The position numbers and the translations under genes were made by a program. DNA of 60,466 nt. Source: Deltaproteobacteria bacterium (GTDB lineage: Bacteria > Desulfobacterota > Desulfobaccia > Desulfobaccales > 0-14-0-80-60-11). Every line of letters starts with the position of its first letter. The first letter of the stretch is position 1. The notes below the pieces were generated by a model. That model searched no databases. It was not told the DNA's origin and saw only the letters and a list, made by a program, of their open reading frames with translations. Location: the NCBI GenBank assembly GCA_021813445.1, contig JAKAKP010000146.1:1-60466 (forward strand), in the 5' to 3' direction. This document shows, one piece after another, positions 1-60,466 of this stretch.

Positions 1-43
1 TTGCTGGTTTTCCCTGCGAAAACCGGCACTATACCAAATTCAT

Positions 44-155
44 CTTGCCATGCAACAAACCGGCAGAATCGGCGGCGTTCATCTGCGTTTATCGGCGGTT
101 AAATATTAGCCGCCGATGCACGCCGGTCTTTAGGATTTGTTGCATGCAAAAGCGA
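44..155. repeat. Palindromic intergenic repeat
   Basis: The outer arms carry CATGCAACAAA (49-59) and TTTGTTGCATG (about 138-148). The inner part at 91-117 is a near-perfect 12-bp hairpin reading ATCGGCGG and CCGCCGAT around an AT-rich loop. No T tract follows on either strand, so this reads as a dispersed repeat and not a terminator. It lies downstream of yggS. Confidence 0.6.
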
Positions 156-163
156 ACTTGATA

Positions 164-847
164 TTACCCCCGCCTGCCGAAAATGGCGGTGCCGACGCGC
201 ACCAGGGTGGCTCCTTCCTCGATGGCCGTTTCGAAATCGCCGGACATGCCCATGGAGAGTTCGGGCAGAGGGCAGATGTTGAGTTGCAGCAGCCGCTCCC
301 GCAGTTCCCGTAAGCCCCGGAAATAGGGGCGCACGGCTTCCGGGTCGTCCAGCCAGGGGGGCAGGGTCATCAGGCCCGCCACCCGCAGATGGGGCAGACG
401 GGCGGTTTCCCGCAGCAGGTCCGGCATGGCCGCCGGCGGGGCCCCGGACTTGGTTTCCTCCCCGGCCAGGTTGACCTGGAGGAGAATCTCTTGAATTTTG
501 CCCGCCTGGGCCGCGGCCCGCTCCAGAGCCTGGGCCAGGTTAGAACGGTCCACTGAGTGGATCAGGTGGAAGAGTGCCACCGCGGCCTTGGCCTTATTGC
601 TTTGCAGGTGGCCGATAAAATGCCACTGGGCGCCCGGTCCCAGGGCCTCGATCTTGCCCCGGGCCTCCTGGAGATAGTTTTCCCCGAAGATTTTTTGTCC
701 TGCAGCCAAAGCCTCTTTAATCCGCGTTACGTCCACGGTCTTGCTCACCGCCACCAGTTTCACCGCGGCCGGGTCCCGCCCGACCTTCCGGGCCGCGGCC
801 GCGATGCGGCGTCTGACCTCCTCCAGGTTGTGGGCGATTTGGGTCAT
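164..847 (-). CDS. yggS: YggS/PROSC-family pyridoxal phosphate homeostasis protein
   Basis: This is a cytoplasmic PLP-binding alanine-racemase-fold protein of the YggS (PROSC/PLPBP) family, which buffers free pyridoxal 5'-phosphate and affects amino-acid metabolism. Family signatures are present in order: KLVAVSKT with the PLP lysine near residue 36, FGENYLQEA, WHFIGHLQSNK, LQVNLAGEETKSG, LRVAGLMTLPP, LSMGMSGDFETAIEEGATLVRVGTAIFG at the C-terminus (key part SMGMSGDFE and VRVGTAIFG). The length (about 227 residues) is normal. I chose the ATG at 847 because it gives the usual family N-terminus (MTQIAHNLEEVRRRI); an in-frame ATG lies at 865. Neither has a strong ribosome binding site. The family assignment is firm; the exact start is not. 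Confidence 0.93.
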   Translation of the reverse strand: MTQIAHNLEEVRRRIAAAARKVGRDPAAVKLVAVSKTVDVTRIKEALAAGQKIFGENYLQEARGKIEALGPGAQWHFIGHLQSNKAKAAVALFHLIHSVDRSNLAQALERAAAQAGKIQEILLQVNLAGEETKSGAPPAAMPDLLRETARLPHLRVAGLMTLPPWLDDPEAVRPYFRGLRELRERLLQLNICPLPELSMGMSGDFETAIEEGATLVRVGTAIFGRRG

Positions 848-865
848 AATGGGTCGCAGGGGCAT

Positions 866-1218
866 AGCCTGCTATGCCCCTGCCTTGTACAGTTTCAGGT
901 TCCAGGTTCCAGGTTCCAAGTCGGTGGGGCGGCCGTCCCTGGCCGCCGGACGCCTGGCGGGCACGGAGGCCCGCCCCACCTGATCTTTTCATAATTTGCG
1001 GATGGTCCGAAAGCCCATGAATGACTGCTCCGAAAAGTTCTTTGTTTTGGCGGACCAGGCTTTCCAGCCTGGGCGGTTCCAGGGCGGGCGAGACGCCCGC
1101 CCCTACGCCTTTTGCAATTTGCAGTTGAGCCAAAGGCTTAGGTTCAACTGCTTGCTATGATCCTGGCCTGCTGGCTGCATCCCTGCCTGCCAGGAATCGG
1201 GGCACAGCAAGCTGGCCC
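866..1218. other. Gene-free interval filled with short palindromic repeats
   Basis: The 350-bp gap between tatD and yggS holds no convincing gene. It contains oligo-repeats of the type GTTCCAGGTTCCAGG (about 890-918), the palindromes GGCGGGCACGGAGGCCCGCC (about 956-976) and GGGCGGGCGAGACGCCCGCC (1083-1102), and a module around 985-1040 (CATAATTTGCGG ... GAAAAGTTC) that recurs near 59938-59990 at the far end of the window. Confidence 0.6.
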
Positions 1219-2019
1219 CTACATGTCTTTCAAAATATCCTGTTCCTTCAGGCCGAAGGCCCGGAGGCTGTTCTCCCAGGTGGCCCGGGCCAGCTCTTCC
1301 AGGCTGAGGCCCCGGACCTCCGCCACTTGCCGGGCGGTGGCCGCCACGTAGGCGGGTTCGTTGCGTTTCCCCCGCCAGGGCTGGGGCGGGAGATAGGGGC
1401 AGTCGGTTTCCACCAGGATGCGGTCCAGGGGCATTTTGCGGGCCACTTCCCGGAGGGCCTCGGCCTTGGGGTAAGTGACAGGGCCGGCGAAAGAGAGATA
1501 AAACCCCAGGTCCAGGAAGGACTGGGCTTCCTGCCAGTTGCCGCTGAAACAGTGCATCACGCCGCCGGGCAGTTGGGCCCGGGCCTCCTGGAGGACCTTC
1601 AGGGTCGCGGCGGTGGCCTCCCGGGTGTGGATGACCACGATTTTTTGCAGGGCTCCGGCCCATTCCAGCTGTTTGCGGAACCAACGCTTCTGGGTCTCCT
1701 CCGGGGAGCGGCGGCGGTAGAAATCCAGGCCGATTTCGCCCACGGCCACCACCAGGGGATCGGCGGCCAGGGGAGCCAGGGCCTCCAAATCTCCGTCTTT
1801 CAGGGCCGCGGCCCCGTGGGGATGAACGCCGATGGTGGCCCGGAGACCGGGGTAGCGGCGGGCGGTGGCCAAGGCCTGGCGGGAGTTCTCCAGGCCGATG
1901 CCGACGTTGATGATCAGCTCCACCCCGGCGGTCCGGGCGCGGTCGAGAACCGCGTCCCGGTCAGGGGCAATTTCCGGGAGGTCCAAATGGGCGTGGGTGT
2001 CGGCCAGACGGATGGTCAT
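1219..2019 (-). CDS. tatD: TatD-family metal-dependent hydrolase/DNase
   Basis: A cytoplasmic TIM-barrel metallohydrolase of the TatD family (266 residues, usual length), whose characterised members are 3'-5' exonucleases or deoxyribonucleases. Metal ligands and motifs are in place: DTHAHLD at 7-13, GVHPH near 64-68, GEIGLDFY at 94-101 with the bridging Glu95, VIHTRE, MHCFSG and ETDCPYL. The DNA-repair or quality-control substrate cannot be told from sequence. It is divergent from the glycosidase-like gene at 2094, leaving about 75 bp that must hold both promoters. yggS follows downstream, but the repeat-rich 350-bp gap argues against one transcript. Confidence 0.93.
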   Translation of the reverse strand: MTIRLADTHAHLDLPEIAPDRDAVLDRARTAGVELIINVGIGLENSRQALATARRYPGLRATIGVHPHGAAALKDGDLEALAPLAADPLVVAVGEIGLDFYRRRSPEETQKRWFRKQLEWAGALQKIVVIHTREATAATLKVLQEARAQLPGGVMHCFSGNWQEAQSFLDLGFYLSFAGPVTYPKAEALREVARKMPLDRILVETDCPYLPPQPWRGKRNEPAYVAATARQVAEVRGLSLEELARATWENSLRAFGLKEQDILKDM

Positions 2020-2093
2020 TTCTTATGCTTATAGACGAATATGGGTTTGCATGGTAAAATATCCGAAATTTCACCGGGCTGCAAGGAGAGGCG

Positions 2094-2927
2094 GTGGCTG
2101 CCAGGATTTTGGCCTTTTTTTTGATCTGCTGGTCATGGCTGGGCTCGCCTTGTCTGCAGGCCGGGGAATGGGCCCATAGCCCGATCCAGTGGCAGGCGTT
2201 AGGGCGGGGGCTCAGTACTGCCGAAATCCAGGTGTTCCGGAAAGACCAGCCGGTGGACACCCTGGTCATAGTCAAGGCGGACCCGGCCAGTAATGCGTTC
2301 CGGGTGCAGCATCATAAGCCCCAAAGCATCACCGCCTGGCAGAAGGAATTGGGGGCGCCGGTGGTCTTTAATGCCAGTTATTATTGCCGCAACGCCCAGC
2401 CCTGCGGCCTGATCATCAGTAACGGCAAGCCCATCGGCCCCTGGCACAACTCCCAGATGCGGGGCATGTTTGTGGCCGAACCCCAGGGCCTGTCCCCGGA
2501 CATCCCCCGGGCCACCATCCTCGATCTGACCATCAGCCCCATCAATGTGAAGACCCTTCCCTGGGTCCAGGGAGTGCAATCTTACCCCTTATTAGTGGAT
2601 TCCAAAGGCCGCATCCGGGTCTGGAACAGCCCCAAAACTGCGCAGCGCACGGTCATCGCCACCGACCACCAGGGTAATATTCTGGTTCTAAATACCAATG
2701 ACGCCTATTTTACCCTGTATGACCTGGCCCTCTTCCTAAAGGCAAGCTCCCTGGATATTGATACGGCCCTCAACCTGGATGGAGGTAGCGAGGCCCAGCT
2801 CTATATCAAGACCAAAGACTTCGAGAAGTTTTCTCCTTCCTCCTGGGATAGCCGCCTCGGCAGTCTCCTGGACCAGCCGAAATTTTGGCTGCCCACGGTA
2901 GTGGCCATTTTCTCCCGGCAGGAATAA
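2094..2927 (+). CDS. Secreted phosphodiester glycosidase (NAGPA/DUF2233) family protein
   Basis: The protein begins with a signal peptide (hydrophobic LAFFLICWSWLG, cleavage expected after the CLQA-like site near residue 22), so it is exported. The body fits the NAGPA/DUF2233 phosphodiester glycosidase domain: VVFNASYYCRN, then QRTVIATD, and the hallmark ALNLDGGSEAQL near residue 230, where the NLDGG turn carries catalytic and metal residues in the family. The natural substrate is unknown; relatives act on sugar phosphodiesters or cell-wall polymers. Start is GTG at 2094, supported by a good AAGGAGAG site 5-8 bases upstream. The next gene begins 5 bases after its stop, so the two are probably co-transcribed. 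Confidence 0.85.
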   Translation: MAARILAFFLICWSWLGSPCLQAGEWAHSPIQWQALGRGLSTAEIQVFRKDQPVDTLVIVKADPASNAFRVQHHKPQSITAWQKELGAPVVFNASYYCRNAQPCGLIISNGKPIGPWHNSQMRGMFVAEPQGLSPDIPRATILDLTISPINVKTLPWVQGVQSYPLLVDSKGRIRVWNSPKTAQRTVIATDHQGNILVLNTNDAYFTLYDLALFLKASSLDIDTALNLDGGSEAQLYIKTKDFEKFSPSSWDSRLGSLLDQPKFWLPTVVAIFSRQE

Positions 2928-2932
2928 GGAGA

Positions 2933-3595
2933 ATGGCGCGTTATCTGATCCTGGGAGCAGGAAAATTCGGGCGGTTGGCCCTGGAGCGCTTGAGCGGCCA
3001 GGAGGCGCAGGCCGAGTTCCTGGTGGTGGAGCGGGCCTCCCAGGCGCTGGCTGCGGCCCGCAGTTTGACCTCCGCCCGGGCGCAGTGGCTGGAGGCGGAG
3101 GCCGGGGCTTTTTTAGCGGAGAGCCTCAACCAGGCGGAGGCCTGGGACTGGCTGATCCCTGCGATTCCGGAACACGTGGCCTTTATCTGGCTGCGGCAAG
3201 GGCTGCTGGCGGGGACGGACTGGGAGACGATAGAGGTTCCCGCACTAGTGGCAACCCTGACGCCGCTGGCGATCCGGGGCCGGGAAGGTGAGCTTTACCT
3301 GAGCCGGGCCCGCCACCTCTGTCCCGACGATTGCGCTGAGCCGGAGGTTTGTCCCGTCACCGGGGAGCCCCGGGAAACTCCTTTATATGAGGAGTTGGCT
3401 GCTCTGGAAGTGCCGGGTTTTCGGACCGCGGTCATCTCCAGCCGCCAACTGGCCCCAGGAGTAGGCGGCTTCCCTCCCGTACGGCTGGCGGCTTTGGCCC
3501 AAGAACTGGCCGACCTGGGAGGAAAGGCCTTGGTCGCCACCGCCTGCCGTTGCCATGGGGTAGTGCATGCCCTGGAGCGGCGAAGCAGGGAATAA
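2933..3595 (+). CDS. Rossmann-like protein with conserved-looking cysteine clusters, function unknown
   Basis: Residues 1-30 read as a beta-alpha-beta nucleotide-binding start with ILGAGKFGRLALERL (a G-x-G-x-x-G fingerprint), resembling TrkA-N/NAD-binding proteins. After about 125 residues comes an unusual cysteine patch, CPDDCAEPEVCPVTGE (spacing C-x3-C-x5-C), and near the C-terminus ACRCHGVVHALE (C-x-C-H). These could bind a metal or an Fe-S cluster, which is inference. I do not recognise a named family. The start at 2933 is chosen for the AAGGAG just upstream; a longer frame from 2885 would overlap the preceding gene. Its 3' end overlaps the sigma-54 activator by 29 bases, implying translational coupling. 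Confidence 0.75.
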   Translation: MARYLILGAGKFGRLALERLSGQEAQAEFLVVERASQALAAARSLTSARAQWLEAEAGAFLAESLNQAEAWDWLIPAIPEHVAFIWLRQGLLAGTDWETIEVPALVATLTPLAIRGREGELYLSRARHLCPDDCAEPEVCPVTGEPRETPLYEELAALEVPGFRTAVISSRQLAPGVGGFPPVRLAALAQELADLGGKALVATACRCHGVVHALERRSRE

Positions 3596-4541
3596 ATTGG
3601 CCTTCCATTTTCCCGGAGTCATGGGCGCTTCTCCCAGCATCCAGGAGCTATTGCGTCTCCTAGAACTGGTGGCGCCCACGGACACCACGGTGTTGCTGCT
3701 GGGGGAGACCGGGACCGGCAAGGAGCTTGTGGCCCGGGCCATCCACGCCAACAGCCCCCGCCGCGACGGGCCCCTGGTGGTGGTCAACTGCGCGGCCCTG
3801 CCGGAAACCCTGCTGGAAAGCGAGCTGTTCGGGCATGAAAAAGGGGCTTTCACCGGGGTCGCGGCCCGGCGGGAGGGGCGTTTTCTGCTGGCGCACCGGG
3901 GCACCCTGTTCCTGGATGAGGTGGGGGAACTCAGCCTGCCGACCCAGGCCAAGATCCTCAGGGTGCTCCAGAGCCAGGAGTTCGAACCCCTGGGCAGCAA
4001 CCGCACCTTGAAGGTGGACGTGCGCGTCATTGCCGCCACCAACCGGGACCTGGAGAAAGCGGTGCAGGAGGCGCATTTTCGGGAAGACCTCTTTTACCGC
4101 CTCAATGTCTTTCCCTTGACCCTGCCGCCGCTCCGAGAGAGGCGGGAGGACGTGCCGTTGCTGGCCGCCCATTTTCTGGAGTTGTACGGAGCCAAGAACC
4201 ACAAGGAGATCAAGGCCCTGGCGCCGGAGGTGCTGCGGTCTTTCCAGCGCTATGGGTGGCCTGGTAATATCCGGGAATTGGAGAATATCCTGGAGCGGGG
4301 GGTAATCCTCTGCCAGTCGGACACGCTGACCCTCCGGGAATTGCCCCAGGCCTTGCAAGGTTATGCGTACTGGCCCGATCAGGAAGAAGCCGCGGTGCCG
4401 GACTGGCCGGAGCTGCAGCGGGAGCTGATCAGCCGGACTCTTAAAAAGGTGGCCGGAGACCGCCGCCAGGCCGGAGACATCCTGGGCATTTCCCAGGATG
4501 AGTTGGATTCAAAAATCCGGGCCTATGGTTTGGATTACTGA
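3567..4541 (+). CDS. Sigma-54-dependent transcriptional activator (AAA+), no receiver domain
   Basis: A bacterial enhancer-binding protein that remodels RNA polymerase-sigma54. All central-domain landmarks are visible: Walker A GETGTGKELVAR near 47-58, ESELFGHEKGAFTGV with the GAFTG loop that contacts sigma-54, Walker B TLFLDEVGE, sensor I VIAATNRDL, and RYGWPGNIRELEN. The C-terminus (ISRTLKKVAGDRRQAGDILG) is a Fis-type helix-turn-helix. There is no N-terminal sensor or receiver domain, so the protein is short (324 residues), like PspF, and must be controlled by a partner or by expression. The upstream Cys-rich Rossmann gene overlaps it and is a candidate partner, which is inference. Target promoters are unknown. 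Confidence 0.92.
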   Translation: MPWSGEAGNKLAFHFPGVMGASPSIQELLRLLELVAPTDTTVLLLGETGTGKELVARAIHANSPRRDGPLVVVNCAALPETLLESELFGHEKGAFTGVAARREGRFLLAHRGTLFLDEVGELSLPTQAKILRVLQSQEFEPLGSNRTLKVDVRVIAATNRDLEKAVQEAHFREDLFYRLNVFPLTLPPLRERREDVPLLAAHFLELYGAKNHKEIKALAPEVLRSFQRYGWPGNIRELENILERGVILCQSDTLTLRELPQALQGYAYWPDQEEAAVPDWPELQRELISRTLKKVAGDRRQAGDILGISQDELDSKIRAYGLDY

Positions 4542-4552
4542 AAGAGGGACCC

Positions 4553-5221
4553 ATGTTTTTTCCACCCTTGATTTTTTTGCTGATGCTGGCCTTTTTCCTG
4601 CTGGCCTTGATTCTTCTCCCCTTCCTGTTGGTGGGGATGATCGGAGAGGCCTTCATCAAACTGGGCCTGCCCCCCACCACCATGTTTTGGCTGTTGGTTC
4701 TGACTCTGGTGGGGAGTATGATCAACATTCCCATTTCGCAGCTGGAAAGCCAGGCCCTGGTGCGGGACCAGATGGTCTCCTATTTCGGTATGCGCTATCG
4801 GGCGCCCGTGCTGCGCACTCACAAGACGGTGCTGGCCATCAATGTGGGGGGAGCCGTGATCCCCTTGATCCTGTCTCTCTACCTCCTGACCAGGATGGAA
4901 TTATCCCTGTCTCTGGTCCTGGTGGTGGGGTTGGTGACTCTGGTGGCCAACCGCCTGGCGCGTCCAGTCCAGGGCTTAGGCATCGCCCTGCCGGGACTCA
5001 TCCCGCCGTTGGTGGCCGCGTTGGGGGCTTATCTCTTCTGCCCTCCGGAGCTGCGGGCCCCCACCGCCTATATCGCCGGCACCATGGGCATTCTGTTGGG
5101 CGCGGATATTCTCAAATTAAAGGAAATCGGCAAGTTGGGTGCACCGGTGGCCTCCATCGGCGGCGCGGGCACCTTTGACGCCATTTTTTTAAGCGGCATC
5201 ATTGCGGTGCTGTTAAGCTAA
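4553..5221 (+). CDS. DUF1614-family integral membrane protein
   Basis: A polytopic inner-membrane protein of about 222 residues. Hydrophobic segments lie near 3-30, 42-62, 95-115, 118-138, 145-165 and 195-220. The cytosolic or loop motif INIPISQLE followed by a conserved-looking histidine/threonine segment, and GADILKLKEIGKLG near the C-terminus, agree with what I recall of DUF1614. No enzymatic or transport function is known to me. It starts 11 bases after the sigma-54 activator with a GAGGG site, so the two are likely in one operon. Confidence 0.8.
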   Translation: MFFPPLIFLLMLAFFLLALILLPFLLVGMIGEAFIKLGLPPTTMFWLLVLTLVGSMINIPISQLESQALVRDQMVSYFGMRYRAPVLRTHKTVLAINVGGAVIPLILSLYLLTRMELSLSLVLVVGLVTLVANRLARPVQGLGIALPGLIPPLVAALGAYLFCPPELRAPTAYIAGTMGILLGADILKLKEIGKLGAPVASIGGAGTFDAIFLSGIIAVLLS

Positions 5222-5289
5222 GAACGAGGGGGGAGGGGAGATGGTGGACTTGGTCTCTCCATCTCGCCATCTCGAAGGAGGAAACAGCC

Positions 5290-5766
5290 ATGACAGAAAA
5301 AAGCGCGTCCAGGGGGCAGGAGGCCGCGAAATCCAGCAGTCTTCTGCAAAAGAGGGCCATCCTGTGCGTTCTTCTGGTTCTGCCCCTGGTACTGGGGGCC
5401 TGGAAGAGTATGACCGGCCGCACCATCAATCCCAACTATGTGGAGCGCATCCAGGACGGTAAAACCAAAAAGCAGGAAATCATGCTCTACTTCGGAGATC
5501 CCCAGGAAATCAAGCGGACCGCCGATGGTCTGGTGTACGTTTATAAAAGCTTCAAAGATGCCCCGGCCATGGCTTACCGCCCCGAAGACCGCAAGATCAA
5601 CCCCCAGTCGGACCAGCTGATGGTCATTGACGAGAATAGGCAGATTAAGAAAGCGCCCCTCAAGACCGAAGGCAAAATCCTGCGCTGCACCCTCACCATC
5701 CACTTTAAGTCCGATGGGGATACGGTCATGAGCCATGAATATAAAGAATTTAGGGATAAAGACTAA
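5290..5766 (+). CDS. Membrane-anchored BamE/SmpA-like domain protein
   Basis: A single N-terminal hydrophobic helix (about 24-38, AILCVLLVLPLVLG) anchors the protein; there is no lipobox cysteine. The remainder contains the BamE/OmlA-like pattern of a glycine-aspartate-proline turn followed by a beta hairpin (IQDGKTKKQEIMLYFGDPQE, then GLVYVYKSF), suggesting a small periplasmic alpha-beta domain. A role in envelope biogenesis is only an analogy. The ATG at 5290 follows a strong AAGGAGG site. It precedes folC by 15 bases. Confidence 0.7.
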   Translation: MTEKSASRGQEAAKSSSLLQKRAILCVLLVLPLVLGAWKSMTGRTINPNYVERIQDGKTKKQEIMLYFGDPQEIKRTADGLVYVYKSFKDAPAMAYRPEDRKINPQSDQLMVIDENRQIKKAPLKTEGKILRCTLTIHFKSDGDTVMSHEYKEFRDKD

Positions 5767-5781
5767 TAAGCGGAGTACTTG

Positions 5782-7077
5782 ATGGCGGCATTTACCGACC
5801 TGGCCCAGGCCACGGCCTGGGTCTTTGATTTACAGAAATTCGGCATCAAGTTCGGGCTCTCCTCCACTCTCAATCTCCTGGCCCGCCTTAATTTGGACCA
5901 CCGGCAAAGTCAGTATCTGCATATTGCCGGCACCAACGGCAAGGGCTCAGTGGCGGCCATGCTCTCAGCCACGCTGACCCGGGCCGGATATCCGGTGGGC
6001 CTGTACACCTCCCCCCACCTGGTGCATTTCCAGGAGCGCTACCGCCTGGGGGACCGGGAGATTTCCGCCCCCCGTCTTTTGGACCTGATCAACCAGGTGC
6101 GGGAGGCGGTGGCTGAGGTCGAGCCCCCCACCTTTTTTGAGTTTGCCACGGCCATGGCCTTTCTCTATTTTTCCCAGGAAAAAGCCTGCCCCATCATCCT
6201 GGAGACGGGCATGGGCGGGCGGCTGGACGCCACCAACATCGTGGAGCCTCTGGCCGCAGTCATCACCAATATCTCCCTGGACCACCAGGAACACTTGGGC
6301 GAGGGCCTGAAAACCATCGCCGGGGAGAAGGCCGGGGTTATCAAACCGGGAGTGCCCCTGGTCACCGGCGCCCGGCAAAAAGGGGTATTGGACCTTTTTG
6401 CCCTGCGCTGCCGGGAAGTTAAGGCCCCCATGTACCTGCGGGGCCGGGATTTCCGGGCCCAGGGCCGGTTCCGGGGCCGGTTTGCTTACCAGGGCCTGTT
6501 TGGGGAGATTAATAATCTGACCCTGAATCTGGTGGGACGCCATCAATACGGCAATGCCGCCCTGGCTCTGGCCGTACTGGAAATCCTGAAACGCCAGGGG
6601 TTTGAGATCGGAGAGGACGCCATCCGGGAAGGGTTGCTGCAGACGCGCTGGCCCGGGCGCCTGGAACGGATCACCCAGGACCCCCGGGTGCTCCTGGACG
6701 GGGCGCACAACCCCGATGCGGCCCGGATTCTGGCCCAGACCTTGATGCAGACCCGGGGCAACGGCCGCCTCATCCTGGTCTTGGGGGTCATGGCCGACAA
6801 GGACGTGGATACCATCCTGGCCCGCCTGCTGCCCCTGGCCCAGACCGTGGTCTTCACCCGGCCCCAATACTTCCGGGCCGCGAAGGTAGAAGACCTGGCC
6901 GCCCGGGCCCAGGCCTATAACCTGGAGATCATCAAGGTCCCCCAGGTGGCCGGCGCCATCCGCCGGGCCCAGGAGCTGGCCGGGCCCGGGGACCGCATCG
7001 TCGTCAGCGGCTCTTTATATACCGTGGGCGAAGCCAAAGAGTATTTCGAAGGGGTGACGGGAGACCCGAAGATTTAA
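5782..7077 (+). CDS. folC: Folylpolyglutamate synthase / dihydrofolate synthase (FolC)
   Basis: A cytoplasmic Mur-ligase-fold ATP-dependent ligase that adds glutamate to dihydropteroate and to folates. Motifs seen: HIAGTNGKGSVAAML (P-loop, near 45-59), YTSPHLVHFQERY, ILETGMGGRLDATN, ITNISLDHQEHLG, ITGEKAGVIK-like IAGEKAGVIKPG, and the C-terminal domain motif LLDGAHNPDAA, followed by VLGVMADKD. The length (431 residues) is typical. I place the start at the ATG at 5782, 7 bases after GGAG; a TTG directly in front (5779) would add one residue. Confidence 0.95.
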   Translation: MAAFTDLAQATAWVFDLQKFGIKFGLSSTLNLLARLNLDHRQSQYLHIAGTNGKGSVAAMLSATLTRAGYPVGLYTSPHLVHFQERYRLGDREISAPRLLDLINQVREAVAEVEPPTFFEFATAMAFLYFSQEKACPIILETGMGGRLDATNIVEPLAAVITNISLDHQEHLGEGLKTIAGEKAGVIKPGVPLVTGARQKGVLDLFALRCREVKAPMYLRGRDFRAQGRFRGRFAYQGLFGEINNLTLNLVGRHQYGNAALALAVLEILKRQGFEIGEDAIREGLLQTRWPGRLERITQDPRVLLDGAHNPDAARILAQTLMQTRGNGRLILVLGVMADKDVDTILARLLPLAQTVVFTRPQYFRAAKVEDLAARAQAYNLEIIKVPQVAGAIRRAQELAGPGDRIVVSGSLYTVGEAKEYFEGVTGDPKI

Positions 7078-7478
7078 GAGTAAGCTGTGAGCAGTAGAAA
7101 AGAAGATCAGCAGGTATTGTGTCTCAGAAATCAGCCAAATAATGAGTAAAAACTTTCCTCCCCACGGTGGGAGGGGGTTGGGGGGAGGGGGCGACTTGGA
7201 TAAATAGCTGTATTCGGCCCAAAAGACGTCACCCCCACCCCGACCCTCCCCCCTCAGAGGGGGAGGGAGAAAAGACCATGCAACTTTTTGAAGATATTTT
7301 GGGACATTACGTGATAGATAGTTTTTTACTGCTCACCGCTCACTGCTTACTGCTCACTGTCCTGAAAAGTTCAAAGTTCAAGGTTCAAAGTTCAAGGTTA
7401 ACTGCCGGTAACTTTGCATAATTTACGGGTGAGCGAAGAGCTCATGAACAACTGTTTTCAAATAATCGGAGGATATTA
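7078..7478. other. Repeat-rich 400-bp interval before the PfkB kinase gene
   Basis: No gene is supported. The region carries a G-rich/C-rich palindromic repeat (separate entry), stretches such as CTGCTCACCGCTCACTGC (about 7330-7360), and GTTCAAAGTTCAAGG tandem words (7370-7395), all of which recur elsewhere in this window. The last 40 bases contain the GGAGG site of the next gene. Confidence 0.6.
7184..7277. repeat. Dispersed 94-bp repeat, copy 1
   Basis: The stretch from GGGGGCGACTTGGATAAA through CGGCCCAAAAGACG to AGGGGGAGGGAGAAA is matched at 58889-58982 in the same orientation with only about ten differences by eye. The C-rich half can pair with the G-rich run just upstream (7152-7186). 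Confidence 0.8.
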
Positions 7479-8432
7479 ATGCAGATCTTTGTTTCCGGGT
7501 CGTTGGCATACGACCGCATCATGGATTTTCCCGGCCGGTTTGCAGACCACATCCTGCCGGAGAAGATTCATATCCTCAATGTCTGTTTTATGGTCAACGG
7601 CTTGATTGAGCGTTTCGGCGGCACCGCCGGCAATATCGCCTATAATCTGGCCCTGCTGGGGGAGAAGCCCGTGATCCTGGCCACCGGCGGTAAGGATTTC
7701 CGCCCCTATGAGGACTGGCTCATCCGCCTGGAACTGCCCTTGGGGGGCATCCGCCCCATTGCCCAGGAATTCACCGCGGGCGCGTATATCACCACGGACC
7801 AGAGTGACAACCAGATCACCGGCTTCAATCCCGGGGCCATGAAGTATCCTTCCGAATTTCGCTTTGACGGGATCGAGCCCCAGGACACCCTGGCCATCGT
7901 CGCCCCTGGCAACCTGGAGGATATGCTGGCTTATACCCGGGCCTATAAGGCCAGGCAGGTCCCCTATATCTTTGACCCCGGTCAATCCATCCCGGCCTGG
8001 GACGGCGCGGATTTAAAGGAAATGGCCACCGATGCCCTGGCCCTTATCGTCAACGATTATGAGCTGGAGATGTTCCGGAAAAAGACCGGCCTGGACGAAG
8101 CGGACATCTTGAAACTAACCCCTACTCTCTTGACCACCAAAGGGGACGTGGGCTCGGCCATCCTGACCGGCCAGGGAGAAGAAGCCATCCCCGTGGTCCC
8201 GGCCCCCCGGGTGGCGGACCCCACCGGCGCCGGGGACGCCTACCGGGCCGGCCTGCTCAAAGGCCTGGCTCTGGGCCTGCCCTGGCCCCTGGCGGCCCGC
8301 ATGGGCGCGGTGCTGGCCAGCTTCTGCGTGGAGCAGCAGGGCACCCAGGAGCACCAATTGGAGCTGGCGGATTTCTGGGAGCGCTACGCCGAAAACTTTG
8401 GCACTCTACCCGCGGCGGTGCCGGAGGGATGA
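7479..8432 (+). CDS. PfkB-family carbohydrate/nucleoside kinase
   Basis: A cytoplasmic ribokinase-fold kinase of 317 residues. The N-terminal GSLAYDRIMDFPG and the early FGGTAGNIAYNLALLG (PfkB signature 1) bind substrate; the C-terminal DPTGAGDAYRAGLLKGL (signature 2) contains the catalytic Asp of GAGD and the anion hole. The overall pattern is closest to adenosine-kinase-like or unassigned PfkB enzymes, so the phosphate acceptor stays open. The start has a GGAGG site 7 bases upstream. The downstream small gene begins within the stop codon, so the two are translated together. Confidence 0.88.
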   Translation: MQIFVSGSLAYDRIMDFPGRFADHILPEKIHILNVCFMVNGLIERFGGTAGNIAYNLALLGEKPVILATGGKDFRPYEDWLIRLELPLGGIRPIAQEFTAGAYITTDQSDNQITGFNPGAMKYPSEFRFDGIEPQDTLAIVAPGNLEDMLAYTRAYKARQVPYIFDPGQSIPAWDGADLKEMATDALALIVNDYELEMFRKKTGLDEADILKLTPTLLTTKGDVGSAILTGQGEEAIPVVPAPRVADPTGAGDAYRAGLLKGLALGLPWPLAARMGAVLASFCVEQQGTQEHQLELADFWERYAENFGTLPAAVPEG

Positions 8433-8779
8433 TGCCCGAAAGTCTTGCTCCAGATACGCCGCCCCCCGAATTGCTGGCCCGCATTCAAGAATTCTTCCGG
8501 GAAATGGACCTGTTTGAGAAGCCATTAACCCTCACCTGCCAGGGCCAGAAGTACCTGGCCTCCTGCGACGCCCGCAGCTTCGCCGTCTACCGGCTGAGCC
8601 CCCACGGCCATCTTCCTCCCGGCAAACCGGGTTGGCCCGTGTGCCTGGTCACCGCGGAGATGGCCGTGGATGAAACCAGCCCCCCCGGCCTCGAAGAAGA
8701 TGAATTCGCCAGCGGCCTCACCCTCCAGGATTGGCTCGCCTTAATCAAACAGACCTTTGGGAAGAAAAGTGGCCAGTGA
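8432..8779 (+). CDS. Small hypothetical protein coupled to the PfkB kinase
   Basis: A 115-residue soluble acidic protein without a family I recognise. Visible features are an N-terminal helix (ELLARIQEFFREMDLFE), a beta-rich middle (LTLTCQGQKYLASCDARSFAVYRLS) and a closing helix (LQDWLALIKQTFG). Two consecutive ATGs (8429 and 8432) overlap the kinase stop; the second gives better spacing to GGAGG. Tight coupling suggests a role linked to the kinase, which is inference. Confidence 0.65.
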   Translation: MPESLAPDTPPPELLARIQEFFREMDLFEKPLTLTCQGQKYLASCDARSFAVYRLSPHGHLPPGKPGWPVCLVTAEMAVDETSPPGLEEDEFASGLTLQDWLALIKQTFGKKSGQ

Positions 8780-8849
8780 TCAGTGGTCAGAGGTCAGTAG
8801 TGGCAGCAAAATATTTTTTTTATACCAAGTACGATCAAAAAGTAACATG

Positions 8850-8915
8850 GTCATTCTATCTATGCGCAGCGAAGAATCCAGATTCTTCACGCCGCTTCAC
8901 TCCGTTCAGAATGAC
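8850..8915. repeat. REP-like palindrome (GTCATTCT ... AGAATGAC family)
   Basis: The element starts with GTCATTCT (8850-8857), ends with AGAATGAC (8908-8915) and has an inner GAAGAATC/GATTCTTC pair. The same word set occurs at 13967-14054 and in part at 55598-55636. It sits between the convergent PfkB operon and the KimA-like genes. Confidence 0.7.
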
Positions 8916-8955
8916 AAATACAGAACTTGAATAAAACTGGCCACTGACCACTTCT

Positions 8956-10851
8956 TTACCCTGCCCCTCCCCCTGCCTCTTTCTTTATTCCCTCCCGATG
9001 CGCTTCCGGCCCGGGTGGAGGCTCGGTATAGCTCATGATGAACTGGAAGTGGGGAAAGAGCCGGGGCAGGCGCATCATGTTGAAGACCATCACCCCGATG
9101 GACAAGCGGTCCAGCCAGGAGGACATGGGCCAGCCCAGGTGCACGGTGATCTTGTGATCGGCAAGTTCGTATTCCACCACCCTGAGCAGGCCCACCAGAC
9201 GGTGATAAAGGCTCAGCTTGAGCAGCGGAATCCGGAAGTGGTTGGGGGCCAGTTTAGGGGGAATGCCGGCCCGGGGGGAGTAAAAGGTGATATACGCAAC
9301 GTTGTCTTCCGCGGCGTGCATGGCGGCTTCATAAGAACGCCGGAAAACCAGATGCAGGTCCGGGGCCGAGGTTTGGGCCAGATAAAGGATGATCTGCATT
9401 TCATGGTCGCCCTTTTCGATCTCCTTCTTCTCCGGGGCCCGTTTCTGGGCCAGCAAAAACCCGCCAAGTAGCACCAGGCCGGTGACCGTGGCCCACAGGA
9501 GGGTGCCATGGGGTTTTTTCAGGGCCAGGAAGATGAAGCAGCTGACGAAGATGATCCACATGATCAGGGTCACCAGCCGGCTGGTGTAGAAGTGGATCAC
9601 CTCCTTGGTGCCCATGAAGTAACGGTAAATGATGAGGGAGCCCATGTTGATGCAGAAACTGGCGATCAGCCCCAGGGCGTACATATCCGCCAGGGTTTCC
9701 TGGCGTCCGGCGGTGATGAGGATGATGATGGAGAAAAAGGTGGCGTTGGCCAGGTGGATGCGGTAGAGGGACTGGCGCCGGTTGGTGACGGTGATCCAGA
9801 GAAAACCGTAACGGTGGGCCACCCGTTCGATGAGCTCACTGGAGGCCACAAACGCAGTGTTCACCGCCATGATCAAGGTAAAGCTGGCCAGGGCCGCCAC
9901 CGCCACCCCGAAGGGCAGGCCATTCACCATGGAGGCGTAATGGGTGATCAGGTCGCCCTCATGCTTATGGAAATCAATGGGTGCGGATAAAGCCAGGGCC
10001 GCGACGATGGGGGTCACCAGGCCCACGGTGCAGGCCAGGAAGATGTAAGACTTGCCGATTTCCCGCCAGGAACGCACCAGCCCCGCCGTCTGCAACACCG
10101 ATTCCACCCCGGAGTAGGCCAGGATACAAAACGCAATGTTGGCGATGAACAATTGGTAGTCACGGAATAAGGAGTCAAAACTGAACCTGGCCGCGGTCTC
10201 ATGACCTGCGGTTTTTAACCGGGCAAAAGCCGCGGCGTCCAGGTTCATCACGCCGGAGACGATGAGGGTCACAAAAATCAGGGTGGCGGCCATGAAGATG
10301 GTGAAGGTGACCCGGGCGTTCTCCTTAATCCCCAGGATATTGAGGCCCGCCACGGCCCAGATGGCCCCCAAGACCAGAGCCATAATGACATGGTGGGGCA
10401 GCTGGAAAAAGGAAGTGGCGTTGAGCACCGCACTCACCGCCGAAATGCAGGCGGTGAGGATATAGTCCACCATGATGGAGGCCACGGCCACAAAGGAGAC
10501 CAGGGGCCCCAGCACCAGGTAGGAAAAGGAATAGACCCCGCCGCCGATGAGGCCGTGGTGCTCCAGGATCTCGCCGATCTCCACCAGCCGGGTGGTCATG
10601 TAATGGATAAAAACCGCGGTAAAGGCGATGAAGAAAATGGCGCTGGCGCCGATGAAACGATGGGCCTCGGCTGGGGCGTAAAAGACCGAGGTGAGTTCGT
10701 CCATCAGGGTGATGACCGCCACCGACAGCCAGGTGAGCCACCAACGGCCGTTTTGGTAGTACGACAGCCGCCCGGGTTTGCGCAGCAGAAAATAGAACAT
10801 CGCTGCCAACCCCAGGTTAATGGCGATGAGAATGGCGATCTTCGGACTCAA
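8956..10851 (-). CDS. KimA-like APC-superfamily transporter, copy 2 (probable K+ importer)
   Basis: A 631-residue inner-membrane protein with about 12 helices and a C-terminal cytosolic domain of about 150 residues. It is a close paralogue of the gene at 10974 throughout its length. Motifs match the KimA (YdaO) pattern as I remember it: MDELTSVFY (Asp and Tyr seven apart), IMVDYILTACIS (Asp, Thr, Ser four apart), YSGVESVLQTAG, and the C-terminal WPMSSWLDRLSIGVMVFN. In Bacillus subtilis KimA these membrane positions line the potassium site. Potassium uptake is inferred from that and from the c-di-AMP riboswitch ahead of the pair. It lies 122 bp downstream of the first copy. The tail after residue 605 (EAHREGIKKEAGG) is low complexity. 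Confidence 0.85.
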   Translation of the reverse strand: MSPKIAILIAINLGLAAMFYFLLRKPGRLSYYQNGRWWLTWLSVAVITLMDELTSVFYAPAEAHRFIGASAIFFIAFTAVFIHYMTTRLVEIGEILEHHGLIGGGVYSFSYLVLGPLVSFVAVASIMVDYILTACISAVSAVLNATSFFQLPHHVIMALVLGAIWAVAGLNILGIKENARVTFTIFMAATLIFVTLIVSGVMNLDAAAFARLKTAGHETAARFSFDSLFRDYQLFIANIAFCILAYSGVESVLQTAGLVRSWREIGKSYIFLACTVGLVTPIVAALALSAPIDFHKHEGDLITHYASMVNGLPFGVAVAALASFTLIMAVNTAFVASSELIERVAHRYGFLWITVTNRRQSLYRIHLANATFFSIIILITAGRQETLADMYALGLIASFCINMGSLIIYRYFMGTKEVIHFYTSRLVTLIMWIIFVSCFIFLALKKPHGTLLWATVTGLVLLGGFLLAQKRAPEKKEIEKGDHEMQIILYLAQTSAPDLHLVFRRSYEAAMHAAEDNVAYITFYSPRAGIPPKLAPNHFRIPLLKLSLYHRLVGLLRVVEYELADHKITVHLGWPMSSWLDRLSIGVMVFNMMRLPRLFPHFQFIMSYTEPPPGPEAHREGIKKEAGGGAG

Positions 10852-10973
10852 ATCGGACCCCAGGAAGAAGAACGTGGCTCTCCCGCCAACATCCAGGCGG
10901 CAGGCAGCGACGGCCCTAAGATAATATCATGCTTGGGGTGGGGGTCAATTATTAAGTGCCGGGGCTTTCCCTC

Positions 10974-12839
10974 TCATTCCTGGCCGCTGGCTGCGGGCGG
11001 GGCTGCCATCTGCCGTCTTTTGGTATAGTGGATATCAAACTCAAACTGGGGGAAAACCCGGGGCAGGCGCATGAGGTTGAAGACCATGACGCCGATGGAG
11101 AAGCGGTCCAGCCAGGAAGACAAAGGCCAGCCGAAGTGGACGCTGACTTCCCGGTCGGGAAATTCATACTCCACTACCCGCAGCAGACTCACCATGCGGT
11201 GATAGAGGCTGATCTTGGTTAAAGGGAAGCGGAAATGGTTGGGGGCCACCTTGGGGGGGATGCCGGCCCGGGGGGAATAAAAGGTGATATAGGCCACATT
11301 GTCTTTATGGAAACCGTGCTCCGGCTCCTCGGAGCGGCGGAACATCAGGTGCAGGTCCGGCGCGGCAGATTCGGCTAAAAAGAGGATCATCTCCATCTCG
11401 GTGTCGGCCTTTTCGATCTCCTTCTTCTCCGGGGCCCGCTTCCGGGCCACCCATACCCCTCCCAGCAGCACGATGGTGGTGACCGAGGCCCACATGATGG
11501 TGGCGTAATGCTTGTCGTAGGCCAAAAAGCAAAAGCAGCTCACCAGCAGCACCCAAAGGACCAGGGTACCCAGGCGGCTGGTGAAATACTTGACGTCCTT
11601 GGTGCCCATGAAATAGCGGTAGAGGATCAGGGAGCCCACATTAATGCAGAAGCTGGCGATCAGCCCCAGGGCGTACATATCCGCCAGCAGCGATTGGCTG
11701 CCGGAAGTGATGAGAATGATGCAGGAGAAAAAGAAGGCGCTCAGAAGGTGGATACGGTACAGGGATTGCCTGCGGTTGGTGACGATGATCCAGTGGAAGC
11801 CGTAGCGGTGGGCCACCCGCTCCATCAGTTCGCTGGAGGCCACGAACGCGGTGTTCACCGCCATAATCAGGGTAAAGCTGGCCAGGGCCGCCACCGCCAC
11901 GCCGAAGCCCACGCCGTTGAGCATGGTGGCGTAATGGGTGACCAGATCCCCTTCATGGGCATGGAAATCGATGGGCGCGGCTAAGACCAGCACGGACACC
12001 AGGGGGGTCATCAATCCTACCGTCAGGGCCAGGAAGATGTAAGCCTTGCGGATTTCCTGCCAACTGCGGACCAAACCCGCGGTCTGGAGCACCGATTCCA
12101 CCCCGGAGTAGGCCAGGATGCAGAAGGCGATGTTGGAAATGAGATTGCCATAGTCCTTGCTCCAGCTGCCGGTCAATAATTTGTGACCGGTGTCCCTGAA
12201 AGCCAGATGGATCTCTCCCAGGGAGCGGGCATCCAGGTTGAGAGCCCCGGAGACGATGAGGTTCAGCATGACGACGGCCGCGGCAATAAAGATCAGAAAG
12301 GTGAAACGGGCGTTTTCCCGGATGCCCAGGATGTTCAGGCCGGCCACGGCCCAGATAATTGCCAGGACCGCCACCATCGCCGCGGCCCCGGAGATGGGAT
12401 AAAACGAGGTGGCATTAGCCACCGCACTCACCGCGGAGATGCAGGCGGTGAGGATATAGTCCACCATGATGGAGGAGACCGCGATAAAGGAGACCGTGGG
12501 GCCCAGCACCAGGTAGGAGAAGGAATAGACCCCGCCGCCGATGAGGCCGTGCTGCTCCAGAATCTCGGCGATCTCCGTGAGGCGGGTGCTTAGGAAACGG
12601 ATGAGCAGGCTGGTGATGGCGATGAAGACCATGGCGCTGAGGCCGATAAAACGGTGGGCTTCCGCGGGGACGTAAAAGATGGAAGTGAATTCGTCCATCA
12701 GGGTGATGATGGCCACCGCCAGATAGGTGAGCCAGACCCGCCCTTGATGGTGGTAGGTGAGCAGCCCCTTTTGCCGGAGCAGCTTAATGAACAGGAAGAT
12801 CAAGCCCGCATTCAGAGCTATTAAGGTAATGGTCTTCAT
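10974..12839 (-). CDS. KimA-like APC-superfamily transporter, copy 1 (probable K+ importer)
   Basis: A 621-residue polytopic membrane protein, first gene behind the riboswitch. Asp49/Tyr56 in MDEFTSIFY, Asp127/Thr131/Ser135 in VDYILTACIS and the YSGVES motif near 245 match the spacing of potassium-site residues recalled for Bacillus subtilis KimA. The last 150 residues form a soluble domain with VAYITFYSPRAGIPPK and WPLSSWLDRFSIGVMVFN, as in KimA. The role is most likely high-affinity potassium import; an amino-acid substrate (APC superfamily) is the alternative. The start at 12839 has no clear ribosome binding site, and the 5' leader is long, consistent with control by the upstream c-di-AMP riboswitch. 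Confidence 0.87.
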   Translation of the reverse strand: MKTITLIALNAGLIFLFIKLLRQKGLLTYHHQGRVWLTYLAVAIITLMDEFTSIFYVPAEAHRFIGLSAMVFIAITSLLIRFLSTRLTEIAEILEQHGLIGGGVYSFSYLVLGPTVSFIAVSSIMVDYILTACISAVSAVANATSFYPISGAAAMVAVLAIIWAVAGLNILGIRENARFTFLIFIAAAVVMLNLIVSGALNLDARSLGEIHLAFRDTGHKLLTGSWSKDYGNLISNIAFCILAYSGVESVLQTAGLVRSWQEIRKAYIFLALTVGLMTPLVSVLVLAAPIDFHAHEGDLVTHYATMLNGVGFGVAVAALASFTLIMAVNTAFVASSELMERVAHRYGFHWIIVTNRRQSLYRIHLLSAFFFSCIILITSGSQSLLADMYALGLIASFCINVGSLILYRYFMGTKDVKYFTSRLGTLVLWVLLVSCFCFLAYDKHYATIMWASVTTIVLLGGVWVARKRAPEKKEIEKADTEMEMILFLAESAAPDLHLMFRRSEEPEHGFHKDNVAYITFYSPRAGIPPKVAPNHFRFPLTKISLYHRMVSLLRVVEYEFPDREVSVHFGWPLSSWLDRFSIGVMVFNLMRLPRVFPQFEFDIHYTKRRQMAAPPAASGQE

Positions 12840-13074
12840 TTAGTTTGGGTTTTCGTATGCGGTGTTTGTATTGATATTCATGATCATCGGCAGCAGCCAG
12901 CCCAGGCGCGCAATTTAGAGGTGGCAAGGCCAAAAAACCTGGTAAGGCCTCGATAACTTTGTCCGGCTGATAATGGGGGTATCAGGGGGAATGCGTACCC
13001 CGGCAGGGGCGACGCTTTTGGGATAATAGCCGATGGGTGCAAAGCGCTTGCCGCGGGCGAAGCAAAACCTGCCA
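12840..13074 (-). other. Leader between riboswitch and KimA-like gene (expression platform region)
   Basis: Read on the minus strand, this 235-nt leader contains several hairpins: CTGATA and TATCAG enclosing a C run, GGGGTA with TACCCC, and a segment with a six-T run (GGTTTTTTGGCC, about 12930-12941). I cannot identify a clean intrinsic terminator, so whether control is by termination or at translation is open. Confidence 0.45.
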
Positions 13075-13210
13075 TATCCTCCTCCTGCCTGCGGGGTTAG
13101 CTGCCGGGCTCGGGCAGGAGGTGGCATTGCCCTACCGCATCTCGCGGATTCGCCCCAGGAAATTGGGTCCCCCGCTCCTCCGGCTTGGGGCCGGAGAATT
13201 CGGCGTTTGG
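13075..13210 (-). promoter_or_regulatory. Cyclic di-AMP riboswitch (ydaO/yuaA class)
   Basis: On the minus strand the conserved blocks of the ydaO/yuaA aptamer appear in order: CGCCGAA (about 13199-13205), a 7-bp hairpin CTCCGGC/GCCGGAG, GCGGGGGACCCAATTT followed by TGGGGCGAATC (13147-13175), and after a variable arm CCCGAGCCCGGCAGCTAACC then CGCAGGC (13087-13114). This class senses c-di-AMP and usually shuts off potassium and osmolyte uptake or wall genes when c-di-AMP is high. It lies directly ahead of two KimA-like transporter genes, the classic target. Boundaries are approximate. Confidence 0.93.
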
Positions 13211-13370
13211 CTCTAACTTATCAAGCCAAATGTACTTTTTACTCTTTTTGGCAGGGATGTCAACAGGAAAGAATGCCCCTGAAGCGCCACCGCCTTGACT
13301 TTGATATTTTTTTCACATGAGGTAAGGGGCACCAGAATTCCTGCATTTAATGCGCCCAGAGTCAGAGCCC

Positions 13371-13721
13371 ATGGATACCACGCCGGGGATGTATGCCGAT
13401 CTCCCTTATATCACCCTGTACTGGCTGTCCGGATTTGGCGACCCCAAGTATGAGATCTGGGAATCCAAGAAGGCCAGTATCGTCTCCACCCCGGAATCGT
13501 TAAGTTTTAGCGCTTATCTGGCCTTTCCGCTAGAGGAAGCGGACGAATGCCGGATAACCATCCGCCGGCACGAAGGGGGCCTGGCCTTTGCCACCGACTG
13601 GTTCCCCGACGAGGAGTTTGAACTTCAGAGTTTTTCTTCCCTCACCGACGGCTCCGTCATCCTGCAGAGCAGATACCTGCGGGAAGTATTCTTCATCCAT
13701 CTGCGGCCCCAGTATGAATAA
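13371..13721 (+). CDS. Small hypothetical protein
   Basis: A soluble 116-residue acidic protein, not recognised. It is rich in aromatic residues and beta-prone segments (YITLYWLSGFGDPKYEIWE, CRITIRRHEGGLAFATDWF, LREVFFIHLRPQYE), resembling small single-domain beta proteins. The ATG at 13371 is preferred; another in-frame ATG lies at 13350. Neither has a strong ribosome binding site. Composition and the sensible amino-acid pattern support a real gene. It is divergent from the riboswitch-controlled operon. Confidence 0.6.
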   Translation: MDTTPGMYADLPYITLYWLSGFGDPKYEIWESKKASIVSTPESLSFSAYLAFPLEEADECRITIRRHEGGLAFATDWFPDEEFELQSFSSLTDGSVILQSRYLREVFFIHLRPQYE

Positions 13722-13755
13722 GGGCCGCGCCCCGGCAACCTGAGCCGATACCAAA

Positions 13756-13940
13756 TCGCAGTCTAACGGCAATTTTTCTGTAGGGGCGGACCCAGGTGTC
13801 CGCCCCAGCGCCCGCAAATACGGCGGCGCTTTAATTCTATGATCACCTTGATTGTTGGGGGCCGGAGGCTGGTGTTCTTGCGAGCGTCCAGGGGGCACAC
13901 ACGGGTGCCCACCTACAACATCCGCGCCGTTTGATTGCAA
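13756..13940. mobile_element. MITE-like element, copy A (185 bp)
   Basis: The 185-bp unit aligns without any gap to 15976-16160, with about 81 percent identity counted by hand. Its ends form terminal inverted repeats: 5' CGCAGTCTAACGGC and, reading inward from the 3' end, TTGCAATCAAACGGC. Inside are two hairpins, GGGGCGGACCCAGGTGTCCG (from about 13783) and GGGGGCACACACGGGTGCCC (13891-13910). It has no coding capacity. I see no clear target duplication. Confidence 0.75.
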
Positions 13941-13966
13941 CCCGCTATGAGAAAGTCCACCAGTTT

Positions 13967-14054
13967 GTCATTCTGAGGGAGCGCAGCGACCGAAGAATCT
14001 CAAGCATACCAAGCAAAAACGAGATTCTCGCCGCGGCGTTGCGTTCAGAATGAC
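13967..14054. repeat. REP-like palindrome (GTCATTCT ... AGAATGAC family)
   Basis: The left end GTCATTCTGAGGGAGCGCAG and the right end CGTTCAGAATGAC are inverted copies, with inner GAGATTCTCG words. Same family as 8850-8915 and 55598-55636. Together with the MITE copy it fills the 419-bp gap between the small hypothetical gene and the convergent YcaO-TPR gene; nothing else is seen there. Confidence 0.7.
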
Positions 14055-14140
14055 AGAAAGAAGGCCGCAGGGGCGAATCCGATGTCCGCCCCTGGGGAAA
14101 AATATGCCCTTGCTGCTCCAGGGGGTCTACCCGCAAAGCC

Positions 14141-15862
14141 TCAGCTTTCCAACTCCTCCAGGGCCTTCCTCGCAAAATCCAGGGAGGGGTCCAGTTCCAG
14201 GGCCTGGCGCAGGACGAACGCGGCTTCCTGGCGGTGGCCCAGGCGGGAGAGGTTGATCCCCAGGTTGGCGTAGTCGATGGCGGAGCCGTGGTCGATCTCG
14301 ATGGCCTTCTCGAAGCAGGCCACGGCCTGCTGGTATTGCTCCAGCTTGAAATGGCAGAAGCCCAGGAGGTGGTAGGCTTCATACAGGGCGGGGTCCAGTT
14401 TCAGCGCGGCTTGGAACGCGGTCACGGCCGCGGGGTAGTCCTCCTGGTCTTTGTAGCAGGACCCCAGGTGTACGTAGATACTGGGAACTTCGTGGGCCGG
14501 GGGCTTGAGGTCCAGGGTTTTTTGAAAGTGGAACAGAGCCGGGGTCGCGTCCCCCAGGTTTGCCAGGGTCAGCCCCTGGAAGAAGTTCACTTCGAAGCGC
14601 TCCGGAAAGGCGGCAGCGAGTTTTTCCAAGGCATCCAATGCCTCCAGGGGCGGGGCATAGAGCGCTGCCACCTTGGCCAGATGGAAGATGACGTTGGTAT
14701 TGCGGGTGCGGTCCAGAAAGTGGGTGCCGGGGATGAGGACATAGACCGCGGGAATGCCGATTTGAGGGTGGGTCACATCCACCACCAAGACGTCCAGGTC
14801 CAGCCGCTTTAACGCGGCCACGCACCCCTGAATTTCTTCCTTCAGGTTGGGATGGACCAGCTTCGGCAAGCTGGATAAAGGCACTGCCGGTCCCGGGGCC
14901 ATCAGGTAGGCCGCGGCCTCCAGGGTCTCATATTTGGGGAGGGTGGGCCGGTAGCTGGTGCGGCGGTGGAAGTCCCCGGCCAGTTGGGCCACCTCGGTCA
15001 AGGCCCGGATCAGGGATTTTTCCGGATCGGTGGTGGTGCCGGCGGCAAAGACGATCTCGCTTGCCGCCGGAAAGGTGGCCGGATCGTAGGCCAGGGCCGC
15101 GACCGTGGGGATGCCGGTATCCAGGGAAAAATCCCGGAGCCACACCTGGATGCCGTTTTTCTGAAATTTGGCCAAAAGTTCCCGGGCCGCGGGGTCCTGG
15201 ACCGAGTCCGGGTCGATGCGCGGCGTGGCCCGGCGTTCATGGCTGATGACCGTGCCCACGTGGCGCTCCACCACTTCGCACAGGGCCTGGAGAATCGCCT
15301 CCTCCAGGCAGTTGCCCGCGGCCGGGCCGTTGTATTCCTCGATGAGATAGAACCAATGGAAGGGCAGATACACTCCCTGGCCGGTGGTCAGGTTGGTGGC
15401 CGGAACAAAGAACAGGGGCCAATCCTGATAGATTTGCCCGGCTGCGGCCAGATCGGTGGCGGAGTCGAAGAGGGAGCGGGCCAGGTAGGAGAAGTTCAAA
15501 GCCTGGCCGTTCAGCTGCCGGGGCCGGGCGTATTCCAAGGGGCCTTCCTCCAGGTAGGAAAAGAAGCTGAAGCGCTCCACCAGCTCCATCAGGGCGCTGG
15601 CTTCGGATTGCACCGGGGTGGCGCCTTTGCCCATCTGCTTTTGGGTGGGAACCACCCGCCTGGCGTCCACGCCCAGGAGGCTGATGAAGACCGGGATATC
15701 CAGGCGGCCGGAGTCGATGCGCAGGGTCTCTTTAAGAATTTCCAAATCCAGCCGGCCCAGGCGCTCCCGCACCCGCTGGATGGTCTGCTCCGGGGTCAGG
15801 ACCTTGTCCTGATCGTAAGTATAGTGTTTGAAGGCGTCAGCAAGTTTGAGGGTGGGCAACAT
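14141..15862 (-). CDS. YcaO-domain protein with C-terminal TPR repeats
   Basis: Residues about 60-400 form a YcaO domain, an ATP-dependent enzyme fold that activates amide carbonyls with phosphate from ATP. The ATP/Mg-binding segments are visible as VQSEASALMELVERFS near 83-98 and GNCLEEAILQALCEVVERH near 184-202. From about 415 there are four tetratricopeptide repeats (for example YYEAYHLLGFCHFKLEQ-like, AIDYANLGINLSRLGH). The architecture resembles the stand-alone Escherichia coli YcaO, linked to ribosomal protein S12 methylthiolation, and differs from azoline-peptide cyclases, which sit beside precursor peptides; none is seen here. The start follows an AGGAGACG site. The gene is bracketed by two copies of a MITE-like element. 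Confidence 0.87.
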   Translation of the reverse strand: MLPTLKLADAFKHYTYDQDKVLTPEQTIQRVRERLGRLDLEILKETLRIDSGRLDIPVFISLLGVDARRVVPTQKQMGKGATPVQSEASALMELVERFSFFSYLEEGPLEYARPRQLNGQALNFSYLARSLFDSATDLAAAGQIYQDWPLFFVPATNLTTGQGVYLPFHWFYLIEEYNGPAAGNCLEEAILQALCEVVERHVGTVISHERRATPRIDPDSVQDPAARELLAKFQKNGIQVWLRDFSLDTGIPTVAALAYDPATFPAASEIVFAAGTTTDPEKSLIRALTEVAQLAGDFHRRTSYRPTLPKYETLEAAAYLMAPGPAVPLSSLPKLVHPNLKEEIQGCVAALKRLDLDVLVVDVTHPQIGIPAVYVLIPGTHFLDRTRNTNVIFHLAKVAALYAPPLEALDALEKLAAAFPERFEVNFFQGLTLANLGDATPALFHFQKTLDLKPPAHEVPSIYVHLGSCYKDQEDYPAAVTAFQAALKLDPALYEAYHLLGFCHFKLEQYQQAVACFEKAIEIDHGSAIDYANLGINLSRLGHRQEAAFVLRQALELDPSLDFARKALEELES

Positions 15863-15975
15863 CGGTTCTCGTCTCCTGGAACTGCGCAGTTTGCATGCAG
15901 GGAGACTCTATCACAATTCTGCTGATGGGGGAAATATAGGGAAGGAATTTTGTGCAGGTAAATTATTTTACCAAT

Positions 15976-16160
15976 TTGCAATCTAACGGCAATTTTTCCG
16001 TAGGGGCGGACCCAGGTGTCCGCCCGAGCGTCCGCAAATGCCGGGGCGTCTTAGTTCTATGGTCACCTTGATTTTTGGTGATCGGAGTATGGCGTTTTTT
16101 TCAGCGCCTGGGGGGCACACACGGGTGCCCCCCTACGAAACTACCGTCGTTTGACTGCAA
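15976..16160. mobile_element. MITE-like element, copy B (185 bp)
   Basis: Gap-free direct copy of 13756-13940, offset by exactly 2220 bp. Ends TTGCAATCTAACGGC and the reverse complement TTGCAGTCAAACGACG form a 13-bp near-perfect inverted repeat. The two copies enclose the YcaO-TPR gene. The rest of the 447-bp gap between the YcaO gene and the ICMT-like gene holds a C-rich/G-rich repeat (next entry) and about 80 bp without visible features. Confidence 0.75.
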
Positions 16161-16180
16161 CTTGAGTTAAATCTTCGTTT

Positions 16181-16229
16181 TCCCAAGGGGGACTTTACCC
16201 CCCCTTTGAAAAAGGGCCGGGGGGATTTT
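16181..16229. repeat. CCCCCTTTGAAAAAGGG-type palindromic repeat
   Basis: The segment TCCCAAGGGGGACTTTACCC followed by CCCCTTTGAAAAAGGG and GGGGGGATTTT belongs to a family also present near 20474-20560, 25702-25782 and 31362-31452. Confidence 0.7.
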
Positions 16230-16309
16230 GATGCGCCCCGACAGTAAGACAGTATGGTTAACGAAGGTTTTGCTGGGCAGGATCTGGAAGCACCGCCCAC
16301 TGGCAATTA

Positions 16310-17590
16310 TTAAATATCCGGGGTGGGCACATCCTTCCAGGCCGTGCCCCGGCCCACCGGCTTGGCCTGGACGATCTGGCCGTTGCGGGTGTCCAGGTCA
16401 ATGTAGCCCACCGGGGTCTTCACCGTACCCCCGGCCAGCAGACCGCTGCCGGAGATATGCCCGGGCTGGCGGTGATCGATCTCCACCAGGATGACCCGCC
16501 GGTAGGGACAGGAGTCGCAATTAAGGTCGGCATGGTTGATCTGCAAGGGGCAGTGATGCCGCCGGGCCAGGGCCGGGTCCATGCCGTGCATGGCCGCCAT
16601 GTGGGTCATGGGCGAACTGCGGAGATGGGCGAAGGGGTGCAGCACCCAGTCCGTGATCAAGGCCACGGTATGATGCTGCTTGAAGAGATGGAAATGCCCG
16701 CCCGTGTCGGCGATCATCCCCTGCATGACATAGTCCGCGGGCATCAAGTAACCCAGATAATCCTTGTCGGCCTGGAGGAAAGAGATTTCCCCATTCTCGG
16801 CCGCGGTGTCAATGCCGTTGATGGCCTCCTGGGCCAGGGGGCCGTCTTCAGGGAGAATGGACACCAGCGTCAAATTGTGGCCTGTGGTTAAAGGCAGGGA
16901 GTCCAAGGTGATGTTCCGGAGCAGGACGCCGCTGCCCATGACCAGGACCACCATCAGGACCGGGATGACCACATGCTGCAGGGCCGGAGCAGGGACCAGG
17001 CGCTGGAAGATTCTGCCTAAAGGCCTTTCTATGACCCGGGGCAGGAACATGCCGGAGCCGTTCATGTATTGCCGGTAAGAATCCCCATACTGGTTCTGCA
17101 TGCGCCGTTCTTCGTCCAGGGCCAGGAAGTAGTAAAGGACGACCATCAGCGACAGGCTGGCCAGGACGATGAAACGGGGCCAGAGGATGGCCATGCCGAG
17201 GCCCCAGACCCCCAGCAGGAGGTACTGGGGATGCCGGATTTTTTGGTACAGCCCCCGGGAAGCGATGCCCCAATGAAAGATTTTCCCCAGATACACCTGG
17301 AGGGCGCAGATGCTGAAGCCCAAGAGGCCGACAACGAACAAGACGGAGCCGGTGATGCGCACCACCTGCAGGAAGGTGGTGGGGGGCAGGATCATGTGGG
17401 GCAGGAAGAACATGGTGGCCCAGCGGGTGGCCGCGTGCTGGCCCAGAAAGTTGAAGATGGGGCTGAACACCGAGTAAAAGAAAAACGCGAAGGGGCTGAT
17501 CATGATCATCACTTCCAGGGCCATGACGATAAAGACCATGATGCCGCCGTATGCCGCAATTTTCTTGGCTAACGACCTGGGCGCTTCCAT
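16310..17590 (-). CDS. ICMT/PEMT-like membrane methyltransferase with novel C-terminal domain
   Basis: A 426-residue membrane protein. Four to five helices occupy residues 10-190. Within them RGLYQKIRHPQYLLLGVWG and LALDEERRMQNQYGDSYRQY form the cofactor signature of isoprenylcysteine carboxyl methyltransferase/phospholipid N-methyltransferase-like enzymes. After another helix (about 212-228) comes a soluble domain of about 200 residues that I do not recognise. It is rich in His and has CPLQINHADLNCDSCPYRR (C-x10-C-x2-C), a possible metal or heme site. The second domain is likely outside the cytoplasm. The substrate is unknown. The gene stands alone between repeats. Confidence 0.75.
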   Translation of the reverse strand: MEAPRSLAKKIAAYGGIMVFIVMALEVMIMISPFAFFFYSVFSPIFNFLGQHAATRWATMFFLPHMILPPTTFLQVVRITGSVLFVVGLLGFSICALQVYLGKIFHWGIASRGLYQKIRHPQYLLLGVWGLGMAILWPRFIVLASLSLMVVLYYFLALDEERRMQNQYGDSYRQYMNGSGMFLPRVIERPLGRIFQRLVPAPALQHVVIPVLMVVLVMGSGVLLRNITLDSLPLTTGHNLTLVSILPEDGPLAQEAINGIDTAAENGEISFLQADKDYLGYLMPADYVMQGMIADTGGHFHLFKQHHTVALITDWVLHPFAHLRSSPMTHMAAMHGMDPALARRHHCPLQINHADLNCDSCPYRRVILVEIDHRQPGHISGSGLLAGGTVKTPVGYIDLDTRNGQIVQAKPVGRGTAWKDVPTPDI

Positions 17591-17605
17591 GATTATCCTC
17601 CGGCA

Positions 17606-17673
17606 TTAATTCCTGTAAGGGCGCACCTTTTGGTGCGACCGTCCAGGGGCGGACACACGGGTCCGCCCCTACA
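17606..17673. repeat. Short hairpin repeat related to the MITE interior
   Basis: Contains GGGCGCACCTTTTGGTGCG and GGGGCGGACACACGGGTCCG followed by CCCCTAC. The second hairpin closely resembles the inner hairpins of the 13756 and 15976 elements. Confidence 0.6.
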
Positions 17674-17743
17674 TTAAGAACCCCGGGGATTGCCGGATTC
17701 GGCGCTTAATAAAAAGAAAATTGCCGGATAGGTCGCCCCCCTG

Positions 17744-18466
17744 TTAAATCTCCAGGCCGTCGGCGCCGTCTCCCAGATAAGCCTCCTGGAGGTGGGGATG
17801 GGCCAGCAGTGCCGGGCCGGTGCCTTCCAGGGCCAGGCGGCCGTTCTCCAGCACATAGCCATAGTGCGCGATTTCCAGGGCCGCGGCCGCATTTTGCTCC
17901 ACCAGGAGGATGGTGACCCCTTGCTCATTGAGTTGGCGGATGATGTGCAACACTTCCTTGACGATCAACGGCGCCAGGCCCAGGGAAGGCTCATCCAGGA
18001 GCAGCAGCCGGGGGCGGGACATCAAAGCCCGGCCCAGGGCCAGCATCTGCTGTTCGCCGCCGCTCAAGGTGCCGGCGCCCTGGCTCCGCCGCTCTTCCAG
18101 GCGGGAAAACAGGTGGTAGACTCTGTTCAAGTCCGGCAGCCAGGCCTCTTTTTTCCGGAAATAGGCCCCCAGGAGCAGGTTTTCCTCCACCGTCAGGTTG
18201 GCAAAGATGCGGCGGCCCTCGGGCACCACTGCCAGACCCCGGCGGATAATGGCGTGGGTCTGCTGTCCCTGGATTTCCTTGCCGGCCAGGATAATGCGCC
18301 CGGCCCGGGGGGGAGCCAGGCCGCTGATGGCCCGGATGGCGGTAGTCTTGCCCGCACCGTTGGCCCCCAGCAGGGCCACAATCTGCCCCCGGGGGACCGC
18401 AAAACTGACCCCGTCCAGGGCCTTGATGGCGCCGTAGGCTACCTGTAAATCGAGGATCTCAAGCAT
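17744..18466 (-). CDS. livF: Branched-chain amino acid ABC transporter ATPase LivF
   Basis: One of two cytoplasmic ATPases of a LIV-type importer (high-affinity uptake of leucine, isoleucine, valine or related compounds). Walker A GANGAGKTTAIRA, signature LSGGEQQMLALGRAL, Walker B LLLLDEPSLGLAP, followed by ITILLVEQNAAAAL-type switch region. The 240-residue length and the pattern VVPEGRRIFANLTVEENL are typical of LivF. It follows livG on the same strand after a 150-bp gap that holds a very stable hairpin repeat. Confidence 0.93.
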   Translation of the reverse strand: MLEILDLQVAYGAIKALDGVSFAVPRGQIVALLGANGAGKTTAIRAISGLAPPRAGRIILAGKEIQGQQTHAIIRRGLAVVPEGRRIFANLTVEENLLLGAYFRKKEAWLPDLNRVYHLFSRLEERRSQGAGTLSGGEQQMLALGRALMSRPRLLLLDEPSLGLAPLIVKEVLHIIRQLNEQGVTILLVEQNAAAALEIAHYGYVLENGRLALEGTGPALLAHPHLQEAYLGDGADGLEI

Positions 18467-18475
18467 AAAAGGCTT

Positions 18476-18602
18476 TCACCACAGAGGCACAGAGAGCACA
18501 GAGGAGCACAGAGAAAAGAAATTTTATTCTTGGCGCTGAAAGCGCCAAGAATAAAAAATCCTTCTCTGTGTATCTCTGTGCCCTCTGTGTCTCCGTGGTT
18601 AA
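18476..18602. repeat. Large palindromic CACAGAG repeat between livG and livF
   Basis: Left half CACCACAGAGGCACAGAGAG and right half ending CTCTGTGTCTCCGTGG are inverted copies of CACAGAG-type words, surrounding a perfect 16-bp hairpin (separate entry). The same word family (GCAGAGACGCAGAG) occurs at 36660-36748. Confidence 0.85.
18522..18556 (-). terminator. Perfect 16-bp hairpin, possible (bidirectional) terminator inside liv operon
   Basis: TTTTATTCTTGGCGCT (18522-18537), loop GAA, AGCGCCAAGAATAAAA (18541-18556). The arms start and end in A/T runs, so either strand gives a GC-core stem followed by several Ts. Lying between livG and livF it may reduce livF expression or stabilise the upstream mRNA. 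Confidence 0.5.
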
Positions 18603-18617
18603 TCTTTTCATTTTTTT

Positions 18618-19376
18618 CTATTTTCCTAGATACGCCCGGATCACTTCCGGGTGGCGGCGCACCTCGTTAGGCGGGCCGGAGGCGATGGTGAGGCCGTGGT
18701 TCAGCACCGTCAGGTGTTGGCACAGATTCATGACCAGCCGCAGGTTATGTTCGATCAAGAGGATGGTGAGGCGGTGCTCCTGATGGATGGCCTTGAGGAA
18801 GTCCAGCAATTCCAGGGTTTCCTGGGGGTTGAGGCCGGCCGCGGGTTCATCCAGGAGCAGGAGCCGGGGCTCCGTGGCCAAAGCCCGGGTGATCTCCAGG
18901 CGGCGCTGATGGCCATAAGGGAGCTGCCCGGCTTTTTCGTGGGCCACCGCGGCCAGGCCCACTTCCACCAGCAGGGCCTGGCTCCGGGCCACAAATTCCC
19001 GCTCTTCCCGCAGATAGCCGGGGCAGCGCAGGGCCGCCTGCCACCAGGCAGCCCGGCTGCGGCCCTGGCATCCCACCAGGACGTTGTCCAGGACCGTTAA
19101 TTCCTCAAACAGGCGGATATTCTGGAAGGTGCGGGCTATCCCCAGGAGGGTGATCTGCTCTGGAGGGAGCCCGGTGATGCTGGCGCCGTTGAATAAAATT
19201 TCCCCCCCGGTGGGTTGGAGAAAACCGCTCAAGAGATTAAAGACCGTGGTTTTCCCCGCGCCGTTGGGGCCGATGAGACCGTGGAGGCCGCACTCGGGAA
19301 TCTTAAGATTAAGCTCCTCCAGGGCCAGGAGGCCCCCGAAGCTCCTGCCTAAATTGCGGGTTTCAAGCAGCATCAT
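18618..19376 (-). CDS. livG: Branched-chain amino acid ABC transporter ATPase LivG
   Basis: Second ATPase of the LIV-type importer, 252 residues. Walker A GPNGAGKTTVFNLLSG, the LivG-type signature LPYGHQRRLEITRAL, Walker B LLLLDEPAAGLNP and ILLIEHNLRLVM. The early motif FGGLLALEELNLKIPE is usual. Two successive ATGs (19376, 19373) are possible; the first overlaps the end of livM by 14 bases, indicating translational coupling. Confidence 0.93.
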   Translation of the reverse strand: MMLLETRNLGRSFGGLLALEELNLKIPECGLHGLIGPNGAGKTTVFNLLSGFLQPTGGEILFNGASITGLPPEQITLLGIARTFQNIRLFEELTVLDNVLVGCQGRSRAAWWQAALRCPGYLREEREFVARSQALLVEVGLAAVAHEKAGQLPYGHQRRLEITRALATEPRLLLLDEPAAGLNPQETLELLDFLKAIHQEHRLTILLIEHNLRLVMNLCQHLTVLNHGLTIASGPPNEVRRHPEVIRAYLGK

Positions 19377-20406
19377 ATTTATAACGACGCCAAAAGCGCT
19401 TCAAACCTTCCCAGGAAAATTCCCGGCGGCCCAACAGACCCCGCCGGAAATAAATAATCACCAATAATAGCAGCAGAGAAAAGATGACCATGCGCATGCC
19501 GGGGATGCCGGGGATGTGCAGCCCCAGGAGCACCTGGGGCTCCTCCACCACCCGCAGCCATTCCCCGGCCACGGTGAAGAGGATGGCGGCGAGGACCGCG
19601 CCGGTGGTGGACCCCAGGCCCCCCACGACAATGATAATCAACAGGTTAAAGGTGAGAAAAAAATTGAAGAACGACGGGGAGATGGTGGTGATCAAGTGGG
19701 CCAGCAGCCCGCCCCCCACCCCGAAGAAAAAGGCGCTGAGGATATACGCCAGCAGCAGGTGGCGGAAAGTATTTAGGCCCATGGCCCGGGCCGCGGTTTC
19801 ATCATCCCGGATGGCCTTCAAGGCTCGGCCGTAACCGGAATTTACCAGGGCGGTGATGCAGGCCACCGTGGCCACCGCCGCCCCCCAGGACCACCAGAGG
19901 TTGGTGTAGGGAATCAGGCCCGTCAACCCCAGGGAGCCGTTGGTCAGCCCCTGGAGGTTGTTGGCCAGCACCCGCACCACCTCCCCGAAACCCAGGGTGA
20001 CGATGGCCAGATAATCCCCGCGTACCCGGAAGACCGGGAAACCGGTGAGAAAGCCGCAGGCCGCGGCCACCAGCCCGCCGGCCAGCAGTGCCAGGGGAAA
20101 AGGCAGGGTGATCTGGCTCAGGGGCCAATAGAGGGGGGTAATCAGGAAATTGGCCGCCTTTTCGGCAGGAGGCAGGGTCAGGAGCGCAGCCGTGTAAGCC
20201 CCCAGCGCGATAAAGGCATTGGGCCCCAGATGGAGCTGGCCGCAGACGCCGTTGATCAGATTGTAGCTCACCGCCAGGATGATGAAGACCGCGATGTTGT
20301 TCAGCAGCCGCACCTGGTATTCGTCACCCCAGCGGTTCGCGGCCGCCAGCAGGAGGGCCAGGAGAGCCAAAGCGGCGATATTGAGAAAGACTTTGCGAAT
20401 GGCCAA
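19363..20406 (-). CDS. livM: Branched-chain amino acid ABC transporter permease LivM
   Basis: Inner-membrane permease of about 347 residues with roughly 8-10 helices. The LivM hallmarks are NLINGVCGQLHLGPNAFIALGAY near 49-71 (key part GQLHLGPNAF), FRVRGDYLAIVTLGFGEVVR, RDDETAARAMGLN (the coupling helix that contacts the ATPase) and VVGGLGSTTGAVLAA. It pairs with LivH to form the channel. The end overlaps livG. Confidence 0.93.
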   Translation of the reverse strand: MAIRKVFLNIAALALLALLLAAANRWGDEYQVRLLNNIAVFIILAVSYNLINGVCGQLHLGPNAFIALGAYTAALLTLPPAEKAANFLITPLYWPLSQITLPFPLALLAGGLVAAACGFLTGFPVFRVRGDYLAIVTLGFGEVVRVLANNLQGLTNGSLGLTGLIPYTNLWWSWGAAVATVACITALVNSGYGRALKAIRDDETAARAMGLNTFRHLLLAYILSAFFFGVGGGLLAHLITTISPSFFNFFLTFNLLIIIVVGGLGSTTGAVLAAILFTVAGEWLRVVEEPQVLLGLHIPGIPGMRMVIFSLLLLLVIIYFRRGLLGRREFSWEGLKRFWRRYKYDAA

Positions 20407-20473
20407 TACTCCTCAGGGGTCAGTTGATAGAGTTCCTCATTAGGCCCTGGCTCACCAAAAATCTAATATATTT

Positions 20474-20560
20474 AAAGTCCGCTTAGGAAAAAGGGGGATT
20501 TATCGTGTTCTCCAGCGCTTACCAAATCCCCCCTAACCCCCCTTTTTCAAAGGGGGGGAT
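20474..20560. repeat. C-rich/G-rich palindromic repeat between livH and livM
   Basis: Contains AAAAAGGGGGATTTATCG, AAATCCCCCCTAACCCCCC and TTTTTCAAAGGGGGGG. Same family as 16181-16229, 25702-25782 and 31362-31452. It splits the liv operon (245-bp gap). Confidence 0.75.
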
Positions 20561-20651
20561 AAGAGCTGGTTGCCACCGGCCCAAAAGCATTTTTAACCGC
20601 CTAATAGCCGTCAACATCTGGCCCCTAATCCCTGATCCCTGGCCCCTGTTT

Positions 20652-21548
20652 TTAAAGTTTCTCCTCCCCCAGTGTCTCTCCCATCAGGCCGGTGGGGCGG
20701 ACCAGGAGGAGGATGATCAGCAACCCGAAGGCCAGGGCGTCCCGGTAGCCGCTCCAGGACGGAAACAGGGCGACAATGAGGATCTCCAGGAGCCCCAGCA
20801 GCAAGCCGCCCACCACGGCCCCCGCGAGATTGCCGATCCCCCCCAGGACCGCGGCGATAAAGGCCTTGAGGCCCGGCAGGATACCCATGAAGGGGTTGAC
20901 CTGGGGGTATTTCATGGCCCAGAGCAGGCCCCCGGCCCCGGCCAGAAGCGACCCCACCAGGAAGGTAAAAGAGATGATGCGGTTGACGTTGATCCCCAGG
21001 AGTGAAGTGGTTTCCAGGCTCCAGGAGATGGCCCGCATGGCCCGGCCGATTCGGGTGCGGTAGACGATGAAGAAGAGGAGGGCCAGGAGGACCGCGGTGG
21101 CTGCCGGGATCAACAGGCTGAGGCGGGGGATGAAGAGCCCGCCCCAATGCCAGACGCCGGTAAAAAGCGCGGGCGCGGGAAAGGGCTGGGACCGGCCCCC
21201 GGCCAGCACCAGGGCCAGATTTTCCAACAGAAACGAGGCGGCGATGGCGGAAATCAGCAAGGAAATGCGGGGGGCGCGGCGCAAGGGCCGGTAGGCGCCC
21301 CGTTCCAACAATACTCCCAGGAGGCCCGTCAGGCCCACGGCCAGGCCGAAGGCCACCGGCCAGGGCCAGCTAAAGAGCCCCACCCCCATGACGCCGATAT
21401 AGGCCGCGACCATGAGCAGGTCCCCGTGGGCGAAGTTGATGAGCCTGAGGATGCCGTAGACCATGGTGTAGCCGATGGCGATGAGGGCATAAAGCGAGCC
21501 CAGGGAGAGGCCGTTGATGAGCTGTTGGATGAGGGTGGTGAGGTCCAT
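20652..21548 (-). CDS. livH: Branched-chain amino acid ABC transporter permease LivH
   Basis: Inner-membrane permease of 298 residues, first gene of the livH-livM-livG-livF series. Motifs: NGLSLGSLYALIAIGYTMVYG, RLINFAHGDLLMVAAYIG, RAISWSLETTSLLGIN (coupling region) and AAVLGGIGNLAGAVVGG. A LivJ/LivK-type periplasmic binding protein is not encoded next to the permeases; it must be elsewhere. No clear ribosome binding site precedes the ATG. Confidence 0.93.
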   Translation of the reverse strand: MDLTTLIQQLINGLSLGSLYALIAIGYTMVYGILRLINFAHGDLLMVAAYIGVMGVGLFSWPWPVAFGLAVGLTGLLGVLLERGAYRPLRRAPRISLLISAIAASFLLENLALVLAGGRSQPFPAPALFTGVWHWGGLFIPRLSLLIPAATAVLLALLFFIVYRTRIGRAMRAISWSLETTSLLGINVNRIISFTFLVGSLLAGAGGLLWAMKYPQVNPFMGILPGLKAFIAAVLGGIGNLAGAVVGGLLLGLLEILIVALFPSWSGYRDALAFGLLIILLLVRPTGLMGETLGEEKL

Positions 21549-21675
21549 GGTATAATTTGCCGCGGTCAGCTTTCAGCTAAAAGAAGTAGAAGTGTCATCC
21601 GGTTTCATAGGTGCAGGGGGAGGGAAATGGCATTGGTCAGACCCCGCCCTGATGATGCTCCGTTCTCCCCAAAAT

Positions 21676-21697
21676 AATTCTCAGCCTTTTAAGGCTA
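21676..21697 (-). terminator. Weak hairpin after apgM
   Basis: On the minus strand AGCCTT-AA-AAGGCT (21683-21696) is followed by GAGAATTATTTT. The stem is only six pairs and the T tract is interrupted, so this is a tentative terminator for the apgM transcript. Confidence 0.3.
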
Positions 21698-21721
21698 GCC
21701 GCTGAAAGCTGACAGCTTCGC

Positions 21722-22945
21722 CTAGTCTCCAATCAGCCTTGATAATCCCAACAAATTGATAATCTCCGGCATCACCTGCAGCCCCGTGAGCCGCCCCAGG
21801 CCGCCCCGGGCGCAGGAACGTTCGCCAAAGGTGGTGATGTGGTCCGTGCGCACCAGGCCCTCGCCGATCATCATCAGGGGCACCGGGTCCCCGGAGTGGC
21901 GCTTCAGGGCGCAAGGGGTGGAGTGGTCAGCGGTCACCGCCAGGAGGAAGGGCGCATCCAGGAGGAGCCCGGCCGCGGCGTCGATCCGCTCGATAAAGGC
22001 GAGTTTGCCCCGATAATCTCCGTCTTCCCCGTAGGTGTCAGTGGCCTTGACATGGACAAAAGCGAAGTCGTAGGTACCTTGCAAGGCGTGGAGCGCGGCC
22101 TTAAACTTGGCGGCGATGTCGGTATCAGGCAGGCCCGTGGCTCCGGAGACCTTAAATACGTCCATGCCGGTGAAGGCACCGAGGCCCTTGTATAAACCGC
22201 CCCCGGCAATGGCGCAGGCCCGAAGGCCATAGCGCTTTTCAAAAGGCTCGATCTTCTTGTAATAGCCCGCGCCCCGGGCCAGGAGATAATTGGCCGCAGG
22301 TTTGCCCTGCTTGAGGCGTTCCACATTGAGAGGGTTATTTTTCAGAAGGCGGTGGGCTTCGGTGAGGAAATGGTTGAGCACATGGGCAGTGAAGGCCGCC
22401 TTTTTCGAGTCCTCCAGGGGAAGGGCGGCGTGCACCTTGACACCCACTTCATGGGGGTCATTGTCGCTGATGAGGCTGCTCAGACCCGGGCCCCGAAGGA
22501 TGACGCCGACCCGGTGGCCGGTGCCGGGTTGGGCCAGCATGGTAATGCCCTGATAATGGAGGCCGTTCAGCTCCTGGACAAAGGGACCGGTATCACTGAT
22601 CCGCCCGGCCCGGCGGTCCGTGACCACCAGGTTTTCATCCACCGTGCCGAGGTTGCCCCGGAAGGCCACGTCGCCTTCTTCCAGTTCCATGCCCAAACCC
22701 GCCACTTCGATGGTGCCCCGGCCGGTGTAGTATTGGTCGATGTCGTAGCCGAGAATAGCCAGATGGCTGGTGTCGCTGCCAGGGCGCAGCCCCAGGCCGA
22801 TGGCGTTCATGACGCCGCACACCCCCCGGGTGGCCAGGGTGTCGAGGTTGGGGGTACGGGCCGCTTCCAGAGGGGTCAGCCACCCCAAATCCTTGATGGG
22901 CCGGTCTCCCAGGCCATCCATGACCAAGAGCATGGCTTTGTGCAT
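21722..22945 (-). CDS. apgM: Archaeal-type cofactor-independent phosphoglycerate mutase
   Basis: A cytoplasmic alkaline-phosphatase-fold enzyme interconverting 3- and 2-phosphoglycerate in glycolysis and gluconeogenesis, ApgM type (407 residues). Visible signatures: LLVMDGLGDRP with the first metal Asp, LTPLEAARTPNLD, LGLRPGSDTSHLAILGYD carrying the active-site Ser, YTGRGTIEVAGLG, HVKATDTYGEDGDY and LAVTADHSTPC with metal ligands. The ATG at 22945 is preceded by AAGGAG at good spacing. It is monocistronic or nearly so. Confidence 0.94.
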   Translation of the reverse strand: MHKAMLLVMDGLGDRPIKDLGWLTPLEAARTPNLDTLATRGVCGVMNAIGLGLRPGSDTSHLAILGYDIDQYYTGRGTIEVAGLGMELEEGDVAFRGNLGTVDENLVVTDRRAGRISDTGPFVQELNGLHYQGITMLAQPGTGHRVGVILRGPGLSSLISDNDPHEVGVKVHAALPLEDSKKAAFTAHVLNHFLTEAHRLLKNNPLNVERLKQGKPAANYLLARGAGYYKKIEPFEKRYGLRACAIAGGGLYKGLGAFTGMDVFKVSGATGLPDTDIAAKFKAALHALQGTYDFAFVHVKATDTYGEDGDYRGKLAFIERIDAAAGLLLDAPFLLAVTADHSTPCALKRHSGDPVPLMMIGEGLVRTDHITTFGERSCARGGLGRLTGLQVMPEIINLLGLSRLIGD

Positions 22946-23038
22946 GAGCTGCTCCTTTATGGTTAAAGGTTGTTTCGGAGTAGCATTAATATTGATTGAA
23001 CCGGTTTTTTATTCCCTCATCCTGACGGCATTGGTCGG

Positions 23039-23503
23039 TTATCGCGTGACAATCAATATCACCAGCCAGGCAACCGCAAGGAGAAACGGGGAGAAAAGAA
23101 GATACCAGCGGGACGGAATGCCGCCAAAGATGCGCACCCACCAACGTGCTTTTTTCCTCTGCTCCGAAGTTTCGAGAATGGAAAAACGGGGGTCATCTGG
23201 ATAATGATTTTGCAGTTCCAACATTTTCACTTGCCAAATATCCTGAAAAAGAGAGGTCCTGCCTATCGAAAACGTCCAAATTGCACTAAAAACCGCCCCG
23301 GCGGTATAAACCACCCATTTGTCTGCCGTGAATCCCCCGGAAACGTTAATGGCAGAAACCAGCAGAGCATTGACGGCTAACAGCACCTGGAGCTTGGTGG
23401 TCTTGATGGGATTTTCACCTTTCCAGAGATCCAACAAGATCTTATAGCTCTCATAGTCTGCCTCTTTGTCCCGTCCTTTGGGAATTCTACCTGGTTCTGA
23501 CAT
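23039..23503 (-). CDS. Small membrane protein of unknown function
   Basis: A 154-residue protein with hydrophobic helices near 42-60, 66-85 and 130-152. Before and between them are polar stretches DYESYKILLDLWKGEN, WTFSIGRTSLFQDIW and LELQNHYPDDPRF. The layout resembles the small octameric RipA-type membrane proteins, but I am not certain. The ATG at 23503 is chosen because AAGGAG lies 8 bases upstream; a longer frame from 23530 would overlap the preceding gene. It begins 10 bases after the Ntn-hydrolase gene, suggesting co-transcription. Confidence 0.7.
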   Translation of the reverse strand: MSEPGRIPKGRDKEADYESYKILLDLWKGENPIKTTKLQVLLAVNALLVSAINVSGGFTADKWVVYTAGAVFSAIWTFSIGRTSLFQDIWQVKMLELQNHYPDDPRFSILETSEQRKKARWWVRIFGGIPSRWYLLFSPFLLAVAWLVILIVTR

Positions 23504-23513
23504 ACCCATCTCC

Positions 23514-24143
23514 TTATCCGAGGGTGACATTTCGATATCCTTCAGGAGTTATGATGGCGTAATAATATGGCGGTCCCACCTCCTCCTTGAGCTGCGCCTG
23601 TTTTTCCAGAAATTCCTGGCTCATTGCCAGCAATCGGTCCGGGGGCGAACCTGCCGCCAGGGCCTGAAAAAGCCGCATCTCCATGCCCAAGTTCCGGGGC
23701 ATGACCACCAGGTTGCTTACCGGCGCCGGGCGCAGGGGCAGTTCGTTTTCTTCACTTCCCAACAGCAGCAGTTGGAAACCGGGGGGCGGCTGGTCCGGTC
23801 CATATCCCGCCAGGATGAAATAGAGGTAGCGGAAGCCCTCGGGCTCCGGGCCGTGCTTTTGCAAGTGGAGGTCATAACCCCGGGAGAGAAAGAGGGTAGC
23901 AAATTCGGCAATCTCCTCCAGGTCCTCCAATCCCCGGCGGCGCTCGATTTCCCGGCGCAGGGCCAAGGACAGAGGCGCACTGACCCCCGCGCCGCCACTC
24001 AGGATAGCGCAGTTTCGCCCCAGGGGGAATAGCTTGGGCACATTAAAAAATTCCCCCCGGCCCGCGGCGTCAAAGCGGGTGGCGCGGCTGTCCGTGGCCA
24101 GGAAGAGGCCGTACTCGTTGTATCCTGCCAGGGCTTGGGTCAA
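23514..24143 (-). CDS. Proteasome-beta-like Ntn hydrolase
   Basis: I propose a TTG start at 24143, preceded by GAAGGAG at ideal spacing. Removal of Met would expose Thr1 (TQALAGYNEYGLFLATDSRA): Asp17 and the following SRAT match the proteasome beta/HslV catalytic layout, a Lys lies at 36 (VPKLFPLG; Lys33 in the family), and CAILSGGAGVSAPLS matches the GGAADC-type turn. A longer frame from 24248 would put repeat-derived sequence at the N-terminus and bury the Thr. The product (209 residues) is probably a self-compartmentalised or stand-alone threonine peptidase; its unfoldase and substrates are unknown. A catalytically dead Ntn-fold protein is the alternative. Confidence 0.7.
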   Translation of the reverse strand: MTQALAGYNEYGLFLATDSRATRFDAAGRGEFFNVPKLFPLGRNCAILSGGAGVSAPLSLALRREIERRRGLEDLEEIAEFATLFLSRGYDLHLQKHGPEPEGFRYLYFILAGYGPDQPPPGFQLLLLGSEENELPLRPAPVSNLVVMPRNLGMEMRLFQALAAGSPPDRLLAMSQEFLEKQAQLKEEVGPPYYYAIITPEGYRNVTLG

Positions 24144-24189
24144 TGGGGCTCCTTCAACGTGGGGTTTGTAAGGATGAGCCGGGGTGATG

Positions 24190-24262
24190 GTGATCAGTGA
24201 GCAGTAAAGACAAGACCCCTCTATATGCTTTTTCTGCTCACTGCTCACAGCTTACTGCTCAC
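24190..24262. repeat. CTGCTCACTG-type short repeat cluster
   Basis: Words such as GATCAGTGAGCAGTAA (about 24192-24207) and CTGCTCACTGCTCACAGCTT (from 24235) recur at 7330-7360, 25800-25830, 28120-28160 and 41620-41640. Confidence 0.5.
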
Positions 24263-24286
24263 ATTTCCGTCCTCCTCCCCTAACTA

Positions 24287-25603
24287 TCATTTCATCCCCT
24301 CATTAGGCAGAGGAGGTGCCTCAGGGTTATAGAACAGCCGCATCCGGGACGGCAGTAAGGGGAAATCCATGGTCTTTTGCAGCTTCAGGGGCACCATGTC
24401 CGGCGTCAGGTCCTGCCAGGCCCGGCGGGGTTTCCCCAAAGAGGCCGCCAGGTCGGGAATCGCTGCGACCTGGACCTCCCGGGTGGCGTTGATCACCGCC
24501 AGGACCCGGCCCCGCTGTTTTTCCCGGGATTTGAGCAGCAGGACCACCGGCTCCCCCGGGGAGTTGACCCGGAGCATCGGCCCTTCTTCCAGGAGCACCG
24601 GGCAGCCCTTTTTCATGCGGTTGACCCCGGCGAGGTAATTGCTCAAGTCATAGCTGGGGGTCTCCCAATCCTGGGGCCGGGTGTTGACCACGTGCAGGTG
24701 CTTCTGAAAGCCGAACTCGTATCCCATGGGCACCATCAAGCCGGTGGAGAAAAACGCGGCAAAGAGATAGCGCTGCCGGGCCACTTCCATGGCCCCGTGG
24801 GCCTCCGCGGCCAGACGCGGGGTGTCGTGGGTTTCGGGAAAGCTGATGGAGGGGGCCAGGTGGCGGAAGCGGTTATACTGCTCCAGGCACCAGTCTGCCT
24901 GAAAATCCCACCACTTGGAGCTGTTATAGAGGAAGTTGAAGCCGGAGGAGGAGAGTTGGCCACACTCCTCCAGGCGGCAGCCCAGGGTCTCGGCAAAGAA
25001 CTTCACCCTGGGGTCCACCTGGCGGGCCGCGGCAATCACGCGCTCCCAAAAATCTCCGGGGATCTTATAGGCGGCATCGGCCCGGAAGCCCGAGATTCCC
25101 AGGCGGATATAATGGGCCAGCACCTTTTCCCAGAATTGCAGCAGGCCCTCCGGGTCCGGCGGCGGCCAATACCACAATTCCGCCAGGTCGCCCCAGACCG
25201 TGACTTTCCGGGCGTCCGCGGGGTCAATGGCCCCGGGATGCTTGATCCGCCCCTGTTCATCTTTGGCGTACCACTCGGGGTGTTGCGTCACCAGGGGGGA
25301 GTCGATGGCCGTGTGATTGATCACCAGGTCCAGCATCACCCGCAGGCCCCGGCGGCCCGCCTCCTTGATAAAGTGGGCCAGGGCCTTTTCCGGGTCCTTG
25401 CCGGTTTCCGGATAAAATAACGGGTTGATGCCGAAATAGTCCTTGACCGCATAAAGGCTACCGGACAGGCCGGGAGTGTGGATGGGATTCAGGTAAATCC
25501 AGGTGAAACCCATGGCCGCGAGGCGCTCCAGATGCTTCTCCCACCGGGGAATGGGCCCCACCAGGGGCGGAAACAGGTTGTAGATCAAGGTCGGTCCAGG
25601 CAT
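24287..25603 (-). CDS. GH13 alpha-amylase-family glycoside hydrolase/transferase
   Basis: A 438-residue (beta/alpha)8-barrel enzyme. Conserved regions: WIYLNPIH near 35, MLDLVINHTAIDSP (region I), LGISGFRADAAYKIP with the nucleophile Asp (region II, about 178), KFFAETLG with the acid/base Glu (about 207) and SFPETHDTPRL with the third Asp (about 258). A C-terminal beta domain follows. No signal peptide, so it acts in the cytoplasm. Some features recall GlgE-like maltosyltransferases, but the subfamily is undecided. I prefer ATG 25603 over the GTG at 25609 because of the GAGG site. malQ lies directly upstream on the same strand, which suggests joint use of storage glucan or maltodextrins. Confidence 0.85.
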   Translation of the reverse strand: MPGPTLIYNLFPPLVGPIPRWEKHLERLAAMGFTWIYLNPIHTPGLSGSLYAVKDYFGINPLFYPETGKDPEKALAHFIKEAGRRGLRVMLDLVINHTAIDSPLVTQHPEWYAKDEQGRIKHPGAIDPADARKVTVWGDLAELWYWPPPDPEGLLQFWEKVLAHYIRLGISGFRADAAYKIPGDFWERVIAAARQVDPRVKFFAETLGCRLEECGQLSSSGFNFLYNSSKWWDFQADWCLEQYNRFRHLAPSISFPETHDTPRLAAEAHGAMEVARQRYLFAAFFSTGLMVPMGYEFGFQKHLHVVNTRPQDWETPSYDLSNYLAGVNRMKKGCPVLLEEGPMLRVNSPGEPVVLLLKSREKQRGRVLAVINATREVQVAAIPDLAASLGKPRRAWQDLTPDMVPLKLQKTMDFPLLPSRMRLFYNPEAPPLPNEGMK

Positions 25604-25701
25604 GGTCACCTCGATAGGACAGTTCCAGGTTCAAAGTTCAAAGTTCAAAAACCATCAGATGGTTGAATAATTAGCTTGTTAGCCGGGATTAGATGAGGTT
25701 C

Positions 25702-25782
25702 TCATCCCCCCCTTTGCAAAAGCGGGGTTAGGGGGGATTTTATACGCCTCTCAAATCCCCCTTTTGCAAAGGGGGACTTAAA
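25702..25782. repeat. C-rich/G-rich palindromic repeat between malQ and GH13 gene
   Basis: CATCCCCCCCTTTGCAAAAG, GGGGTTAGGGGGGATTTTA and AAATCCCCCTTTTGCAAAGG form inverted pairs. Same family as 16181-16229, 20474-20560 and 31362-31452. Confidence 0.75.
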
Positions 25783-25807
25783 ATACCATGTTTTTTCTGA
25801 CCACTGC

Positions 25808-28057
25808 TTACTGCTTTCTGCTCACTGACCTATACTTGCGCAGCCGGGCGGCCAGGCGGGCGCCTTCGGGGCGCTGCCGCATCTCCTGGACGCTCAGGGG
25901 CAGTTTCCGGCGCCAATTGGGGTACTGGTCGATGGTGCCGGGGAGGTTCTGTTGCTCAGGCACCCCGAAAATCTCTTCCAGGCGCACTTCCAGCAGGGCC
26001 GCCCGGCTCTGGGCCAGATATTCCAGGACCCCGAACCGCACAGCCTCAGGACAGGCTGCCGCCGCGGCACTACCTGCGTTCTCCTCGGGTGGGTTTGAGG
26101 GTAGTGCCTCTCCCTCCAAATCTTGCCCTTCCAGTCCCAGGGTTTGGAGCAGGCGCTGCCGGTCCCGGGGCCGGTTCTCGGCATCGGCCGCGGCCAGGCC
26201 AGGGTCAGGATAAAGGCCCAAGGTACTCTTCAGCCTGATGTCTTCCCCCTGCCAGTAACCGGTCAGGGTGGGCAGATCGTGGGTAGTGACCGCGGCCATG
26301 GCGTTGGGGGGGTAATCGGCCGGGGCCTTGAAGTTGCCGTCCCCGGTGCGCTCAAAGTAGAAGACCCGGTAGGACAAAATTCCCCGGCGGGCCAGTTCCC
26401 GGCGGGTGCGGGGGAGCACGGTGCCCAGGTCTTCGCCGATGATCAGGGCGCGGCGCCGCTGGCTTTCCAGGGCGAGCACCGCCAGCAGCTCCTGGCTGGG
26501 ATAGTGCACATAGGCCCCGGATGCGGCCTCCCGGCCCTGGGGAATCCAAAAGAGGCGGAAGAGCCCCAGGATGTGGTCCACCCGCAACAAACCGTCCACC
26601 GGCAGATTGGCCCGCAGGAGGCCGATGAACAACCGGTAGCCGTCCTGACGCAACCGCTCGGGAATCAGGGGCGGCAGCCCCCAATTCTGCCCCCGGGGAT
26701 TGAACGCGTCCGGGGGAGCCCCCAGGGAAACTCCGGGAGCGAAGAGCTGGGGGTGGCCCCAGGTTTCCGCTCCCACCGCGCCCAGGGCCAGATCCTGATA
26801 AAGGGTGATGGCCAGGCCCCGCTGCCGGGCCCGGGCCTGGACTCCCTCCAATTGTGCGGTCACCAGCCATTGCAGATATTGGTGGAGCTGGATGTTCTCC
26901 CGGTTTTTCCGGGCAAAAGCAGTGACCGCCGGATTCTCCGGGTCCTGGTATTCCCGGGGCCAGCCGTGCCAGTCACCGCCGCCCAAGGACTCCGCCAGGG
27001 CGCAATATTGCCCGAACCGCTGCAGGGCCAACCCGCCTGCGTCGAGAAAACCGCGAAATTCCCGGCCCCGGCCGGTCCGGGGCTGCTCCGGGGGCCCGTG
27101 CCGCTCCAGAAAAGTCTGGTAGAGGAGGCCGAAAATCGGCCTTTTGAGGCGGTAGACCGCGGTATAATCCACCAGGGGCGCGGCCTGGACCCCGATCTTC
27201 AGCGCCTGGGCCGCCACGTCGGCCCAGAGGTATTGGGCCGCCTCACAGTCCTGATACTCGGGCACCCCCTCCGGGTCCAGATACAAGAAATCCCGAAAGA
27301 CCCGGCTGCTGGGGGAATAAGGGCTGGGCTCAATCTGCTGCCCCGGGGAACGGGCATGCAGGGGATTCACCCCCACAAACGCGGCCCCCAATTCTCCGGC
27401 CCAGTCAACCATTTCCTGAAGATCGGTAAAATCGCCGATCCCCCCGTTACGCCCGCTTTTCAGGGCGTAGAGGGGCAGGTTCAGCCCCCAAACCCGTTGT
27501 CCTTGCGCCAGAAAAGGCGGGGCATAGGCCCGAGGCGGAGCCACGATCAGGCGGGTCCCTCCCCGCTCCCTTCCTTCCACCTCCAAAACCACGTCATAGT
27601 ACCCGGGTTGGAGCCCGGCAGGAAGAGGCAGCTCCAGGCGGGTCCGGAAGCCCTTGCCCAGAAGAGGGTCATTCACGGCCCGGCGCGCCAGGGGTGGAGA
27701 ACCGGGCAGGAGGCTGTCCCAGGCGGATTCCCGGCCTGCCTCGTCTTTCAGCACCATCCGCAGCCGCATGGGGGCCAGCTCCGGCGCCGGCGTCCAGGGG
27801 GCCACGACCAGCCACAGGGGTTCGGAGCCGGCAAAGACCACGGTCACCGGATCCACCAGCCCCGCCCAGGGCCGACCGCGGCAGCGGGCAATTTCCCGGG
27901 ACACCTGCTCCGGCTCCTCCCAGGGCACCCCCATGGCCGTGAGCAGGGCCTGATAAGTGGCCAGAGAGGTATGCCGCTTCACCCCGAAGTTGTCCCAATA
28001 CTCCGGGGCAATGCCGCAAAGACGGCCCAGTGTGGCGATTTGGGTTGATGAATCCAT
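25808..28057 (-). CDS. malQ: 4-alpha-glucanotransferase (amylomaltase, GH77)
   Basis: A 749-residue cytoplasmic disproportionating enzyme that transfers alpha-1,4-glucan segments between maltodextrins. The N-terminal approximately 190 residues form a beta-rich domain as in Escherichia-type MalQ. The GH77 catalytic residues are visible in GLLRVDHILGLFRLFWIP (nucleophile Asp), IIGEDLGTVLP (acid/base Glu) and TTHDLPTLTGYW (third Asp); other GH77 landmarks are YSPSSRVFRDFLYLD and GAPPDAFNPRGQNWGLPP. The insert near 645-675 (SNPPEENAGSAAAAACPEAV) is Ala-rich. No clear ribosome binding site was found. It sits ahead of the GH13 gene with a repeat-filled gap. Confidence 0.94.
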   Translation of the reverse strand: MDSSTQIATLGRLCGIAPEYWDNFGVKRHTSLATYQALLTAMGVPWEEPEQVSREIARCRGRPWAGLVDPVTVVFAGSEPLWLVVAPWTPAPELAPMRLRMVLKDEAGRESAWDSLLPGSPPLARRAVNDPLLGKGFRTRLELPLPAGLQPGYYDVVLEVEGRERGGTRLIVAPPRAYAPPFLAQGQRVWGLNLPLYALKSGRNGGIGDFTDLQEMVDWAGELGAAFVGVNPLHARSPGQQIEPSPYSPSSRVFRDFLYLDPEGVPEYQDCEAAQYLWADVAAQALKIGVQAAPLVDYTAVYRLKRPIFGLLYQTFLERHGPPEQPRTGRGREFRGFLDAGGLALQRFGQYCALAESLGGGDWHGWPREYQDPENPAVTAFARKNRENIQLHQYLQWLVTAQLEGVQARARQRGLAITLYQDLALGAVGAETWGHPQLFAPGVSLGAPPDAFNPRGQNWGLPPLIPERLRQDGYRLFIGLLRANLPVDGLLRVDHILGLFRLFWIPQGREAASGAYVHYPSQELLAVLALESQRRRALIIGEDLGTVLPRTRRELARRGILSYRVFYFERTGDGNFKAPADYPPNAMAAVTTHDLPTLTGYWQGEDIRLKSTLGLYPDPGLAAADAENRPRDRQRLLQTLGLEGQDLEGEALPSNPPEENAGSAAAAACPEAVRFGVLEYLAQSRAALLEVRLEEIFGVPEQQNLPGTIDQYPNWRRKLPLSVQEMRQRPEGARLAARLRKYRSVSRKQ

Positions 28058-28199
28058 AAGTTGATGCGCTTAGAAGTGGCCGGTAATCAGTAGACCACAG
28101 TCAATGGTATCGCTCTGAATACTGGTCACTGATCACTGATTACTGATTACTGATTACTGTTCCCTGGTGCCCCCCCCATCAACTCACATTATCCTATTT

Positions 28200-29531
28200 C
28201 TACCTGGATTCTGTGGCCGCTTCCTCCACGCCCTTATCTTCCCCTTCATCTTCCTCGTTGGTTGCCGGCAAGGCGAGAATCTCCAAGGCTTCCGGTTCCG
28301 GCAGTTTCTCCACGGACCGGAGCTTTTTCTCTATGGCCCGGCTGCGCCTGCCGGTATCTTCAATGGTACGGCTGGCGGTGGAGAGATGGCGCTTGACCTT
28401 GTCCAGAACCTCGCCGAACTTACCGAATTCGGTTTTTATCGCGGCCAAGACCCTCCATACCTCTACCGCCCGCTGCTCTATGGCCAGAGTCTGGAAGCCC
28501 ATGCGCAGACTGCTTAAAATCGCAGCCAGGGTGGTCGGGCCGGCCGCCACCACCCGGAAGCGGTGCTGGAGGTCCTGCACCAGGGCCGGCTGCCGCAGAA
28601 CTTCCGCATACAAGCCCTCCGTGGCCAGGAACATGATGGCAAAATCGGTGGTGCCAGGGGGGCTGACATATTTATCATGGATGTCCTTGGCCGCGGCGCG
28701 CACGGTGCGGGCCAGGGCCTCCGTGGCCGCCTGGACGGCCGCGGGATCGGCTTTGTCGGCGGCCTCATGGAGGCGCAGGTAATCCTCTTGGGGAAACTTC
28801 GAGTCAATGGGCAGCCAGACGCAGACTTCGGGCTCATCCTTGGGGCCCGGCAGGCGCACGGCATATTCCACCACCTCCAAGGAGTCGGCCTTCACCCGGA
28901 CGTTCCGGGCGAATTGCTCCGGGGTGAGGATTTGCTCCAGGATCGCCCCCAGCTGCACCTCGGCCCAGGTGCCCCGGGCTTTGACGTTGACCAGGACCCG
29001 TTTGAGGTCTCCCACCCCCGTGGCCAGATGCTGCATTTCGCCTAAGCCCTGGTGCACGGCCTCCAACCTCTCGCTCACCAGTTTGAAGGACTCGCCGAGG
29101 CGCTTTTCCAGGGTGTCGTGCAGCTTCTCGTCCACCGTTTTCCGCATCTCGTCCAGCTTTTTTTCATTGCCCTCCTGCAGCTCCTTCACCCGGGAGTCGA
29201 AAGTGAGCCGGACGCGGTCCAGGGCCGTCTGGTTGGAATTAATGAGTTCCGTCAGCTGCTTCGTCATCCCTTCCAATTGCGTCTGTTGCAGCTTGCCCAG
29301 GCCCTCCAGGGTCTTGGCCAGCACGTCGTAGGTGGATTTCAGGCCCCCTGAGACTTCTTCCCGCAGTTCCCGGCCCGCGCCCCGGGCTTCTTCCCGGCTG
29401 AGACGCAGCTCCTCCCGCACTTCCTTGCCCACGCCTGCAGAAATTTTGCCGGCCCGGATCATGGAGACAACGACCAGGATCGCGGTCGCGGCGGCTATAC
29501 CCAGGATTACCCACAGGAGAATTTCATGCAT
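28200..29531 (-). CDS. rmuC: RmuC-family DNA recombination protein
   Basis: A 443-residue protein: an N-terminal membrane helix (about 5-22), a long coiled coil (about 40-170) and the RmuC nuclease-like domain (about 180-400) with GTWAEVQLGAILEQILTPEQ, WLPIDSKFPQEDYLRL and FAIMFLATEGLYAEVLR. RmuC proteins limit DNA inversions and may cleave recombination structures. The acidic tail (NEEDEGEDKGVEEAATE) is disordered. The start overlaps the end of the small coiled-coil gene by 25 bases. Confidence 0.93.
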   Translation of the reverse strand: MHEILLWVILGIAAATAILVVVSMIRAGKISAGVGKEVREELRLSREEARGAGRELREEVSGGLKSTYDVLAKTLEGLGKLQQTQLEGMTKQLTELINSNQTALDRVRLTFDSRVKELQEGNEKKLDEMRKTVDEKLHDTLEKRLGESFKLVSERLEAVHQGLGEMQHLATGVGDLKRVLVNVKARGTWAEVQLGAILEQILTPEQFARNVRVKADSLEVVEYAVRLPGPKDEPEVCVWLPIDSKFPQEDYLRLHEAADKADPAAVQAATEALARTVRAAAKDIHDKYVSPPGTTDFAIMFLATEGLYAEVLRQPALVQDLQHRFRVVAAGPTTLAAILSSLRMGFQTLAIEQRAVEVWRVLAAIKTEFGKFGEVLDKVKRHLSTASRTIEDTGRRSRAIEKKLRSVEKLPEPEALEILALPATNEEDEGEDKGVEEAATESR

Positions 29532-29710
29532 GGTCCGCTCCCAGCGGCATAACCATAATTGGATTGAGGCATAAGAGGCGGGGTAAGGCCGACAATATTA
29601 GCCTCCATCTGCCCGTTCTGAGCGGTCACAGCTTGCAACCGGGCGATCTCCCGGCGGAGCTTCTCCACTTCTTGGGCCAGATGCCCGGCACGCGAGTCGG
29701 TGTCTGCCAT
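29507..29710 (-). CDS. Small coiled-coil protein upstream of rmuC
   Basis: A 67-residue protein with one heptad-like helix (GHLAQEVEKLRREIARLQAV, residues 9-28) and a flexible Pro/Gly-rich tail. A GGAGG site precedes the ATG and the 3' end overlaps rmuC, supporting a real, translationally coupled gene. Function unknown. Confidence 0.55.
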   Translation of the reverse strand: MADTDSRAGHLAQEVEKLRREIARLQAVTAQNGQMEANIVGLTPPLMPQSNYGYAAGSGPCMKFSCG

Positions 29711-29767
29711 TGCGCTTCTGCCTCCGGCTGGCCCAGGTTTGGAAGGCTGCGATTAGGGTTAGGCAAT

Positions 29768-29795
29768 AAAAAAGGTCAGCCTTTTTTGGCTAACC
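29768..29795 (-). terminator. Intrinsic terminator after tRNA-His
   Basis: On the minus strand GGTTAGCC (29795-29788), loop of six A, GGCTGACC (29781-29774), then TTTTTT (29773-29768). Eight pairs with one G-U and a perfect T tract, 12 bases after the tRNA 3' end. Confidence 0.88.
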
Positions 29796-29807
29796 CTTTT
29801 ACGTCAT

Positions 29808-29884
29808 TGGGGTGAGCGACGGGACTTGAACCCGCGACAACCGGGGCCACAACCCGGTGCTCTACCGTCTGAGCTACGCCCACC
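29808..29884 (-). tRNA. tRNA-His (anticodon GTG)
   Basis: The minus strand folds into a complete cloverleaf: an extra 5' G (position -1, 29884) paired with C73, acceptor GTGGGCG with CGCTCAC, D arm GCTC...GAGC, anticodon stem CCGGG/CCCGG around TTGTGGC with anticodon GTG, T arm GCGGGTTCAAGTCCCGT, and an encoded 3' CCA (29810-29808). The G-1 is the identity element of histidine tRNAs. Confidence 0.96.
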
Positions 29885-30263
29885 ATTTCCTAATTCCTTA
29901 CCATAAATACCTGAGCGGGGCAAGGGATGGGAAGAAGCTGTCAGCTTTCAGCCATCAGCTTTCAGCTTTAAAAAATACTAGAGATGAAGGCAAATCCCTG
30001 GCCTTGATTAAATTCAGTTCCGGGCCGAGGCTCATGAGCCTGCGGCCCAGCTAGAAATTATGCAAGGTTCGGAGGACGGGCGTCCTCGCCCGCTTCGCAC
30101 AGGCTGGAAAGCCTGTGCGTACCGCTCGGAACTTTTTCAGAGAACTATATCGGCTTTTGGCTGATAGCTGATAGCTTTTTCCCCGCTCCTTGCCCCACCG
30201 GCTGCTGTCTTCTTTACATCCGTCCTCCCAGGATATATAAATCGTTTAGGGGAGGGAGGAAAG
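29885..30263. other. Repeat-rich interval upstream of amrS
   Basis: No gene seen. It contains AGCTGTCAGCTTTCAGCC-type words (29936-29968), a palindrome GGACGGGCGTCCTCGCCCG (about 30075-30093) and GCACAGGCTGGAAAGCCTGT (30097-30116). The final bases carry GGGGAGGGAGGA, the ribosome binding site of amrS. Confidence 0.6.
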
Positions 30264-31283
30264 ATGCAGGAAGCCAGATTTTATGAAAAAAAGGCAGACC
30301 AGAAGGTCCAATGCCACCTGTGCGCCCATGAGTGCAAGATCGATCCGGGCAAAAGGGGCATCTGCCACGTGCGGGAAAACCGGGAAGGCACCCTCTATAC
30401 TTTGTCCTATGGCCGGCTGGTGGCCCAAAACGTGGACCCTATCGAAAAGAAGCCTCTCTTTCACTTCCTTCCCGGCACCCGTTCTTTTTCCATCGCCACC
30501 GTTGGCTGCAACTTTATGTGCCTGCATTGCCAGAATTACGACATTTCCCAGTACCCCCGGGTGCACCAGGGACGGATCATCGGCGAAGAGCGCACTCCGG
30601 AAGACGTGGTGGGGGACGCCCTGGCCAGCCATTCGGCCAGCATCTCCTATACCTACACCGAGCCCACCATCTTCCTGGAATTTGCCCAGGACACGGCCCG
30701 CCTGGCCCGGGAGCACGGCCTCAAGAACGTCTTTGTCTCCAACGGCTTCATGACCCCTCAGTCCGCCACGGCTTTGAGCGAATTTATTGACGCCGACAAC
30801 GTGGATCTGAAGAGCTTTTGGGACGATTTCTACCGCAAGGTCTGCAAGGCCCGGCTGCAGCCGGTGCTGGACACCATCCCCCGCCTCAAAAAGGCCGGAG
30901 TCTGGGTGGAAGTGACCACCCTGGTGATCCCCGGCCACAATGACTCGGACCAGGAATTGACGGAAATCGCCCAGTTTATCAAGGACGTAGACCTGGGCAT
31001 CCCCTGGCACGTCACCGCCTTCCACCCCACCTTCAAGATGATGGACCGGCCCCGGACGCCGCCCCAAACCCTGAAAAAGGCCCGGGACATCGGCCTCCAG
31101 GCGGGCCTGCGTTATGTCTATACCGGCAATATCCCCGGCATCCTGGAGGGGACGGAAAACACCTACTGCTACGCCTGCCAGGAGCTGCTCATCGAGCGCC
31201 TGGGCTACACTATCCGGCGTTATTATCTCCAGGACGGCAAATGCCCCAAATGCCAAGCGGCCATTGACGGGGTGTGGAAGTAA
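30264..31283 (+). CDS. amrS: AmmeMemoRadiSam-system radical SAM enzyme (AmrS)
   Basis: A cytoplasmic radical S-adenosylmethionine enzyme of 339 residues. The 4Fe-4S motif is VGCNFMCLHCQN (Cys82, Cys86, Cys89; C-x3-C-x2-C). An N-terminal cysteine pair region CHLCAHECKI and GKRGICHVRENREG, and the C-terminal YCYACQELLIERLG with CPKCQ, are typical of AmrS and probably hold further metal. Other family motifs: SYTYTEPTIFLEFA, NVDLKSFWDDFYRK and PWHVTAFHPTFKMMDRP. The reaction is unknown; the family co-occurs with AmmeMemo proteins, which are not encoded in this window. It is preceded by a strong GGGAGGGAGGA site and is probably monocistronic. Confidence 0.93.
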   Translation: MQEARFYEKKADQKVQCHLCAHECKIDPGKRGICHVRENREGTLYTLSYGRLVAQNVDPIEKKPLFHFLPGTRSFSIATVGCNFMCLHCQNYDISQYPRVHQGRIIGEERTPEDVVGDALASHSASISYTYTEPTIFLEFAQDTARLAREHGLKNVFVSNGFMTPQSATALSEFIDADNVDLKSFWDDFYRKVCKARLQPVLDTIPRLKKAGVWVEVTTLVIPGHNDSDQELTEIAQFIKDVDLGIPWHVTAFHPTFKMMDRPRTPPQTLKKARDIGLQAGLRYVYTGNIPGILEGTENTYCYACQELLIERLGYTIRRYYLQDGKCPKCQAAIDGVWK

Positions 31284-31361
31284 AGGAAGGTTTTCGGTTT
31301 TCGGTAAGGCGCCTGCCCCTAATTCATTGTTCATCCAGAAACTGATTTCAGGCAGAAGTCT

Positions 31362-31452
31362 TTAAAGTCCCCCTTTGAAAAAGGGGGACTTAGGGGGATT
31401 TGCGGAGGCCCCGAAATCCCCCCCAACCCCCCTTTTTCAAAGGGGGGAGTAT
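31362..31452. repeat. C-rich/G-rich palindromic repeat downstream of amrS
   Basis: AAAGTCCCCCTTTGAAAAAG, GGGGGACTTAGGGGGATTTG and AAATCCCCCCCAACCCCCC with TTTTTCAAAGGGGGGAG. It separates the convergent amrS and acyl-CoA dehydrogenase genes and could act as a transcription stop in both directions. Confidence 0.75.
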
Positions 31453-31475
31453 AAGAAGCTTCCGGATAGCACTTT

Positions 31476-32624
31476 TCACTCCCCCTTCAGCAAATCCCTG
31501 GCGATGATTAAACGCATGATTTCGTTGGTGCCTTCGTAGATCTGCCCGGCCCGGGCGTCCCGGAAGAGGCGCTCCAGGGGGTAGTCCTTGAGGTAGCCGT
31601 AGCCCCCCAGGATTTGCAGCCCTTCCTGGGCCGCGGCCATAGCCGTGTCCGTGGCGAACTTCTTGGCCATGGCCGCCGCGGCGGTGAAGGGTCGGCCCTG
31701 GTCCTTGAGCCAGGCGGCCTTGAGGGTGAGTAAAGACGCGGCTTCCAGGTCCGTGGCCAGGTCCGCCAGCTTCCATTGAATGGCCTGGAATTGCGCCAGG
31801 GGTTGGCCGAACTGCTCCCGGCTCCGGGCGTATTTTAGGGCTTCCGACAGGGCGGCCCGGCCCACGCCCACAGCGATGGCCGCAGCCCCCACCCGGGCGT
31901 GGTCCATGAGGGCCAGGGCCAGCTTCAGACCATTATTGGCCTCCCCCAAAACGGCGTCAGGGGGCAAAGGCGCGCGGTCAAAATGCAGAGACACGGATGG
32001 GGCCCCCACCAGCCCCATTTTTTCCTCCACCGCACCCACCTTCACCCCCGGAGTCTTTTTGAGATCCACAATGAACAGGCTGATGCCTTTATGAGGGGCG
32101 GCCTGGAGATCGCTGCGCGCGGCCACCAGGGCAAAGTGGGCCGCCTGTCCGGAAGAGACGAAATTCTTCTCCCCGGAAAGGACCCAGCCGTCGCCTTCCC
32201 GGGAGGCCGCGGTTTGGAGACGGGCGGGGTCCGAACCGGCCTGGGGTTCGGTCAGGGCGAAAGCGGCCAGGACCTCGCCCCGGGCCATCGGCGGCAGAAA
32301 GCGGCGCTTCTGGTCTGCCGTGCCGAATAGGCTAAAGCCCATGCCCACGATGGCGTGATTGACATGGAGCATGAGCGCGGAAGAGGGACAGGCCTGGGCC
32401 AGCTCCATCTGGGCCAGGGCATAAGAGATATAGTCCCCGCCGCGGCCGCCGTATTCCCGGGGCAGAGAAACCCCGAAGAAGCCTTCCCGGGCCCAAATTT
32501 CCAGGATCTCCTGGGGAAAGCGGCCTTGCCGGTCATAGTCCCGGGCCCTGGCCTTCACTTCCTGGGCCGCGACCCGGGCCTTCTGCTGGATTGCGTCTTG
32601 TTCCGGTGTTAAACTGAAATTCAT
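31476..32624 (-). CDS. Acyl-CoA dehydrogenase family flavoprotein
   Basis: A 382-residue FAD enzyme that introduces a trans-2,3 double bond into an acyl-CoA and passes electrons to ETF. Signatures: FALTEPQAGSDPARLQ, GWVLSGEKNFVSSG, RVGAAAIAVGVGRAALSEAL, SREQFGQPLAQFQAIQWKLAD, GLQILGGYGYLKDYPLER and QIYEGTNEIMRLIIARDLL with the catalytic Glu of the short-chain/medium-chain type. Chain-length preference cannot be given. ATG 32624 is chosen because AAGGAG lies 8 bases before it; a GTG at 32633 is in frame. It stands alone, so its pathway partners are elsewhere. Confidence 0.93.
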   Translation of the reverse strand: MNFSLTPEQDAIQQKARVAAQEVKARARDYDRQGRFPQEILEIWAREGFFGVSLPREYGGRGGDYISYALAQMELAQACPSSALMLHVNHAIVGMGFSLFGTADQKRRFLPPMARGEVLAAFALTEPQAGSDPARLQTAASREGDGWVLSGEKNFVSSGQAAHFALVAARSDLQAAPHKGISLFIVDLKKTPGVKVGAVEEKMGLVGAPSVSLHFDRAPLPPDAVLGEANNGLKLALALMDHARVGAAAIAVGVGRAALSEALKYARSREQFGQPLAQFQAIQWKLADLATDLEAASLLTLKAAWLKDQGRPFTAAAAMAKKFATDTAMAAAQEGLQILGGYGYLKDYPLERLFRDARAGQIYEGTNEIMRLIIARDLLKGE

Positions 32625-32946
32625 CAGGCTCACTCCTTGGCGCGGAAAAAATTTGGAACACTGATCCGAGACTGGAGATGGTGCTGTGGCTGGTCATTCC
32701 TATCGGTGCCATCTTTATCCTCAGAAGGAATGCCTATATTTTCACGTTAGCAGGTGGTTTTCATCTTGAAAATCGGATAAATTCTGATTTCTTTGTCAAT
32801 AATTTTCTTAAAAGGGCGCATTTGCGCCAACATGGCGGAAGTTAAGCATATTCTCAGACACCGGTCAATGGGAACCCCCCTGGACAAGTTGGCGTTTTTC
32901 AGATAGGTAAACATGCTTAGGTAAGAGATTTTATAACTTGTAAAGA
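32625..32946. other. 322-bp gap before cobU, no gene seen
   Basis: More AT-rich than the neighbours. A perfect small hairpin GGCGCATTTGCGCC lies at 32815-32828, followed on the minus strand by CTTTT. I looked for a cobalamin riboswitch ahead of cobU and did not find the conserved B12-box. Confidence 0.5.
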
Positions 32947-33504
32947 ATGAAAACCATTCTCTCCTCATTCCGTCTGGCTCTGGTCCTGGGTGGAGCCAAA
33001 AGCGGCAAGAGCGGCTATGCCTTGAGCCTGGCCGCAGGATTTCCCCAGCCCCGTCTGTTTGTGGCTACCTGCGAGCCCAGGGATGCAGAAATGCAAGCTC
33101 GCGTAGACAATCATCAACGAGAGCGGGGGCCGGACTGGGAAACCCGAGAGTTGTGCCTGGATTTGCCGGATTTTTTGGCCGCGCCGCCCCCGGGGTATGG
33201 AGTGGTGCTGGTGGACTGCCTCACCATGTGGCTGACCAATCTGCTGACCCGGGAAGGCGCAAACCGAGCCGGCATCCAGGCGGAGTGCGCGCGGCTGACG
33301 AAAACCCTGGCCGCTGCCCGCACCCCCACCATCCTGGTGAGCAATGAGGTGGGCTGGGGCATCGTGCCGGAAAACGCCCTGGCCCGGGCGTTCCGGGACC
33401 TGGCCGGGATGCTGCACCAGCAGGTGGCCGGCATCGCCGACCTGGTGGTCCTGGTGGCCGCGGGCCTGCCCCTGGTGCTTAAAGGAGTTAGCGGCGAGCG
33501 GTGA
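32947..33504 (+). CDS. cobU: Adenosylcobinamide kinase/guanylyltransferase (CobU)
   Basis: A bifunctional cytoplasmic enzyme of 185 residues in the nucleotide-loop branch of cobalamin synthesis; it phosphorylates adenosylcobinamide and attaches GMP. Motifs: P-loop LVLGGAKSGKSGYAL near 13-27, FVATCEPRDAEMQARVDNHQ (base/guanylyl region with the conserved His), VLVDCLTMWLTNLL and VSNEVGWGIVPENALARAFR. It begins the cobU-cobT-cobS cluster; 59 bp separate it from cobT. The start lacks a good ribosome binding site. Confidence 0.94.
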   Translation: MKTILSSFRLALVLGGAKSGKSGYALSLAAGFPQPRLFVATCEPRDAEMQARVDNHQRERGPDWETRELCLDLPDFLAAPPPGYGVVLVDCLTMWLTNLLTREGANRAGIQAECARLTKTLAAARTPTILVSNEVGWGIVPENALARAFRDLAGMLHQQVAGIADLVVLVAAGLPLVLKGVSGER

Positions 33505-33563
33505 GCAGACGTGAGCAGGTCTGACGCTCAATAAATAATAAAGACCCCTAAGGAATTCATAGA

Positions 33564-34625
33564 ATGACGAAGGATTTGTCCCAAATAATCTCCCAGATCA
33601 AACCCGTGGACCCCGCTTTGCTGGCCCAGGCCCAGGCGCGCCTGGACTCCCTCACCAAGCCGCCCGGCAGCCTGGGCCGTTTGGAAGAGCTGGCCGCCCG
33701 CTATGTGGCCATCCGCGGGGAACTCTTCCCGCCCTTGGAAAAGAAGCAGGTGGTAGTTTTCGCCGCGGATCACGGGGTGGTGGCGGAAAGGGTGAGCGCC
33801 TATCCCCAGGAGGTCACCCCGCAGATGGTCCTGAATTTCCTCCGCGGCGGTGCGGGGATCAATGTCCTGTCCCGGCACGTGGGCGCGGCAGTAGAGGTGG
33901 TGGACATCGGCGTTAATTACGATTTTGGCCAGGTGCCGGGGCTCATCTCCCGGAAGGTGGCCTATGGGTCCCGCAATATGGCCCGGGAGCCGGCCCTGAC
34001 CGTGGAAGAGGCCGTGCAGTCCATAATGGTGGGGGTGGAGCGGGCTCAGGCGGCCGTCGCCGGGGGTGCAGACGTCCTGGCCGCAGGCGACATGGGCATC
34101 GGCAACACCACGCCGGCCGCGGCCCTGGGCGCGATTTTCACCGGCAAACCGGCCAGTACGGTCACCGGCAAGGGCACCGGCATCGGCGACGACGCCTGGC
34201 GCCACAAGGTGGCGGTCATCAACCGGGCCCTGGAGCTGCATAAGCCCGACCCCAATGAACCCCTGGAGGCCCTGGCCAAGGTGGGGGGCCTGGAGATCGG
34301 GGGGATCGCCGGGCTGATCCTGGGTGCGGCCGCAGCCCAGCGGCCCCTGGTGCTGGATGGCTTCATCGCCACCGCGGGCGCGCTGGTGGCCGCGGCTATG
34401 GTCCCCGCGGTCACCGATTACCTGATCGCGGCCCACCGGTCGGTGGAGGCGGGACACCCGCTCATGCTGGAGACCCTGGGCCTGACGCCTCTGTTCAATT
34501 TTCATCTGCGCCTGGGAGAAGGCACCGGCGCGGCCTTGGGGATGGATATGCTGGAAGCGGGCGTTAAGATCTATAAAGAGATGGCCACCTTCGCTGAAGC
34601 AGGAGTATCCGGGAAGGAATCGTGA
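33564..34625 (+). CDS. cobT: Nicotinate-nucleotide-dimethylbenzimidazole phosphoribosyltransferase (CobT)
   Basis: Makes alpha-ribazole phosphate (or an analogue with another lower-ligand base) from nicotinate mononucleotide. 353 residues, as usual. Motifs: [15 protein letters not shown] near 29-43, [58 protein letters not shown] and [16 protein letters not shown] with the catalytic Glu near 316. The stop overlaps the GTG start of cobS by four bases. Confidence 0.95.
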
Positions 34626-35395
34626 GCAGCACTTTCCCCCTGGCCCTGACTTTTCTCACCGTGCTGCCCTGGCGCGGCCTGGGGGAGGTGGGTCCCCGGG
34701 ATCTGGCCCGCTCCATGTTCTGGTTCCCCTGGGTGGGGCTGATCCTGGGGCTGGGGTTTGGGGCCGGGATGTGGCTTTTCCATATATTCATCCTACCGCT
34801 GGCCGCGGCTCTGCTTCTGGTCATGACGGTTCTGGCCACCAGGGGGCTCCATCTGGACGGCCTGGCAGATACCGTGGACGGCCTGGGGGGCGGCAAAACC
34901 CCCCAGGAGCGCCTGGCCATCATGAAAGACTCCCGCCTGGGCGCATTCGGGGCCATGAGCCTCTTTCTGGTGCTGCTCCTGAAATTCACCCTGTTTCTGG
35001 CCTGTGGGGATAAAGCCGGAATCCCCGTACTCATCCTCTTTCCGGTACTCAGCCGCTGGGGTATGGTTTTCCTGGCGTACCTGTCCCCATATGCCCGGCC
35101 GGAAGGGGGGCTGGGCCAGGCCATGACCCTGGGCGTCACCGGCCGGGTGCTGCTGGGGGCCAGCTTAAGCGCCGCAGTCCTGGCGTTTCTCATCGCCCGG
35201 GCGGGCGGTCTGCTGGTTCTGGCCCTGGCCGCGGGGGTGGTCTGGCTGTTAAGCCTTTATTTCCAGAAAAAATTGGGGGGCGTCACCGGCGACGTCCTGG
35301 GCGCGACCAATGAGGTCCTGGAGATTCTGGCGCTGCTGGGCCTGCTCTGCTGCGCCCGCTTCATTCCTCCTATTTTCTCTCTGCGGTTTTTCTGA
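34622..35395 (+). CDS. cobS: Cobalamin synthase, adenosylcobinamide-GDP ribazoletransferase (CobS)
   Basis: An integral membrane enzyme of 257 residues that joins adenosylcobinamide-GDP with alpha-ribazole (phosphate), the last step of cobamide assembly. The Mg-binding motif [18 protein letters not shown] lies near 76-93, followed by [16 protein letters not shown]; five to six hydrophobic helices follow. Starts with GTG inside the end of cobT, so translation is coupled. Confidence 0.94.
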
Positions 35396-35430
35396 TAAAT
35401 TTATTGATAAACATATTTTGTATTTTCCTG

Positions 35431-35466
35431 GTTGCAGTCAGCCTCCAGGAGAGGCAAGACTGCAAC
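35431..35466. repeat. Perfect 9-bp inverted repeat ahead of prfB
   Basis: GTTGCAGTC (35431-35439) and GACTGCAAC (35458-35466), with a nested CCTC/GAGG pair, then AATTTTTTC shortly after. The tips TTGCAGTC/GACTGCAA equal the ends of the MITE-like elements at 13756 and 15976, so this may be a deletion remnant; it could also terminate cobS transcription. Confidence 0.6.
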
Positions 35467-35518
35467 TACCAATTTTTTCAAGGAATTAATTTGCAATGGT
35501 AATCCCCAGGAGGTGACC

Positions 35519-36629
35519 ATGTTACCGGATTTAACGGAAGTCAAAGAGAAATTGCAGGAATTTAAGGACAGATTGGCTGTCCTCCGAGGTCATCTTTGAT
35601 CTGGCTGGGAAACAGACCAGGCTCAAACACCTGGATGAATTAATGGCGCAAACGGAGTTCTGGGAGGACCAGGCCCGGGCCGCGGAAATTCTTAAGGAAC
35701 GGAGCGCGCTGCTGCAGGCGGTGGAGGAGTGGCAGCAGCGGGTCAAGGAAGTGGACGATCTGGAGATCTTCCTGGAATTGGCCCAGGAGGAGGACGACGA
35801 CGCCGCTCTCAGAGAGGTGGTCAAGGACCTGGCCAACCTGGAAAAGACCTTCCAGGATTGGGAGCTGCGGCTGCTCCTGGGCAGCGAAGCAGATCAAAAG
35901 AACGCCATCATCACCATCCACGCGGGCGCTGGGGGCACCGAGGCCCAGGACTGGACCGAAATCCTCCTGCGCATGTATCTGCGCTACTCGGAACGCAAGG
36001 GTTTTAAGACCGAGACCATAGACCTGCTCCCCGGGGACGAAGCCGGGATCAAGAGCGTCACCTTCACTGCGTCCGGTCCCTTTGCCTACGGTTATTTCAA
36101 GAGCGAAACCGGCATCCACCGCCTGGTGCGCATCTCCCCCTTTGACGCGTCCGGCCGCCGCCACACCTCCTTTGCCGCGGTGCAGGTGCTGCCGGAGGTG
36201 GATGACCGCATCGACATCGAGATCAACGAAAAGGACCTGCGCATCGACACCTTCCGGGCCAGCGGCCCCGGGGGCCAGCACGTCAATAAGACCAGCTCCG
36301 CGGTGCGCCTCACCCACCTGCCCACGGGCATCGTCGTCTCTTCCCAGACGGAAAGGTCCCAGCACCGCAACAAGGAGTTGGCCATGAAGGTGCTCCGGGC
36401 CCGGCTGTACAATCTGGAGCAGCGGAAACGGGAGGAAAAGAAGGCGGAACTCCAGGAATCCCAGAAGGAGATCGCCTGGGGCAGCCAGATCCGCTCCTAC
36501 ACCCTGCAGCCCTACCGCCTGGTGAAAGACCACCGCACCAAACACGAAGCGGGCAACGTGGACGCGGTCCTGGACGGCGACCTGGACGGCTTCGTGGAAG
36601 CCTTCCTCCTTAACCCGGGGGAAGAATAA
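35519..36629 (+). CDS. prfB: Peptide chain release factor 2, with programmed +1 frameshift
   Basis: RF2 recognises UGA and UAA stops and triggers peptide release on the ribosome. Translation starts at ATG 35519 behind AGGAGGTGACC. The zero frame runs 26 codons to CTT TGA (TGA at 35597-35599); slipping +1 continues with GAT at 35598 into the long frame, giving 369 residues. The recognition tripeptide SPF is in VRISPFDASGRR and the catalytic GGQ in SGPGGQHVNKTSSAVR (Gly251, Gly252, Gln253 in the joined protein, against 250-252 in Escherichia coli). The arrangement gives autoregulation by RF2 level. An annotation starting at 35643 would lose the first 41 residues. Confidence 0.96.
35583..35599 (+). 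promoter_or_regulatory. RF2 programmed frameshift site
   Basis: The stretch CCGAGGTCATCTTTGA holds the slippery CTT codon, the UGA stop and an internal Shine-Dalgarno-like GAGGT five to nine bases upstream, the three elements needed for the RF2 autoregulatory +1 shift. Confidence 0.93.
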
Positions 36630-36633
36630 ATAT

Positions 36634-36655
36634 CAAGAATACACCTGGATTCTTG
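36634..36655 (+). terminator. Hairpin after prfB
   Basis: CAAGAAT (36634-36640), eight-base loop, ATTCTTG (36649-36655), followed by CAAAAATCTTTT. The stem is AT-rich and the T tract poor, so a terminator role is tentative. Confidence 0.3.
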
Positions 36656-36659
36656 CAAA

Positions 36660-36748
36660 AATCTTTTCTCTGCGCTCTCAGCGTCTCTGCGGTTAACCTG
36701 CGAGGGAAGAACGCCGCAGAGACGCAGAGGACGCAGAGAGAGGTCATC
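36660..36748. repeat. GCAGAGACGCAGAG palindromic repeat
   Basis: CTCTGCGCTCTCAGCGTCTC with GCGGTTAAC on the left is inverted as GCCGCAGAGACGCAGAGGAC on the right. Same family as 18476-18602. Confidence 0.75.
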
Positions 36749-36750
36749 CT

Positions 36751-37374
36751 ATGCCTTATGATCGCTGCTCCGAAGTTGACGAAAAATTTTGGCGGGACCT
36801 GGTCCAGGCCGATCCGGAGGACATCTTCCGCCGCACTGGAGTCCGGCGTCACCAGCAGGTCTTCCGGGCCCCCTATTTCAACCGGGAACTGGTGGCGGAT
36901 CTAAAGCAACAACGGATTTTTCTGGCAGACGCCGCGGAGGAGGAACCCGGCTTCCGCCGCTGCCTGGTCACCCTGCTATACCTGCTTTTAATTGACCAGG
37001 CGGCGTTGGGGCCCCCCATCAGCCCCCTGGAATTGCCCGGGGCCACCATGTTCTTCCAAAAACGGGGGCCGCACGCCATTCCCGGTGCGCCCCTGGAAGA
37101 GCGCTTCGGTAACGACCCGGCCGCTTTGGCGGCAGCCGGCCGCCGCCTGGGGGCCGAAAAAGTCGATAAAGGCGACCTGGCCCTGGCCTTCCAGGTCTTT
37201 CCGGGCCTGACCGTGGAAGTAATTCTCTGGGAGGCGGACGCCGATTTTCCGGCCCAGGTATCCTTCACGGTGCCCTCGCAACTGGACCGCTTCTGGCAAC
37301 TGGATGCGGTGCTGGCCCTCCTGGGGGTGGTGGTCAAAGAAATCCTGCTGGCCGTCGCTCCCGGGGCCGGCTAG
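36751..37374 (+). CDS. DUF3786 domain protein
   Basis: A 207-residue cytoplasmic protein. The segments YLLLIDQAALGPPISPLELPG and FQVFPGLTVEVILWEADADF match my memory of DUF3786, a family common in sulfate reducers and other anaerobes, whose function is not established; members are often near corrinoid or Fe-S proteins, and here the cob genes are 1.3 kb upstream. Typical signature residues are the WE-x-D following a beta strand. There is no clear ribosome binding site; the ATG at 36751 lies right after the repeat. Confidence 0.8.
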   Translation: MPYDRCSEVDEKFWRDLVQADPEDIFRRTGVRRHQQVFRAPYFNRELVADLKQQRIFLADAAEEEPGFRRCLVTLLYLLLIDQAALGPPISPLELPGATMFFQKRGPHAIPGAPLEERFGNDPAALAAAGRRLGAEKVDKGDLALAFQVFPGLTVEVILWEADADFPAQVSFTVPSQLDRFWQLDAVLALLGVVVKEILLAVAPGAG

Positions 37375-37524
37375 CCTCTTTGCAAAAATGGCTGGGCGAG
37401 GGGGATCCCCCAATCTCCTGCCACCTCCTGAAATACCCCCCTTTTTTTTAAAATAATCATTCATATATTTATTCAGGGTGGAAATAAAAACTTGTGCGCG
37501 CGTTTCTCCACCCTGGATGCAGCC

Positions 37525-39261
37525 ATGAATAACCTGAAAAGATTAGTCGTATGCCTGGCCGCCGCGGCCCTGACCCTGGGCTGGCTGTGGTATGTTTACC
37601 GGCCCCTGCCGTCGCCCCGGGCCAGCACCATGTCGGAGATTCAGACCGAAGCCGCCCGGGGCGGGTATCGCCTGATCGGCACCGAGGAGTTGGCAAAAGT
37701 CTGCCAAACCCCGCCCAAGGGGTTCCTGTTGGTAGATACCCGACAGCCTTGGGAATACCAAAGCGGTTATATCCAGGGTGCGGTTAATTTCCCCATGGAA
37801 CCCACCTGGTGGTGCCGCTGGCGCTCCCAGGCGCCCCTGGCGAAGCTGCTGGGGCCGGATAAGGCCCGGCTGATAGTCTTTTACTGCGCGGGCCCGGACT
37901 GTGTCCGCAGCGATGCGGCGGCCCGGCTGGCCGTCAAACTGGGTTATAAGAATGTACTGCGCGATCCTTTGGGGGCTCCGGCCTGGGAATCGAGCGGCCG
38001 GAAGCTCTGTACGGAATGCGCCACCTTGCAACACCCGGCCGCGGGGCCCCACGCCGGGCCGCTGGCGGGATGGGCCCTGGTCTGGACCCTGCTGGGAGTC
38101 TTCGCCGGCGGCATGGCCCTCAATCTCACCCCCTGCGTCTATCCCATCATCCCCATCACCGTGTCCTATTTCGGCGGCTACTGCGGCGCCAGTAAAGGGC
38201 GGCTGCTGGGCCACGGTCTCTTGTATGTAGCGGGCCTGGCGGTCACCAATACCGCTTTGGGGGTCATGGCGGCCTTAACCGGCAGCCTTATGGGCTCCAT
38301 ACTGCAAAATCCCCTGGTGCTGGTGACGGTGGCTGCGGTCCTGGCGGCGTTTGCGGCCAGCCTCTTCGGCCTCTGGGAACTCAAGCTGCCCAGCAGCCTG
38401 ACCCAGGCCGCGTCCCAATCCTATGCCGGCTATTTCGGCAGCCTGTTCATGGGCCTGACCCTGGGGGTGGTGGCCGCACCCTGTATCGGCCCCTTTGTCC
38501 TGGGCCTCTTGACCTGGGTGGCCGGCCTGGGCTCCCCCTGGCTCGGTTTCCTGGTCTTCTTCACCCTGAGCCTGGGGCTGGGGCTGCCCCTGTTCTTCCT
38601 GGCCCTGTTCTGCGGCAGCCTGGACAAGCTGCCCCGGTCCGGGGAGTGGCTGCTGTGGGTGCGCCAGCTCATGGGCTGGGTGCTGCTGGGCATGGCCGCG
38701 TATTTTATCCGGCCCCTCCTGCCCGAAACCGCCCGGGTGTTGCTCCTGGCCGGGGTGGCCCTGGCCGCGGCCATCCACCTGGGCTGGCTCAGCCGCACCA
38801 CCGCAGCCTTCCGGGGGTTCCCCTGGGTCAAGACTGCGGCAGCCGTGGCGGGGGTGGTCATCGCCACTTATCTCGTGGGCTCTTTTGTCCTGCGGGGGCC
38901 TGGAGTGAGCTGGCAGCCATATTCCGATCAGGCCCGGGCCCGGGCGCAGGCGGCCCATAAGCCGGTGATTATCGATTTTTACGCCACCTGGTGCGCCCCC
39001 TGCCGGGAACTGGACGAGATCACCTTTCACTATCCCGAGGTGGTGCAGTTGCTGGACCGGGATTTCGTCGCCTTCAAGGTGGACCTGACCCGGAGGGGGA
39101 ATCCTTTATTTGAACGGCTGCTCCGCCAATATGGTGTTAAAGGGGTGCCCACGGTGATCTTTTTGGATAAAGAGGGCAAAGAACTGCCCGGCATGCGCCT
39201 GGTGGACTATCTGTCGCCGGAGCAGTTGCTGCCCCGCCTGGTGGTGTTAAGCAAGGAATGA
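37525..39261 (+). CDS. Rhodanese-DsbD-thioredoxin fusion, thiol:disulfide interchange protein
   Basis: A 578-residue membrane protein that likely carries electrons from cytosolic thioredoxin to periplasmic thiols. Order: signal-anchor helix (about 5-22), a rhodanese domain (about 45-150) with FYCAGPDC, catalytic Cys121 expected; a DsbD/CcdA-type eight-helix core (about 170-455) with the redox pair Cys204 in NLTPCVYP and Cys320 in AAPCIGPF; and a C-terminal thioredoxin domain with WCAPC (Cys490, Cys493). In DsbD the N-terminal module is an immunoglobulin-like alpha domain; here a rhodanese replaces it, pointing to sulfane-sulfur chemistry in the periplasm (inference). ATG 37525 is preferred to the TTG at 37492. 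Confidence 0.88.
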   Translation: MNNLKRLVVCLAAAALTLGWLWYVYRPLPSPRASTMSEIQTEAARGGYRLIGTEELAKVCQTPPKGFLLVDTRQPWEYQSGYIQGAVNFPMEPTWWCRWRSQAPLAKLLGPDKARLIVFYCAGPDCVRSDAAARLAVKLGYKNVLRDPLGAPAWESSGRKLCTECATLQHPAAGPHAGPLAGWALVWTLLGVFAGGMALNLTPCVYPIIPITVSYFGGYCGASKGRLLGHGLLYVAGLAVTNTALGVMAALTGSLMGSILQNPLVLVTVAAVLAAFAASLFGLWELKLPSSLTQAASQSYAGYFGSLFMGLTLGVVAAPCIGPFVLGLLTWVAGLGSPWLGFLVFFTLSLGLGLPLFFLALFCGSLDKLPRSGEWLLWVRQLMGWVLLGMAAYFIRPLLPETARVLLLAGVALAAAIHLGWLSRTTAAFRGFPWVKTAAAVAGVVIATYLVGSFVLRGPGVSWQPYSDQARARAQAAHKPVIIDFYATWCAPCRELDEITFHYPEVVQLLDRDFVAFKVDLTRRGNPLFERLLRQYGVKGVPTVIFLDKEGKELPGMRLVDYLSPEQLLPRLVVLSKE

Positions 39262-39373
39262 AGAAAAGGAAAAGGCATTGCTCAAAATCAAGGTCTTTCT
39301 GAACGGGGTTTGGAAATGAGTTCTAGACAGCGCTGACGGAGAGGCAGGGCGTTAGGCCGGGATAGAATCCTCT

Positions 39374-39751
39374 TTAGGATTGGGCTTTCCGGGCGGCAAT
39401 AACCGCAAAACCTCCTGTCCCATGACCTTCCTTAACGGGCTCAACGCGGGTTATCTCTGCAGAGTTCCGGAAAAGCGTCTGCCAGGTCTCCAGGTGGCCG
39501 TAACCCAGGCCTTTAAGCCACTCCAGGACCGCAGCCACCCCGTAAAACCGGGCGTGGCGGTAGAATCTGCTCTGCTGTTTTTTGGCCTCGTAAACCCACC
39601 CCAGGGGACTTTCCCGGTCGATCAGGCCGATGATCAGCTGGCCCCCGGGTTGCAACACCCGGGTCGCCTCCTCCAGGGCCCGGCGCGGGTCCGGCAGGAA
39701 GCACAGGACCGTCACCAGCAGGACAAAGTCAAAGGGACTCCAGCCAATTCT
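39374..39751 (-). pseudogene. C-terminal remnant of a SAM-dependent methyltransferase
   Basis: The frame 39751-39374 encodes WSPFDFVLLVTVLCFLPDP and then ALEEATRVLQPGGQLIIGLI, the post-motif-I half of a class I methyltransferase, but the SAM-binding Gly-rich motif is missing and no good start exists (a GTG at 39715 falls inside the domain). An in-frame stop (39754-39752) precedes it. A deletion upstream probably removed the N-terminal half. It lies directly behind the selenoprotein methyltransferase, to which it is not closely similar. Confidence 0.7.
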
Positions 39752-39835
39752 TCAAAGATAAGGATATTTTTGTCTTCCATAGGTGCCGGCCAGACGCAAT
39801 GGTCCCAGCCCCCGAACCGGGGGCTATTTCGGCGC

Positions 39836-40675
39836 TCAGGCCCCCCCCGGCGCGCACTCCACGGCCTTAGGCGCCGTCAGGCTTTCCGCCTGGAGGGTGA
39901 TGGCCTCCCGGGCCTGAGCGATCACCAGCTTCTCCCCGTAAAACAGCGCCCCCTCGGTGTAGGGAGAGCTTTTAAAGCCGGTATAGCCGGTGAGGCTCGC
40001 GCGGTGGAAGCCCACTTTAAGCATTAAGGCCAGGAAGTCCCTTCCCGGCAAAGCGCCGCCGATTCACTGGTACCAGTTCTCCACCTTGCCCGCCTGCTCC
40101 GGGGGCAACTCCGCCACCAGCACCATGTCCGCCAGCAGCAGGCGGCCCCCGGGTTTGAGCACCCGGTGGGCCTCTTTCAGGGCCAGTTCCTTGTCCAAGG
40201 TGAGGTTGAAGACGCCGTTGGAAATGACCACGTCAAAATCCTGGTCCGGGAAGGGCAGGGCCTCGGCTTCCCCCACCCGGAAACTGACGTTTTGCAGGTT
40301 CACCAGCGCCAGATTGGCCCGGGCCTGCTCGATCATCTCCCCGGTGACGTCGATGCCCGCGGCCCGGCCTCCCGGCCCCACCAGGCGGGCGGCCACCAGG
40401 GTGTCAAAGCCCCCGCCGCAGCCGATGTCCAGGACGGCTTCGCCGGAGTAGATGGGTCCCAGGCTGAAGGGGTTGCCCACCCCGCAGAAGGACGCCAGGA
40501 CCGGGGCCGGAAAATCCCGGATCAGCTCCGGGGGATAATGCTGTTGCCGGACCCCTTCCTCCCCGGTGGGGTAGCGGAAACAGGCCCCGGGGCCGGAAGC
40601 CGCCACCTGGCTATATTTGCCCCGGATGCCGGCCCGGATCAGGGCCGCTTCTTGGTTAGTCAGGTTTGATTCCAT
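39836..40675 (-). CDS. ArsM-like SAM methyltransferase, predicted selenoprotein (in-frame UGA)
   Basis: The frame from ATG 40675 meets UGA at 40066-40064 (codon 204) and then stays open for 75 more codons to 39836 with sequence that completes the family. The SAM motif VLDIGCGGG is at 81-89, followed by ISNGVFNLTLDKELALKEA and RVLKPGGRLLLADMV. Around the UGA the reading is NWYQ-U-IGGALPGRDFLALM, and ArsM-type methyltransferases have Cys at this place (GCIAGAL-type motif). So UGA most likely encodes selenocysteine, giving 279 residues. The second ArsM cysteine (SNCVINL) is Gly here, so arsenite as substrate is uncertain. Cys32 and Cys64 remain. Four bases separate it from the flavin reductase gene, with which it forms an operon; AAGGAG precedes the start. 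A nonsense mutation is the alternative. Confidence 0.82.
40029..40063 (-). promoter_or_regulatory. SECIS-like hairpin just after the in-frame UGA
   Basis: On the minus strand GCCGGGAAG (40049-40041) pairs with CUUCCUGGC (40037-40029), nine pairs with one G-U, closing a GGA loop. The loop starts 23 nt after the UGA and has G in its first two positions, which agrees with the rules used for bacterial SECIS elements. The element lies inside the coding sequence, as is normal in bacteria. Confidence 0.7.
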
Positions 40676-40679
40676 GGCC

Positions 40680-41246
40680 TCACAACTCCTTGCCGATGGA
40701 AAAGGGCTTGCCTAAATAGGCCCCGATCCCATGATAGGTGCGGATTTCCGGGCCAAAGACAATGGGTTTCACCTTCTCGATATCCGGGAGGCCCTTTTCC
40801 CCCAGCACGCTCCCTTCGGCCTTGACGTCCAGGATTTCCCCCACAAAGAGGGTGTGTAAACCGATCTCCAGGGTGTGGAAGAGCTTGCATTCCAAAACTA
40901 ACGGAAATTCCTGGACATAGGGTGCGTCCACCAGGTCGCCCTTGACCGGGGTCAACCCGGCGGCGGCAAATTTATTGCCGGCCTTGCCGCTGGCGATGCC
41001 GCAATAATCGGCCTCCTTGACGCGGTCTGCCGGGGGGATGCTGATGGTGAAGGCCCGCTTGAGCATTAAGCTGCCATAGGTGTAAGTAGCCTTGCGCAGG
41101 GAAACCGCCACGCAGGGCGGCTGGGAACAGCAAATACCGGCCCAGGCTGCGGTCATGACGTTGGGCTTGCCTTCCGCGTCAAAAGTCCCCACCAGCCAGA
41201 CCGGCGTGGGGAAGGCCAGGGTCCTGGCGCCCAAAGATTTTTTCAT
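40680..41246 (-). CDS. Flavin reductase-like (FMN-binding split-barrel) protein
   Basis: A 188-residue cytoplasmic protein of the flavin reductase-like domain family. Typical: PTPVWLVGTFDAEGKPNVMT with the FMN-contacting region, WAGICCSQPPCVAVSLRKATYTY, and the later EFPLVLECKLFHTLEIGLH and HTLFVGEILDVKAEG. It probably binds FMN; electron partners are unknown. ATG 41246 has a strong GAGGAGGGG site, while the longer open frame to 41396 is repeat-derived. It is the first gene of an operon with the selenoprotein methyltransferase, so it may reduce that enzyme or its product (inference). Confidence 0.88.
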   Translation of the reverse strand: MKKSLGARTLAFPTPVWLVGTFDAEGKPNVMTAAWAGICCSQPPCVAVSLRKATYTYGSLMLKRAFTISIPPADRVKEADYCGIASGKAGNKFAAAGLTPVKGDLVDAPYVQEFPLVLECKLFHTLEIGLHTLFVGEILDVKAEGSVLGEKGLPDIEKVKPIVFGPEIRTYHGIGAYLGKPFSIGKEL

Positions 41247-41660
41247 AAAGTCCCCTCCTCTATTATGGATAATAGGTTCAATGCGGGAAAATGCAACCTT
41301 GGGGGGAGTGAGCGGGGAGCAGTTTCTTGAAATCCGACATGCCCTCATGAATTGTGAAAATACTTGTGGGGCGGGCCTCCGCGCCCGCCAAGCCACAGGC
41401 GGCCAGAGACGGCCGTCCCATCAAACTAACCGCTGGTTTATGGACTTCTCAAAATAGTTCATTATGGGCCTGTGGTTATCCCACAAATTATGAAAAGTTT
41501 CGTAGGGTGGACGTCTCGCCCGCCCGGCTTAGCGCAGGCGAGACGCCTGCGCCACCCAAAAAACTTTTCAAGGAGTTGTCCTTGGATCAAGAATGGTACA
41601 GTTAAGAAAAAGGGCTTCTCACTGCTCACCGCTCACATTTTTTTATGTTATTTTGAAATA
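41247..41660. other. Repeat-rich divergent interval
   Basis: 414 bp between the divergent flavin reductase and aldehyde dehydrogenase genes. It includes GGGGCGGGCCTCCGCGCCCG (41368-41387), GCAGGCGAGACGCCTGCGCC (from about 41535) and the GAAAAGTTT and CTGCTCACCGCTCAC words seen in other gaps. No gene is seen. Confidence 0.6.
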
Positions 41661-42848
41661 ATGGATCAGGAAATCACCAAGCGCTTACAACTGTTGCAAG
41701 AGCTGGCCGCCCGGCTGGCCGCCCGCCGGGAAGAGCTGACGGCCGCGGCCGCAGAGGACATCGGCGCGCCCTATCGGGTGACCCAGGTGGAAGTGGACCT
41801 GGCCGTGGACCACCTCCGGACCATGGAAGTGGAAGTTCCCCAGGTGGCGGGCAAATCCCCTTACGGCACGGTGGCCGCCATCTTTCCCTACGACGCGGCG
41901 CCAGTCATGCTGGCCCGGGTGGGGGGCGCAGCCATCTTGGGGGGCAACCGCTTCCGCTTCAGCTTTTCCTCCCAAACGCCCCGCACCGCCCGGGTCATGA
42001 CGGAGCTGGTGGCCCCTTTCCCGGAGTTTGAAGCGGTAACGGAGTTGGATAACCGCAGCTTTGGGGGGCAGTGCGTCCAGGACCCCCAGGTCCGGGTCCT
42101 CTTTATCTCCGGGGGCGGGGCCGTGGGGGAGATTTACGCCCGGCAGGCCCGGGCCTTTGACAAGCTCTTTTTCGCGGGCCCCAGCGGCCTGCCCCCGGTG
42201 ATCCTTTTCCAGGACGCGCCCCTGGAGACGGCGGTGCCCTTTGTGGTCAAACGGGCCTTCTTGAACGGCGGGCAGTATTGCACCACCCTGAAGCGGGCCT
42301 ATATCCACCGGGAAATCTACGATGCGGTTCTAAAGCTGATCCTGGCCCAGATGCCGGAAATCCGGGTGGGGGAGCCGAAAGACCCGTTGACCTGGATCGG
42401 CCCCATCAAGGTGGAGCGCACCCGGCTCCTCCTGGACCGGGCCCTGGCCGCGCTGGGGGAGCCGAAATTCCTGGTCCCGCCCCGCCGGGACGGGGAGTGG
42501 CAGGGGCCTTTTCTGGTGGAAACCCCGAAACCCCCGGATGTGGAGCTCTTTGGGCCGTTTCTGGCCCTGACCCCGGTGGCGGACGGGGCGGAGGCGGTAA
42601 CCCGGGTGCTGCGGAGTCGCTACCCCTTCCTGGTGACTTTCTTCGGCACCCCGCCCCCTGATGCCCCGGAAAGGCTTACAAAAACCTTTGGCATGGTCTA
42701 CGACAACCCCGATTTCCTCTTCACCCCCCTGCGCCTGCCCTTCGGCGGCAAAGGGGAGAGCGGCTGGATTTTGGAGAATACCAACGGCGAGTTGGTGAAA
42801 CGGGATGGGGCTTTCATCTACAGTGCGGAGCTGGCGCGGTCGAAGTGA
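41661..42848 (+). CDS. Short, atypical aldehyde dehydrogenase-family protein
   Basis: A 395-residue ALDH-superfamily protein (full members have 450-500). The catalytic Cys207 is in FLNGGQYCTTLKRAYIH and the distal motif PFGGKGESGWILEN is present. The segment that normally reads ELGGK and supplies the general base Glu is FFAGPSGLPPVIL, so that Glu is absent. About 70-90 N-terminal residues are missing compared with usual ALDHs. It may be an acylating-type enzyme, a specialised dehydrogenase or a non-catalytic relative. ATG 41661 is the family-like start; an open extension to 41472 is repeat sequence. No ribosome binding site is evident. Confidence 0.75.
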   Translation: MDQEITKRLQLLQELAARLAARREELTAAAAEDIGAPYRVTQVEVDLAVDHLRTMEVEVPQVAGKSPYGTVAAIFPYDAAPVMLARVGGAAILGGNRFRFSFSSQTPRTARVMTELVAPFPEFEAVTELDNRSFGGQCVQDPQVRVLFISGGGAVGEIYARQARAFDKLFFAGPSGLPPVILFQDAPLETAVPFVVKRAFLNGGQYCTTLKRAYIHREIYDAVLKLILAQMPEIRVGEPKDPLTWIGPIKVERTRLLLDRALAALGEPKFLVPPRRDGEWQGPFLVETPKPPDVELFGPFLALTPVADGAEAVTRVLRSRYPFLVTFFGTPPPDAPERLTKTFGMVYDNPDFLFTPLRLPFGGKGESGWILENTNGELVKRDGAFIYSAELARSK

Positions 42849-43007
42849 GCAGTGATTTTAACAAAATTTATCGTCTTTCTTAAAGAGATTAAATTATAAA
42901 AAAAGGTTTTTATAAAATTAAGTGGATTAGATATTGTTTCATTAATCATTGCTCTGAACTAAACCTTTTCCCAATAAGGGATAGATTAACCTCATCACTT
43001 TGTGTTC

Positions 43008-43038
43008 TTGACAAACTACGTCGGTTTGTGGCTATCTA
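43008..43038 (+). promoter_or_regulatory. Possible sigma-70 promoter of the AbiJ-like gene
   Basis: TTGACA at 43008-43013 and TATCTA at 43033-43038, spacing 19 (or GCTATC at spacing 17), located 32 bases ahead of the ATG in AT-rich sequence. Confidence 0.35.
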
Positions 43039-43070
43039 GTTTGAAAAAGTCTGGTTAACGGAGTCTCATT

Positions 43071-43910
43071 ATGAAGCTCAAGTTTTCAGACCGTATTGGG
43101 ACAACAACGCCATCGAATGTTCTTCAAGTCAATGAAATGAGTATTGCACTAAGAAATTCTCTTTGGAATTATTTACTGAGAACTATATTAAATAATAATG
43201 ATGCAAGTGGACAAAAAAGGACGAGAGCAAGTATCTCTATAATTTGTCAATATTTCTTTAAGCTACCATTGGATGAGCTACCTAGTGGTTCTGTTAAAAT
43301 GAAAATATGGTTGAGAAATATATTTTTCAATAATAATTTTAAATGGTATGATGTTTATAATTTAATAGAATTCATATCTGATGAAGTTGCCACTTATGAT
43401 AACTTTCGAAAAGAAGTTAATAATATCCTCGAAGAAGAAATGTCTGGTTATAGATATGTTGGCACTAAACTTGCTCCAATAACAAGCCATGCAGAAATCG
43501 AAAGCATAGCTTCGAGTATAGAGTCGGCCAAAGCGAACCAATTATTCGGAACTGCCAAACATTTAGAAACAGCAGTTACATTATTGTCAAATATGCCAAC
43601 TCCTGATTATCGAAACTCTATTAAGGAGTCAATAAGTTCTGTCGAATCTCTTGTGAAACAAATTACAGGGGAGGAATCTGGGGGCTTAGATAGGGCTCTG
43701 GCAAAATTTGAAGCAAATGTTAAATTTCATGGAGCATTTAAATCGGGCCTATTAAGCCTTTATGGATATACAAGTGATGAACATGGAATTAGACATGCTA
43801 TTCTTGATGAACCAAATGTTGGATTCGATGAAGCAAAATTTATGATTGTTACTTGTTCTGCCTTGGTCAATTTTTTAATTTCTAAGGCAAATAAATATGG
43901 TTTGATATAA
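43071..43910 (+). CDS. AbiJ-like abortive infection protein (AbiJ-NTD4 plus HEPN-like domain)
   Basis: A 279-residue protein. The N-terminus KFSDRIG followed by VLQVNEMSIALRNSLWNYLL matches the AbiJ-NTD4 domain as I remember it. The C-terminal half is helical and HEPN-like with DRALAKFEANVKFHGAFKSG, LYGYTSDEHGIRHAIL and FMIVTCSALVNFLISKAN. Such proteins are suspected phage-defence effectors, HEPN domains often being RNases. The gene is strikingly AT-rich (codons such as AAT, ATA, TTA) in GC-rich surroundings and sits alone, which points to recent horizontal gain. GGAG lies 9 bases before the ATG. No antitoxin or partner gene is seen. Confidence 0.72.
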   Translation: MKLKFSDRIGTTTPSNVLQVNEMSIALRNSLWNYLLRTILNNNDASGQKRTRASISIICQYFFKLPLDELPSGSVKMKIWLRNIFFNNNFKWYDVYNLIEFISDEVATYDNFRKEVNNILEEEMSGYRYVGTKLAPITSHAEIESIASSIESAKANQLFGTAKHLETAVTLLSNMPTPDYRNSIKESISSVESLVKQITGEESGGLDRALAKFEANVKFHGAFKSGLLSLYGYTSDEHGIRHAILDEPNVGFDEAKFMIVTCSALVNFLISKANKYGLI

Positions 43911-43969
43911 TTGTCACATGATAGGTCAGTATAAAATTGTTGGTTTGTAATATTATGGGGTTATTAATG

Positions 43970-44383
43970 AAAAGCTACCGTAAAGAACTCTGGTTCCAGG
44001 TGCCCGGCCGCCGGGCCTTTGTCAACATCACCCCCCAGGTGGAGCAATGCCTCAGGGAAAGCGGGGTCACCGAGGGCCTGGTCCTGGTAAACGCCATGCA
44101 CATCACCGCCAGTGTCTTCATCAATGACGACGAATCCGGGCTGCACCACGACTACGAGGTCTGGCTGGAAAAGCTGGCGCCCCATGCGCCCGTGTCCCAA
44201 TACCGCCACAACGTCGGGGAAGACAATGCCGACGCCCACATGAAGCGCCAGGTCATGGGCCGGGAGGTAGTGGTGGCCATCACCGGGGGCAGGCTGGATT
44301 TCGGCCCCTGGGAGCAGATCTTTTACGGGGAGTTCGACGGCGGCCGCCGTAAAAGGGTGCTGGTGAAGATAATCGGGGAATGA
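43970..44383 (+). CDS. YjbQ/UPF0047 family protein (secondary thiamine-phosphate synthase type)
   Basis: A 137-residue cytoplasmic protein with the UPF0047 fold. Conserved pieces: [53 protein letters not shown] and [13 protein letters not shown], with His residues of HITAS, HH and AHMKR forming the presumed metal/active site. Relatives have weak thiamine-phosphate synthase activity; the true function is unsettled. ATG 43970 is chosen from the family N-terminus. GC content returns to the local norm here, in contrast to the gene just upstream. Confidence 0.88.
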
Positions 44384-44477
44384 ACCGGGGCTGGTAAGTA
44401 GGGAGCTTTAAGGATAGGGGCCGGGGGAGGCAAGGTTACCGCCCCGCCGGCCCCGCCCTCGTTTCCCGGCCATCCCG

Positions 44478-44747
44478 CTACTTCGCGGCCGGGGTCTGTT
44501 CCGGGGTCACGCCCTGTTCTTTCATCTTTTTCAGGTACTTTTCCGGGTCTTTCTTGAATTCGGCGTCGCAACCCTGGCAGCAGAAATAGATCCGCTGGCC
44601 CTTGTAGTCCGTATACACTTCCTTGTTGATATTGCCCCCCAGGACCGGGCAGGTGGTCTGGGGCTTGGCCGCGCCTGCGGCCAAAACCGGACCGGCCAGG
44701 AACAGGGCCAGAACCGCGGTTAAGATCAACAGTTTTATCCCTTTCAT
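44478..44747 (-). CDS. Secreted YHS-domain protein
   Basis: An 89-residue protein with a signal peptide (LLILTAVLALFLAGPVLAAG, cleavage near 24). The mature part has the YHS pattern: CPVLGGNINKEVYTDYKG, IYFCCQGCDAEFKKDPEKYL, with Cys-Cys-x2-Cys as probable metal ligands. Such proteins are thought to handle copper or other metals in the periplasm. A GAGAGGTAAAGG site precedes the ATG. Stand-alone gene. Confidence 0.85.
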   Translation of the reverse strand: MKGIKLLILTAVLALFLAGPVLAAGAAKPQTTCPVLGGNINKEVYTDYKGQRIYFCCQGCDAEFKKDPEKYLKKMKEQGVTPEQTPAAK

Positions 44748-44898
44748 GAGCCTTTACCTCTCGTTGGAGTTGGGAAAAATTGTACTATAAATATAGCTCC
44801 TTGCATATGGTTCGTAAATTGTCTAGACAATATTTTTGCCATAAATCATTTAAGGGGTCGGTGCCAGCCCCTTGATCCCTGATAAGGAGAGAAAAATA

Positions 44899-45174
44899 AT
44901 GAGCAAAGTCAAAGTGGAGAAAAATCCCGCCCCCGCCCGGCTCCAGGAGCTGGGAGTGACGCGGTGGCCTATCTGGACCAAGGAGGCCTCGGAATTTCCC
45001 TGGACTTATGATGAGCAGGAGACCTGTTATCTGCTGGAGGGTGAAATGACCGTGACCTGCGCCGGCGGCGAAACCGCCAGCTTCGGGGCCGGCGACCTGG
45101 TTACCTTCCCGGAGGGCCTCTCCTGCACCTGGAAGATCAGCAAGGACGTAAGGAAGCATTATCGGTTTGGGTGA
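44899..45174 (+). CDS. Small cupin-domain protein
   Basis: A 91-residue single-domain cupin of the Cupin_3 (DUF861) type. Signatures: PIWTKEASEFPWTYDEQETC followed by YLLEGEMTVTC and FGAGDLVTFPEGLSCTWKI. The usual metal-binding histidines are largely replaced (Glu in EQETCYLLEGE remains), as in other Cupin_3 proteins. Function unknown. The ATG at 44899 is chosen because AAGGAGAG lies 8 bases upstream. Divergent from the YHS gene. Confidence 0.85.
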   Translation: MSKVKVEKNPAPARLQELGVTRWPIWTKEASEFPWTYDEQETCYLLEGEMTVTCAGGETASFGAGDLVTFPEGLSCTWKISKDVRKHYRFG

Positions 45175-45358
45175 GAGCCTCTCTTGTCTGTGCGGAGTTG
45201 ATAGCTCTGGCCGTCCAGTTCCAGGTACACCGTCAGACTATCATTGCCAAAGCTCTGGCTTTTGCCAGCTAAATGACTAGAATTTTGATTTAAGGACTAG
45301 TTTGCAAGGTCCAACAACGTCTCCACCAGGGTCCAGATACTGACTCCGGGTAATCCTT

Positions 45359-48160
45359 ATGGCCCCAAAAGGCACGTTTAATCGCTGTTCTACAAAATTT
45401 ATGGGCTGGGTCCAGCGGTTCTACCGCCCTATTATTTTAATGGGGCTGGTGTTGGGCCTGCTGTCCATCTACTATGCCAAGAGCCACTTAACCATACAGA
45501 CGAGCACCAAAAACCTCATTTCCAGCAACCAGCGGCTCATCAAACTCTCTGAAAAGATGGACCGGGCCTTTGGCGGCCGTGATGGACTGGCGGTAGTCGT
45601 GGAAAACGTTGAAAAACCGCGCAGCATTGCCTTTGCCGAGGCCCTGGCCGCGGAGTTGCGCCGCTATCCGGATCATTTCACCGATCTCTTCTATCGCCTT
45701 GATCCCCAGGCCTTCAAGCCTTGGGCCCTGTTCTTTCTGCCCCGGAACGATCTTAAAGACCTGCAAAAAAATCTTATGGGACAGCAGGAATTGCTGGCCA
45801 GCCTGGTGAGAGATCCGCGCCTTGTGACCTTTTATAGTTTGGTTAACCGGCAGATCGCCCAGGCCACCATCACCCATCTCTTCACCGGATTTCTGGAAGT
45901 CCAAAAAGAAGGGGAATTGCCGGATGTTACCCTTCTTAATGCCACCCTGGAACAATTGGCACGGCAACTGGAAGGCAAACAGCCCTTCATCTCTCCGTTT
46001 AAAGCTTATTTCCCCCAAGGAATCAGTGACTTAAGCGAAGAAGGTTATTTTTTCACTCCTAACGATAGGTTTTTGATGTTCATGGTTACGCAAAAACCGG
46101 GGGGGTTTCCAGAGTCCGAGGAGAACCTGGCGCTCTTGCGACAGATTATTGACCGGCTCCGGACCCGGTTTCCGGGCTTAAAGGCCGGCGTCACCGGCCC
46201 GGATGCCCTTGACGTTGATCAAATGAGCGGCTCCTTGAAGGATGTCACCCTGGCTACCTGGATATCGCTGATGGGGCAATTGGGTCTCCTTTTCCTCTTC
46301 CTGCGCAGTATGAAACGCCCCTTGGTGGAAGTAATATGTTTGATCGTCGGCCTTTGCTGGGTCTTCGGCATGGTCACGCTGGTAGTGGGCCATCTCAATC
46401 TGCTCTCCGTAGTTTTTGTCCCCTTGATGTTGGGTCTCTCCATAGATTACGGCATTCATTGGTTCTGCCGCCTGGAGGAAGAAGAGTCGGTCAATCAAAG
46501 GAGATGCACGCCAGAGGCGCTGTCGTGTTCATTTCGCCAGACCCTGCCGGGGATCGCCTGTGCCGGCCTGGCTGCGATGTTTTCTTTTCTACCCCTCGCT
46601 TTCGTGAACTTCAAAGGTCTGTCGGAGTTGGGCATCATTTTGACCTTGGGAATTATCATCATGCTTCTGGCCACTCTGGTGATGGGCCCTTGCCTGGTTT
46701 TTGCCACCCAGAAATGCGTTTCCACCGGGGTGCCGCATATTTGCCCAGGGGAGCCCAAGCCTTTCCTGCGGCTCCAATGGACCCGACCGGGAATCATCGT
46801 CGCCCTGGGAGCGCTTATCATCAGCCTGGGGCTTTTTAGCCTTTATCATGTGCGCTTCGATTTAAACCCCTTGCATCTCCAAAATCCCCAGGCTCAATCA
46901 GTAGTCTGGGAACTGAAGCTAATGGAGGAATCGAAATATTCCACCACCTTTGGGGCCCTGAGCGCCTCATCTCTCGCCCAACTCCAAGAGAAAAGCGGCG
47001 TTCTGAAAGAACTGCCGACTATCGCCCATGTAGAGTCCGTGCTGTCCTTTCTGCCCTCCCACCCGCAGGAAAAGCGGCCTATATTGGAGGCGCTGGAGCC
47101 CATCCTGACTTCCCTGGAATTTCCCCCGGCCCTATCTTCTTTCTCCAACCCCCAAGACGTGGCCGCGATTTTGAGCAGGATCAATTTCAAGATGGATGAG
47201 GCCGCCAAACACCTGGAAAAGAAACAGGCGGCCACCAAAAAACAGATTGAAGAGACCCACCGGCTTATTAATAGCATTGTGCCGCAGCTCAATCCCGATT
47301 CAAATCCCGGCGTTATCAGCCGGCTGCGAGATTTTGAGCGGCAATTTTTCGCGGACCTGCACGATAAATGGAATTTGCTACGCGGTTATGAGAAATCCGC
47401 CCTTACTTCCCCGCCCATGACTCCCGCGGACCTACCCCAAGCCGTGCAGGAGCGTTTCATCCATCAGGAGACTTATTTGATCCAGGCGTTTCCGTCGCAG
47501 GATATCTGGGATTTTGCGCCCTTGAAAAGGTTTGTGGATAGTCTCTGGAAGGTAGATCCGGACGCCGTGGGTGACCCGGTTTTGCTCTATGTCTTCACCA
47601 CGGACTTTCGCAATTCCATACTTTGGGCCTCCGCCATAGCCGTGGCCCTCATTGTGGCTATGCTGGCAATTTTCTATCGTCGCCTGAAAATGGCCATGCT
47701 GGCGCTCATTCCCTTATGGACCGGGGCCAGCCTTACTCTGTTTTTGATGTGGCTTAGCAATCTTCCTTTCAACCAGGCCAACGTCCTTTTCCTGCCCTTG
47801 ATTTTGGGAGAGGGAATTGAGTTCGGCATCATTATTCTAACGCGGTGGCAGCTGGAAAAAGTGGCCCGTGACATCACCCTGCCGGCCAGCACCGCCAAAG
47901 GGGTGGCTCTGGCTGCCCTGACTACCACTGTCGGTTTCGGAAGCCTCATGATCTCAGGGGACCGGGGGACTTTCAGCCTGGGGCTGTTGGCCACCATTGG
48001 CAGCCTCAGCGTTTTACTTTCTTCCTTGAGCATTCTCCCGGCCGTTCTTAATCTTACGGGAAAACGGTTGAAGCGGTGCCCAATCCTTTTTTACTCCCTC
48101 CTGGGCTCTCCCGAGGCAAAACCAGAAGAGGCCAAACCGGGGCATAATAACCCTTCTTAA
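45359..48160 (+). CDS. MMPL/RND-family exporter, HpnN-like
   Basis: A 933-residue inner-membrane protein with the duplicated RND plan: helix near 22-40, a periplasmic loop (about 45-290), a five-helix block (about 290-450), helix near 475-495, a second periplasmic loop with coiled coil (about 500-755) and a final helix block (about 755-905). The central TM motif is LGLSIDYGIHW in the first half and LGEGIEFGIIIL in the second, so Asp is replaced by Glu in the second half. The pattern recalls HpnN, the hopanoid exporter to the outer membrane, but no hopanoid genes are in the window, so a lipid or hydrophobic cargo is the safest guess. The start codon lacks a clear ribosome binding site. Confidence 0.82.
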   Translation: MAPKGTFNRCSTKFMGWVQRFYRPIILMGLVLGLLSIYYAKSHLTIQTSTKNLISSNQRLIKLSEKMDRAFGGRDGLAVVVENVEKPRSIAFAEALAAELRRYPDHFTDLFYRLDPQAFKPWALFFLPRNDLKDLQKNLMGQQELLASLVRDPRLVTFYSLVNRQIAQATITHLFTGFLEVQKEGELPDVTLLNATLEQLARQLEGKQPFISPFKAYFPQGISDLSEEGYFFTPNDRFLMFMVTQKPGGFPESEENLALLRQIIDRLRTRFPGLKAGVTGPDALDVDQMSGSLKDVTLATWISLMGQLGLLFLFLRSMKRPLVEVICLIVGLCWVFGMVTLVVGHLNLLSVVFVPLMLGLSIDYGIHWFCRLEEEESVNQRRCTPEALSCSFRQTLPGIACAGLAAMFSFLPLAFVNFKGLSELGIILTLGIIIMLLATLVMGPCLVFATQKCVSTGVPHICPGEPKPFLRLQWTRPGIIVALGALIISLGLFSLYHVRFDLNPLHLQNPQAQSVVWELKLMEESKYSTTFGALSASSLAQLQEKSGVLKELPTIAHVESVLSFLPSHPQEKRPILEALEPILTSLEFPPALSSFSNPQDVAAILSRINFKMDEAAKHLEKKQAATKKQIEETHRLINSIVPQLNPDSNPGVISRLRDFERQFFADLHDKWNLLRGYEKSALTSPPMTPADLPQAVQERFIHQETYLIQAFPSQDIWDFAPLKRFVDSLWKVDPDAVGDPVLLYVFTTDFRNSILWASAIAVALIVAMLAIFYRRLKMAMLALIPLWTGASLTLFLMWLSNLPFNQANVLFLPLILGEGIEFGIIILTRWQLEKVARDITLPASTAKGVALAALTTTVGFGSLMISGDRGTFSLGLLATIGSLSVLLSSLSILPAVLNLTGKRLKRCPILFYSLLGSPEAKPEEAKPGHNNPS

Positions 48161-48279
48161 TCTTGCAGCGATCTGAGGCCTGATAAAATTTATAGAGAGG
48201 CACAAAGTTGCGTATCCTCTGCCAGGGCCTCCCGCCAGGCCGCCGGAGAGCCATCCCCTGCGGTCGGAGCGGCGGTGGT

Positions 48280-48822
48280 TCAGACAAGATCCTGAATTAC
48301 CCGGCGGTCCTTCAGGCGTTTTTGGCGGAGATGGAAAAAAAGCCAAGCCGACTCAGGAGAAATAAGGGCCAAGCGGAAGAAACGGGGGCCGCAAAATTCC
48401 TGGCTCCGGCTAAATTTGCTCATAATTGCCTGGGCCAATCGCAGTCTGACTTCTAACTCGCTATGGCTCCGGCAAATCTTCTCAATATTGGCGAGATAAT
48501 GAGATAATTCAACTTCCAGGAGAGGTGGCACCCGGCGGCATAAGCCTTGACCCCGCAAGGCAAACATACGCGCCAGGCGGCCTTTAAGCATCAGAATTAC
48601 GGGGTCAAATGCCTGGTCCAGCAGCAATTGGGCCACCCGCAATACTCCCTGGTAGGGTTCGATTTGCGCCTGCCGCGCCTGTCGGCGTAGGAGCAGGTAG
48701 CTGCGATTCAGCCGTTGCCGGGCTTCGGCCAGCCTGCCCTCCTGGGCCTGCCATTGCAGGTAGGCTCCCTTCATGGTATTTCGAGGCCAAAAGCGCCTGA
48801 GCATTTTAAGATAGAGACTCAT
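48280..48822 (-). CDS. Unknown third protein of the MotA/MotB-like operon
   Basis: A 180-residue, strongly basic, all-helical protein with many Arg, Leu and Gln (YLLLRRQARQAQIEPYQG, MLKGRLARMFALRGQGL). No membrane segment or known motif. Its ATG overlaps the stop of the MotB/OmpA-like gene (ATGA), so it is translationally coupled. Most likely it is a cytoplasmic partner or effector of the channel pair. I do not recognise it. Confidence 0.7.
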   Translation of the reverse strand: MSLYLKMLRRFWPRNTMKGAYLQWQAQEGRLAEARQRLNRSYLLLRRQARQAQIEPYQGVLRVAQLLLDQAFDPVILMLKGRLARMFALRGQGLCRRVPPLLEVELSHYLANIEKICRSHSELEVRLRLAQAIMSKFSRSQEFCGPRFFRLALISPESAWLFFHLRQKRLKDRRVIQDLV

Positions 48823-49730
48823 TGTGCCGAGTTAGCGGTGCTCTCCTGCATGATCGCGGCCACATCAATCTTTAACACCAGGTTGACGCTGCGGTACTGC
48901 CGGTAAATTAGATCAGGATTCTCTCCCGGCGCCAAAAAGCGTTCATGACCCTTGACTCCCAAGCCGGTTACCCGCAGGTAATGACCGAGACCGGGTGCAG
49001 CCTTTTCCAGCATAGCTGCCACGGTGGCGGCCCGCAACGCCGACAATTCCGTGTTGTTTCTAGGAGGTGCGAGGTTCTGCAACTCCCGCGGGTCCGCAGT
49101 GCCGTTGATGGTAATGAAAAACTTCTTTTTCTGTCGAAGTTCATATAAGATCGGCGCCAAGGCCTCCAGGCGATGTTTATCAAAGGGGGACAATTCATAC
49201 TGCATGGTTTCGAAAGTTATCCTGGGTTTTCCTTGAATTTCAATCTCCTTATCGTTTTTATTAGGGATTATCATCATCTTGCTTTTGGCAAGTCTTGCCT
49301 GTAACAGATTGAGCAGCTCCTCCCAATCCTTTAGGCCAATATCTTTGAGCGCGGCTTTTTCCTGGTTTAATTGTTGTATCTTACCGCTAAGGTCCAGATT
49401 GCTTGCCTGCAAAACTTTGGTTTGGGCGTCGAGATTGGTATTGCTTTCCTCCAACTGCTTAATCTTACCGGCAAGACCCTGATTGGCCAAGTCTTGCAGG
49501 CGTAGTTTTTCATTCAGACTTTGGTTAATTTCCTTTAGCTGTCTATTGGTGGTATCCATGGAGGCTATTTGGGCCCCCAAGTTACGAGTTTTCCGTTCCA
49601 GGTTCTCCACCTTCTCCGGCCAATTGGCGGAAAACCAGAGAAGCAGCAGGAAGGCCAAAGTAAAACCGAAGATATCCACCAGCCCTGGCCAGGCTGGGTT
49701 TTCCGCATCTTCCCGTCGACGCCGGGCCAT
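48819..49730 (-). CDS. MotB/ZorB-like protein: TM helix, coiled coil, OmpA-like domain
   Basis: A 303-residue inner-membrane protein. The single helix (17-36) reads GLVDIFGFTLAFLLLLWF, with Asp19 at the position where MotB/TolR/ExbD carry the proton-binding Asp. A coiled coil covers about 40-130. From about 165 an OmpA-like domain has EIEIQGKPRITFETMQYELS and NNTELSALRAATVAAMLE, expected to bind peptidoglycan. This is the stator-like partner of the upstream MotA/TolQ-like protein, 14 bases away. AAGGAGG precedes the ATG. ZorB of Zorya defence systems has the same plan, but the Zorya partners are not seen. Confidence 0.82.
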   Translation of the reverse strand: MARRRREDAENPAWPGLVDIFGFTLAFLLLLWFSANWPEKVENLERKTRNLGAQIASMDTTNRQLKEINQSLNEKLRLQDLANQGLAGKIKQLEESNTNLDAQTKVLQASNLDLSGKIQQLNQEKAALKDIGLKDWEELLNLLQARLAKSKMMIIPNKNDKEIEIQGKPRITFETMQYELSPFDKHRLEALAPILYELRQKKKFFITINGTADPRELQNLAPPRNNTELSALRAATVAAMLEKAAPGLGHYLRVTGLGVKGHERFLAPGENPDLIYRQYRSVNLVLKIDVAAIMQESTANSAQ

Positions 49731-49744
49731 AGAATCTTGCCTCC

Positions 49745-50719
49745 TTAGCCGAAATAACGGCGGAAAAAGCCGGATTTCTTGGACCCCCGGCGATCCCTGG
49801 TTTCGGCTCCTCTCCCGGTTTCCCCAGGCTTATCCGTCTTCAGCAAATTCGCATCAATCTTTTCACCCGCGGCAGGCATCACCTCGAAATAACCCTGTTC
49901 CAGCCGTTGGCTCAGGAGCTCGATCTTGGCTTCCTGAGAGCGCAAGAGAGGCAACAAAGCCTGGTCCTCTTCTTTGCGGCTGAGCACGGCCTCGCCCACC
50001 ACTTCCAGGATAGCCTGACTCAATTCTCTCATTTCCTGAAGCAGGCCGTCGATTGCGCCTTGATAACGTCCATAAATCTCATCTCCCCATTCTTTGAATC
50101 TCTCCCCGACTTTTTCCAGGGCCGCCAGCAGCTGGGGATCGGCGCCTCCGATCTGGTCGGAGCGCAAACGCCCCAGCACCCTGGAGGCCAGCAACAGCAA
50201 CTGGTCTCCTTTGTGCCGGTACCAGGAATAACTGAGGAAGATAACCACCGCCAGACCAATGGCAAAGGCGTTGATGGGATAGATGTTTTTGAGAAGGTCC
50301 GCCTTAAACTGGCTGAGACTGTCCATCCTTTGGAGAGCCATGGCCAACATGGTGACCGTGCCCAGCAAGCCGATGAGCACCGACAAGTAGCTCAGCGACC
50401 GCAGGGTCAGAATCGGGCTCTCCACCTCGGCCGCAAGATAATCCAGGGCAGGCGGCACCGCCCCGGCCCGGGCCGTCCCCTTGGCGGCAGACAATACTGA
50501 ATGCAGAACATAGCGGGTGGGATTCGGGAAAAAGCGCACCTCTTCTTGGCCAAGCTCGTTGATATTTTTTTCCAGTTCCCGCCAATGCTCCGATTGGCGC
50601 ATTATCCCTTTGATCCGGCGGCGTACCAGGGAAAAAGGAATACAGACGCAGACGAATAATAAAGATGCAAAGCCTGCTTGCCAGAGGTTGCTTTGAACCC
50701 ATGCATAGATGGCGTTCAT
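49745..50719 (-). CDS. MotA/TolQ/ExbB-like proton channel protein
   Basis: A 324-residue inner-membrane protein. Helices lie near 10-32, 107-130 (SYLSVLIGLLGTVTMLAMAL) and 146-168 (INAFAIGLAVVIFLSYSWY); the last two match the TolQ/ExbB/MotA core with its Gly/Ala/Thr-rich motif. The C-terminal 150 residues are cytoplasmic, helical and then basic. Together with the MotB-like protein it probably forms a proton-driven 5:2 rotary stator. GGGAG lies 7 bases before the ATG and this is the first gene of the operon; no promoter is obvious in the 248 bp upstream, where I see nothing else. Confidence 0.82.
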   Translation of the reverse strand: MNAIYAWVQSNLWQAGFASLLFVCVCIPFSLVRRRIKGIMRQSEHWRELEKNINELGQEEVRFFPNPTRYVLHSVLSAAKGTARAGAVPPALDYLAAEVESPILTLRSLSYLSVLIGLLGTVTMLAMALQRMDSLSQFKADLLKNIYPINAFAIGLAVVIFLSYSWYRHKGDQLLLLASRVLGRLRSDQIGGADPQLLAALEKVGERFKEWGDEIYGRYQGAIDGLLQEMRELSQAILEVVGEAVLSRKEEDQALLPLLRSQEAKIELLSQRLEQGYFEVMPAAGEKIDANLLKTDKPGETGRGAETRDRRGSKKSGFFRRYFG

Positions 50720-50967
50720 CGAGTTACTCCCTTAAGAGTTCCAAGTGCTTACTCGTCCATTCACGTCGGCTTGTCCAGAAAGCCCCTGAACTTTTAGAGC
50801 AAATCATTAAGAGAAGAGTTAAAGGACTTTGATTTTATGAGGCGGATTTGTGCACGGGATAAGGGCCAGACTGGTTCGATCACCTCTAGTGGAAGAGATT
50901 AATTAATTTTATAAGTTACATTCACTTTCCCCTAAAAGTTAATGAACCGGGGGCTTCCTTGACATGC

Positions 50968-51234
50968 CTATTTCCCAGGGCCTATTTCGATGAAACCCGT
51001 AGCGGATGGCCCTGTGGCCTTGCTGGCCTCATGATAAGCCTGGACATCGGCTTCGTAAGCCTTTCTCAGGGCCTCGCATTTAGAGGGATCACCAGGATTT
51101 TGCTGCCGGCACCTTTCGTAAGCCGCCCGGGATTGCTCCATCTCCTTTTTGGCTTCGGCCTGGGCCGTGGTGCCGCAGCCATAGGCAAAGGGCAAGGCCA
51201 CTGCCACAATTATGGCTGCTAGCCATCTATTCAT
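50968..51234 (-). CDS. Small lipoprotein
   Basis: An 88-residue protein with a lipoprotein signal (AAIIVAVALPFAYGC, lipidated Cys20). The mature part is a charged helix with two Cys (AAYERCRQQNPGDPSKCEAL), which may form a disulfide. No function known. AGGAG lies ahead of the ATG and it starts 9 bases after the CoA-disulfide-reductase-like gene, so the two are co-transcribed. Confidence 0.8.
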   Translation of the reverse strand: MNRWLAAIIVAVALPFAYGCGTTAQAEAKKEMEQSRAAYERCRQQNPGDPSKCEALRKAYEADVQAYHEASKATGPSATGFIEIGPGK

Positions 51235-51243
51235 GGTTGTCTC

Positions 51244-52983
51244 CTAATCCCTTTCTTCTTTCTCACCAGTCGCCAATAAGCCGGTTTTTTTCAGCGCGGC
51301 CACGCCGCCTTGCAGGTTCACGGCGTTGCAGAGGCCCGCGGTCTCCAGTTGGCGCAGGGCCTCGTAGGAGCGGACCCCGGAGTTGCACACCACGATGAGG
51401 CGTTTATCCGCGGGAACTTCAGCAATGCGCTCTTTCAGGGTCTCCTGGGGGATATTGAGCCAGCGCGGCCCGAAGAGGTCCACGTAGGGAGCGGCATTGG
51501 CCGCACCCCGCACGTCCAGGCAGATCACGTCCCCGGCCTGCTCCGTGAGAAAGCACTTTTCAAAATCCGCCACTTCCACCGTGCGGTTATAGCCGTCCAG
51601 GATATTTTCCGCGGTGTTGGCCACCGCGTTGACGATATCCAGGGCCGAAGCAAAGGGCGGGGAATAGGCCACCTCCAGGTTGGACAGGTCTGCCAGGGCC
51701 GCGCCCCGGGCCAGGAGCGCGGCGATGCTGTTGACCCGGCCCACCAGGGCGTCGCCGTTGGCGCCCAGGCCCTGGGTCCCCAGGAGGCGCCGCGTCTCTT
51801 TCTCCACCACCAGTTGCAGGTACATCAGGTCCTGGCCGGGATAGAAATGGGCCCGGTCCGCCTGGATGACCAGGGCGGAGATGGCCTCCAGGCCCTGCCG
51901 CTGGGCCGCGGTGAGGCTCAGGCCAGCAGCGGCAATGGCCATATTGAAAATCTTCATGGTAAAGCTGCCGACAATGCCCGGAAACGTGGCGTCCCCGCCC
52001 GCCAGGTTGGTGCCGATGACCCGGCCCTGGCGGTTGGCCAACGACCCGGAGGGGAAATAGACCGGCTTGCCGGTAAGCAGGTGGTGATTTTCAATACAAT
52101 CCCCCCCTGCATAAATGTCCGGGTCGGAGGTCTGGAGCCGGTGGTTGACCACGATGCCCCCCTGGGGGGATACGTCCAGGCCCGCCGCGGCCGCGAGCTG
52201 GGAATTGGGCAGGACCCCCAGGGCGGTGACCGCCAGATCCGCGTCCAGGGTGCGTGCGCCGGTCGCCACCTGGAGGGCGTGCGCGCCCGTACCCGGGCGG
52301 ATTGCGGTTACGGTCTCCCCCAGGTGCACGGTGACTTCGCGGTCTTCCAGGTGTTTGGCCACCATGCGGGCCAGGCCCGGGTCCAGCACCCCGGGGAGCA
52401 CCTGGTCCGCGATTTCCACCAGGGTGGTCTCCACCCCCCAGAGGTCCCCCAGGGCCTCCGCCATTTCCAGGCCCAAGGGGCCCGCACCGACGATCACCGC
52501 CTTCCCCACCTGGCCCTGGGACACCCTCTCCCGCACGGCCAGGGCGTCCTGGAGGTTGGCGACGGACATCACCTGGGGCAGATCCCCTCCCGGCACGGCC
52601 AGCCGCCGGGGACGGCTGCCCGTGGCAAGGACCAGTTTATCATAAGGCAGGTCCTCTTCCCGGCCGCGATCCAGATGGCGCACCCGCACCACCTTGGCCT
52701 GCCGGTCCACATTCATAGCCCGGGTGCGGTTCATGACCCGGACATCCTTGGCCTTTTCAAAAAATTCCGGGGTCCGCAGCATATGGAAGCTGGTGCTCAT
52801 CAACTCCTTGATATCGCTGAGATCACCGGAAATATAGTAGGGAATACCGCAGCCGCCATAGGAGATGTATTCATCCTGATCCACCATGGTGACTTGAAAA
52901 TCCGGGCGCAGCCTCTTCAAGCGGCAGGCCACCTTGGGCCCCAGGGCCACTGCGCCGATAATAACCACCCGCTGTTGTGTCAT
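51244..52983 (-). CDS. CoA-disulfide reductase-like FAD oxidoreductase with rhodanese domain
   Basis: A 579-residue flavoprotein: pyridine nucleotide-disulfide oxidoreductase core (1-450) plus a C-terminal rhodanese domain (about 465-570). The single redox Cys45 is in ISYGGCGIPYYISG, the CoADR/Npsr position. NAD(P)H site AVIVGAGPLGLEMAEAL; FAD end DIYAGGDCIE. The rhodanese loop is VVCNSGVRSYEAL with its catalytic Cys. The family reduces CoA disulfides, persulfides or polysulfide, fitting an anaerobic sulfur-handling organism. The FAD fingerprint IIGAVALGPK is degenerate (A-V in place of the middle Gly). AAGGAAG precedes the ATG. Confidence 0.9.
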   Translation of the reverse strand: MTQQRVVIIGAVALGPKVACRLKRLRPDFQVTMVDQDEYISYGGCGIPYYISGDLSDIKELMSTSFHMLRTPEFFEKAKDVRVMNRTRAMNVDRQAKVVRVRHLDRGREEDLPYDKLVLATGSRPRRLAVPGGDLPQVMSVANLQDALAVRERVSQGQVGKAVIVGAGPLGLEMAEALGDLWGVETTLVEIADQVLPGVLDPGLARMVAKHLEDREVTVHLGETVTAIRPGTGAHALQVATGARTLDADLAVTALGVLPNSQLAAAAGLDVSPQGGIVVNHRLQTSDPDIYAGGDCIENHHLLTGKPVYFPSGSLANRQGRVIGTNLAGGDATFPGIVGSFTMKIFNMAIAAAGLSLTAAQRQGLEAISALVIQADRAHFYPGQDLMYLQLVVEKETRRLLGTQGLGANGDALVGRVNSIAALLARGAALADLSNLEVAYSPPFASALDIVNAVANTAENILDGYNRTVEVADFEKCFLTEQAGDVICLDVRGAANAAPYVDLFGPRWLNIPQETLKERIAEVPADKRLIVVCNSGVRSYEALRQLETAGLCNAVNLQGGVAALKKTGLLATGEKEERD

Positions 52984-53049
52984 AGGTCTTCCTTATTTTA
53001 TTAGGGCAGGCTCAAGGGAGTGCGCCGCCCCCGGCAGCTTAAATTTGTA

Positions 53050-53988
53050 TTAGAAATTATATTTGCAGGTAAGCATGGGAGTATAATTACAGGGATTATT
53101 CTTTCCCGCCAGGTCCAGGGCCAGGCCTCCGGCAAAGGCCCAGTGCTGGTTCATATTATACTCCAAGCCGACCACCATGCCCAGCAAGGCCCGGGACGGC
53201 TGCTGCGACTGGGGCCCCACCAGGTTCCCGGCCGGCCACTTACTGTATAATTCCGCCAAGAGGGCCCATTGCCGGGTCAGCACCCACTCCGCGGCCAGGT
53301 TCAGGGTCACCAGGTCCCGGTCATGAATCCGGTTGCTGCCCACGGTGGCGGTGGTGGGCACGGTGTACCACAGGTTGGCGTAAAGGTAAACCGGGCGGTA
53401 CCATTTGGAAAGATTGAGACCGGCGGTGAAAGTATAGGCGCCGCTGCCTAATTGGTCCGTACCCAGCTTCACGGAACTCAGATGGAGATGATGGCCGGTG
53501 GGAAACCCGAAACCCGACACGGCCTCGCAGGTGGGCAGGGACGCGGTCTCCTTCTGAAACCGGTATTTGAGGTAGAGAGTGGTGTCCCCCAGGCCGTCGA
53601 AGTCCGCGGCCCGCACTCCCGGGGCCGCCGGGAGATTGGCGTTCCTGGCCCAATTATGGACATAAGGGATGATCAGCAGCATTTCCAGATTGGGAGTAAA
53701 GCCATAGTTGAAATTGACAGGAACCTGCAAGGAGTAGAAATCCCCGCGATTGCTCACCCGCCGCCAATTAGGGGAAAAACGGCCACCGGTAATATAGAGG
53801 TTGCAGAAGGGCTGGATGGAAAGATTGCCCTGGCCGATGGGCACCGCAGTGTCCGTAATCAGAGGGCCGATAGTGGAGGGGAGCGGCTTTTCCGGATTAA
53901 AGGGGGCGGAATCCCCGGCCAGAGAGGAATGCGGGGCCGACAAAATCCCCCAGATTACCAGGCTGAGGAAGAGTAACCGGGACCTCAT
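53050..53988 (-). CDS. Outer-membrane beta-barrel protein of the PF13557 (phenol-degradation MetA-like) type
   Basis: A 312-residue exported protein: signal peptide (LLFLSLVIWGILSAPHSSLA), then alternating amphipathic beta strands with aromatic belts and a terminal Phe (MLTCKYNF), typical of outer-membrane barrels. Segments GLGDTTLYLKYRF and LWYTVPTT, LLGMVVGLEYNMNQHWAFAGG support the transporter-like PF13557 family. Substrate unknown. ATG 53988 is chosen (another in frame at 54000). The gene stands alone. Confidence 0.75.
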   Translation of the reverse strand: MRSRLLFLSLVIWGILSAPHSSLAGDSAPFNPEKPLPSTIGPLITDTAVPIGQGNLSIQPFCNLYITGGRFSPNWRRVSNRGDFYSLQVPVNFNYGFTPNLEMLLIIPYVHNWARNANLPAAPGVRAADFDGLGDTTLYLKYRFQKETASLPTCEAVSGFGFPTGHHLHLSSVKLGTDQLGSGAYTFTAGLNLSKWYRPVYLYANLWYTVPTTATVGSNRIHDRDLVTLNLAAEWVLTRQWALLAELYSKWPAGNLVGPQSQQPSRALLGMVVGLEYNMNQHWAFAGGLALDLAGKNNPCNYTPMLTCKYNF

Positions 53989-54003
53989 GGCTGCCCACAT
54001 TCA

Positions 54004-54066
54004 AAGTAGGGGCGAATCTTGTATTCGCCCTCATCCGGGGCGAACACAAGGTTCGCTACAGGAAAC
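54004..54066. repeat. GGGGCGAA...TTCGCCC hairpin repeat
   Basis: TAGGGGCGAATCTTGTATTC with GCCCTCATCC and GGGGCGAACACAAGGTTCGC. The same unit occurs at 55481-55543. Confidence 0.7.
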
Positions 54067-54090
54067 CCCATGTTTGACGGCTGAATGATA

Positions 54091-55440
54091 TTAAATTTCT
54101 TCCTCCCGCTGCCAATTCTCCAGTTCCTCCAAAGCCCGGGCCGCGTAGGCCTCGCCCCGGAGTTTCTTGGGCGTGCGCCCGGGCAGCGGGGGGAAGAGGC
54201 CGAAATTGACGTTCATCGGCTGAAAATCCTGGCTGGCGGTATTGGTGAGGTGCCCCACCAGCGCGCCCAGGGCCGTGGCCCGGGGCAGCATCACCAATGG
54301 CAGGTCTTGGGCCTGGCGGGCGGCGTTGATCCCGGCCAGCAGGCCCATGGCCGCAGACTCCACATAGCCCTCCACCCCCGAGATCTGTCCGGCCAGAAAG
54401 AGCCGGGGATGTTGGAGAAAATTGAGGTAAGGGCTCAGCAGTCCCGGGGCGCGGATAAAGGTATTGCGGTGGATGGACCCCAGGCGGGCAAACTCGGCGT
54501 GCTCCAGGCCGGGGATGAGCCGGAAGACCCGCTCTTGCTCCCCGTACTTCAGCTTGGTCTGGAAACCCACCAGGTTGTAAAGAGTGCCTTCCCGGTTTTC
54601 CTGGCGCAATTGGGCCACGGCAAAGGGCTGGCGCCCGGTGTGCGGGTCCACCAGCCCCACGGGTTTCAGGGGGCCGTAAACCAGGGTGAGATAGCCCCGG
54701 GCCGCCATCACTTCGAGGGGCAGGCAGCCCTCGAAATACCGGGGCTCTTCGAAAGATTTGAGGGGCACCTGTTCCGCAGCCATCAGGGCCTGGTAGAACG
54801 CGGTATATTCTGCTTCCGTGAACGGGCAGTTCAGGTAGTCATCCCCGGCGCCGTAGCGGGAGGCCCGGAAGACCCGGGTCAGGTCCAGGGAATCGGCGGT
54901 CACGATGGGGGCAATGGCGTCGTAAAAATGGAGGTGCTCAGTCCCGGTGACCCGGGCCAGGGCCGCGGCCAGGGCGTCCGAACTCAAGGGGCCGGTGGCG
55001 ATGATGGTGGTGCGGCTGGCATCCAGTTCCGTCACTTCTTCCCGGATGATTTCCACCAGGGGTTCCTGCTCCAGGGCGTTGGTGAGGCAGGCGGCAAAGC
55101 CCTCCCGGTCCACGGCCAGGGCCTTGCCTGCGGGCACCCGGGTGGCTTGGGCCGCGGCCAGCACCAGGGAGCCCAGACGCCGCATTTCCTCTTTGAGCAG
55201 CCCCACTGCGTTTCCCAGCCCTTCGGCGCGCAGAGAATTGCTGCACACCAGTTCCCCCAGCAAGGGCGATTGATGGGCCGGGGAGAACTTGCGGGGCTTC
55301 ATCTCATAAAGCCGCACCCGCACCCCCCGGCGGGCCGCCTGCCAGGCCGCGTCCACGCCCGCCAGCCCGCCGCCGATAATAATAATGGGGGAGGCAGGGG
55401 CCGGGGGCCGGGGGCCAGGGGTCAGTAATGATGAATTCAT
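54091..55440 (-). CDS. trmFO: tRNA uridine-54 5-methyltransferase, folate/FAD-dependent (TrmFO)
   Basis: A cytoplasmic FAD enzyme of 449 residues that makes 5-methyluridine at tRNA position 54 using methylenetetrahydrofolate. Motifs: FAD fingerprint [60 protein letters not shown] with the conserved Cys near 70, [31 protein letters not shown]. The first 17 residues are Pro-rich and look repeat-derived, so the true start may lie further in, but no other start codon is available before the FAD motif. The next gene upstream is topA, an arrangement also known in Firmicutes. Confidence 0.94.
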
Positions 55441-55480
55441 ATCAAACTCATGTCATTTCGACATCAAAATGCATAATCCG

Positions 55481-55543
55481 CGTAGGGGCGAACCTTGGGT
55501 TCGCCCTGCGGCGCCTGGGCGAACCCAAGGTTCGCCCCTACAA
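55481..55543. repeat. GGGGCGAACC...GGTTCGCCCC hairpin repeat
   Basis: TAGGGGCGAACCTTGGGTTC with GCCCTGCGGC, then TGGGCGAACCCAAGGTTCGC with CCCTAC. A near-complete palindrome, second copy of the 54004-54066 unit. Confidence 0.75.
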
Positions 55544-55597
55544 GCCAACTGCTTTCGAGTACAACATCCTTAGTGTGGTCGAATAATTAGTGGTGCG

Positions 55598-55636
55598 TGG
55601 GATTCTTCGGTCACTCCGCTCCCTCAGAATGACAGA
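55598..55636. repeat. REP-like half-element (ATTCTTCGGTCACTCC...AGAATGACAG)
   Basis: GGGATTCTTCGGTCACTCCG followed by CTCCCTCAGAATGACAG. It equals, in inverted form, the left half of the 13967-14054 element. Confidence 0.7.
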
Positions 55637-55677
55637 TGAGGGATTTTTACAGGGATCAACTTGATATTCCCTGACCC

Positions 55678-57798
55678 CTAATTGGCGGCCTCATCGGGGA
55701 TTACCGCTTCCTGGTAATCACATTCATCCCGGGGGCAGAGGAGTTTTTTGCCCTTTTTCATGAGCCAGGGGAATTGGCATTGGGGGCAGGGCCGGTCCAC
55801 CGGCGCCTGGTTTTGCAGGTATTTGCACTCCGGGTAGCGGTTGCAGCCGTAGAAAAAGCCACGGCGGGAGCGCCGTTTCACCAGGGTCCCGGTGCACCCC
55901 TCCTGGGGGCAATTATAGTTGGAAGTCTCCGGGGTCTTTTCCACCAGGACTATCTGCCCCCCCTGGTCCCGGGTGAAATTGCGGGTAAAGTTGCACTTGG
56001 GAAACGCGGAGCAACCCAGGAACTCGCCGTTTCTGCCCCAGCGCACCAGCAGTTCCGCGCCGCATTGGGGGCATTTCAGGCCGCTGGGGACGCTTTTGAC
56101 CCGGCGCATCTGGGTCTTGGCGGTTACCAGGTCCTGGGCAAAGGGGCCGTAGAACTCCCGCATCACCCCTTGCCAGGGCACTTTGCCTTCGGCAATGCGG
56201 TCCAGGTCGTCTTCCATGCGGGCCGTGAACTTGGGGTCCATGATGTCCGGGAAATTTTCCACCAGCAGGTCACTGACCACTGTGCCCATTTCTGTGGGCC
56301 GCAGGCCGTATTTCTCTTTGGCCAGATAGAGCCGGTCCTGGAGGTTCGTGAGGATGGTGGCGTAGGTGCTGGGACGGCCGATGCCCTGCACTTCCAGCTC
56401 CTTGATGAGACTGGCTTCGGTATAGCGGGCCGGGGGCTTGGTGAAGTGCCGCTGGGGATCGAAGTCCCGCAGCTTCAGAATTTCACCGGTCTTCAAGGGC
56501 GGCAGCTTGGCGGGCTGCTCCGCTTCTTCCTGGGTTTCCTGATATAAGGTGGTGAATCCCGGGAACTGGAGCACCGAGGCCGTGGCCCGGAAGAGATAGG
56601 GGCCCGCGGCCACGTCCACAGAGGTCAATTGAAAGACCGCGGGGGTCATCTGGGAGGCCACGAAGCGCCGCCAGATCAGGTCGTAGAGGGCCAATTCCTC
56701 CCGTCCCAAATGCTTCTTCAGGTCCTGGGGCCGCCGGGTCACTCCGCTGGGCCGGATGGCTTCGTGAGCCTCCTGCGCGCCCTTCGGACTTTTGTAAACA
56801 TTGGGTTTGGCGGGGAGATAATCCTCCCCGTAACTCTGCTGGATCAGGCCGCGCACCGCGTCCAGGGCCTCGGCGGAGACCCGGGTGGAATCGGTGCGCA
56901 TATAAGTGATGAGACCCACCGGGCCTTCATCTCCCAGCTCAATGCCTTCATAGAGCCGCTGGGCCAGACGCATGGTCTTGCTGGGCGCAAAGCGCAGCTT
57001 GCGGGAGGCCTCCATCTGCAGGCTGCTGGTGATGAAGGGAGGCGCAGGGTTGCGGCGCTGGGGCTTTTTCTCCACCTTGGCCACTTTAAACTCCGCGGTG
57101 TCCAGGGCCTCTAAAATCTTCTCCACTGCATCGGCGCTGCCGGGCTTGAGGTTTTTATTGTCTTTTTTCAGGAGATTGGCGGCAAAAACCGGAGGCTCCT
57201 TACCCTCCAGGCAGGCGGCCAGGGACCAGTATTCCTCGGGCACAAAGGCCTGGATGAGCCGCTCCCGGTCCACCACCAGCCGCAGGGCCACGGACTGCAC
57301 CCGGCCCGCGCTTAACCCCGTCTTCACCTTCTGCCACAAGAGCGGGCTGATCTGGTAGCCCACCAGGCGGTCCAGGACCCGCCGGGCCTGCTGGGCCTCA
57401 AAACGGGGCTGGTTCAACTTCACCGGCTTGGCCAGGGCCTCTTTGATGGCCCTGGGGGTAATCTCCAGGAGCAGCACCCGGTGGAAGCGGTAATCCTTTT
57501 CCCCCAGGGCCTGGGCGATATGCCAGGCAATGGCTTCCCCTTCCCGGTCCGGGTCCGGGGCCAGGTAGATATCGGTGATGCCGGCCGCGGCCTTCTTCAA
57601 GGCGCTGATCACCTTGGCCTTCCCCAGGATGGTGACATACTTGGGCTGGAAATCGTGCTCCAGGTCCACCCCCAATTCGTTCTTGGGGAGGTCGATGATG
57701 TGGCCCATGGAAGATTGGACTAAAAATTCGGACCCCAGGTATTTCTGGATGGTCTTGGCCTTGGTGGGCGATTCCACAATAAGCAGTGATTTAGGCAT
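55678..57798 (-). CDS. topA: DNA topoisomerase I (type IA)
   Basis: Relaxes negatively supercoiled DNA by cutting one strand through a tyrosine link. 706 residues. Toprim domain at the N-terminus: LLIVESPTKAKTIQKYLG, YLAPDPDREGEAIAWHIA with the acidic metal triad. Active Tyr in VGLITYMRTDSTRVS near 300. Core motifs LQMEASRKLRFAPSKTMRLA and IQGIGRPSTYATI-like VQGIGRPSTYATILTNLQD. Three C-terminal zinc modules follow (from about 565): CPQCGAELLVRWGRNGEFLG..C, CPQEGCTG...GCNRYPEC, CPQCQFPW...CPRDEC. Confidence 0.96.
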   Translation of the reverse strand: MPKSLLIVESPTKAKTIQKYLGSEFLVQSSMGHIIDLPKNELGVDLEHDFQPKYVTILGKAKVISALKKAAAGITDIYLAPDPDREGEAIAWHIAQALGEKDYRFHRVLLLEITPRAIKEALAKPVKLNQPRFEAQQARRVLDRLVGYQISPLLWQKVKTGLSAGRVQSVALRLVVDRERLIQAFVPEEYWSLAACLEGKEPPVFAANLLKKDNKNLKPGSADAVEKILEALDTAEFKVAKVEKKPQRRNPAPPFITSSLQMEASRKLRFAPSKTMRLAQRLYEGIELGDEGPVGLITYMRTDSTRVSAEALDAVRGLIQQSYGEDYLPAKPNVYKSPKGAQEAHEAIRPSGVTRRPQDLKKHLGREELALYDLIWRRFVASQMTPAVFQLTSVDVAAGPYLFRATASVLQFPGFTTLYQETQEEAEQPAKLPPLKTGEILKLRDFDPQRHFTKPPARYTEASLIKELEVQGIGRPSTYATILTNLQDRLYLAKEKYGLRPTEMGTVVSDLLVENFPDIMDPKFTARMEDDLDRIAEGKVPWQGVMREFYGPFAQDLVTAKTQMRRVKSVPSGLKCPQCGAELLVRWGRNGEFLGCSAFPKCNFTRNFTRDQGGQIVLVEKTPETSNYNCPQEGCTGTLVKRRSRRGFFYGCNRYPECKYLQNQAPVDRPCPQCQFPWLMKKGKKLLCPRDECDYQEAVIPDEAAN

Positions 57799-57924
57799 AT
57801 ATCATTTATTTTGTCGGCCCGGCGGCTAGACCGGGACCGGGAATAATAGGGTCAGTATTTAAATGTCTCCCAGATAAACCGGCATTTCAAGGCTTTTCTA
57901 GCCGGATTTCACTATTCTCCGCAG

Positions 57925-58623
57925 TTAATCGGACTTGCCGCGGTCGCCGTCCAGCAGCAAGTGGATTTCCGCCTCCCGAAGTCTATCGGCACTGGCGGCC
58001 AATTCCTCAATTTCCGGGTCAGTCAGGTTATTAACCCCGGCGGCCGTGATCTGCCAGACATCGATGGGCTCCCCCAGCCCGTAGGCGTCCACGGCGATGG
58101 CCTCCTGCATCACTTTATAGGCCAGGACCGCGGCCCGCCCCAGGTTGAGGTTTTTACCCTGGTATTTGCGCAGCAGGGCATAGGCAAAGAGATCGCCGCT
58201 GCCGCCGGCGAAAGGGGCCTCGTTGACCCATTCGGGCACCCCGTCCACGGTGATGTGGAGAATATGGGGGCCTTGGGAAAACTCCGCGAACACGAAGTCC
58301 GCGGGGTGCAATTTCAGCAAGGTATCCGGGTCCTGGGCAAAAAAGGAGGCCCGGAAATCCAGTTGCATCAATTCGGTGATGCACTGCTTCACCATCTGGC
58401 CGATGTCGTCCCGGAGGTTAACCAGGGAGCGGCCCGGGGGCAGGGTGCTGATCCGCTCCGCCAGGCGCTGCACCAGGGCCAGCTCTCCGGCCGCGGCCCA
58501 GGCGGCGGTCTCTCCCAGGGGGTAAATCTTTTTCCCCGTGGCTCTGACCAGGCCGGTGGTGATCTGGCCGTCAGAGGCCATAATGATGCCGTCGTTTGCC
58601 GGTATTGCCAGAATCAGGGTCAT
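57925..58623 (-). CDS. Proteasome-beta/HslV-like Ntn hydrolase
   Basis: From the second ATG (58623) the protein is M-T-L-I-L-A-I-P, so Met removal would expose Thr1; Asp17 lies in ANDGIIMASDGQITTG exactly as in HslV and proteasome beta subunits, and Lys30/31 (GKKIYPLG) corresponds to Lys33. A turn AWAAAGELALVQRL and GSGDLFAYALLRKYQGKN match later strands and helices. About 232 residues, longer than HslV (about 175), with a C-terminal acidic extension. Gene order dprA - (SNase) - this gene - topA - trmFO recalls the Firmicute dprA-topA-trmFO-xerC-hslV cluster, but no hslU is in the window. Role: probable threonine peptidase. ATG 58629 would hide the Thr. Confidence 0.75.
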   Translation of the reverse strand: MTLILAIPANDGIIMASDGQITTGLVRATGKKIYPLGETAAWAAAGELALVQRLAERISTLPPGRSLVNLRDDIGQMVKQCITELMQLDFRASFFAQDPDTLLKLHPADFVFAEFSQGPHILHITVDGVPEWVNEAPFAGGSGDLFAYALLRKYQGKNLNLGRAAVLAYKVMQEAIAVDAYGLGEPIDVWQITAAGVNNLTDPEIEELAASADRLREAEIHLLLDGDRGKSD

Positions 58624-59020
58624 GGCCATTCCATCCTCAGAAAAAGATTAGGGCTTACGGACCGCATCTGCAAGCCCCAAACTGGCATCGCGTCAGCAAA
58701 TTTTCCCGTTTTTAATTCGCACTTAGGCTGGGCATTACTCACAAATCAGGAAGCAACTGATTTGTGGGAGTCTTGGTAGCACAGGCTTTCCAGCCTGTGC
58801 AGGTTTTTCGGCGCAGCCTGGAAAGGCTGCGCCACCGGTTAAAAAACTTATGGGCAAAGATAAGCCCACTGAGGGAGAAGGCTCACACGAGGGGGGCGAC
58901 CTGGATAAACAGGTGTAATCGGCCCAAAAGACGCCACCCCCACCCCGGCCCTCCCCTCTCAAAGGGGGAGGGAGAAAGACCGGGTAGTTATGCTAGGTAT
59001 GGGATTCCCGGGACGTTACA
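58624..59020. other. Repeat-rich interval between the HslV-like and SNase-like genes
   Basis: No gene is seen. It contains GCACAGGCTTTCCAGCCTGT (58778-58797), GGCGCAGCCTGGAAAGGCTG (58811-58830) and the 94-bp dispersed repeat (next entry). Confidence 0.6.
58889..58982. repeat. Dispersed 94-bp repeat, copy 2
   Basis: GAGGGGGGCGACCTGGATAA through CGGCCCAAAAGACG and CACCCCCACCCCGGCCCTCC to AGGGGGAGGGAGAAA, matching 7184-7277 in the same orientation. Confidence 0.8.
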
Positions 59021-59833
59021 CTACCAAATTTCCGCAAAAACCAAATCTTCCGGGGCCGCGGTCAGCTTGAGAGAATTATTCTGCACCTCCATCAACGCCC
59101 CCAAATCAGTGCTACGGTCCGTGGGCAGGTACAGGACGGGATCGGGGTGGCCCTCCAGATAAGGCTTGAAACCGCGCAGATTATCGCTTTCTTGCAGAAA
59201 TCGCACCAGATGGCGGAACAACCTGGGAAAGATAATGTACTTCCCCAATTGGCTCAGTCCTCCGTCGATGACCACTCCCAGATTGGTGCGGTCCTGGGGC
59301 CAAAAACCTTTCTGTGAATTCCTGGCTGAGCGACAGACCAGGGTCAGCTCTTTCCGGATCCGGGGGGCCAATCCGGGGTCAAAGGCCGGATAGGCCAGGC
59401 CTGCCTGGAGCAATTGATAATTGATGCTTCTGGAGAGAAGGGCGATGTCTGGATCGAGTTCTTGCCCCTCCGGGTCCCCCCGGAAGACCAGGGCCAGCGG
59501 CCGCCCCTGCCGGTCGGTTCTGCCAGCCACAATATACCCGGCGGCGCCGTCCCGGGCGTGGGCCGGGCCGAAGAGGTTGCCCCGGATGCCCAGGCGGGAC
59601 AGGAGAAAATCCAGGGCCTCCCGGGCATATTTCAAGGGCTGGTGCCGGCCTTGAAAATCCAGCTCCAGGGTGTCGATCCCCTCCAGCCGCACCCGGGCCT
59701 GCCCCTGGGGGTTGAGGGTCACCGGGAAACCGGCCAATTTCCCCCACAGTTCAGGATCACGGGCTCTAAAATGAATGGCGTGCCCGCTGGGCGAGCCAAG
59801 AGCGTGGAAAGTCCCGGAAATGGTCATAAACAT
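59021..59833 (-). CDS. Staphylococcal-nuclease-like (TNase) domain protein
   Basis: A 270-residue protein. Residues about 45-175 show an SNase-like pattern: ARVRLEGIDTLELDF, LKYAREALDFLLSRLG, RTDRQGRPLALVFRG, SINYQLLQAGLAYPAF and LVCRSARNSQKGFWPQD, corresponding to the family order RLxGIDAPE, EA..FL, YGR.LA.V, N..L...G.A and AR....G.W. Not every catalytic residue is clearly conserved (the usual Asp-Ala-Pro-Glu is Asp-Thr-Leu-Glu), so nuclease activity is uncertain. The C-terminal 90 residues are unassigned. ATG 59833 is chosen because the longer frame to 59995 is repeat sequence. Predicted cytoplasmic. Confidence 0.65.
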   Translation of the reverse strand: MFMTISGTFHALGSPSGHAIHFRARDPELWGKLAGFPVTLNPQGQARVRLEGIDTLELDFQGRHQPLKYAREALDFLLSRLGIRGNLFGPAHARDGAAGYIVAGRTDRQGRPLALVFRGDPEGQELDPDIALLSRSINYQLLQAGLAYPAFDPGLAPRIRKELTLVCRSARNSQKGFWPQDRTNLGVVIDGGLSQLGKYIIFPRLFRHLVRFLQESDNLRGFKPYLEGHPDPVLYLPTDRSTDLGALMEVQNNSLKLTAAPEDLVFAEIW

Positions 59834-59864
59834 GTTGGTTTCTTTAGAATACTGCTCCTGAAAA

Positions 59865-60050
59865 GTTTCTGAGCGGTAGCACGGGCTTTCCAGCCTGTGC
59901 GGATTACCAGGGCGGGCGAGACGCCCGCCCCTACGATTCTTTTCATGCTTTGTGGGTGGGCCGCAGCCCATGAGGAGCTGCTTCGAAAAGTTCAAGATTC
60001 AACGGCCGTAGGCGGGATGCGCTTCGCTTTCCCGCCCTACATAATGCTCA
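59865..60050. repeat. Composite palindromic repeat region upstream of the SNase-like gene
   Basis: Contains GAGCGGTAGCACGGGCTTTCC, GGGCGGGCGAGACGCCCGCC with CCTACG (about 59912-59936), the module CATGCTTTGTGGGTGGGCCG ... GAAAAGTTC (59945-59990) that also occurs at 985-1040, and GTAGGCGGGATGCGCTTCGC with CCCGCCCTAC (60007-60040). Confidence 0.65.
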
Positions 60051-60070
60051 CTCCAACCTCCCACTGCCGT

Positions 60071-60466
60071 CTAACCTGCATCCAACACAAAACACTTGCC
60101 CGGCAATTCCTTGATCAGCCCCTGGAGTTCCAGCAGGGTGAGGCGGCTCATCACCTCTGGCGCGGGCAGGCCGCTGGCCTGCACCAGTTCCTCCAGTTGC
60201 ACCGGCTCCGCGCCCAGGAAGGGGAGCAGCGGGTCTTCCGGCCGCGGCCGGGGCCGGGCCTCGGTGACCGCGACCGGCGGCGCCGGCGGCCTCACACCCG
60301 CGATTCGGGGCAGTTCCTGGAGGATATCCCCCACTTCATGGACCAGCTTGGCCCCCTGTTGAATGAGGCGGTGGGGGCCCAGGCTGTTGGGGGAGTCCAC
60401 CGGGCCGGGCACCGCCATCACCTCCCGGCCCTGATCCAGGGCGTACTGCACGGTGATGTGGGTGCC
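60071..60466 (-). CDS. dprA: DNA-processing protein DprA, C-terminal part (cut by window edge)
   Basis: The open frame continues to the window end, so the 5' part is missing. The visible 131 residues contain the end of the Rossmann core, ITVQYALDQGREVMAVPGP and DSPNSLGPHRLIQQGAKLVH, followed by a linker rich in Pro and Arg and a winged-helix-like C-terminal domain (LVQASGLPAPEVMSRLTLLE). DprA loads RecA on incoming single-stranded DNA in natural transformation. It lies upstream of the HslV-like gene and topA on the same strand. Confidence 0.9.
   Translation of the reverse strand, partial: GTHITVQYALDQGREVMAVPGPVDSPNSLGPHRLIQQGAKLVHEVGDILQELPRIAGVRPPAPPVAVTEARPRPRPEDPLLPFLGAEPVQLEELVQASGLPAPEVMSRLTLLELQGLIKELPGKCFVLDAG

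Follow-up and report, generated by a model that had tools for sequence, protein, structure and literature searches.

A methyltransferase gene with two in-frame UGA codons in a desulfobacterial genome: a putative double selenoprotein with an ArsM-like predicted fold and an altered ligand site

The window, which is the whole stretch of 60,466 nucleotides that we analysed, carries on its minus strand a methyltransferase gene (40675 to 39824) that almost certainly encodes two selenocysteines, each of them specified by a UGA codon together with its own downstream SECIS hairpin. Regarding the function of the protein, we lean, by a small measure of preference, towards a methyltransferase for a soft metal or metalloid, in which Cys64 and Sec204 would form the binding site and a mobile arm with Cys274 and Sec280 would serve for reduction or hand-off.

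The reading frame begins with the ATG at 40675 and runs through 203 sense codons to a TGA at 40064-40066, and then through 75 further sense codons to a second TGA at 39836-39838. The first-pass annotation had described these 203 codons, the UGA and the 75 codons of the same frame, and they are present as described. It had also expected that a normal annotation would cut the gene at 203 residues and, indeed, ordinary gene calling gives an ORF of 203 aa. Furthermore, it had ended the gene at the second TGA with one Sec and one hairpin, and this end is wrong. Codon 280 is followed by GCG CCG AAA TAG, which gives U-A-P-K-stop and extends the gene to 39824, that is, to 283 codons plus TAG, with Sec204 and, very probably, a second selenocysteine, Sec280, whose separate SECIS-like hairpin, which starts at the TAG and extends beyond it, had also been missed. 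Reading through one UGA of this gene still misses the second Sec.

Translated with TGA as U, the protein matches NCBIfam NF047649, the methyltransferase/UXPK-star double selenoprotein family, with 516.9 bits against a cut-off of 460 (residues 1-280 on positions 1-280 of the 283 of the profile), and the name of this family points to a second Sec in the window protein. The UXPK-star domain model NF047647 matches the gene end with 42.5 bits (cut-off 35), the sole place in the genome above the cut-off. Both sequence features of the family were found: one UGA lies in frame within the methyltransferase domain, and the gene closes with UGA-x-Pro-Lys-stop. The table of a 2026 review (PMC13188914) lists NF047649, gives it two Sec and a UxxG motif, and credits it to Haft & Tolstoy 2025 (mSystems 10:e0141724). 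The window gene is a further member of this already catalogued family, from which it does not differ in the full-length match, the two Sec positions or the UxPK-stop tail, and the double selenoprotein itself is not new. To this the present analysis adds four observations: the change of metal ligands, the covariation of the hairpin at the 3' end, the pairing with a flavoredoxin gene and a TsoB that has Cys in place of Sec. Two other selenoprotein families, NF041536 and NF041537, in which ArsM carries a fused DUF2284 or AhpD domain, have the same Sec-clade methyltransferase domain and likewise an extra C-terminal part that bears Sec, but there it is a folded domain whereas here it is a short arm; the window protein scores under both cut-offs (365.1 vs 510 bits and 312.9 vs 575 bits, respectively). 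A PHROGs search of the window protein returned generic methyltransferases only.

The residue at codon 204 was compared among 97 aligned related proteins, as the first-pass annotation had suggested: it is UGA in 85 of them, whereas 11 have Cys and a single one has Gly, and the UGA-bearing loci span many phyla. The homologues run on past this site instead of ending there. Actually, the sequence after the UGA is the more constrained part of the gene: among 13 relatives of the UXPK type, codons 205-249 show 0.096, 0.107 and 0.327 differences per site at codon positions 1, 2 and 3, compared with 0.218, 0.154 and 0.386 for the part before UGA204, a pattern which indicates that purifying selection acts beyond the UGA. 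The third-position bias is absent from the variable linker of residues 250-272 (0.357, 0.455 and 0.430), and the last eleven codons are constrained again (0.279, 0.239 and 0.478). These correspond to the conserved C-terminal arm, residues 273-283 (ECAPGGAUAPK; 39827..39859, minus strand), a tail of low pLDDT in the predicted structure; Cys274 and the terminal Sec are kept in 13 of the 13 relatives, with the Sec one column off in two rows. The same genome has the machinery for decoding, with tRNA-Sec (selC, 76.2 bits), selA (598), selB (364) and selD (371) all above their cut-offs, and its selD contains an in-frame UGA of its own. The proposal of Sec at codon 204 is thus backed by the 85 UGA loci, the codon-position bias and the sel genes, and none of the three contrary results that the first-pass annotation had listed turned up.

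According to the bacterial SECIS model of PMC13188914, the loop lies 16-37 nt after the UGA and has G in its first two positions, and two hairpins of the gene agree with this model. The first one (40029..40049, minus strand) is the nine-pair hairpin with a GGA loop that had been noticed at a suitable distance from the UGA, and its loop is found 23 nt after UGA204. It lies inside the coding sequence, and in all 13 relatives the hairpin is kept and its GGA loop stands precisely 23 nt from the UGA. The pair that closes the loop is changed on both sides, being G-C in eight relatives and A-U in five; there is little further covariation, because the hairpin also codes for protein. The second hairpin (39806..39826, minus strand) starts at the TAG, in non-coding DNA, and has nine pairs including G-U and a GTT loop 18 nt after UGA280. 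Its sequence is highly changeable across 12 distinct relatives, and yet the pairing is kept in 93.8% of the cells, with changes on both sides in seven of eight pairs. The covariation score was 0.667, against 0.250 for shuffled alignments and at most 0.247 when the hairpin was slid, in a loop-centred register that was set by hand and favours the structure somewhat. We also considered this hairpin as a terminator and rejected it, since the window shows no run of T behind it and the loop, which lies at the SECIS distance, opens with G. The single-sequence folding energies of the two hairpins are unremarkable (z of -1.00 and -1.66), so they were not used as evidence, and an Rfam search gave no match in this stretch.

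The reading of the first-pass annotation, in which UGA204 alone is Sec and codon 280 simply ends the protein, is therefore very improbable. UGA is a normal stop codon and just three residues lie beyond this one, but the UXPK-star model above its cut-off, the constraint on the last eleven codons with their conserved Cys and Sec, and a covarying hairpin in non-coding DNA at the SECIS distance all stand against it, and we consider it ruled out by the tail motif and the hairpin. The idea that the gene is a pseudogene, or that codon 204 results from a nonsense mutation or a sequencing error, can be practically dismissed, because the stop of ordinary gene calling at 203 aa and the truly truncated methyltransferase just downstream (39374-39715) are outweighed by a UGA at the same codon in 85 loci of many phyla, by the codon-position bias that reveals selection past it and by the complete Sec machinery of the genome.

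In two relatives, L009 and L010, U-x-P-K is followed at codon 284 by another UGA, which has to serve as the stop, four codons past the UGA of the Sec. We count this against our best explanation, as the rules by which position governs decoding are only partly understood. These two loci are a natural test of how the SECIS position decides between Sec and stop.

Regarding the fold, an AlphaFold2 model built from 58 window and locus sequences reached a mean pLDDT of 91.8, with values of 54-74 after residue 250. Among the matches to this predicted structure ArsM was the best, with 4fr0 at Z 25.2 (rmsd 4.8 over 219 residues) and 5evj at Z 24.2 (rmsd 2.5 over 206 residues). ArsM is the best match in sequence as well, so that the protein was rightly called an ArsM-like methyltransferase, and as modelled it has the ArsM fold. 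The fold, the SAM site and the position of Cys224/Sec204 are common to the window protein and ArsM/AS3MT (4fr0, 5evj, 8xt7; NF008823). The differences are Val and Gly in place of Cys72 and Cys174, a new Cys64 and the second Sec in the tail.

In the sequence alignment Cys72, Cys174 and Cys224 of ArsM fall on Val66, Gly154 and Sec204, which bears out two points made earlier, namely that the UGA stands at a conserved ArsM cysteine and that the Cys of the SNCVINL motif of arsenite methyltransferases is Gly here, where the window reads SNGVFNL. Residues 64, 66, 154 and 204 are C-V-G-U in 84 rows of the alignment and L/Y/V-C-C-C in 11, a count that is biased because the 80 genome loci were retrieved partly by means of the peptide around Cys64. 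As an independent check, blind to codon 204, we searched 395 genomes of the phylum with a DNA pattern for CGVGNPF. It gave 25 matches. Of these, 24 were methyltransferases, every one with UGA at codon 204 and Gly at 154; the pattern found no member of the Sec clade with Cys in place of this UGA. In a tree built without columns 64, 66, 154 and 204, the Sec rows fall on one side of a branch with support 100/99, the 85 rows on that side including the Gly form (L040). Thus the alignment and the blind search show that, in the Sec clade, a new invariant cysteine (Cys64; codon at 40484..40486, minus strand), which we propose as second metal ligand, stands two residues before the position of the lost Cys72.

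The arsenite methyltransferase model NF008823 gives 195.7 bits, below its cut-off of 263. A published filter demands three of four conserved cysteines for an arsenite methyltransferase (PMC5552862), and at the places of the CmArsM ligands Cys72, Cys174 and Cys224 the window protein has Val66, Gly154 and Sec204, which, even with a possible Cys44 equivalent, makes at most two of the four. The protein is ArsM-like in fold and fails the tested defining features of arsenite methyltransferases. Arsenite had already been doubted as substrate, and this doubt is supported by the lost equivalents of Cys72 and Cys174 and by the NF008823 score.

Directly upstream, on the same strand, lies a gene (40680..41246) which ends 4 nt before the methyltransferase ATG. 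It had been described as a flavin reductase gene four bases upstream; the position and the domain stand (PF01613, Flavin_Reduct, 118.8 bits), and more precisely it belongs to the flavoredoxin family, matching flavoredoxin 2d5m with E 9.8e-78 over residues 1-187. Ten UXPK genomes have 700 nt or more of sequence before the gene. In eight of them a flavoredoxin gene is found upstream on the same strand; in the other two it is absent from this place, which we count against our best explanation. One relative of the AhpD type also has an upstream flavoredoxin, and no flavoredoxin was found adjoining the gene in the other Sec methyltransferase loci.

The converging neighbour (37492..39261, plus strand) is a gene of the TsoB family, a rhodanese/DsbD fusion (NF045694, 913 bits, cut-off 805). 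TsoB and the methyltransferase occur on the same contig in six of six other genomes of the genus, with one partial copy at a contig end, and the two are associated by synteny only. At codons 132 and 137 the window TsoB has Cys, whereas four relatives of the same genus have UGA at both. On a different contig (C82), adjacent to TsoA, the genome of the window carries a further TsoB that has two UGAs, so that the Sec form and the Cys form of one selenoprotein coexist in one genome. It also holds two methyltransferase paralogues of the DUF2284-like type, each directly preceded by a short TsoA-like frame (ERUMQMC) with an in-frame UGA (L134, G000:C134:50909-51139; L135, G000:C106:38901-39131); these frames are possible small selenoproteins not listed so far. 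Just downstream of the double selenoprotein gene there is a methyltransferase remnant (39374-39780, minus strand), in which a Methyltransf_11 domain lacks its start and retains its C-terminal part; in L010 and L012 the methyltransferase is followed by stretches around 60% identical to it. At 43071-43910 (plus strand) the window encodes a protein with AbiJ N-terminal domain 4 (PF18863, E 5e-28), possibly a phage-defence gene.

In the mechanism that we favour, Cys64 and Sec204 would bind, beside SAM, a metal(loid) or organometal that is soft and two-coordinate, and the selenolate of Sec204 would help to turn the bound atom nucleophilic, the methyl group then being transferred from SAM. The flexible C-terminal arm, with Cys274 and Sec280, may attack at Sec204 and either carry the product off or resolve an oxidised Sec204, and the flavoredoxin of the adjacent upstream gene may supply the electrons. 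What Cys64, the arm and the flavoredoxin do is inferred here. Thioredoxin reductase has a Gly-Cys-Sec-Gly tail and mercuric reductase a C-terminal Cys pair. In both enzymes the C terminus forms a mobile arm whose residue pair serves redox chemistry or metal binding, as proposed here by analogy, but their fold and reaction are unrelated to those of the window protein, so that the likeness would be in working principle only.

That the enzyme is a variant of ordinary arsenic detoxification, which methylates methylarsenite or another partly methylated arsenical with Sec204 and Cys64 as its two ligands, is a possible but rather unlikely alternative. ArsM being the best match in fold and sequence argues for it, and so do the arsenite methyltransferase names that the sister families carry in NCBIfam. 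Moreover, a passage of PMC3877260 gives three thiols as needed for arsenite, two for methylarsenite and one for dimethylarsenite, so that a methylated arsenical could be accepted by such a site. Against this, the NF008823 score is under the curated cut-off and the equivalents of Cys72 and Cys174 are gone across the whole clade. We regard as improbable a selenium or tellurium methyltransferase, in which Sec204 would handle selenide or a selenium compound and not a metal; the Sec-rich setting and the loss of the three-thiol arsenite site speak for it, and the chemistry of a soft element would fit it equally well, but no selenium metabolism genes were seen adjoining the gene, and our results do not separate this reading from that of a metal. 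Compounds of Hg, Se, Te or Sb are all possible substrates.

The favoured Cys64/Sec204 methyltransferase would probably help its host, which belongs to an anaerobic desulfobacterial lineage, to detoxify a soft metal(loid) or to deal with the redox chemistry of such an element. More tentatively, and with less confidence than in the mechanism itself, we suggest that the whole Sec clade might form an enzyme class of its own, in which Cys and Sec provide the two ligands for a different soft element or organometal, a mobile Cys/Sec arm completes the catalytic cycle and a flavoredoxin is the electron donor. If this were true, the arsenite methyltransferase names of the sister families would be wrong. 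The clade-wide Cys-Val-Gly plus Sec, as opposed to Leu-Cys-Cys plus Cys, is a testable ground to doubt that label, which covers widespread selenoproteins of sulfate reducers, Nitrospirota and others.
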